From: Actinomycetota bacterium
GTDB lineage: Bacteria > Actinomycetota > Thermoleophilia > RBG-16-64-13
DNA length: 36,504 bases
Reading direction: 5' to 3'
NCBI GenBank assembly: GCA_023483915.1
Contig: JAMDEO010000124.1
Span: 1 to 36,504 of the forward strand
In this document: positions 1 through 36,504 of the stretch, one piece after another
Numbering within the stretch: the stretch's first letter is position 1
How the letters are laid out: each line of letters begins with the position of its first letter
Program-made: the position numbers and the translations under genes
The notes under the pieces: generated by a model
What the model saw: the letters and a program-made list of their open reading frames with translations, nothing else
Database searches by the model: none
What the model was told of the DNA's origin: nothing

Positions 1-873
1 GGTCATCCGCTTTCGCAAGCCATCTCGGCCTATGCTAAGGCATCCGGGTTGGCTGCTGCCGAGCTGACCGAGTTTGTTGCTCTCCCTGGCCGGGGGACAC
101 AGGGCCGCCTGAACGGCGACTGGCTCTATTTGGGCAGCCACCGGCTGATTGAAGACCTGAAGGTCTGCGGCCCCGAAATGGAGGAGGTCTTCGACGCTCT
201 GGAGAGCCACGGCAAGAGCGTGGTCATCCTCGCGAGTGAGAAAGGGGTGCTTGCTACCTTCGGCATCGCCGATACCGTGCGAGAGACGAGCCGGGCTGCG
301 ATCGCGGACCTTCATTCGCTGGGCGTGCGCACGGTAGTGCTTAGCGGGGACAACCAGCAGACGGTGACCGCGATTGCTCAGGAGATCGGCATCGATGACG
401 CCCGCGGTGGTCTGCTCCCGGAAGAGAAACTGACGGCGGTCGAAGAGCTTCTCAAGACCCATGGCCAGGTGGGGATGGCTGGAGACGGCATCAACGACGC
501 CCCCGCTATTGCTGCGGCGAGCATCGGCTTCGCTATGGGTGTTGCTGGTTCGGATACCGCTCTTGAAACCGCGGACGTTGCCCTCATGGACGATGATCTC
601 CGCAAGCTCCCCGTATTCATACGTCTCAGCCGGCGAACTGCGGTGGTCCTGTCAGAGAACATCGGATTGGCACTCAGTATCAAAGCGCTGTTCCTGGCGC
701 TCGCCATCGCCGGACAGGCGACCCTCTGGATGGCGATCCTGGCTGACATGGGGGTGAGCCTCCTCGTCATATTCAACGGGCTGCGGCTCCTGCGACGCGG
801 GTCCCACTCGGTCCCGCCGTCTCGACCCTCGATCGCACCGCCGGCGAAGACTGCGGCCGAGGCCGCCCGATGA
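1..873 (+). CDS. Heavy-metal translocating P1B-type ATPase, C-terminal part (5' end outside window)
   Basis: Frame 1 is open from base 1 (GHPLSQAISAYAK...). HP locus motif, GDN..T, and MAGDGINDAPAIAAASIGFAMGVAGSDTALETADVALM are diagnostic of P1B ATPases. Confidence 0.93.
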   Translation, partial: GHPLSQAISAYAKASGLAAAELTEFVALPGRGTQGRLNGDWLYLGSHRLIEDLKVCGPEMEEVFDALESHGKSVVILASEKGVLATFGIADTVRETSRAAIADLHSLGVRTVVLSGDNQQTVTAIAQEIGIDDARGGLLPEEKLTAVEELLKTHGQVGMAGDGINDAPAIAAASIGFAMGVAGSDTALETADVALMDDDLRKLPVFIRLSRRTAVVLSENIGLALSIKALFLALAIAGQATLWMAILADMGVSLLVIFNGLRLLRRGSHSVPPSRPSIAPPAKTAAEAAR

Positions 874-980
874 CGCTGGCGGCCGATTTCCCTGCGGTCC
901 TGTAAGCCGCAATCCTGATATTGCCTCGATAGTGGCTGCAAACGGGCTCTTGTTTCGGTCGTCGTCTCTGCGCGTCCACG

Positions 981-1007
981 ATTCTGGTAACCGATTGTCA
1001 ACCGGAA
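981..1007 (+). repeat. Direct repeat copy 1 flanking the integrase remnant
   Basis: attctggtaaccgattgtcaaccggaa; 24/27 identical to 2099-2125. Confidence 0.75.
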
Positions 1008-2034
1008 ACCCGAGGCATCATCATGGCCGCCACCAGCTCGGCCGCCTCTTGCCCCATGCTGGGCAGCACCGATGAGTACGTGTCCAAGGTTATCGAGATC
1101 GTCGAATGCCCTAACCTCTCCGACACAACCTTCGGGTTGATGCCCGCCCGGAGGCCCGCCGTCGCCCACGAGTGTCGCAAGCCGTGCACCGTGATCCGCG
1201 GCAGGAGAGGCAGGCTCTTCTCCTTCTCCTCCCACTGCTCGGCCGGCGCGCCTTCGCTTTCCCACCTCTTACGCGCCTCAGTCATCAGCCGGTCGTTGTG
1301 GCTCGCCTGCAGCCGCAGGAAGGCGTCTGAGACCGACTGGGGGTGGAAACCCTTCCCATCTTCTCGGGTGAAGATCAGGCCGGTATCGGTCCAGTTGTCC
1401 TTCGACCGCTTCCGCTCCCAGCCCTGGCGGGTGCGCCATTCCTTCAGGACCGCGACTGTCTTCGTGTCCAGCGGAACGGACCGCCGGCTTGTCGCCGTCT
1501 TCGGCTCGCTTACGATCACCTTGCGCTCGACGGGGACCCGGATTTGGCGGATCTCCAGTTTGTTGCCCTGGTAGTCGATCCACCTCAAGCCCAGGGCTTC
1601 TCCACGTCTCATGCCTGTTGTAGCAAGTGTGAGCCACAGGAATAGAGCCGATCCGCCCGGGCAGCCTCAAGGAAGTCTCGGATCTGCTCCGGGGTCCAGA
1701 TCTGCAGGTCGCGCGTCTTCCCATTACGCGGGGGTCTCACAAAATTGGCCGGGTTGCGGCCGACGAAGCCCCACTTCTCGGCGTCCTTCAGGGCATGATG
1801 GAAGACGGTGTGGATCCCGCGAATCGTGCTGGAAGAGTAAGCCTTACCCTCAGCATCACTCTTGAGCACCGCATACATGTCGGTCAGGTGCCGGGGCGTC
1901 AACTTCTGGAGCCTAACCGCGCCCACGTGTTTGATGACGTGCTGCCCTCGAACCCGAGAGCCCTTTGTGCCCGAGATGCGGGCGAGTAATGGTTCGGCGC
2001 ACATCCCAGTATGGCGAGTTCTGGGGATGCTCAA
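998..2034 (-). pseudogene. Tyrosine recombinase/phage-type integrase, frameshifted
   Basis: The C-terminal ORF (998-1612) has the catalytic blocks TGMRRGEALGL, HGLRHSWAT and LGHSTISITLDTYS. The N-terminal ORF (1609-2034) has the core-binding domain. The frame breaks after ADRLY; a 1-nt shift gives FLWLTLATTGMRRGEALGL. The extreme N-terminus also looks frame-scrambled. Confidence 0.85.
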
Positions 2035-2098
2035 GCTACCCCTCGTGCATCGGCAAACGCCCCGCCTGACGGGGCCGATACGGCAGGTCTAGAGCCGA

Positions 2099-2125
2099 AT
2101 TCTGTCAACCGATTGGCAACCGGAA
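2099..2125 (+). repeat. Direct repeat copy 2 flanking the integrase remnant
   Basis: attctgtcaaccgattggcaaccggaa; 24/27 identical to 981-1007. Confidence 0.75.
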
Positions 2126-2261
2126 CTCGGCCGGCTGCGTCCTCCGGTGCTCTTCCGCGTATCCCGCTGTCCCAAAAAAGGCCAGCATATCCGCAATTTC
2201 AGTGGGACACGGAGATACCCCGATAACCGGCCGCAGACCCCTCTGGGAGACTGAAAATCAT

Positions 2262-2294
2262 GGTGTCCGCGGTTCAATTCCGCGTCCCGCCACC
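2262..2294 (+). repeat. tRNA 3'-end fragment (T-arm plus acceptor 3' strand), att-like copy 1
   Basis: ggtgtccgcggttcaattccgcgtcccgccacc. T-stem CGCGG/CCGCG with 7-nt loop TTCAATT, then TCCCGCC+A. Preceded by gactgaaaatc, resembling a tRNA-Phe (GAA) anticodon loop. No D-arm or matching 5' acceptor strand seen upstream. Confidence 0.75.
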
Positions 2295-2710
2295 TAAAGG
2301 ACCTGCGCCAGCATCCGCCACGCTCTGTCACCGGCCCAGCCGTCGCTCCCGTTTCCCGATTTCTTCGCCTCATTGGCTGATCAAAGAACGTCGTGGCCGG
2401 AGTGCTCCCGGCAGCGAACACCTTGGAGGCGCAAACGTCGACGACATGCTCTGGGGAACCTTCTCAAGCGGCCGCCGGCCGTTTCCGAAGAGCTGTTCCC
2501 TGGCCAAGATCGCCTCTTGTTTCGACGTCCAGTTTTCAGCGCCCCTTGCGGCTACCATGCGGGCGCCCGAGTCTCGCTTTCTCTTGGCAGGCGCTATATG
2601 GGTATATCGACGTCGAGCCCAAGTTGTATTGCGGCGAGTCCCCTATCGTTCTAGTCTGAAATCAGAGACTCGCCACGTTGCTGGGGTGTCGCTTTTGGTC
2701 TGGAGGAAGC

Positions 2711-4015
2711 ATGGGCCATGGGGTGCATTTGGGTAAGGAACACCGCGCGCTGGCGGATCGGCTCCAGCATGGTAGCGTGGCGATGGTCGAGCCGACAGAT
2801 CCCGCCGCCAAGGCAGCATGGCAGGAGATCCTCGAGACGCTCTTCACCCCCGACGACGCGGCTGTTGCCGCTAAGATGCCGGTGCTGCCGATCGCGGTCG
2901 AACGCATCGCCGCCCGCTTGAATCAGCAGAGTGACCGGCTGCGTGCGCATCTCGACGCCATGGCTGACAAGGGCCTCGTTTTGGACCTCCATGACGAACG
3001 CACGGGGGAAGCCCTCTACATGCTCGCGCCTCCTGTGGTCGGGTTCTTCGAGTTCTCCATGATGCGACTGGCCGACCACCTGCCCAAGGCGAAGCTCGCC
3101 CAGGCATACCACACCTATATGAAAGCGCCCGGTTTTTTTGACGAGGTATCAAGGGGGGACACGGTAGTCGGGCGGGCATTGGCCCACGAGACGGCGCTCT
3201 TCGGCGACCTGCTATCGGAGGTGCTGGATTGGGAACGGGCAAGCGCTCTGATCGACGGCGCGAGCCAGGTCAGCGTCACCAACTGCTACTGCCGGCACAA
3301 GGCCCATCATCTCGGTACGGCTTGTGAGACCCCCATGGAGATGTGCATGAGTCTGGGCGGAGGCGCGAAGTACCTTATCAGCCATGGGCTGGCTCGCGAG
3401 ATCGGCCGCGAGGAGGCTCAAGAAGTCTTGGTCGCTGGACGAGAAGCCGGTCTGGTTCACATTGCCGATAACGTCCAGCAGAAGGTCTCCTACATATGCA
3501 GTTGCTGCTCCTGCTGCTGTGAGGAGATGTACTCCGTGCGTGCGGGTACTTCGGTCGTCGTGCCCAGCGGCTTCCAGCCTTCGGTGGATGCCAAGGACTG
3601 TGAGGGGTGCTCGCGCTGCCTGCGCGCGTGCCCGGTGGACGCGATCTCCCTGGTTCCGCGGCGAGCCGCCGCCGGTGACCGGGCGGAATGCGCCAAGCAA
3701 TCGGCTCCCACCGTCGATTACGCTCGGTGCATCGGATGCGGGGTATGCGTCGGTGCGTGCCGACGCCACTGTCTCAAGATGGAGCGTCGTTCGAACCAGC
3801 GGCGCGTACCTGTGAACTCAGTCGAGTTCCTGGTAAGAGCTATGTTGGAGCGAGGAAGACTCGCGGACCTCCTCATTGACGGCACCGCCGGGCGGGGTCC
3901 GGCCTTCGCTAATGCCGTTCTCCGCACTGTGCTCTCTCTGCCTCCCGTTGACCGCTTGATGGCCAGCGAGCAGGTGCGTTCCAGATTCGTGGAGTTCGCG
4001 ATGTCGAGAGCCTGA
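2711..4015 (+). CDS. 4Fe-4S ferredoxin-domain protein with additional Cys-rich motifs
   Basis: ATG at 2711 preceded by ggagg. Two ferredoxin motifs, CEGCSRCLRACP and CIGCGVCVGACRRHC, plus NCYCRHKAHHLGTAC and SYICSCCSCCCEE. Confidence 0.85.
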   Translation: MGHGVHLGKEHRALADRLQHGSVAMVEPTDPAAKAAWQEILETLFTPDDAAVAAKMPVLPIAVERIAARLNQQSDRLRAHLDAMADKGLVLDLHDERTGEALYMLAPPVVGFFEFSMMRLADHLPKAKLAQAYHTYMKAPGFFDEVSRGDTVVGRALAHETALFGDLLSEVLDWERASALIDGASQVSVTNCYCRHKAHHLGTACETPMEMCMSLGGGAKYLISHGLAREIGREEAQEVLVAGREAGLVHIADNVQQKVSYICSCCSCCCEEMYSVRAGTSVVVPSGFQPSVDAKDCEGCSRCLRACPVDAISLVPRRAAAGDRAECAKQSAPTVDYARCIGCGVCVGACRRHCLKMERRSNQRRVPVNSVEFLVRAMLERGRLADLLIDGTAGRGPAFANAVLRTVLSLPPVDRLMASEQVRSRFVEFAMSRA

Positions 4016-4064
4016 TCGCCGAACATAAGCGGAGGCCCGGCCACGTTATATGCTCATAGTGGGG

Positions 4065-4097
4065 GGTGTACGCGGTTCATTTCCGCGTCCCGCCATC
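4065..4097 (+). repeat. tRNA 3'-end fragment, att-like copy 2
   Basis: ggtgtacgcggttcatttccgcgtcccgccatc; 30/33 identical to 2262-2294 with T-stem pairing preserved. No upstream tRNA body. Confidence 0.75.
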
Positions 4098-4207
4098 GAG
4101 AGCAGATTCTAGCCTGCAAATAGACACTTTTCTTGTAAGGCCCCCCAACTTATCTGCGGAGGCCTTTCACTCGAGGTGCTGCCACGGCGAAGTGGAGCCT
4201 GTCTTGA

Positions 4208-6097
4208 CTAGTTCCCCTGCATTTCGGCTGCCTCGGCATCGCTGCGGCCTATGTGGAAGGGGACGCTGGTCACAACTACCCAGGGTAAACCAAGCAGAGC
4301 CGCCTTGAGACGGAGAGCATTCTGGTTGTGAAGTACATGCTCCCACCAGTGCTCAACGATGAACTCGGGAATGATCACGGTCACGGAATGCGAAGGGCTC
4401 GGCTCCAGTGACTGTATGTATTCCACGGCGGGACGCACGAACTCTCGAAACGGCGATTCAACCACGGTTAGAGGCACGCCCAGTTCCGTGTCCTCCCAGG
4501 TCTCGAGGAGCCGGTCGGCCTGGTCGGGATCGCTGCTGATGTTGACCGCACGAAAGTCATCAGGCGCGATGGCATGTCCCATGGCGATCGCCCGGGCGGT
4601 TAACTCATTGACCTGTGAAACAAAGAGGATGACCGTGGTTCGGGGTCGCGAGCGGGCGATCGAAGAGAGGTGCGAGCGATCAATTCGCTCTGGAGAGAGG
4701 ATGCGGCTGATTCGCTGATAATGGCGACTGATGCGATCGAAGATGAACACGAGGAGAGCCCCAGCGATAAGGACGATAAAGGCCCCTTCGGTGAACTTCG
4801 TGACCATCTGCATGCCGGCAACGATGGCCGTGGCGACCGAGCCCACGCCGTTCATGATGGCGCGGCGCCGCCAGCCATCCGTCCGGAGCCTGTACCAGTG
4901 GACGACCATACCCGCTTGTGACAGGGTGAAGCTGACGAAGACCCCCACCGCGTAAAGAGGGATCATCCTCGTGACATTCGCGCCGAAGATGACAACGATG
5001 GTAATGGACAGTACCGCAAGCCCGATTATTCCGTTGGAGAAGGCGAGCTTGTCTCCCCGGTTCATGAACTGGCGAGGCATGAGCCCGTCCCGGGCCAAGA
5101 TGTAAGACAGGCGAGGGAAGTCGGCGAAACTCGTGTTTCCTGCCAAGAACAAGATCGCCATGGTCGCGACCTGGAGCATGTAATAGAGGAAGCTCCCGTT
5201 GCCGTAGACCGCTCGGCCGAGCTGGCTGAGGATGGTCTGTTCAGTGCTCGGGACCAGATGTAGCGCTTGGGAGAGGTAGGTGATACCGAGGAGGAGCGAT
5301 CCCAGAATGATCCCCATGATGCCCAGCGTGATGGCGGCATTTCGGCTCTCGGGTGGCTTGAATGCCGGCACGCCATTCGAGATGGCCTCGGTGCCGGTAA
5401 GGGTGGTGCACCCTGCGGTGAAGGCCCGCAGCAGCAGGAAGAAGCCCAACATCCCCAGGCCGTTTCCAGGCAGCGCCGGCCCGGCTGTCGCCGAATGAAG
5501 CGATCCCGTGAAGTAGCGCACGATCCCGACGATTATGAGACCGCCGGCCATGATGACAAAACCGTAGGTGGGAGCCATGAACACCCTGCCGGACTCCCGG
5601 ACACCCCGCAGGTTGACAAGCGCGACAAGCGCGATGACAACGACAGAGATGATCACCCGGTACGGGTACGCGGCGGGCAGAGCGGATGTGACGGCGGCGA
5701 CACCAGCCGCGACACTGACGGCGACGGTCATAACGTAATCGATCATGAGCGCCGTTGCCGCCACTAGTCCCGGCGCTCTTCCGAGGTTGGCGGTGCTCAC
5801 GATGTAGGACCCGCCGCCATTTGGATAGGCGCGGATTGTCTGCTGATAAGAGAGAATAACTATGGCGAGCAGAACGGCTATGACCATACTGATGTAGAGC
5901 GAGGCTCTGGAGAGAACCACGCCGGCACCGACGAGCACGACGAGTATTTCCTCAGTCGCATACGCGCTCGAGGAGATGGGGTCAGAAGAAAAGATTGAGA
6001 GGGCGGTCTTCTTGGAAAGTCTCTGATGTCGTTCTTCGGAAGTCGGGATGGGCTGACCAAGAAGCACCCGTTTGATGATGTGTGGTCTTAGGCTCAC
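4208..6097 (-). CDS. APC-superfamily amino acid/cation permease with C-terminal soluble domain
   Basis: 629 aa, multiple hydrophobic helices; N-terminal ALSIFSSDPISSSAYATEEIL and later GGSYIVSTANLG are typical of APC permeases. Confidence 0.88.
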   Translation of the reverse strand: MSLRPHIIKRVLLGQPIPTSEERHQRLSKKTALSIFSSDPISSSAYATEEILVVLVGAGVVLSRASLYISMVIAVLLAIVILSYQQTIRAYPNGGGSYIVSTANLGRAPGLVAATALMIDYVMTVAVSVAAGVAAVTSALPAAYPYRVIISVVVIALVALVNLRGVRESGRVFMAPTYGFVIMAGGLIIVGIVRYFTGSLHSATAGPALPGNGLGMLGFFLLLRAFTAGCTTLTGTEAISNGVPAFKPPESRNAAITLGIMGIILGSLLLGITYLSQALHLVPSTEQTILSQLGRAVYGNGSFLYYMLQVATMAILFLAGNTSFADFPRLSYILARDGLMPRQFMNRGDKLAFSNGIIGLAVLSITIVVIFGANVTRMIPLYAVGVFVSFTLSQAGMVVHWYRLRTDGWRRRAIMNGVGSVATAIVAGMQMVTKFTEGAFIVLIAGALLVFIFDRISRHYQRISRILSPERIDRSHLSSIARSRPRTTVILFVSQVNELTARAIAMGHAIAPDDFRAVNISSDPDQADRLLETWEDTELGVPLTVVESPFREFVRPAVEYIQSLEPSPSHSVTVIIPEFIVEHWWEHVLHNQNALRLKAALLGLPWVVVTSVPFHIGRSDAEAAEMQGN

Positions 6098-6103
6098 GTG
6101 GAG

Positions 6104-6538
6104 TCACTCGCTATCTTGACTGTTTGGTTTGGCGTCGAGGCGGACAGGAATGCTGACGACAATCACCCAGGGAATCTCCCAAAGGGCGGCCATCAGCAAT
6201 GCCCCTGCGTGGTTATGAAGGATTGTTTCGTACCAGTGCCGAGCTACCAGCTCAGGGATAAGTACCAGGACAGAATGATCGGCTGCCGGTCTGAGTGACC
6301 GGACGTACTTGATCGCCGGTCGAAGGAACTCGCCGCCCTCCGACCAGATGATCACGAGCGGGACATCGATGCCAAGAGCGGCCCAGTCCTTTCGAAGCCG
6401 CTGGGTCGCTGCCGAGTCAGAGGATACCGTGACCGCTTCGAAGCGATCAGCTGCGAGTGAACTGCCGTAGGCGAGGGGTCGGGCGATAAGCGTGCTCACC
6501 TGAGAGACGAAGAGCACGACGGTGATGCGGATATCTGT
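6104..6538 (-). CDS. Stand-alone homologue of the C-terminal domain of the adjacent permease
   Basis: MTDIRITVVLFVSQVSTLIARPLAYG...HSVLVLIPELVARHWYETILHNHAGALLMAALWEIPWVIVVSIP aligns throughout with the permease C-terminus TVILFVSQVNELTARAIAMG...HSVTVIIPEFIVEHWWEHVLHNQNALRLKAALLGLPWVVVTSVP. Six nt separate it from the permease start. Confidence 0.8.
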   Translation of the reverse strand, partial: TDIRITVVLFVSQVSTLIARPLAYGSSLAADRFEAVTVSSDSAATQRLRKDWAALGIDVPLVIIWSEGGEFLRPAIKYVRSLRPAADHSVLVLIPELVARHWYETILHNHAGALLMAALWEIPWVIVVSIPVRLDAKPNSQDSE

Positions 6539-6655
6539 CATCCGGAAATGGTCGCATTGCCTGCATATAAGCCGGGTAGACAAACGCCCTGAGGCTGTAT
6601 AGAAAACGTAACAATGTGAGTGCCAAGTTCCCGGGGCCCGCCGAGCGAATGCCGC

Positions 6656-6687
6656 CTGCTGGCTCTGCCGTCTGCTGGCTCTGCCGT
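6656..6687 (+). repeat. 16-bp perfect tandem duplication
   Basis: ctgctggctctgccgt occurs twice in immediate succession. Confidence 0.9.
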
Positions 6688-6864
6688 CTGTCCCATGACC
6701 TGTTTGCCTTCAATTCCGAATCGACGGCAACGAACGGATTTGGTCGGGGCCATCGCGTGCCCGCGTCCGCCGGCCGCTATCAAGCCTTGTGTGCCGATAG
6801 TGTGCGTTCCCTAAGGTAAAGTGGAGGACGTCGCTGGGAAATTGGTTTCGGGAGGGCGAACCTC

Positions 6865-7683
6865 ATGTCTAGTCTGCCAGGGGCGGCAAAACTCACCTTT
6901 GCCAGCTATCTCTCGCCGGCGCTGTGGCCGCTCTACCGGTCCATCGGGGGCTACCTCGAGCGCCGCCTTCATCGGCGCGTGCGGATGCTTACCGGCTCGT
7001 CTTTTGCGCAGTTCGGCTCGGGGGAGGTCGATCTTGGCTTCATTTGAGGCCTACCGTATGTCCGGCTGATGCGCCTGGACCCGCCACCGGTGGAACTGCT
7101 TGTCGCTCCCGTACTCGAAGGCGGGCGCTACGACGACCGCCCCATCTATTTCTCCGACGTCATCGTGCGCAAGGACAACCTTGCTCTGAACTTCACCGAC
7201 CTCCGCGGGTCCTCCTGGTCCTTTAACGAGTCCGGTTCCCACTCCGGCTACAACGTTGTCCTCTACCACCTTGTCGAGATGGGAGAGAGCCCCCGCTTCT
7301 TCGGGAGAATCATCCAGGCGGGTTCGCACCAGCGGTCTATTCGCTTGGTTGCCAGGGGCGAGGTGGACGCCTCGGCTATCGATAGCCAGGTGCTCGCGGT
7401 CGAGCTTCGCGAGCATCCCCGTATGAGAGCCAGCCTGCGGGTGATCGACAGCCTCGGCCCCTCTCCTATTCAGCCCGTGGTCGTCGCGAGCCGGCTGCCC
7501 GGGCGGGTTAAGGACGAGCTGCGCACGGCGCTCGCGGAGATGCATAATGACGCTGAGGGACGTCGGGCGCTGGCGTGGGGATTCGTCAAACGCTTGGAAG
7601 CGGTCGTTGACGCCGACTACGATCCCATAAGGAGAATGTTGGAGGCGGTCGAGAGGGCAGGGGTCGGCTTCGGAGACGGCTAG
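6865..7683 (+). CDS. PhnD-like phosphate/phosphonate-type substrate-binding protein with in-frame TGA (candidate selenoprotein, otherwise pseudogene)
   Basis: Two ORFs in the SAME frame (6865-7047 and 7069-7683) join as ...GSGEVDLGFI[TGA 7045-7047]GLPYVRLMRLDPPPVELL.... Conserved-looking PhnD-type features on both sides (Y..L...L, GEVDLGFI, LRGSSWSFNESGSHSGYNV, GEVDASAID). SD-like gggaggg before ATG 6865. Confidence 0.7.
7060..7080 (+). promoter_or_regulatory. Candidate bacterial SECIS hairpin downstream of in-frame UGA
   Basis: GUCC GGC [UGAUGC] GCC U GGAC: 7 bp, single bulged U, 6-nt apical loop with G as second nucleotide. Starts 12 nt after UGA; apical loop begins 19 nt after UGA. Confidence 0.5.
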
Positions 7684-8056
7684 TCACTCGTCGAGGCAGC
7701 GGCACCGAGCGACGGTTGTCATGGCGTCGGGCACGGGTCCGCCAAAGTCTGTTCGAGGTCTTCCCATTGCCCTGCCCTGCTAGCATGGGGGATCTATGGA
7801 CGAGCAAAGACGCCCATACCCTCGCCATGGCGAGACCGGAGATGCGGCCCTTCGTCGCCCAAGCTATGCCACTGCTCGAAGGAGTGCCGAAGCAGATAGA
7901 GATAGAGCTGGCCGGTGGCAAAGGGCCGTTCCTGACGGAAACCAACCCAGAATATCGTCAGCAATGATCCATGAAGGCCACAGAGTCTTCGGGCGGGCTA
8001 CAAAACGTCTTTGACGCGCGTCCGCGCCGGTGTGACCCATGGACGTGCTTGGGTCT

Positions 8057-8851
8057 TCACGGACCCAGGAAGAACTCCACCAACGGAGGCACTATTGCCT
8101 CTGGGCTTATCTCATGCTTCTGTCCCTCCAACTTACGGAGGCCGGCGTGCGGCAGCGTGTCACTAACCTTCTCAGCAGTCATGCGCATGAATGGGTGGCC
8201 CGAGCCTCCATACATCACGAGCACGGGCGTGTCTAATCGTTGGAGTTTGGCCACCGGAATAACGGCGGTTGTTCCGATGAGGTGGGTGTGGTCGTAGGCC
8301 AGGGTGGGGGCCAGCTTCTCAAGCCGGGCCCATGCCGAGCTGCGGCGAATGGCTTCGATCTGATCGGCTGGCGTGCCAACGTATTTCAGAAACAAAGCGA
8401 CGGCGTCACCCCGACGCTCCATCGCCAACAGGTCGGTAAGTTGGTCGATGTACTGGCTCCAGGCCCGCTGCGCTGCCGGGTCGTCGTTGTAGGGCACCTC
8501 GTAAATGGCCACCTTTCTTATCTTGTTGCCGAGAACAAGAGAGGTTTCCAAAACAAGTGCGGCCCCCGACGAATGGCCAAATAGAAAGGCAGATCCACCG
8601 GCGGCCTCCACGAGGGCTTCAATATCCTCGATTTCCCGAGCGACCGCGTAGGGCTGGGTATCTCCGCTGTCTCCCCGACCTCTGCGGTCATAGTTGAAGA
8701 CGGTGAACCAGGGGGATAAATGTTCCGCCAGTTCCACCCCCGACCAAGATAGGCGCGCGCTCAAGGCTCCAGCGACCAGCACGATCGGGGGCCCCCGGCC
8801 AGCTTTGTCATAGGCAATCGTCGTGCCGTCTTGAGAGGTGACTGTTGGCAT
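8057..8851 (-). CDS. Alpha/beta hydrolase
   Basis: GPPIVLVAGALSARLSWSG, FNYDRRGRGDSG, nucleophile elbow GHSSGAAL, C-terminal HE. Confidence 0.92.
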   Translation of the reverse strand: MPTVTSQDGTTIAYDKAGRGPPIVLVAGALSARLSWSGVELAEHLSPWFTVFNYDRRGRGDSGDTQPYAVAREIEDIEALVEAAGGSAFLFGHSSGAALVLETSLVLGNKIRKVAIYEVPYNDDPAAQRAWSQYIDQLTDLLAMERRGDAVALFLKYVGTPADQIEAIRRSSAWARLEKLAPTLAYDHTHLIGTTAVIPVAKLQRLDTPVLVMYGGSGHPFMRMTAEKVSDTLPHAGLRKLEGQKHEISPEAIVPPLVEFFLGP

Positions 8852-9098
8852 TCTTGTTTCCTTCGCCGGCGTTGCCGGGATCTCGCGTCCAAAAAACGAC
8901 CACGGGCGTCCCTGCCCGATGGCTCTCCACTCGATTCCTCATACCCGAGATGCCATGAGCAGGAAACCGGCACAGTTCCACGGCTGGGTTGAGCCTTCTG
9001 GACACCCTGCAACCACCGCCAGCTGCCGCGCGAACTGCTTGTGGTTTAATTGCCTTTCCGGAATAGCCCAAGAGGTTGCACGTTTAGGAGGGCGTCCC

Positions 9099-10406
9099 AT
9101 GTCGCTTTCCCGCCGGTGCCAAGCGGAGCACTCACACCGCGATTTCCGTCGCACCTTTTTTGCTCCGGCCGCCGTCGTGCTGGCAGCGTTGTTCCTGTTC
9201 ATGTTCGGCGGATCGGCTCTGGCCGGACCTCCGTGGTCGGATGCCCCTAGCGTGTACTGGCAGCACTCTTACGGCCTCACCGAGGCCCAGGTGGGCGCTG
9301 TTGCTGGCGGCTACTCGGACGGCACCTTCCGCCCTGCCCAGCCCGTCACTCGCGCGGAGTTCGCCAAAATGGCCGTTTCCGGCTTGGAGCTCACCACGCA
9401 GAACCCGGCGTCCCCGACTTTCATAGACGTCCTCCCGGGCAGCCCCTTCTACATCTACGTTGAGACTGCCTATGCCGTCGGCCTGGTGAAAGGTACGGAC
9501 ACGCCTGCGGGAAAGATCTTTGGACCGGATACCGACATCTCTCGTCAGCAGACCAATACCATCCTCGGGCGCTATCTCTCCGCAAACGAACTCGATGCCA
9601 CCGGCCGCATTACCGGCAGAACTGGCGGAGAGGAGGGCCCACAGGAATACCCTTCTCTCGAAGCCTGGTATGCGACCGAGGGGGGCTGGTTTCTCCCCCT
9701 GTTCAAGGATTATGCTGCCGTTCTCCCGGCGCACGCTCCTGGCACCGCATATCTCATTCTTCATCCGGTGATCAAGGGCTCTCACGGGAAACTTGATCCG
9801 GCGGCGAACCTGAGTCGGGCGCAGGCCGCCGCCATGGTTCTTCGCGCGAAGGCCGCGGCGTTCGCCCCGGTTTCCCCGTATGTCAACTCCCTCGACTTTC
9901 ACTCCGGACCGGTAGCCGGCGGCAACACGGTGGTCATCGGAGGCAAGTATCTAGCCGGCGCAACCGCGGTCAGCTTCGGCGACTCGCCCGCGACCAGCTT
10001 CGCGGTCGAATCTGATTACCAGATCAGAGCCGTCGTCCCGGCCCACGCCGAGGGCACGGTAGTCGTACGCGTCACCAACCTTCGCGGGATCAGCGCCGAG
10101 AACGCCGATCCGACCAACAGTTACACCTACACCACGGCCCATCCCGCTGTCACCTTTGTCAACCCAAACAGTGGCACAACGGCCGGGGGCGACACGATGA
10201 TCATCGGGGGTACCGATCTCTCAGGCGCTGTAGCCGTTACCTTCGAGGGCACGCCGGCGACAAGCTTCCACGTTGACGACTCCAACCACATCACCGCAGT
10301 TACCCCGGCCCACGCCGCCGGTCCCTTGGATGTGCGCGTCACAACCTCGAACGGCACCAGCCTCGCGAACCCCAACGGCGTTTACACATATGCGGCTTCC
10401 TCCTAG
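9099..10406 (+). CDS. Secreted SLH-domain protein with two IPT/TIG repeats
   Basis: ATG 9099 with SD taggaggg; signal peptide (AAVVLAALFLFMFGGSALA); SLH motifs GGYSDGTFRPAQPVTRAEFAKM; two ...GGNTVVIGGKYLAGATAVSFG.../...GGDTMIIGGTDLSGAVAVTFEG... repeats. Confidence 0.88.
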   Translation: MSLSRRCQAEHSHRDFRRTFFAPAAVVLAALFLFMFGGSALAGPPWSDAPSVYWQHSYGLTEAQVGAVAGGYSDGTFRPAQPVTRAEFAKMAVSGLELTTQNPASPTFIDVLPGSPFYIYVETAYAVGLVKGTDTPAGKIFGPDTDISRQQTNTILGRYLSANELDATGRITGRTGGEEGPQEYPSLEAWYATEGGWFLPLFKDYAAVLPAHAPGTAYLILHPVIKGSHGKLDPAANLSRAQAAAMVLRAKAAAFAPVSPYVNSLDFHSGPVAGGNTVVIGGKYLAGATAVSFGDSPATSFAVESDYQIRAVVPAHAEGTVVVRVTNLRGISAENADPTNSYTYTTAHPAVTFVNPNSGTTAGGDTMIIGGTDLSGAVAVTFEGTPATSFHVDDSNHITAVTPAHAAGPLDVRVTTSNGTSLANPNGVYTYAASS

Positions 10407-11719
10407 TCCCAGGGCCAGAACTCGTCCGCCACGTCATCGATAACGTCTCCACCCCCGAACTGCCGGTAGAAGTCAACGCGCACCCTCACACCCATTAGCG
10501 CGTCGCTCCCCTGATTGATGCCCAGAGAATCGCTGGTCTTGATCAGATCGCGGACGGCGGGATCGGACAAGAAGAAGAGCTCGTCGGCGTCGGCATGGTT
10601 GGCCAGGAAGTCGTCCATGAGTGGCTGGATGCGGTTTGCGTATTGGTCGAGCGTCTCTGCTCCCTGACGGAGGTACGGGCCTCCCAGTCTCCAGTCGAGC
10701 TCGCCGGCAACCTGGGGGTTCTGCGGATCGGTCGCATCATAGAGAGCGTAGCCGGCCTCTGCCCCGAAGTCATCGATGTATGTCAGGAATGTGGCGATCA
10801 GAGGAGCGATTACAGGTCCCTCCAGGCTCGAGGCGGACGCGTAGTAATTCCCGCCCCTCCCGGCGTAGTAGAAGTTGAAATGGACCATAGCATTCACTGG
10901 GTGCTCCACATACATCCGCCGGATCCAATCCATAGGACCGCCGGCCTTCGCCTCGAACGCTGCCTTGATTTGTGGCGGGGCGCCGCTGGTCGTCACGTCC
11001 GTAATGGTCACAAGCTCGTCCATCGTCTTGGTCTGTTTGACGAAGAATTTGAGGCTCCACAGCAATTGGGCCACCTCGCCGCGGTTGGCCATGCTAGTGA
11101 GCGGATTCTCCTTGTAGAAGGCGAATTTCAGCCGTTCGAGCAGGCCGCTCCACTGGGCCGTGTTGGCAAGCGGAGCATGTATGTCGCTGAAGTTCCCCCA
11201 GTCGGAGACGAACCCGGACGGCGGCTCAACGAGCTTGTCTGGCTGCAGGTTCTGAGCCGCCCGCACGATCATCGTCACCGCCTGGGCTCGAGTTATGTTG
11301 CTGTAGGGATCGAACGTGGTCGCCGTCTTACCCTTAGTGATGTTGTTGAGAGCGCAGACGGCCACATATTCGTGGGGATAGAGGGAGCTGGGATCGTCTG
11401 AACCTAGATCCACGAAGGGCACAGCGGGACTCGGAAAGTCATCCTCGTCGACAGGTAGTCCGAGGGTCAGCACGATCATCTTGGCGAATTGTTGCCGGGT
11501 GACCAACATCTCCGGGCCGAAGGTCCCGTTGGTGAAGCCACTGATGACATTCGACGCAGCCATGTCTTCGATGGCGTTGAAGTAGGGATGATTCTCCGGC
11601 ACGTCGCTGAAAGTGGGCGCAGCGATTGCCGTTTCCGGCGCCGCCATGGGCGTCCCTGACAGAAGAAGACCTAACGTGAGAGCGAGGGTCAGGCTGAAGA
11701 GCACCAGTGTACGCCGCAT
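10403..11719 (-). CDS. Secreted SLH-domain protein
   Basis: Signal peptide; FSDVPENHPYFNAIEDMAASNVISGFTNGTFGPEMLVTRQQFAKMIV and a second SLH unit FDPYSNITRAQAVTMIVRA. Confidence 0.87.
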   Translation of the reverse strand: MRRTLVLFSLTLALTLGLLLSGTPMAAPETAIAAPTFSDVPENHPYFNAIEDMAASNVISGFTNGTFGPEMLVTRQQFAKMIVLTLGLPVDEDDFPSPAVPFVDLGSDDPSSLYPHEYVAVCALNNITKGKTATTFDPYSNITRAQAVTMIVRAAQNLQPDKLVEPPSGFVSDWGNFSDIHAPLANTAQWSGLLERLKFAFYKENPLTSMANRGEVAQLLWSLKFFVKQTKTMDELVTITDVTTSGAPPQIKAAFEAKAGGPMDWIRRMYVEHPVNAMVHFNFYYAGRGGNYYASASSLEGPVIAPLIATFLTYIDDFGAEAGYALYDATDPQNPQVAGELDWRLGGPYLRQGAETLDQYANRIQPLMDDFLANHADADELFFLSDPAVRDLIKTSDSLGINQGSDALMGVRVRVDFYRQFGGGDVIDDVADEFWPWD

Positions 11720-11947
11720 GGTTACCCCTTTCGGCCGGTTGTTACCGGCTCTTCAGAAAAGCAGGTTGGAATACCGTCCGGCTCGCCAAAGGACGTCGCC
11801 GAAGTGAACCCTGACATCCATTGTATTCCTTCCTTTAGACGTGTAAAGCATTGGTCTCTCGATGCACGGATCCGCGTCCTCTTGACTAGGTTCCGTTCTA
11901 GGCAGCACAATATCTGGAAAGATAGTTCCAACTACGCTGGAGGGCCG

Positions 11948-12289
11948 ATGGACGTTCGCGAGTCCTCAATATCCGGTGTTCCGCTACTAAAGGTGACGGG
12001 GGATCTCGACCATTCAAATGCGGACGAGCTCGGCGACAAGATCCACGTGTTTAATGACCCCCGAGTTCTTGTCGATCTCACCGATTGTCCCTATCTCGAC
12101 AGCGGCGGGTTGGCGGTGTTTCTCTCGACCGTCCGCGACGTCCGCGGTAAGGGTTGGGTGGGCATCGTCGGCGCCAACGCAAACGTCCGCCGGCTCTTCG
12201 AAATCATTGGCCTCACGGCCGATCCCGATTTCCGCGTCTTTTCCGACACTGACGAGGCTGGTAGCTGCATAGACGGTGGCGCGTGCTGA
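11948..12289 (+). CDS. STAS-domain protein (anti-sigma-factor-antagonist-like)
   Basis: SD ggaggg before ATG 11948; VLVDLTDCPYLDSGGLAVFLSTVRDVR...VRRLFEIIGL typical of SpoIIAA/RsbV-like STAS. Confidence 0.85.
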   Translation: MDVRESSISGVPLLKVTGDLDHSNADELGDKIHVFNDPRVLVDLTDCPYLDSGGLAVFLSTVRDVRGKGWVGIVGANANVRRLFEIIGLTADPDFRVFSDTDEAGSCIDGGAC

Positions 12290-12363
12290 ACGATTGTTTC
12301 TTCTGAGGCAGATGCGGCTCGTAGTGCTCTAGAGGACGTACTTCCGGCATCCTCCGCGGGAGC

Positions 12364-12906
12364 GAATGCTGCCCTGCTTCACGAGCGTGTTGTTTGCCGC
12401 ACTGCAGCGCACGAATGGGACGCTACTTTTGCTCCGCGGGACATCCATATCTTCTCGTTGGCCACGGCACCGTTGAGGTCAAGGGCCGGAATTTGCCGCC
12501 GCTTGGAGTCTTCCCTGAGTGGTCCGGGCGCGCGCGCTCTGCCGAGGCGCTCACCCTCCGGCCCGGGGATACCTTGCTCTTCTACACGGACGGCCTGACT
12601 GAGGCTCGCGTGAATGGAAACATGTATGGCGAAAGGCGTTTGGCGGAGTCCTGCCAAAAACTGGCTGGGCTCGACCTGGAGAAGCTTCCTCAGGCACTCC
12701 TGGACGAGGTGCTGGCGCACGGTCACGGCAAACTCCAGGACGACGCAGCCATCCTCGCCGTTCGGCCCTCGCGTTGGGTTTGCCATCACAGCAAAAAGGG
12801 GAGCAGAAGCATACCTTTGTCTGACAGAACAGGCCGGGAGGAGGCGGACTCGGATGTTGTTCCACATGACAAACAGCCACGACCCGGAGAACTGCTCGGC
12901 ACATGA
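12364..12906 (+). pseudogene. SpoIIE/PP2C-type phosphatase, 5'-truncated and frameshifted
   Basis: The ORF carries SAGHPYLLV, LPPLGVFPEW, LRPGDTLLFYTDGLTEAR, KLQDDAAILAVR. The preceding strand MLPCFTSVLFAALQRTNG is in another frame, and the rest of the catalytic domain is absent. Confidence 0.65.
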
Positions 12907-13147
12907 TGCGGGCAGGCTGGAGAGACTTGCTGAGATCGTGAAGTCGGCCCATGGAAGGGGCATCATCCTACGCAGCCTCTGTGTGGCTCCGTGGGAACAT
13001 ACCTTCTTCGCCGTCTTCGAAGCGGAAAGTGCCGATGCCATCGAGGGTTGGCTCGATCCTACACTCGAACTGGGGTGTGCCAGAATCACGCCCGTAATGG
13101 ACGTCATGTCCACGCTGCCCAGGCTTAGCGAGCCTGAGGGCGAGTAA
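12854..13147 (+). CDS. Small hypothetical protein
   Basis: MLFHMTNSHDPENCSAHDAGRLERLAEIVKSAHGRGIILRSLCVAPWEHTFFAVFEAESADAIEGWLD...; moderate coding character; start uncertain. Confidence 0.55.
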   Translation: MLFHMTNSHDPENCSAHDAGRLERLAEIVKSAHGRGIILRSLCVAPWEHTFFAVFEAESADAIEGWLDPTLELGCARITPVMDVMSTLPRLSEPEGE

Positions 13148-13171
13148 GCCAAGAAGCGAGACGGGAGAATC

Positions 13172-13411
13172 ATGGAAGCGCAAGAGTTCACAATGGAAAC
13201 CCTGGCCAAATACGATGGCAAGGATGGACGGCCGGCGTATGTCGCCCATGACGGCAAGGTCTATGACCTTACCAGCAGTCCTTCGTGGGAGAACGGCGAG
13301 CACGAGGACGAGCACTATGCCGGACGTGACCTAACCGAAGATATGGATTTCGCTCCCCATCTGGCGGACGAACTAGACAATTTCCCCGTCGTGGGCATTT
13401 ACACCGGCTGA
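13172..13411 (+). CDS. Cytochrome b5-like heme/steroid-binding domain protein
   Basis: FTMETLAKYDGKDGRPAYVAHDGKVYDLTSSPSWENGEHEDEHYAGRDLTEDMDFAPH...FPVVGIY matches the family pattern. Confidence 0.85.
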   Translation: MEAQEFTMETLAKYDGKDGRPAYVAHDGKVYDLTSSPSWENGEHEDEHYAGRDLTEDMDFAPHLADELDNFPVVGIYTG

Positions 13412-13472
13412 TCCCGGGTCATAGGGCGGGCGGTTACAATGTGGGAAGACCGAGACCCACAGGAGATGACCC

Positions 13473-13892
13473 ATGCCTTCGGAACTTGTTGTCTGTGCCG
13501 TCCACGAGGGTGGGATGCGCTTCGCGGCATCCACCGGCCCTCATCAGGTGACCATCGACTATCCGCTGCGCCCCGGGGAAGCGGTGGCTGGACCCACTCC
13601 ACTCCAACTCCTCCTTGCGAGCCTGGCCGCCTGCAGCGGGAGCACTGTGGCTCTGGTCTTAGGCCGGATGCAGAAGCCGCTCGAGTCCCTCGAGGTCCAC
13701 GCTCGCGGGCAGCGCCGTGACGAACATCCCACAGTAGTCACGGACATCGACCTGGAATTCGTCCTGAAGGGCGACGGGCTCGATTCTACGGACGCCGAGA
13801 GAGCCCTCAAGATCGCTGAGGAACAACTGTGCCCGGTATGGGCGATGCTCAAGCCGGGAACCAACATCAAGCCCACACTCCGGTTGGTCTAA
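13473..13892 (+). CDS. OsmC/Ohr family protein
   Basis: GPTPLQLLLASLAACSGSTVALVLGRMQKPLESLEVHARGQRRDEHPTVVTDIDLEFVLKG...AEEQLCPVWAML. Confidence 0.9.
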   Translation: MPSELVVCAVHEGGMRFAASTGPHQVTIDYPLRPGEAVAGPTPLQLLLASLAACSGSTVALVLGRMQKPLESLEVHARGQRRDEHPTVVTDIDLEFVLKGDGLDSTDAERALKIAEEQLCPVWAMLKPGTNIKPTLRLV

Positions 13893-13998
13893 GCCGTAGT
13901 CTGTCAGCGCCCGCTACTTTGCGACGGCGCAGGAGCAGCGGCGAAGGCGTCGCGACGGGCGCGAGAGCTGCCAACTTGTAGGTACTGCTCTCCGGCAC

Positions 13999-14028
13999 GC
14001 GCCGCCCGCCGGCAGGCGCCGCCCGCCG
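13999..14028 (+). repeat. GC-rich direct repeat (13-nt units, 17-nt period)
   Basis: gcgccgcccgccg at 13999-14011 and 14016-14028. Confidence 0.8.
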
Positions 14029-14121
14029 CGGCCGCCCCACCAACCTCTTTATCCCAGTCTTACATTGCGGCGGCTACCCTGGGAAATCATCGTGTCTGGG
14101 GGATGCGGGTGAACCTGGGGA

Positions 14122-15366
14122 ATGGTGGGCATGCGGGCTGGCGACGTCTTCGAAGAGGCATTCCGGTCTATCTCAACCAACAAGGCCCGTTCGGGGCTGA
14201 CGATGCTCGGCATCGTGATCGGTATTGCGTCCGTCATCGCTCTGGTGGCTCTGGGGCAAGGCAGCACCTCGTCCATAACATCTCGCATCGAGTCGATGGG
14301 ATCCAATCTTCTCACCGTGCGGCCGGGCTTCAGCCGCAATGCGGGGATCGTGAGGATAAGCCGTGGCGCCGGTCAGACTCTTACGCCCAAAGACGCCGAG
14401 GCAATAACGCAGCTAGGGTCGGAAATCGCGGCGATTTCCCCAGAGCTCGAGGGCCGATACCAGGTGGTCGCGGACGCCGGCAATGTGAACACCCAGGTCC
14501 TTTCGATCCTTCCGGCGTACGCTCCAGTTCACAACATTCAGATGGCCGAGGGGTCGTTCGTCGACGATCAGCAGGCCACCGCGGTCTCTCGCGTGGCCGT
14601 CCTCGGCTCCACAGCAGCAACCGATTTGTTTGGAGATCCAGCCGCGGGTGGGGTGGATCCGATTGGACAGACCATCCGGATCAAGAACCAGAAGTTCACC
14701 GTGATCGGGGTTGCGCAGAGCAAGGGAGGGAACGGCTTCAACAGCCCCGACGAAGCAATATACGTACCTCTCGCCACCGGCCAGAGACTTCTCGCCGGCC
14801 AGACCAAGTACGTTTCGGCTATCTCGGTTCAAGCTGCCAGCCAGAAAGTCATGACCCAAGCTCAGAACGACATCACCGACCTACTGCTGCAGCAACACAG
14901 GATCAGTGATCCCAACCAGGCCGACTTCACGGTGATCAACCAAGCCGACCTCGTCCAAACTGTGTCCTCGGTGTCGCGAACCCTCACCTTGCTTCTTGCG
15001 GCTGTTGCTGGGATCTCTCTCATCGTGGGCGGCATCGGCATCATGAACATGATGCTGACCACGGTCACCGAGCGGACGCGGGAGATCGGTCTGCGCAAGG
15101 CAGTGGGCGCCAAGCGCCTGGACATTAGCCTCCAGTTTCTCATTGAAGCTGTGGTGCTCACCTTCACAGGTGGCATCGTCGGCATTCTCCTCGGGTGGCT
15201 CACGGCCACCATGATCGCCCGTTTTGGCAACATGACGTCGCAGGTGACAGTGGTCGCCGTCGCCCTCGCCTTCGGTGTCTCGGCGCTCATCGGCATTGTC
15301 TTTGGCTTCTATCCCGCCCGGCGCGCGTCCGGGCTGAATCCCATAGATGCACTCAGGCACGAATAG
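14122..15366 (+). CDS. ABC transporter permease, MacB/FtsX type
   Basis: N-terminal KARSGLTMLGIVIGIASVIALVALGQG, MacB-like periplasmic domain, C-terminal GGIGIMNMMLTTVTERTREIGLRKAVGAK and FYPARRASGLNPIDALRHE. Confidence 0.93.
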   Translation: MVGMRAGDVFEEAFRSISTNKARSGLTMLGIVIGIASVIALVALGQGSTSSITSRIESMGSNLLTVRPGFSRNAGIVRISRGAGQTLTPKDAEAITQLGSEIAAISPELEGRYQVVADAGNVNTQVLSILPAYAPVHNIQMAEGSFVDDQQATAVSRVAVLGSTAATDLFGDPAAGGVDPIGQTIRIKNQKFTVIGVAQSKGGNGFNSPDEAIYVPLATGQRLLAGQTKYVSAISVQAASQKVMTQAQNDITDLLLQQHRISDPNQADFTVINQADLVQTVSSVSRTLTLLLAAVAGISLIVGGIGIMNMMLTTVTERTREIGLRKAVGAKRLDISLQFLIEAVVLTFTGGIVGILLGWLTATMIARFGNMTSQVTVVAVALAFGVSALIGIVFGFYPARRASGLNPIDALRHE

Positions 15367-15377
15367 GAGGACTGTAG

Positions 15378-15944
15378 ATGAAGCGTGGATTGGCGATCGG
15401 CATCATTGTTGCCGTAGCGGTAGTCGTGGGGATTGGGGCCTTCTTCGGGGGCAAGGCTTTGGGGGGTGGCAAGCCGACGCCACAAGAGGCCATGGACGTC
15501 CTTCAGAACCTGACTGAAGAACAGCGGGCTCAGCTTTTCCAGAGTGGTGCCGCTAACGGAAATGGCGGGCTTTTCATCGGCGGGAACCGCCAAAATGGCG
15601 GCAACGGCACAACAGGTTCCGGCGGACTTACGGCCGGCACGATCGTGTCCAACGATGGATCCAGCCTTACCGTCAAACTGGCGGACGGGGGGACGAAGCT
15701 CGTCCTGTACTCTCCTTCAACCGAGATCGCGGTATCGAAATCCGGCTCCGCCTCCGACCTAACGGTTGGTCAAGAGGTAGCAGTCACCGGCACTTCCAAC
15801 TCTGACGGCAGCGTCACTGCCACTCGCATCCAGGTTGGTGCGCAACTGCGTGTTCAGCGCGCTCCGAGCAGCCAGGGAACGGCGTCGACCGGTCAGAGCA
15901 CGGCCCCGGGCAGCCAGAGCACGGCTACAACTGCCGCGCCGTGA
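15378..15944 (+). CDS. Exported protein with DUF5666-like domain
   Basis: N-terminal hydrophobic segment; TAGTIVSNDGSSLTVKLADGGTKLVLYSPSTEIAVSKSGSASDLTVGQEVAVTGTSNSDGSVTATRIQVG. Confidence 0.7.
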   Translation: MKRGLAIGIIVAVAVVVGIGAFFGGKALGGGKPTPQEAMDVLQNLTEEQRAQLFQSGAANGNGGLFIGGNRQNGGNGTTGSGGLTAGTIVSNDGSSLTVKLADGGTKLVLYSPSTEIAVSKSGSASDLTVGQEVAVTGTSNSDGSVTATRIQVGAQLRVQRAPSSQGTASTGQSTAPGSQSTATTAAP

Positions 15945-17495
15945 TCACTCCACGCTCAAGCGCTCCAGGGTAAATGTAGCGAAGGCGACAATGCCGGAGG
16001 CGATGATGACGCAGCCCGCCACGAGCAAGGAGAAGCTCACGCCGCTGTGCACGGCGTCGTAGGCCGCACTTATGACCTTGGTGACGACATCGCCATACTG
16101 AGCCTGAGCCGCCGAGGCCCCTGCTGGCGCCTGGCCGGTCAGTACAGCCGTGATGATGACGTCGCGGAACTCCTCCGGCACTCCTAGCTCGATAAGCCTC
16201 CGCGTGAGGAAGTTGATCAGCTCCGTGTTGAAAAGGGAGCCAAGGGCGGCGACTCCCACCACCGTCCCGACCTCGCGACTGGTAGTGGTCGCGGATGCCG
16301 CCATCCCGGAGTGCTTGGCAGGCAGGATGGTGAGGGCCACCGACGTGATCGGCACTACCGCGATGCCGAAGCCGATGCCTGCCAGGGTGAGGGACAGGAC
16401 CAAGGGCACGTAATGAGCCGAGCCGCGAAGGGCCAGATCCGTGAAGAGAACGCCTGCTCCGGCTGTTATGCAACCCACCGCGACGGGTAGCCGCGGCCCG
16501 ACCCGGGCCACCCACCTGCCCGCCAGAGAGGAGGCGATGATCATGGCGATGGCCATGGGCACAAACAATGATGCCGTGCGATAGGCCGTGTATCCCAGTA
16601 CGACCTGCAGGTAAAGAGCCGTCAGGAAGAAAATCGAAAAGACTCCGAAATACGTGGCGAAGGCAACAAAGAGCGAACCGGAGAACGGCGCTTTGTGGAA
16701 GTAACTCACGTCTAGCATTGGGGCCTTCACGCGGGTCTCAACGAAGCCGAACAAGGCGGCCGCCGCCACGCCTATGGCGAAAAGGGCGATGACATGAGGA
16801 GCCCCGTATCCCGATGTCTCCCCGATGATGATCGCAAAGACGATAGTGCCCAGCGCGATCGGGCCGAGGACGAAACCCGCGAAGTCGAAGCGTGCGGTCG
16901 TCTCGGGATCGGAGCTCTCCGGCACAGCGGCTGCAGCGCCAACGAAGGCGAGTGCGCCGAAGGCCACATTGAACCAGAAGATAGCCCGCCATCCACCCGC
17001 GCCGACGAGAAGCCCGCCGATGACAGGACCCATGGCGAGCGCAAGCCCTGCGATGGCGGCCCAAAGTCCGAGAGCTCGGGCGCGGTCGCCTTTGTCGGGA
17101 TAGAGATGGCGCAGTATCGAGAGCGTCCCCGGCTCACAGGCCGCGGCGCCGATGCCCATGATGCCGCGAGCGGCCCAGACCGACTCCGTGTTTGGGGCAA
17201 GAGCGCCGAAGATGGACCCTACTACGAAGACCGCAACTCCGGCCAGCATCACCTTGCGCCGGCCGTAACGGTCTCCCAAGGTTCCGAAGGCAAGCATGAG
17301 GGCCGCGAATAGCAGGGCATAGCCATTGACGATCCACTGGAGCTGGCTGACCGTGGTGTGCAAGGTGAGCTGGAGGTCCTCCAGCGCGACGCTCATGATG
17401 GTCGTGTCGAGGAATGTCAGGAACAGGATCGCGCTGAGCGTAAGTAGCGCCCGACGCGACCCCAATCGCGCAAAGATCACATCGCCGACGCTCAT
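15945..17495 (-). CDS. MFS transporter, DHA2/EmrB-like (14-TMS) drug exporter
   Basis: LDTTIMSVALEDLQ..., LQWIVNGYALLFAALMLAFGTLGDRYGRRKVML, 516 aa. Confidence 0.92.
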   Translation of the reverse strand: MSVGDVIFARLGSRRALLTLSAILFLTFLDTTIMSVALEDLQLTLHTTVSQLQWIVNGYALLFAALMLAFGTLGDRYGRRKVMLAGVAVFVVGSIFGALAPNTESVWAARGIMGIGAAACEPGTLSILRHLYPDKGDRARALGLWAAIAGLALAMGPVIGGLLVGAGGWRAIFWFNVAFGALAFVGAAAAVPESSDPETTARFDFAGFVLGPIALGTIVFAIIIGETSGYGAPHVIALFAIGVAAAALFGFVETRVKAPMLDVSYFHKAPFSGSLFVAFATYFGVFSIFFLTALYLQVVLGYTAYRTASLFVPMAIAMIIASSLAGRWVARVGPRLPVAVGCITAGAGVLFTDLALRGSAHYVPLVLSLTLAGIGFGIAVVPITSVALTILPAKHSGMAASATTTSREVGTVVGVAALGSLFNTELINFLTRRLIELGVPEEFRDVIITAVLTGQAPAGASAAQAQYGDVVTKVISAAYDAVHSGVSFSLLVAGCVIIASGIVAFATFTLERLSVE

Positions 17496-17539
17496 AGGCT
17501 ATCCCCAGTTCGCCTGGTTCGCTCTGGTTACGGTGCCGG

Positions 17540-18058
17540 CTACTGGGTGGTCGTCGGAGTTGTGGCTCCTTGTAAGGCGAGAAGCGCTTGGAAGGTGGCG
17601 GCGCTTACCTTCCAGGTCCCGTCCTGGAGTACGGCCTGCCCCTTCTGATTCTGAAGTGCGGGGGTTCCACCCACGAGCAAGGTGAAGGTGACATCCGCTG
17701 TGGTCGACGAGGTGATCTGCACGTCGGTGACCTTGCAGGTGGCGGCTTGGGCCAGCGGTGATGCCGCCTGGGCTTCCAGCTCCTTGGTGTACTGTGATCC
17801 GTTCTCCAAGAGGTCGGCCTTGCCGGCCACAGGCTGCGATCCATCGAAGAATTTCTCGAAGTTCGCGGCGATCGTGGCGGCGTCACCGGTGAAGGTGACG
17901 GGTGTGGAGGACCCCGTTCCGGCGGTGGTCGTGGTGGCGGGCGCGGCTGTGGTTGTCGTTTCTTCGGATCCCCCGCACCCGGCGAGCACGAGCGCGAGAA
18001 TCACAACGAATAGTCCGATAAGAACGCCCCGCACGCGACTACTCTTCACGATCCACAT
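17540..18058 (-). CDS. Lipoprotein of unknown function
   Basis: Lipobox LVLAGCGG followed by Thr/Ala-rich linker. Confidence 0.75.
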   Translation of the reverse strand: MWIVKSSRVRGVLIGLFVVILALVLAGCGGSEETTTTAAPATTTTAGTGSSTPVTFTGDAATIAANFEKFFDGSQPVAGKADLLENGSQYTKELEAQAASPLAQAATCKVTDVQITSSTTADVTFTLLVGGTPALQNQKGQAVLQDGTWKVSAATFQALLALQGATTPTTTQ

Positions 18059-18256
18059 TCCGCATCTTCCTCCTGTTGAAGACCTGCACTCTCAGCACCG
18101 GTCAGGACGACCACGAAACGAAGGGGTCGATTCACAATATCAGCAATGCCGGGCGCGGAGCAACAGCGTCGGCCGGCCGCCGGTCCGGGGGAAGTTGGTG
18201 CCCACACCCCGACAGTGGTGGTCGCCGAGGCGGTGTGATGGTATGGTCCCTCCGAA

Positions 18257-19378
18257 ATGACGGTCAATGATGCATACAGGGTCCTCGCTCTGGGGCGAGA
18301 CGCCACTCCCGAGCAGGTGAAGGCCGCCTATCGGCGCATGGTGGCAGGCGCACACCCGGACCGAGGTGGTGAAGCGGCCGAATTCATCAGGATACGCGCG
18401 GCTTATGAGATTCTCTCCGCCTTTCTGAGACAAGGCGAGCCCGAAGATGACATCGCCATCCCTGAGGATCTTCGTGAAGTGGTCGACGCGATCGTCCGCG
18501 ACTTCCGGGAGCATCAGGGCTGGGCCGAGGCGGAAACCATCCGGCAAATGAGGGCGTTCGAAGCATCGATGTCCAGTTATGCCCGCTCGGCTTCGAGAGC
18601 TGAACTCCGGCAATTCAGCGGCACCTTCCGCACGAGTTGGAATGCAACAATTGGTGCTTTATTTGAAAAATGCAACGATAGGTGCGATGAGATCCTACAG
18701 GGATACGAGACGTGGTACGCGAAAGCTACCCAAGCTGTTTTCGACGACATGTATCACAAGGAATTGCTTCGCTTCCCGTTGCGCCGCCGTTTCTGGGAGA
18801 TATTCGTGGTGATCGCGGCAGTTGCCGGGGCGATCACGGTAGTCGTGGGGTGGACCGGTTCGGTTGACCGTTGGGTCTCCGCAGGCATCATGGTTGCAGC
18901 GTTGGGGCTCTCTTTCCTCGGGTATCGATGGTGGTGCCGGAGGCGGCGGCGGGTGAGGGAGGCGGTGGAGCCGCTTAGCGTCGCGCCCTTCGAGCTGCGG
19001 GAGGGCGCTCGTTTCCGCACGGAAAGCACCATGCGCAGAGGGCGGAGGACTACGGCTGCCATGGGGGTAGCTGGCCTCTTTCTCGGGAATGCAGCTTCCG
19101 GAGGTCTCACCCTCCCGGTCGTCGGAGCGGTGGCCGGATTGGCATTTGGAGGGGTTTTCGACCGCTTGTTCAACCCCACGGGCAGGATGCGACAGGGAAT
19201 GCAGCAAGACCTCGCCCGGTTCATGGTGATGGCGCAACCCCAAGTCGCCCGGTACGTCCTCGAGGTCCACCAGCAACTTCTCGACGACGTTCGTGGACAG
19301 ATCGTGGCCAATTACCGAGATCGGGTAAGGAGCACTGTGAAGCTACTGACCGCGGGGGCCTCGACTAGCCGCTTGTGA
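18257..19378 (+). CDS. J-domain (DnaJ-like) membrane protein
   Basis: NDAYRVLALGRDATPEQVKAAYRRMVAGAHPDRGGEAAEFIRIRAAYEIL with HPD motif; central TM hairpin. Confidence 0.85.
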   Translation: MTVNDAYRVLALGRDATPEQVKAAYRRMVAGAHPDRGGEAAEFIRIRAAYEILSAFLRQGEPEDDIAIPEDLREVVDAIVRDFREHQGWAEAETIRQMRAFEASMSSYARSASRAELRQFSGTFRTSWNATIGALFEKCNDRCDEILQGYETWYAKATQAVFDDMYHKELLRFPLRRRFWEIFVVIAAVAGAITVVVGWTGSVDRWVSAGIMVAALGLSFLGYRWWCRRRRRVREAVEPLSVAPFELREGARFRTESTMRRGRRTTAAMGVAGLFLGNAASGGLTLPVVGAVAGLAFGGVFDRLFNPTGRMRQGMQQDLARFMVMAQPQVARYVLEVHQQLLDDVRGQIVANYRDRVRSTVKLLTAGASTSRL

Positions 19379-20117
19379 CCTCCGCTGAAGGCGTGTCCTG
19401 GAATGGATGGATACGCGCCACTAGAGAGAACAGATAGGGGTAGTTCTCTTTCAGGTGTCCGACATACAGCACCCATTCTGCCAAGAGGCGAGTGAAAGCA
19501 CGGCGGATATCGTTTTCGAGGTGGGCCTGGTCGGCAGGCCGCAGATCCTTGAGAGATGTCCGGGCTTCCAACTCTTCCTCCAGATGCAGCACAGCCCAGA
19601 GAAGGTCGGTGAAGCGATCGTGTTCCATGAGATTGGGGTTCTCGAGCAACCGGAGTATGAACTGGCGGTGATCCACAAGGTGGGTTCGCAGGACGGTAAG
19701 GTCTACGGGGCCAAGATCGACGGCACAAGTGAGGTCATGCGCGAACCGCGAAGCTCGCGAGAAATCCTCTTTGTTCCAAGAAGCCTCCAGGTGTAGCCGC
19801 TGCCGGATCTCTCCGGAGGCGGCCAAAGCGGGCAGGAGCTCGGCCAGAAGGGGTGTCCCCAGCTCGCTGAAGAAGGCCCCAATGACCATGTTGAGCTTGT
19901 GAGCCAAGGCGCGCTTCTCGCGCAAGGTGATGATCCGCTCGATAAAGAGGCCCACGATCAGGACTTCCAGCGGCAGGAAGGCGATGTCCCCTACCAGGTA
20001 GAGGAAGATATGGTGGCTGTCTCGGAATATCGCGTAGTGAATTGCGTAGACGGCTGCGGATGCTGCGACCAGGCTTGCAGCCAGGATGGCCAGCCAACTG
20101 CGGTTCTGCCGGGCCAC
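19365..20117 (-). CDS. Conserved hypothetical membrane protein
   Basis: Two N-terminal TM segments followed by a charged soluble domain; 250 aa ORF with good coding character. Confidence 0.65.
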   Translation of the reverse strand: MARQNRSWLAILAASLVAASAAVYAIHYAIFRDSHHIFLYLVGDIAFLPLEVLIVGLFIERIITLREKRALAHKLNMVIGAFFSELGTPLLAELLPALAASGEIRQRLHLEASWNKEDFSRASRFAHDLTCAVDLGPVDLTVLRTHLVDHRQFILRLLENPNLMEHDRFTDLLWAVLHLEEELEARTSLKDLRPADQAHLENDIRRAFTRLLAEWVLYVGHLKENYPYLFSLVARIHPFQDTPSAEVTSG

Positions 20118-20146
20118 CGGTTACCTTGCCGCGGCAGATTGCCTGC

Positions 20147-20545
20147 TCAACGGACTACCAGCACCGGCACTTTTGCGAACCGCATCACCCGTTCCGCCGT
20201 CGATCCGACAAGAAGGTTGGCAAAAGTGCCGCGGCCTCGGCAGCCCAGAACAACTAGGTCGGCTGCATTCGCCTCGGCAGCGTTGAGTATCCCTTCGGCG
20301 GGCAACTCGTCGGGAATGGAAACCTGGCATGCGACGCCATGTTTGCCGAACATCTCCACTACCGGATTGACCATGCGCCGCACCTCGCTGGGCTTGGTGG
20401 CCATCGGCATATGGCCGATGGCGTGGCATACCACGACCCCTGCCCCGTATTTCGAGGCCAGGTCGGCTACCAGAGTGGCCGCCTTCTCAGAGTCCTCCGA
20501 ACCGTCATAGCCGAGCAGGATCTTACGGATGACCACGCCGCCCAT
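20147..20545 (-). CDS. Universal stress protein (UspA family)
   Basis: IRKILLGYDGSEDSEKAATLVADLASKYGAGVVVCHAI... and GCRGRGTFANLLVGSTAERVMRFAKVPVLVVR. Confidence 0.93.
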   Translation of the reverse strand: MGGVVIRKILLGYDGSEDSEKAATLVADLASKYGAGVVVCHAIGHMPMATKPSEVRRMVNPVVEMFGKHGVACQVSIPDELPAEGILNAAEANAADLVVLGCRGRGTFANLLVGSTAERVMRFAKVPVLVVR

Positions 20546-20608
20546 TCGTCTCCTCCAATCACGGCAACCGGAGCATGGCTACTATAGCAGCAAGGTATAC
20601 TTGCCCGC

Positions 20609-21028
20609 ATGGAGGAAAGTCGTAACAAAACCCCTGCAGAAGACCGCTATGGCACCGTCGCCATCCGCGAAAACAAGTTGGAGAGGTGGCCTAACCCCAC
20701 ACCCGCAAGGCCCTACCTGATCTCCTTTGACGTCCCGGAATTCACTTGCCTGTGTCCTCGATCGGGTTTCCCTGATTTTGCCCTGATAAAGATCAGGTAC
20801 CAACCCGGCGACTGGATCGTCGAGCTCAAATCCCTGAAGCTGTACATCAACGGTTATAGAGATCGTTTCATCTCTCATGAGGCTGCTGCCAATCAGATCC
20901 TCGACGATCTGGTTTCGTTGCTCCGGCCTCGCTGGATGAGAGTGACCGCGGACTTCACCGTGCGTGGCAATATCAAGACCATGGTGACGGCGGAGCATGG
21001 CACTCGGGAGAGATCGTGCCAGCAATGA
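20609..21028 (+). CDS. queF: NADPH-dependent 7-cyano-7-deazaguanine (preQ0) reductase
   Basis: PEFTCLCPRSGFPDFA (catalytic Cys) and ELKSLKLYINGYRDRFISHE QueF motif. Confidence 0.95.
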   Translation: MEESRNKTPAEDRYGTVAIRENKLERWPNPTPARPYLISFDVPEFTCLCPRSGFPDFALIKIRYQPGDWIVELKSLKLYINGYRDRFISHEAAANQILDDLVSLLRPRWMRVTADFTVRGNIKTMVTAEHGTRERSCQQ

Positions 21029-21684
21029 GCCACTGTCTTCTGTTGAGCGGGGGATTGGATTCCACCACCGTCGCGGCCTGGATCAGGGATCGCTATCCGG
21101 ACGAGCCTGTCAGCGCGTACACCTTCCTCTACGGGCAGAAGCATGCGGTGGAACTGCAGGCGGCGCGGGCTGTGGCCAAGGCCTTCGGCATGGAACACTT
21201 TGTCATCGATCTCCCCCCGATCCGCGGGTCTGCCCTCACGGACTCCGACCAACCGCTACCCGAACAAAGGGACCTCGCATCGCTCACCGGGGTGGCTCCA
21301 TCCTACGTGCCTGCCCGGAACCTGCTCTTCATCGCCCATATGGCGAGCATCCGGGATGCCGTTGGGCCGGGTAGGCTCTGGCTGGGCGTTCATCACGACG
21401 ACTACACCGGTTATCCAGACTGCAGGCCCCAGTTCATCGAGGCCGCCGATCAAGCAGTGCGGCTGGGGACTCGGTACAGTCTGTGCGTCGAGGCACCTTT
21501 CGTCGATTGGTCGAAAGCGGCAATCATCCGCTGGGGCCTGGACCATGCCGTGCCCTATGAGTTGACGCATTCCTGCTATCAGGGCCGGGTGCCGGCCTGC
21601 GGGGTGTGTGACACCTGCCAAGCGCGCCTGCAGGCCTTCGCCGCTGTGGGCGCGGTAGATCCTATCGCGTACGAGACGCGCTGA
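21025..21684 (+). CDS. queC: 7-cyano-7-deazaguanine synthase
   Basis: LLLSGGLDSTTVAAW PP-loop; YVPARNLLF; C-terminal SCYQG..PACGVCDTCQAR zinc site. ATG 21025 overlaps the queF stop (ATGA). Confidence 0.95.
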   Translation: MSHCLLLSGGLDSTTVAAWIRDRYPDEPVSAYTFLYGQKHAVELQAARAVAKAFGMEHFVIDLPPIRGSALTDSDQPLPEQRDLASLTGVAPSYVPARNLLFIAHMASIRDAVGPGRLWLGVHHDDYTGYPDCRPQFIEAADQAVRLGTRYSLCVEAPFVDWSKAAIIRWGLDHAVPYELTHSCYQGRVPACGVCDTCQARLQAFAAVGAVDPIAYETR

Positions 21685-21717
21685 GCGCCCGGGATTTGTG
21701 GGCGTGGCGACCATTCC

Positions 21718-22080
21718 ATGAAGACCGCCATCACAATCTCAGCCTCTTTCGCAGCCGCTCATCGCCTGCCGGATCACGAGGGCAAATGTTTCCGGCTGCA
21801 CGGACACACGTACGGCCTGGAGGTCACCGTGGAGGGCACCCCGCAAGAAACCGGTCCGGCAGCCGGGATGATCATGGACTTTGCCGATTTGCGCCGTCGT
21901 GTCGACGAGCTCATCGTGGGACAGTTGGACCATCAGATGCTGAATGAGGTCCTCGACTTTGTGCCCACCGTCGAGGCAGTGGCCGCTTGGGCTTTTGAAC
22001 GCCTGCGCGAAGCGGGAGTACCTGTGGTGAGGGTGCGGCTGTCCGAGGGGCCCAATTCTTGGGTTGACGTGAGCGCCTGA
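21718..22080 (+). CDS. queD: 6-carboxy-5,6,7,8-tetrahydropterin synthase
   Basis: AAHRLPDHEGKCFRLHGHTYGLEVTVEG, MDFADL, LDHQMLN, PTVEAVAAW. Confidence 0.95.
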   Translation: MKTAITISASFAAAHRLPDHEGKCFRLHGHTYGLEVTVEGTPQETGPAAGMIMDFADLRRRVDELIVGQLDHQMLNEVLDFVPTVEAVAAWAFERLREAGVPVVRVRLSEGPNSWVDVSA

Positions 22081-22106
22081 GGCTGTTGCCGGCCGGCCAA
22101 ACCGGG

Positions 22107-22220
22107 CCCTTGGCGTCGCCGTTGGGATGAGGCTTCACCCTCAAGATGATGCCTCTACCTCAGGATGATTCTTCCAAGTTACGATGAGGCTTCGACGTTA
22201 CGATGGGGCGATTCATGACG
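22107..22220 (+). repeat. 19-bp tandem repeat array (4 clear units, 2 degenerate edges)
   Basis: gatga/gatgg starts at 22126, 22145, 22164, 22183, 22202, each exactly 19 nt apart: gatgaggcttcaccctcaa, gatgatgcctctacctcag, gatgattcttccaagttac, gatgaggcttcgacgttac, gatggggcgattcatgacg. The preceding 19-mer cccttggcgtcgccgttgg is partly similar. Confidence 0.7.
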
Positions 22221-22862
22221 GTTCTTCGGGTAACTGAGATATTCGATTCTCTTCAGGGCGAAGGTTATTGGAGCGGAGTGCCCATGACCTTCGTTCGCCT
22301 CGCCGGGTGCAACGCCCGTGAGTTGGGGCTGGGCTGCGTTGCCTGGTGCGATACTCCCGGTAGCTGGAATCTCGACGACGGCCGGGAGATGGGGGTCGCG
22401 CTCGTTGCCGCGCGCGCCTGCCTTCCCCGGCTCTGTCTCACTGGGGGGGAACCTCTGCTTCAGGCCCAAGGCGTCGCTGAGTTGGTGGACCTTCTTCACG
22501 AGAGCGGGGTTCGGGTGCACCTCGAGACGAACGGTACGGTTGATAGTCTTTGCGACTTTGACTGGGTGACTGTGAGCCCCAAGCCCCCGGATTACCCGAT
22601 CGCAGCCGGATGGCCCGGGAGGATCGATGAGCTGAAGCTGATCGTCGACGACTCCTTGGATGCGGCCACCGCGGAGCGGCTGGCCGCTGCCCATCCAGGC
22701 GCGATCATCTGCCTGCAGCCGCGATTCGAGGGACTGGGTGGCCCGGGCGCGCAGGTTGGTCGAACGGCGCCTTCGGCTGCGGACAGGGCTGTCGACATGG
22801 TCATGAGCCACCCGGATTGGCGGCTCTCCCTTCAGATGCACAGATACCTCGGCATCCGTTAG
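22203..22862 (+). CDS. queE: 7-carboxy-7-deazaguanine synthase (radical SAM)
   Basis: EIFDSLQGEGYWSGVPMTFVRLAGCNARELGLGCVAWCDTPGSW; LTGGEPLLQ; HLETNGT; VSPKPP; clustered with queF/C/D. Start could also be 22215. Confidence 0.92.
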   Translation: MGRFMTVLRVTEIFDSLQGEGYWSGVPMTFVRLAGCNARELGLGCVAWCDTPGSWNLDDGREMGVALVAARACLPRLCLTGGEPLLQAQGVAELVDLLHESGVRVHLETNGTVDSLCDFDWVTVSPKPPDYPIAAGWPGRIDELKLIVDDSLDAATAERLAAAHPGAIICLQPRFEGLGGPGAQVGRTAPSAADRAVDMVMSHPDWRLSLQMHRYLGIR

Positions 22863-22960
22863 TTCTTTCGCGGAGGCAGCGCCGGCTTCCTATCTCGTGC
22901 GTCCGACAGACGCAGGTGTAGAATCAAATCACCGGTCCGTTCCTCGCTTGGAGGGGTGCC

Positions 22961-23404
22961 ATGGATCCAGAGCAGCGCGGTCAGCGTCGCGATGAGAAAC
23001 AGGACGAGAAACACGGCGAGAAGGAGCAGGAGAAGCAGCAGGAGAAGGGAAAGGGTTTCGATGAGAAGTACAAGCGCAACCCTCTCGGCGTTCTATCACT
23101 GGGCGTTCTCCTCATATGGCTGGGCATCACATTTCTGCTGCAGAACACGGGTGTCATCAGCGATTCGGAAAAAGGGTGGGCGGTCTTCTTCTGGGGTGGC
23201 GCCGTCATCATCTTCGCCGAGATCTTCGCCCGACTTGCTGTGCCTAGATGGCGGCGCTCGGTCATGGGCTCGTTCATCTGGGGTGCCGTATGGTTGGGTG
23301 TGGGCTTCGGACTCTGGTACGAGAACTGGGAGATCATCGGACCTCTGGTCCTGATTGCGGTCGGGGTCGGTATCTTGGTTGGCCGGTTGATGCCCCGTCG
23401 CTAG
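22961..23404 (+). CDS. Small membrane protein with highly charged N-terminus
   Basis: Lys/Glu/Gln-rich N-terminus (RDEKQDEKHGEKEQEKQQEKGKG) followed by four hydrophobic segments. Confidence 0.7.
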   Translation: MDPEQRGQRRDEKQDEKHGEKEQEKQQEKGKGFDEKYKRNPLGVLSLGVLLIWLGITFLLQNTGVISDSEKGWAVFFWGGAVIIFAEIFARLAVPRWRRSVMGSFIWGAVWLGVGFGLWYENWEIIGPLVLIAVGVGILVGRLMPRR

Positions 23405-23427
23405 AGGGAGCTGTTTCCCCGAGGAAG

Positions 23428-24594
23428 CTAAAGGCGCCCGAGGTTGAGTGTCACCAACTCGTTCCAAAGGTATGCGGCCCGAGTCCAGCGTTTCTCCCGT
23501 CCGATGCAGCGGAAATATGGGGGTCGCATCGCCAGGATCAAATCGCCGATGCGATAGCGGGGCAGAATGGGCGTGGACACCACCAGCGAGCCTATTTCTC
23601 CCGGTTTCATTTCGTGCAGCATCTTCATCCCGGAACGAGTTAGAACTTCGAAGAAGAAGATGTCGTAATTGGGAACCCAGCCGCGGTGTTCGTCGCGTTG
23701 CTGCCCGAACATTCCCTCGGTCGCTCCGTAGATCTCTCTGATCGCCACGGCTCCATAGAGGGCGCTGAGTGCCGCCGCATGGCGGGTGTTGATGCCGGGG
23801 GTGCTGCCCAAAGTCATGATCTGCGTGTTCCAAAGCTGCTTGGGGTACTTGCCGTGGCGCTGCTTGAGGTACCGGCCGAACTGAAGAGCTGTCTGGCAGA
23901 CACCACCTACGAGGCTGACATTCTCATCTCGGCACTTGTCGAGGGCGAGCTCGAAGCGGCTATCCCAATCCCGCCGAGTTGTGCCGCCACCCAGGGCGTC
24001 GATCTCTTCCTGGGCAGGCACGGACCGGATCGGTGTGAATCTGGAAACATACTTGGTGTAAATGCCTGAGCTATAACCGTATTCGAGATTCCGGTCGCCG
24101 ACCCTGATAGTGCCAACTGTAGAGGGAAAGTTGAGGTTGAGGTTAACCCCGGCGAACAGATCGAGTCGCTGGCTTGAGGCTACATAAGCCAACATGGCCC
24201 TTCCTGCGCTGACCCGCATCCGTAGGTCCGTAGGGGTCATGGGTATGAACTTAGATTCACCTTCAACCGTGCCTCGGGTGATCGCCCAACCCACCGGCTC
24301 TTCGCAAAGCAAGAGCTCGGTCTCGCCCGCCATGACCGCATCCAACAGCGGCTTGAAGTCCGCGTAGGTCATTATGGGGAAACGGCGCCGGTACTCTTCG
24401 ATCAGCGGTTTTCCTGAACCGTTGCCTCCACCTTCGGCCGCCGCGACCGCAGATGCCCCGTGGCCGCTGCCGTAGCCTGTCCTGGAATAGTCCTGAAGGA
24501 AGCGGCGCAGCACGGCCGGCTGCGTGTTGACAGGGTCGGCCACCGCACCGTACCAAGGTCGGAGTTGCTCTTCCAGGGCCTGGGGGGATCTCAT
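23428..24594 (-). CDS. GH3 auxin-responsive-promoter family protein (acyl-adenylase-like)
   Basis: PIMTYADFKPLLDAVMAGETELLLCEEPVGWAITRGTVEGESKFIPMT, REIYGATEGMFGQQ, RYRIGDLI; GH3 family arrangement. Confidence 0.82.
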   Translation of the reverse strand: MRSPQALEEQLRPWYGAVADPVNTQPAVLRRFLQDYSRTGYGSGHGASAVAAAEGGGNGSGKPLIEEYRRRFPIMTYADFKPLLDAVMAGETELLLCEEPVGWAITRGTVEGESKFIPMTPTDLRMRVSAGRAMLAYVASSQRLDLFAGVNLNLNFPSTVGTIRVGDRNLEYGYSSGIYTKYVSRFTPIRSVPAQEEIDALGGGTTRRDWDSRFELALDKCRDENVSLVGGVCQTALQFGRYLKQRHGKYPKQLWNTQIMTLGSTPGINTRHAAALSALYGAVAIREIYGATEGMFGQQRDEHRGWVPNYDIFFFEVLTRSGMKMLHEMKPGEIGSLVVSTPILPRYRIGDLILAMRPPYFRCIGREKRWTRAAYLWNELVTLNLGRL

Positions 24595-24787
24595 TTGCTG
24601 CCTGGGCCGCCCGTGGCGTCGACACGCCAGCGCATCTCCGCAAGGGTTCTGCGGAAATCACTCTCGCCTTCGATAGGAGACGGTGCGGACAGGGTCGTGA
24701 CTCCAGTGTCCGGAAACTCACCCTCAGTAAACTTGGAGAATAGCACCTTGCTTGTCGCCCAACATCAAGTGTTTACAGGAGGGAAGC

Positions 24788-27499
24788 TTGGGGCAGGCTT
24801 CAAGCGTGATGTGGGATAATCCGGGCGACCGGCAGCAGCGGCTGCGACGCGGAGGCCACGTGCGCAAGACCCATCAGTTCAGCGTCCATCCTGAGATCCC
24901 CGAGCGGCTTGCCGGACTCCAGGAACTAGCGTTCAACCTGCGCTGGGCCTGGGATCGTCGAGCTTTCAAGGTCTTTCAGCATCTCGATCCGGAGCTCTTG
25001 GAGAAGTGTGCCAACAACCCGGTGCTGCTCTTGCGACGGGTCTCCAAGGAGCGGCTGGCCGGTGCAGCCGGGGACGCCGCCTTCCTCACTCATCTGGACG
25101 GAGCCGTGGAGGATTTGCGTCGGTATCTGGCGGAGCCCGGCTGGTTTCGACTGACGTACCCCGAGCGCAAGGACTTACGCATCGCCTATTTCTGCATGGA
25201 GTTCGGGCTCACCGCATGCCTGCCCATCTATTCCGGGGGTCTCGGGGTTTTGGCGGGAGACCATCTCAAATCTGCCAGCGGATTGGACATACCTCTCGTG
25301 GCTGTGGGGCTCTTGTATCACAAGGGCTACTTCGTGCAGCGCCTCGATAGCGAAGGTTGGCAGCACGAGAACTATCGCATGCTGGATTTCGGTACGCTGC
25401 CCGTGCGCCCGGTGATGGCAGGGCCACCAAGTCCCTCCTGGCATGCTCTGGGAGTGCCCACTGTGGAGATGCTGGGCGCCGGCCCTGAGCCTGCCGGCGC
25501 GACCGGCACCCCCCTCAAAGTGCACGTGGAGATAGACGGCCGACGCGTATGGGCGAGGGTGTGGCGCGTACAGGTGGGGCGCGTCCCCCTCTTCCTCCTC
25601 GATACCGACCTCGCAGAGAACGACCCGGCTGCTCGGCGGATCACAAGCGAGCTATACGGGGGCGGCTCCGAGGAAAGACTGGCCCAGGAGATCATGCTGG
25701 GGATAGGAGGTGTCCGGGTGCTGACCGCCCTCGGCATCCGCGCACAGACGTACCACCTGAATGAAGGACATACGGTCTTTGCCGGTCTGGAACGCACCCG
25801 CGAGCTGATGAAGCAGCATGACTTGACCTATCGCGAAGCCCGCCAGACTACCGGAGCGGGCACGCTATTCACCACACACACGCCGGTTCCGGCCGGCTTC
25901 GACCTCTTTCCGCGGGCGCTCATTGAGAACTACCTGGGGCCGTATCTCGAGGAGATGGGTATGGAGCCCGCCGAGTTTATGCGCTTGGGGCAGATATCCC
26001 CGGACGACCGCAGCGACGAGTTCAACGTGGCCATCCTCGCGCTGCGCCAGTCACCCCGGCGCAATTCCGTAAGCCGGCTGCACCGCCGGGTAACTGCCCA
26101 CATGATGCAGCCGGGTTGGGTCGATTTCAGCGCCGGAGAGATGCCTATCGAGTCGATTACCAATGGGGTGCACACCAAGTCCTGGGTCGCGCCCGACATG
26201 GAAGTCCTGTTCGACCATTACCTCGGCCCACGCTGGCGGGAGGACACGTCCTCCGCGGACGCCTGGCAGAGAGTGGAGCGGATCCCCGACCTGGAGCTAT
26301 GGCGCACACACTCTCGCCTCCGGGAGCGGCTGGTGGCATACGTCCGGGAGCAGACAGAATTGCAGACCAAAGAGAGACTGGGCGGCGCGCGCGGCGCGCA
26401 AGCGCGCGCCGCCGCGCCGCCCCTCCGCTCGGATGCCCTTACCATCGGGTTCGCGCGTCGCTTTGCCACTTACAAGCGCGCCACGCTTCTCTTCCGCGAC
26501 GTCCAAAGACTCAAGGCCATCCTCACGGATGAGGCCAAACCTGTGCAGCTTGTCGTTGCCGGCAAGGCCCACCCGCGGGATGGGGCAGGCAAGGACTTCA
26601 TCCGGGAGATCCTCGATGTCGTCCAGCGCGAGGGATTGGGCGCCCACTTGGTGTTCATCGAAGACTACGATCTGGATAAGGCGGCGATGTTGGTGCAAGG
26701 CGTCGACGTATGGCTGAACAATCCGCGCCGGCCCTTTGAGGCGTGTGGCACCAGCGGCATGAAGGTGGTCCCCAACGGCGGTCTCAACCTGTCGGTGCTC
26801 GACGGCTGGTGGGCCGAAGCCTACCGTCCCGGCGTGGGCTGGGCGATCGGGGACGGGCAAGAATTCGCCCACCACGATTACCAGGACCAGGTGGATGCCG
26901 AATCTCTATACACGCTCTTGGAGCGCGAAGTGGTGCCTCTCTTCTACGACCGGGACGTCGACGGAGTACCGCGCGGCTGGATCTCGATGATGAAGGACTC
27001 CATCAAGATCCTTGCTCCAGCGTTCTCAGGTCATCGCATGGTCAAGCAATACGCGGAACGGTACTACATCCCGGCGGGAGACCATTACGAACGCCTGGCC
27101 GCGAACGGCTTTGCGAGAGCTAGGGAGCTGGCGGCTTGGAAGGAGAGAGTTCGCCAGGCTTGGAGCCAGGTGAAGGTGACCTGGGTCGAAGACCACGGCT
27201 CTCCCGATGTGGCCGTGGGGGAGGACATCCCGGTGGCAGCAAAGGTGACACTGGGCGTTCTAGACCCCGGAGAGGTCATCGTCCAAGCCTTCTATTCGCG
27301 ACTGCGGCCGGACGGGGAGCTTAGCAACGGGCGCGGCATCGACTTGGAGTGGGTGTCTTCGGACAATGGAGAGCACCTTTTCAAGGGCGTAGTGCCCAGC
27401 CGGGCCTCTGGGCTGCACGGTTATTCCATCCGGGTGCTGCCGTGGCACGAGGATGTGCTCGTGCCCAACGAGATGGCTCTGGTGGCCTGGGAGGAGTGA
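24788..27499 (+). CDS. glgP: Alpha-glucan phosphorylase (GT35)
   Basis: NLRWAWD, AYFCMEFGL...YSGGLGVLAGDHLKSASG, HLNEGH, TTHTPVPAGFD, FARRFATYKRATLL, GKAHPRD, NNPRRPFEACGTSGMKVVPNGGLNLSVLDGWW. TTG 24788 preceded by aggaggg; ATG 24809 is an alternative start. Confidence 0.93.
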   Translation: MGQASSVMWDNPGDRQQRLRRGGHVRKTHQFSVHPEIPERLAGLQELAFNLRWAWDRRAFKVFQHLDPELLEKCANNPVLLLRRVSKERLAGAAGDAAFLTHLDGAVEDLRRYLAEPGWFRLTYPERKDLRIAYFCMEFGLTACLPIYSGGLGVLAGDHLKSASGLDIPLVAVGLLYHKGYFVQRLDSEGWQHENYRMLDFGTLPVRPVMAGPPSPSWHALGVPTVEMLGAGPEPAGATGTPLKVHVEIDGRRVWARVWRVQVGRVPLFLLDTDLAENDPAARRITSELYGGGSEERLAQEIMLGIGGVRVLTALGIRAQTYHLNEGHTVFAGLERTRELMKQHDLTYREARQTTGAGTLFTTHTPVPAGFDLFPRALIENYLGPYLEEMGMEPAEFMRLGQISPDDRSDEFNVAILALRQSPRRNSVSRLHRRVTAHMMQPGWVDFSAGEMPIESITNGVHTKSWVAPDMEVLFDHYLGPRWREDTSSADAWQRVERIPDLELWRTHSRLRERLVAYVREQTELQTKERLGGARGAQARAAAPPLRSDALTIGFARRFATYKRATLLFRDVQRLKAILTDEAKPVQLVVAGKAHPRDGAGKDFIREILDVVQREGLGAHLVFIEDYDLDKAAMLVQGVDVWLNNPRRPFEACGTSGMKVVPNGGLNLSVLDGWWAEAYRPGVGWAIGDGQEFAHHDYQDQVDAESLYTLLEREVVPLFYDRDVDGVPRGWISMMKDSIKILAPAFSGHRMVKQYAERYYIPAGDHYERLAANGFARARELAAWKERVRQAWSQVKVTWVEDHGSPDVAVGEDIPVAAKVTLGVLDPGEVIVQAFYSRLRPDGELSNGRGIDLEWVSSDNGEHLFKGVVPSRASGLHGYSIRVLPWHEDVLVPNEMALVAWEE
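26381..26421 (+). repeat. GC-rich imperfect inverted repeat inside glgP
   Basis: ggcggcgcgcgcggcgcgc-aa-gcgcgcgccgccgcgccgcc; outer 9-bp arms GGCGGCGCG/CGCGCCGCC are perfect complements. Confidence 0.75.
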
Positions 27500-27680
27500 G
27501 CGCCCGGTCGCATCCCAGCGGCGCCGTCCCAGGGCGTCGCGGACCTGAATCCTGGCCGCAACGCGGGCCGGGCTATCGCGGCGCAGCCTTCTAGCCCGCC
27601 GGGGCGGCAGCGTTGACTTACCTCGTCAGTGCCAGTAGCGTGGAAACTGTGCGCCTGCCAGTCCTCAAGGATGGGCGGAG

Positions 27681-28988
27681 ATGCCCAGGTTCGCCGGACT
27701 CGTGGCAGTTTGTATTGCAGCTCTTCTCACCATGCTCCTTGTCGCAGGAGCTCTGGCGCAGCCTGTAGTCGCGTCGCAATTGGATGTGCCACTCTGGAGC
27801 CAGCATGACTCCCGGTGGTCGAGCGTTCATCTGGATGGCAGCTCTTACACGATGGCCGGCTCAGGCTGTGCGGTCACTTCGTGCGCCATGGTGGCGGCCT
27901 ATTTCGGGTCGGACAAGAACCCTGGTGAGCTTTGCCGCGCGCTCGGGGCAAACGGCGGTTTGGACTCTCAGGGACGGATGTACTGGGAGCGCGTTCCCGG
28001 CGCTGCGGGGGGAACGATCTCATACATCGGGCGGTGGGACTACGCCTACCTGGCCAGGATCAACCAGGAGGTAGACGCCGGTTACCCGGTGATTGCGGAG
28101 GTGCGCCTCCATGGCGCTAGTCACTTCGTGGTCATTACCGGCAGAGAGGGCTCAACCTATCACATCAACGATCCGGGCTTTGGTGATCGCACAACCGTTA
28201 ACGCCCGCTATGGCAACCCCGGCACCGTCATTCACGGGATCCGCATCTACCATGGACAGTCCTCTTCGCCCGAGTCCAAGCTTGGACCCCCGGATCCGAA
28301 CCGGATTTTCGCAGACGTGCCGGCGACGAACCCCTACTGTGCGGCCATCGAAGAGCTCGCCCAGGATGGCGTTATGTCCGGATACATCTTGCCTGACGGT
28401 TCGTCTCGCTTCCAACCTTCTCAGCCGGTTCTCCGAGCGCAGACTGCGAAGTTGATGTGCGGCATCTTTGAGCTTGGGGCAGACGAAAGTCTGGAATCCA
28501 CCTTCGCCGATCTGGGTCCTGATCTGCCGGAAAGCCTCTACCCCCACGACTACGTGGCTGCCGCAGTTACGGCCGGGATCATCCAGGGACGGAGCCCCGA
28601 AGTTTTCGATCCCTGGAGCAGAGTTAGTCGGGCGCAGTTCGTAACGATGCATGTGAGGTCCGCAGAGAACCTGCAGCTTGGGTTGCTGGCGTCCCCGCCC
28701 GATGACTTTTCAGGGTTGGTCAATCACTCTGACCCGGTGCACGGCGCCAACCTGCGCATGGCGGAATACAACGGTCTCTTGGACGGATTGATCGGTCTTG
28801 GACGGGATTGGGATCCCTGGGCGCCCTGCGCCAGAGGTGAGGCGGCACAAATGCTCCATGACTGGGAGCTGCGGTCTGCTCGGCTAGAAGTCGGCTGGAT
28901 CTATGAGGCCCGCCCGCAGTGCCCGAGTGAAGCTTTCACAGGTGTCCTTGAAAACCTCACGGTCGAGCACTTCAGCTGTCTGCTGTAG
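27681..28988 (+). CDS. Secreted C39-like cysteine peptidase with SLH domains
   Basis: Signal peptide; LDVPLWSQHDSRWS...GSGCAVTSCAMVAAYFG (Cys), SHFVVITG (His), INDPGFGD; then SLH units FADVPATNPYCAAIEELAQDGVMSGY, FDPWSRVSRAQFVTMHVR. Confidence 0.87.
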   Translation: MPRFAGLVAVCIAALLTMLLVAGALAQPVVASQLDVPLWSQHDSRWSSVHLDGSSYTMAGSGCAVTSCAMVAAYFGSDKNPGELCRALGANGGLDSQGRMYWERVPGAAGGTISYIGRWDYAYLARINQEVDAGYPVIAEVRLHGASHFVVITGREGSTYHINDPGFGDRTTVNARYGNPGTVIHGIRIYHGQSSSPESKLGPPDPNRIFADVPATNPYCAAIEELAQDGVMSGYILPDGSSRFQPSQPVLRAQTAKLMCGIFELGADESLESTFADLGPDLPESLYPHDYVAAAVTAGIIQGRSPEVFDPWSRVSRAQFVTMHVRSAENLQLGLLASPPDDFSGLVNHSDPVHGANLRMAEYNGLLDGLIGLGRDWDPWAPCARGEAAQMLHDWELRSARLEVGWIYEARPQCPSEAFTGVLENLTVEHFSCLL

Positions 28989-29270
28989 GTTGTGCTTAGC
29001 CTCATCGAGACTGTTTAGAAACCGATTGGCCTGGTCCTGAGTGACGTGAAGCACGGCCGTCCGAAAACATTCCGGACAGCGAACGGTCACGGATACCCTG
29101 TCGCAATTATCGGTGGCCCAGTCAAGCGGCTGTATGAGCGCAGATCCGCATGCCGGACAGGCAAATCCCCATTGCGGTTCCGACTCTCGCACTTGGTTTT
29201 GGTTGAAGGCCATTTCTTTTTCGTGTCCCATTTCGACTGTCGCGCTTGCACTTTTCTTCTCTGTCGGCAT
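28884..29270 (-). CDS. Zinc-ribbon-like protein (CPxCG...CPEC)
   Basis: FACPACGSALIQP...VTVRCPECFRTAVLHVTQDQANRFLNSLDEAKHNLQQ; convergent overlap with the upstream C39/SLH ORF. Confidence 0.65.
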   Translation of the reverse strand: MPTEKKSASATVEMGHEKEMAFNQNQVRESEPQWGFACPACGSALIQPLDWATDNCDRVSVTVRCPECFRTAVLHVTQDQANRFLNSLDEAKHNLQQTAEVLDREVFKDTCESFTRALRAGLIDPADF

Positions 29271-29399
29271 TTGAAGGAATAGGCCTGAGCTTTTCGCGCG
29301 CGGCTGGAGGTCGGGGCTTGAGAACGGCGAAAGAAATGGAGGGCTGAGAAGTCACCGGCTTCCGCCCTGCCAGGCGCCTCGGACGAGGAGCCGCGGACC

Positions 29400-30692
29400 A
29401 TGCCGTTTCCGATCCAGGAGGGTGACGTGCTGGAATTCATGCGGGAGTTGCTGGCGGTCGACGCCGGTCGCGAAGAGTCGAACTTCGACAGCGTGGAACT
29501 CCTGCTCGAGCTGGTCCATCAGCACGGGCTATATCCGCACATCCTCACCATCGACTGCGGTGTGAACGAGCCCGAGTTTGAGGCCGATGGGCGCACGCTG
29601 CTTCAGTTCGGGGCCAACAACTATCTCAGTCTCTCGGAGCACCCCCTGGTGAAGGCGGCTGCGATGCGCGCCGTGGAGCAATTCGGTGTGGGCCCGGGAG
29701 GATCGCGTCTTATGAGCGGCAACGTCGCCATCGTTGAGGAGGCAGAGCGCCGCATATCCCGGCTTACGGGAATGGAGGACTGTCTCACCTTTCCGACCGG
29801 CTACATGGCCAACGTCACCGTGTTTCAAACGGTGATGAACCCCTTTGTGGGACGGCTTCCTTACAGGACCCAGGACGGGTCAATCTTCATGGACGAATAC
29901 GTGCACGGATCGATCTCGGACGGCTGCAGGCTCTCCGGGGCCCGTGTGATCCGCTTCAAACACGACAATCTCGATGACCTCAAGGCAAAGCTGGACGAGA
30001 ATGAATGGGCCTCGAACAAGCTGATAGTCACCGAAGGTGTGTACTGCCTCGAGGGTGAGATCATCGATATCCCGTCTTACATCGCGCTTGCGCGAGAGTA
30101 TGGGGCGAAGCTCATGGTTGACGATGCTCACGCCGTCGGGGTCATCGGGCCTAGGGGCGGGGGATCGCCTGACTATCATGACTGCGCCGATGGAATCGAC
30201 ATTCTGATGGGGTGCATGGACAAGGCCATGGGGGGCACCGGCGGTTATTTGTGCGGCAGTAAGACCTTGGTGGACTTCCTTCGCATAGCTGCCAGTTCGA
30301 GCGTGCTGTCTTCCGCCCTCCCCTGCTCGATGGCCGGAGCTATGATCGCCGCGATCGATCTCATCGAAGGAGCCCACGAGCTCCGCGCGGGTCTGGCTGA
30401 AAAGTCCGAATACCTGCGGTCTGGGCTACAGCGCCAAGGGCTGACGATACTCGGCTACGACCGCATTCCGTCGGTACCGCTCTTGGTGGGTGACGAGGAG
30501 GCCGGGATGGCCTTCGCCCACCTCCTACTGGAACGCGGCATTTTCTGCCCGGTGATGCGCTGGCCGGCAGTGCCGATAGGCAAAGCCCGGTTGCGACTGA
30601 GCCTCATGGCACGCCATGACTACACCCAAATAGACAGACTCATCGAGGCCTGCGGCGAAGTGGGCCGGGAGCTAGGGGTGGCGCTGGGTTAG
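29400..30692 (+). CDS. Alpha-oxoamine synthase family PLP enzyme (8-amino-7-oxononanoate synthase/KBL/SPT-like)
   Basis: FGANNYLSLSEHPLVKAAAMRAVEQFGVGPGGSRLMSGN, VDDAHAVGVIGPRGGG, MDKAMGGTGGYLCGS. Confidence 0.88.
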   Translation: MPFPIQEGDVLEFMRELLAVDAGREESNFDSVELLLELVHQHGLYPHILTIDCGVNEPEFEADGRTLLQFGANNYLSLSEHPLVKAAAMRAVEQFGVGPGGSRLMSGNVAIVEEAERRISRLTGMEDCLTFPTGYMANVTVFQTVMNPFVGRLPYRTQDGSIFMDEYVHGSISDGCRLSGARVIRFKHDNLDDLKAKLDENEWASNKLIVTEGVYCLEGEIIDIPSYIALAREYGAKLMVDDAHAVGVIGPRGGGSPDYHDCADGIDILMGCMDKAMGGTGGYLCGSKTLVDFLRIAASSSVLSSALPCSMAGAMIAAIDLIEGAHELRAGLAEKSEYLRSGLQRQGLTILGYDRIPSVPLLVGDEEAGMAFAHLLLERGIFCPVMRWPAVPIGKARLRLSLMARHDYTQIDRLIEACGEVGRELGVALG

Positions 30693-30775
30693 GGGCCCCG
30701 GGTTCGCGGCAGCGAGATCCTTCTGCAGCTGCGAAATAGCTCAAGTTTTGGCTTCAGAGCGCCGAAATCAGCCAT

Positions 30776-33490
30776 ATGGAATGGCAACTGTTTACGAGCG
30801 TGTATGTCATGGTCGCGGCCGCCGCGATCACAGTTACCGTGGCCTGGTTCACCCTTCGGCGGCGCGGGGCTCCCGGTGCAGTGCCGCTCGTCGCGATCAA
30901 CGCTACGGGCGCCTTTTGGGCCCTGATGTCCGCCCTCGAGCTGGCGTCTGCGTCCGCAGGCACTGCAGCCATTTTTCACAAGGTTTCCTTCCTTGCGATG
31001 GATGCAATCGGAATTGTCTGGCTTGCATTTGCCGCCCAGTATGCTGGTCGCGACAGGTGGATCACGAGAAACAAGTTGATCATCATCTCCGCACTTCCGG
31101 CGGTGACTCAGGTACTGCTTTGGACCAACAAGTTTCATCACCTGATGTTCAAGTCACTGGTTATGAAGGACATCGGCGGGCACTCATTTCTGCAGAAAAC
31201 CCCTGGCGCGTGGTGGTGGGTGGACTCGGTTTACACCTACGTCCTGCTGGTGGCGGGGATAGTGATTCTGGGCTACATGCTGATCCGCGAGTTCGGAGTC
31301 TATCGGCGCCAGATAGCGGCTCTTCTGGTGGGTGGGATTGTGCCGATGGTGGCCGACTTCCTCTATGTTCAGGGCATCCAGGGGGACGAAACTGTCAATT
31401 GGGCTCCCGCATTCTTCGCCTGGATTGGGTTGGCGCTCTACTGGGGCTTCATACGCTATGGGCTACTGGATGTCACACCTGTCGCTCGGGAATTCGTCGC
31501 GGAGCACATGGGGGACGGCCTCATCGTCACGGACACTCAGGACCGTACGACCTATATCAACAGGGCGGCAGAGGGGCTTCTCGGTAAGAAGCTGGCGACT
31601 GTGGCCGGGAAGTCCATCGAGGAGGTCACCGTCGACCTGCCAGGACTTCGAGAGGTCTATGACGACGCCCGCAGGTTGGTGGGCACCGCCTCCTGCGAAT
31701 GGTCGCTCCGGGATCGCTACTACGATGCCCGGGTTTCTCCGCTGGAGGACAACCGTGACCGCGTGAGAGGGACCATTCTCGTTCTGCACGACTGCACCGA
31801 TAGGAAGGTTGCCGAGATCGCCCTGTCGGAAGCCCGGCAGAAGATGGAAGACCGGGTCATTGAGAGGACCGCCGAGCTGGCAGCCGAGAAGGAGCATTTG
31901 GCGCATCTCAACGCGGTCGCGGTGGAAATCGCGCGCTGCGTAACCAGCGCCGAGGTTCAGAACGCCGGGATTAGCCTGGCGCGAGAGGCTACGGGGTGCG
32001 AGGCGGGAACACTCTGGTTGCGCTCCCATAGCGGGGGAACACAGCTCCTAGGGAACGAAGGCCTGCGGCGGGATAGCTGGCAGAAGCTCCGCCAACTGCT
32101 TGACACCTCCGGCGAGGTAGAAGAGGCCATGGCCCAAGGCGTGCCCATCTGTATCGACTGGCCGGCGGAAGAAGAGCGCGCATTCGAAAGGGTCGCGGCC
32201 ATTCCACTGACATCTCGAGGGACCAACTTGGGGGCTTTGTGCTTGTTGAGCTGCGATTCCGCCTTCGGCACGATGAACGAGACCTTGCTCTTGGCTTCGG
32301 CGGTCGCTTCCCAAATCGCCGTCGCCCTCGAGAATGCCCGCCGGTATGAGGATGCCCAGTTCTTGGCGGAACGCGACTCTCTTACGCGCCTCCTGAATCA
32401 CCGTGGCATCAGCAAGCGACTGGAGCAGGAAGTTGCGCATTGCGAGCGGTCGGGTGCCCACTTCGGCTTAGTCATGATCGACGTCGATAACTTCAAGCTG
32501 TTCAACGACACTCATGGCCACGTGGTGGGAGACCAGGTGCTGCAGAGTGTGTCCAGGATCCTCACCACCTCGCTGCGGCGGTCTGACATTGTTGCCAGGT
32601 ACGGTGGAGATGAATTCGTGGCCCTGCTCCCGGATGCCAGCGCCGAGTCGGCGGTCCAGCTCGTGGAACGCATCCGCAGCTGCATGCGTGATGCCCCCTT
32701 CTTTGTCGGTGACAGCCGGACCGTTCCGATCAAGATGAGTTACGGGATAGCGGTCTTTCCCCACGACGGGCACACCGCCGCCGAAATGCTGGCTGCCTCA
32801 GACGCGAATCTCTACCGCTCGAAGCGTCACGGTGGCGACTTCATTACCGCCTCGGGCAGCGACGACATCAACGGTTCGGTCGGTCTTGGCTCCTTCTCCG
32901 TGCTCGATGGGTTGGTGACGACCGTGGACGGTAAAGATCACTACACGCGCAAGCATTCCGACAACGTCACCGAATACTCCCTAGCCCTGGCCTCCAAGAT
33001 GGGCCTCTCGGTGGAGACTCAACGCGCCGTCCGCGTGGCGGCCCTGCTGCACGATGTGGGGAAACTCGGGGTGCCCGACCACATTCTTCGTAAACCCGCC
33101 GAACTCACCGAGCCGGAGTTCGAAGCCATCAAGAATCATGTCACCCTCGGCGAGCTGATCATTCAAGGGATCCCCAACCAGGAAGAGGTCCTCGGGGCTG
33201 TTGGCGCGCACCACGAGCGCTACGACGGCAAAGGCTACCCCCGAGGTCTCAAAGGGGAAAACATCCCGCCGCTCGGGCGGTTGCTGGCCGTCACCGACGC
33301 CTATTCCGCCATGACCACCGATCGCCCGTATCGCAAAGCCCTCTCCGTGCGGGAAGCCAAGGAGGAGCTCAAGCGGGTGGCCGGTACTCAACTCGACCCG
33401 TATCTCGTCAAGATCTTCCTGGAGGTACTCGCGGACGAAGAAACCCGCGAAGAATTGCGGGTAGCCGTCTACGCGTCTGGGCGCCCGTAG
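30776..33490 (+). CDS. 7TM-PAS-GAF-GGDEF-HD-GYP hybrid c-di-GMP signalling protein
   Basis: N-terminal 7TM region; GAF-like region; RRSDIVARYGGDEF (I-site RxxD plus intact GGDEF); LLHDVGKLGV and HHERYDGKGYPRGL (intact HD-GYP). Confidence 0.93.
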   Translation: MEWQLFTSVYVMVAAAAITVTVAWFTLRRRGAPGAVPLVAINATGAFWALMSALELASASAGTAAIFHKVSFLAMDAIGIVWLAFAAQYAGRDRWITRNKLIIISALPAVTQVLLWTNKFHHLMFKSLVMKDIGGHSFLQKTPGAWWWVDSVYTYVLLVAGIVILGYMLIREFGVYRRQIAALLVGGIVPMVADFLYVQGIQGDETVNWAPAFFAWIGLALYWGFIRYGLLDVTPVAREFVAEHMGDGLIVTDTQDRTTYINRAAEGLLGKKLATVAGKSIEEVTVDLPGLREVYDDARRLVGTASCEWSLRDRYYDARVSPLEDNRDRVRGTILVLHDCTDRKVAEIALSEARQKMEDRVIERTAELAAEKEHLAHLNAVAVEIARCVTSAEVQNAGISLAREATGCEAGTLWLRSHSGGTQLLGNEGLRRDSWQKLRQLLDTSGEVEEAMAQGVPICIDWPAEEERAFERVAAIPLTSRGTNLGALCLLSCDSAFGTMNETLLLASAVASQIAVALENARRYEDAQFLAERDSLTRLLNHRGISKRLEQEVAHCERSGAHFGLVMIDVDNFKLFNDTHGHVVGDQVLQSVSRILTTSLRRSDIVARYGGDEFVALLPDASAESAVQLVERIRSCMRDAPFFVGDSRTVPIKMSYGIAVFPHDGHTAAEMLAASDANLYRSKRHGGDFITASGSDDINGSVGLGSFSVLDGLVTTVDGKDHYTRKHSDNVTEYSLALASKMGLSVETQRAVRVAALLHDVGKLGVPDHILRKPAELTEPEFEAIKNHVTLGELIIQGIPNQEEVLGAVGAHHERYDGKGYPRGLKGENIPPLGRLLAVTDAYSAMTTDRPYRKALSVREAKEELKRVAGTQLDPYLVKIFLEVLADEETREELRVAVYASGRP

Positions 33491-33515
33491 GTATCGAGAA
33501 ACGCCTGGTGGTGAA

Positions 33516-36504
33516 ATGATTCGGCCGCTTGGAGGGAGGGTGAGTCAAGTAGTGCCAGATGCGACATGGCGAGAAGTCGTCGCTGGAACCAGCCCGCGAT
33601 CTTCTTGGCAGCTCAAAGGGACGTGGATAACAGTTGCTCTGGGAATCCTGATTCTCGGATACTTCATTTGTCAAGCGGCCGGTGCGGGCCTGGGCGAGAA
33701 CCGGGGCCTGATATCCGATGCCATCTCCGCTCCGTTCGGCCTCGTGGCAGCCGGCTTTGCTATTAGGTTGGGGCTCCGCGCGAAGATGGCGGCGCGCGCG
33801 CGAGCTGCGTGGCTCGTTCTCGCAGCCTCGTTTGTGAGCCAGTGGGTTGGCGGTCTGCTCTTCTTTCTTTGGGGTTCGGGTAGTTCCGCCGGCTATCCGA
33901 CCTGGGCCGACATCGCGTATATCCTCTTCTACCCGCTGCTTCTCGCCAGCTTGCTGCTCCTCGTGGGTGAGGTCAAGAAGCGCGCGGAGGCTATGAACCT
34001 CGCCATAGACACCATGGTCCTTTTCCTGGCCGGCTTCCTGCTGCTCTGGATTTTCCTCCTTTGGCCGGTCCTCAATGGCTCCGGAGGTCTCCCGGGGGCT
34101 GTCAGTGTGGGCTACGCGCTGGGGGACCTGCTTCTCCTGATCGGAGTCTCAGCCTTGGCCGTCCGACACGAACTCTTGGGCGGTTCGAGGGTATTGGCCT
34201 CATTGCTTGCCGGGGTGCTGCTGGTTTTCGCCGCCGATCTGGCCTACGCACATCTGTACGTCAGTACCGGCCATCGAGAAAACGCGTTCCTCGACGGCGT
34301 CTATCTGGTCTCTTGGTTCGCCCTCGCATTGGCCGCGCACCTGCAATGGCTTGCGTCCGGCGAAGGTGGAGTGACCACCGCGGACGGAGCTGGAGCGAGA
34401 CATGGGTTCCTGGTGCCTCAAAGGGCGGCCCTTGGCGTCTTCCACGTGGGCAAGACGCGAGTGCTTCCCTATGTTTCCATCGCGATCGCATTGGCCGTGG
34501 TGATCTATGCCTTCCGGCACCACTTCGCCACCGCGGAAGGCGCTGCCGTCGTCGTTGGCGCTCTGGTAGTAGTTCTTGCTGTCCTTCGGAATCTCACGGC
34601 TCAACGGGAAGCAGCGCAACTGCGAGAGGAGAACGCGGCCAGGCGCGAGCAAGAACGCTTCCATGAAGCCCTCAAGCGGACCCAGTTCCTCGTTGACCAT
34701 GCGGGTGACAGCATCGTGTGGATCGACCGGGAGGGCCGGTATCGAGATGTGAACGAGTCCGCCTGTCGCCTATGGGGATACCCCCGCGAAGAATTGCTGA
34801 CGATGACGGCTTTCGACACCGACGCCGACCTCACTCGTGAGTCCGGCTGGTGGTCGGTTCATTGGGAGGAACTGAAAGAGCGCGGTTCGCTGACCTTCGA
34901 GCGCCGGGAGCGCACGAAGAGTGGGCAGATCTTCCCGGCGGAGGTTAGCGCGAACTACATGGAATTCGACGGGCAAGGGTTCAACTGCGCCTTCATCCGG
35001 GATATCTCCGACCGCAAGCTGGCCGAGCAGGCCCTCAAACGCACGCAGTTCCTTGTGGATCACGCAGGGGACATCATCATATTGCTGGATTCGGAGGGTC
35101 AGATAGTCGATGTGAACGAATCGGCCTGCCGCGAGTTGGAGTACTCGCGCGCTGAGCTGCTGCGCATGACCATCTTCGACATCAACCCAGACCTTGCCCG
35201 GGAGCCGGAGCGTTGGCGGATCGACTGGGAGCGACTCGCACAGCTTGGTTCCCTCCGGATCGAGCGCCGGCACCGGAACAAGAGCGGGCGCATCTTTCCG
35301 GTGGAGATCACTGTGAACCGGGTGGAGTTCGAGGGCAAGGAATACAACTGCACCTTCACCCGCAATATCAGCGAGCGCAAGTTGGCCGAGGAGACGCTCC
35401 GCCAAAGCGAGCAACGTCTGAAGCAGGCCCAGGCCGTGGCTCACGTCGGCAATTGGGAGCTTGATCTCGCCACCGGGATGATGTGGTCTTCAGATGAAGC
35501 GCTACGGATTATCGGCCTCGAGGGAGAGTCGCCGACGCGGCCGCATGAGCGCATACGCGGGCTCCATTTGCCGGAGGACGCAGAGGCCGCGCAGGAAGGT
35601 CTTCAGGCCCTGCTCCGAGACGGAACGCCGGTGGATATCGTCCACCGCATCAGGCGCTACTCCGACGGCGCCGAGCGCGTCCTTCACGCCAAGGCTGAGC
35701 TGGTCCGCGACGAGCAAGGAAACCCGCTGAAGGTACTCGGCGTGGTTCAGGACGTGACCGAGTTGCGAGCGGCCGAGGAAAGGCTTCGCCTCACCCAGTT
35801 CTCGGTAGACAACGCTTCGGACTACGCATGCTGGCTCAACCAGGCTGGAGACGTCATATTTGTCAGCGATTCCGCTTGCCGCCGTTTGGGCTACTCGCAG
35901 GAGGAATTCCTCAGAATGAAGGTGTTCGATTTCACCTCCTGCGTCAAGCCCGAAACGTGGCCTCAGCGTTGGGAGGAACTCAAGCAAGGGCGCAACGCCG
36001 TGGTCGAGCGCGTGCACTTCACCAAAGAGGGGGGAGCGGTTCCAGTGGAGATCAGCACGAGCTTCATCGAGTTCGAAGGACGGGAGTACTCGTGCGGGAT
36101 CGTCCGAGACATCACAGAGAGAAAGCAGGCGGAGGAGCGCCTTCGTCTCAGCGAGTCCCGTCTTCTGCGCGCTCAGAATGTCGCCCATTTCGGCAACTGG
36201 GAGGTCGACCTGGCCACCGTGACCATGTGGTCTTCGCCGGAGGCGCGGAAGATCACTGGGATCGAGAATGGGTCCGAATTCCAACCACTCAAGCGAATGG
36301 AGCTGCTCGCCGTGGCCGAGGACCGGTTGCTTCTGCAGCGGTCGCTTCGCGCCTTGGTCGAAGAGGAAGTCCCGTACGACATCACCTACCGTCTCACGCG
36401 CCAGAACGACAGTGAGGAGCGGATCATCCACTCCTGGGCCGAATTGATCCGTGACGAGCAAGGCAGACCCACCAAGGTGGCGGGGATCATCCAAGAGATC
36501 GGAA
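33516..36504 (+). CDS. Membrane-bound multi-PAS sensor protein (3' end outside window)
   Basis: Open frame from ATG 33516 (alternative GTG 33540 after ggaggga) to window end; multiple TM helices then at least five tandem PAS/PAC units (e.g. RTQFLVDHAGDSIVWIDREGRYRDVNESACRLWGY...FIRDISDRKLAEQ). Confidence 0.9.
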   Translation, partial: MIRPLGGRVSQVVPDATWREVVAGTSPRSSWQLKGTWITVALGILILGYFICQAAGAGLGENRGLISDAISAPFGLVAAGFAIRLGLRAKMAARARAAWLVLAASFVSQWVGGLLFFLWGSGSSAGYPTWADIAYILFYPLLLASLLLLVGEVKKRAEAMNLAIDTMVLFLAGFLLLWIFLLWPVLNGSGGLPGAVSVGYALGDLLLLIGVSALAVRHELLGGSRVLASLLAGVLLVFAADLAYAHLYVSTGHRENAFLDGVYLVSWFALALAAHLQWLASGEGGVTTADGAGARHGFLVPQRAALGVFHVGKTRVLPYVSIAIALAVVIYAFRHHFATAEGAAVVVGALVVVLAVLRNLTAQREAAQLREENAARREQERFHEALKRTQFLVDHAGDSIVWIDREGRYRDVNESACRLWGYPREELLTMTAFDTDADLTRESGWWSVHWEELKERGSLTFERRERTKSGQIFPAEVSANYMEFDGQGFNCAFIRDISDRKLAEQALKRTQFLVDHAGDIIILLDSEGQIVDVNESACRELEYSRAELLRMTIFDINPDLAREPERWRIDWERLAQLGSLRIERRHRNKSGRIFPVEITVNRVEFEGKEYNCTFTRNISERKLAEETLRQSEQRLKQAQAVAHVGNWELDLATGMMWSSDEALRIIGLEGESPTRPHERIRGLHLPEDAEAAQEGLQALLRDGTPVDIVHRIRRYSDGAERVLHAKAELVRDEQGNPLKVLGVVQDVTELRAAEERLRLTQFSVDNASDYACWLNQAGDVIFVSDSACRRLGYSQEEFLRMKVFDFTSCVKPETWPQRWEELKQGRNAVVERVHFTKEGGAVPVEISTSFIEFEGREYSCGIVRDITERKQAEERLRLSESRLLRAQNVAHFGNWEVDLATVTMWSSPEARKITGIENGSEFQPLKRMELLAVAEDRLLLQRSLRALVEEEVPYDITYRLTRQNDSEERIIHSWAELIRDEQGRPTKVAGIIQEIG

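Follow-up and report, generated by a model that had tools for sequence, protein, structure and literature searches.

A predicted selenoprotein with an AioX/ArrX-like binding-protein fold and an in-frame TGA at the column of the arsenic-bonding cysteine

Gene, reading frame and downstream hairpin

The window, that is, the whole stretch of 36,504 nucleotides analysed here, contains at 6865-7683 (+ strand) a gene for a candidate AioX/ArrX-like selenoprotein with the PF12974 substrate-binding fold. The sequence and its comparison with homologues predict a product of 272 amino acids with selenocysteine (Sec) at residue 61, a TAG stop and no signal peptide. Translation gave a single 273-codon frame with one internal stop only, the TGA at 7045-7047 (+), in the context GEVDLGFI*GLPYVRLMRLDPPP. 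No other damage to the frame was seen, in agreement with an earlier note on this DNA that described one protein split by a single TGA without a frameshift. The read-through protein matched PF12974 over residues 23-252 (profile search, E = 6e-37). An SD-like GGGAGG lies at 6850-6855 (+), 9 nt 5' of the ATG, and an in-frame TAA is located 15 codons upstream of the same ATG, leaving no room for a signal peptide. The protein should therefore be cytosolic, as the earlier note had also supposed. The window was scanned for other TGA-interrupted frames, none of which was convincing. Two neighbouring genes on opposite strands (8838-10406 and 10403-11719) encode S-layer-homology proteins, one of them with IPT/TIG repeats.

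A bSECIS-like hairpin, GUCCGGC-UGAUGC-GCC(U)GGAC, was located at 7060-7080 (+), with the apical loop at 7067-7072, 19 nt 3' of the UGA, and a G at loop position 2. This arrangement agrees with the published bSECIS model, in which the loop lies 16-37 nt after the UGA and has a G in position 1 or 2 (PMC13188914). The place of the loop is common to three of the related TGA-containing genes described below (L011, L012 and L014), and the stem is retained in L014, where two Arg codons carry paired synonymous changes on both sides. When hairpin stability was compared with synonymous recoding, over a stretch picked after inspection, the Sec genes had a mean z of -1.38 and 33 Cys genes a mean z of +0.07 (rank test, P = 0.0016). 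The hairpin is weak in three of the six Sec sequences (L012, L013 and L015), of which L013 and L015 are near-copies with a different fold. These statistics favour a bSECIS element in the Sec genes to a moderate degree, and are supportive rather than strong.

Conservation of the TGA and the selenocysteine machinery

The first homologue search covered 99 genomes, namely the host's own and those of its relatives, and its best matches were in five genomes of the same family, at 54-61% identity and with exactly one TGA each. These relatives represent genera g4, g5, g10 (two species) and g12, four genera other than the host's, and with the window they make six genomes in which TGA occupies the same codon, within GF[IL]-TGA-GLPY[VI]. 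When the search was widened to the class (399 genomes) and the phylum (398 genomes), it returned homologues that reach 60% identity and lack an internal stop; these and more distant loci number 41, all of which encode Cys at the TGA column. Three homologues on cyanobacterial plasmids (37-41% identity) have GFICGLP or AFICGLP at this column. Overall, the column is Sec or Cys in 50/50 proteins and Cys in 44/44 homologues without the TGA (the 41 plus the three from cyanobacteria), bearing out the earlier proposal that TGA replaces Cys. A scan of genome contigs had as its sole match one distant periplasmic homologue (L009). In the homologue tree, exported Cys sensors form one clade, separate from the signal-less proteins, and a single origin of Sec is neither supported nor contradicted.

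Codon comparison of the Sec genes (15 pairs) gave dN/dS ratios of 0.12-0.35 in every pair for the part after the TGA and, with one saturated pair left out, 0.20-0.53 for the part before it; these values are rough because synonymous sites are close to saturation. The part after the TGA is constrained at least as much as the part before it, so the gene is not decaying, contrary to the decayed gene that the earlier note had considered. At the sequence level, these ratios indicate that purifying selection acts on both sides of the TGA in the Sec genes.

The host genome encodes a tRNA-Sec (77.5 bits; anticodon tca, ARAGORN) and a selD that is itself a selenoprotein gene, with TGA as its active-site codon, and this Sec-TGA serves as a built-in positive control for the use of Sec. 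Neither selA nor selB was found in the host MAG, which is 76.7% complete; the top selB match (190.9 bits, 410 aa) was under the cut-off and, judging by its size, is presumably EF-Tu. Among 17 relatives, tRNA-Sec was present in 14, selA in 15 and selB in 14. All five relatives with the TGA gene encode selA and selB, and tRNA-Sec was detected in four of them, the fifth genome being 78% complete. Since selA and selB are absent from the host MAG, we infer its full Sec machinery from these relatives; of the selA, selB, selC and selD that the earlier note proposed to look for, tRNA-Sec and selD are in the host itself, and selA and selB in most of its relatives. Conserved synteny of the tRNA-Sec region between host and relatives, sought as an explanation for the missing selA, was not found. 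The host selD (L120, G000:C123:2501-3418) reads HGSG-U-ACKLGPKDLG and is followed by a strong CCCCAA-GGAC-TTGGGG hairpin, and a selD with an in-frame TGA and a 3' hairpin likewise occurs in five relatives.

These data bear on two readings of the TGA other than Sec. A sequencing error, or a pseudogene that once encoded the Cys form and then gained a nonsense mutation, would agree with a host MAG lacking selA and selB, but is very improbable in view of the identical TGA in five other genomes, the purifying selection on both of its sides and the otherwise undamaged frame. Reassignment of TGA to Trp or Gly, or plain read-through, would account for a frame that is open and conserved across the codon, but the aligned residue is always Cys and a dedicated tRNA-Sec with a UCA anticodon is present. 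Moreover, TGA is the true terminator of the same gene in three of the six Sec genes (L011, L014 and L015), so it is not simply a reassigned codon, and we give this reading hardly any credence. Several independent tests thus point the same way and, as far as comparative sequence data can tell, Sec is almost certainly encoded at UGA 7045-7047.

Binding pocket and nearest known proteins

The top matches among solved structures were ArrX (1e-20) and AioX (1e-18), with phosphite- and phosphonate-type proteins at 4e-7 or weaker, refining the family to AioX-like rather than general PhnD. In AioX, As(III) is bonded to Cys106 in a described pocket of seven residues, and arsenite is bound with a Kd of 177 nM (PMC5908839). 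Alignment to AioX places Sec61 in the Cys106 column and maps the other pocket positions, all on the + strand, to Tyr95 (7147-7149; AioX Tyr131), Ser125-His-Ser127 (7237-7245; Ser161 and Ser163), His155 (7327-7329; His192) and Asp173 (7381-7383; Asp210). Six of the seven positions are therefore conserved in the window protein when Sec is counted as Cys. The seventh, AioX Tyr88, corresponds to Phe47, and all but one of the six Sec proteins have Phe here. Residue 61 is the only invariant Cys/Sec in a nine-sequence alignment. PhnD has Gly65 at the Sec column and Asn at the place of Asp173, these being the two AioX-specific positions (PMC5908839). The earlier statement that Cys is typical of the PhnD-type motif accordingly holds for the AioX/ArrX/ArxX branch and fails for PhnD proper. 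Single-sequence 3D prediction of the window protein gave no usable model (pLDDT 34).

Four kinds of known protein resemble the window protein in different respects. The arsenite sensor AioX (PDB 6esk/6esv) has the same fold by sequence and the pocket residues listed above, but carries Cys instead of Sec and the Tyr88 that is mostly Phe in the Sec proteins; the window protein also lacks a signal peptide and adjoining AioS/AioR genes. The arsenate sensor ArrX (PDB 6x6b) is the best solved sequence match, with the same pocket and an FIC motif. It differs in being periplasmic and in having Cys, and it binds arsenate, not arsenite, despite sharing the AioX pocket residues including Cys (PMC5908839), so the pocket alone does not fix the ligand. 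Periplasmic export, a trait of the AioX/ArrX/ArxX sensors, is not shared by the window protein. Transport binding proteins of the PhnD/TIGR03431 and TIGR01098 types have the PF12974 fold and the Ser/Ser/His/Tyr part of the pocket; unlike them, the window protein has neither the Gly nor the Asn noted above, is encoded without a signal peptide or a permease, and scores under both cut-offs (82.2/261.1 and 83.3/112.05 bits, respectively). SaoX and SaoB (NF040735 and NF040727) are, like the window protein, of ABC binding-protein type and carry Sec, but their Sec motifs are UxP and CUxxT as against UGLPY, and neither model matched the window protein at E 0.1. A component of selenate transport was also considered and rejected, the TIGR04553 match reaching just 50/250 bits.

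SaoX and SaoB are the binding-protein selenoproteins named in a May 2026 review of prokaryotic selenoproteins, in which PhnD, phosphonate and PF12974 are not mentioned (PMC13188914); earlier papers by Haft (J Bacteriol 2023, mSystems 2025) are covered here as represented in that review. That the earlier note knew of no established selenoprotein of this type is consistent with the review and with the missing SaoX/SaoB matches. On this comparative evidence, the TGA-containing group is a new predicted selenoprotein family on a known fold, with Sec at a residue of crystallographically known role, the arsenic-bonding Cys of AioX. Ordinary annotation truncates members of this family at the UGA. The family also draws attention to a cytosolic branch of the AioX/PhnD fold that has received little study, with members detected here in a single bacterial phylum and in cyanobacteria. 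Because one protein occurs naturally in a Sec and a Cys form, the two provide a way to ask whether selection can favour Sec as a metalloid ligand, beyond its use as a redox catalyst.

Genomic context and proposed function

Members of the Sec group do not share their neighbouring genes, except for the two close species. No sensor kinase and regulator, as linked in AioX/ArrX/ArxX systems, were present among the neighbours examined, none of the six loci has a recognised arsenic gene next to the Sec gene, and no ABC importer adjoins it in the group.

That the gene encodes Sec and that its product has an oxyanion-binding fold is, as a joint claim, very likely. SelB would deliver Sec-tRNA to UGA 7045-7047, aided by the downstream hairpin, as expected from known biology, and the mapping onto AioX suggests a full-length, two-lobed binding protein with one small oxyanion in its cleft. 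Sec61 would bond the central atom, as AioX Cys106 bonds As(III), and the oxygens would be held by Tyr95, Ser125, Ser127, His155 and Asp173. The likeliest ligand would be arsenite or a soft oxyanion resembling it, and selenium would tighten or speed its bonding. Since the locus encodes no signal peptide, permease or kinase, the most likely role would be to sense or buffer the ion inside the cell. By analogy with AioX, our best guess is that the protein binds or senses arsenite, or another soft oxyanion like it, in the cytosol and uses selenium as ligand atom. Direct contact of Sec61 with the ligand is, on the same analogy, fairly probable, and the assignment of arsenite specifically as the ligand is tentative. 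The fullest form of this proposal would be an intracellular AioX-like, Sec-based receptor for arsenite (or selenite/tellurite-like) ions, the first with a selenium ligand atom, in which Sec would owe its place to metalloid affinity rather than to redox catalysis; we put it forward as a possibility that may well prove wrong.

Two functional alternatives retain Sec and assign it, or the protein, a different role. In one, the selenoprotein would partner a phosphate-like ABC importer, as an intracellular partner or sensor for imported phosphite, phosphonate, arsenate or a selenium oxyanion. Such a link is suggested by family f23, in four to five genomes of which the Cys homologue lies directly 3' of PhnD, PhnC and PhnE genes, with a LysR gene first in three. 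It is also suggested by the distribution of selA, found in 30/33 genomes with the gene and in 236/398 of the phylum sample (Fisher P = 4e-5, kinship not corrected), an association of gene presence with selA that we read as a hint only. Against it, the Sec-group genes have no adjoining importer, the f23 binding protein is below the selenate-family cut-off (180/250 bits) and the cyanobacterial homologues occur in yet another gene context; we regard the importer partnership as unlikely. In the other alternative, Sec61 would be a redox or detoxification residue in a binding-protein fold, acting for example through reversible Se-S or seleninic acid chemistry, and not a ligand atom. Selenoproteins whose function is known are mostly oxidoreductases (PMC13188914), but the nine-sequence alignment shows no second conserved Cys partner and the Sec column is that of the Cys that binds the ligand in AioX, a relative of solved structure, making a redox role distinctly improbable. 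Of the earlier suggestion of an intracellular sensor or redox protein, the intracellular part stands and ligand binding is the likelier function. We prefer the cytosolic oxyanion-binding protein.

Several related loci show other arrangements. At the f23 loci L109, L112, L107, L113 and L110, a cytosolic Cys homologue ends a PhnD-PhnC-PhnE operon, which thus encodes two proteins of binding-protein type, one exported and one not. Exported AioX-like Cys proteins occur in the same bacterial family as the host (L026 and L027 in genome G004, and L021 in G013), and at L021 a HAMP sensor-kinase-like gene lies 3' of the AioX-like gene, the classical AioX/AioS layout. An SsuA-type binding protein encoded near the Sec gene of genome G009 (L056:11533-12669) weakly matches the SaoX model (27.6/300 bits).
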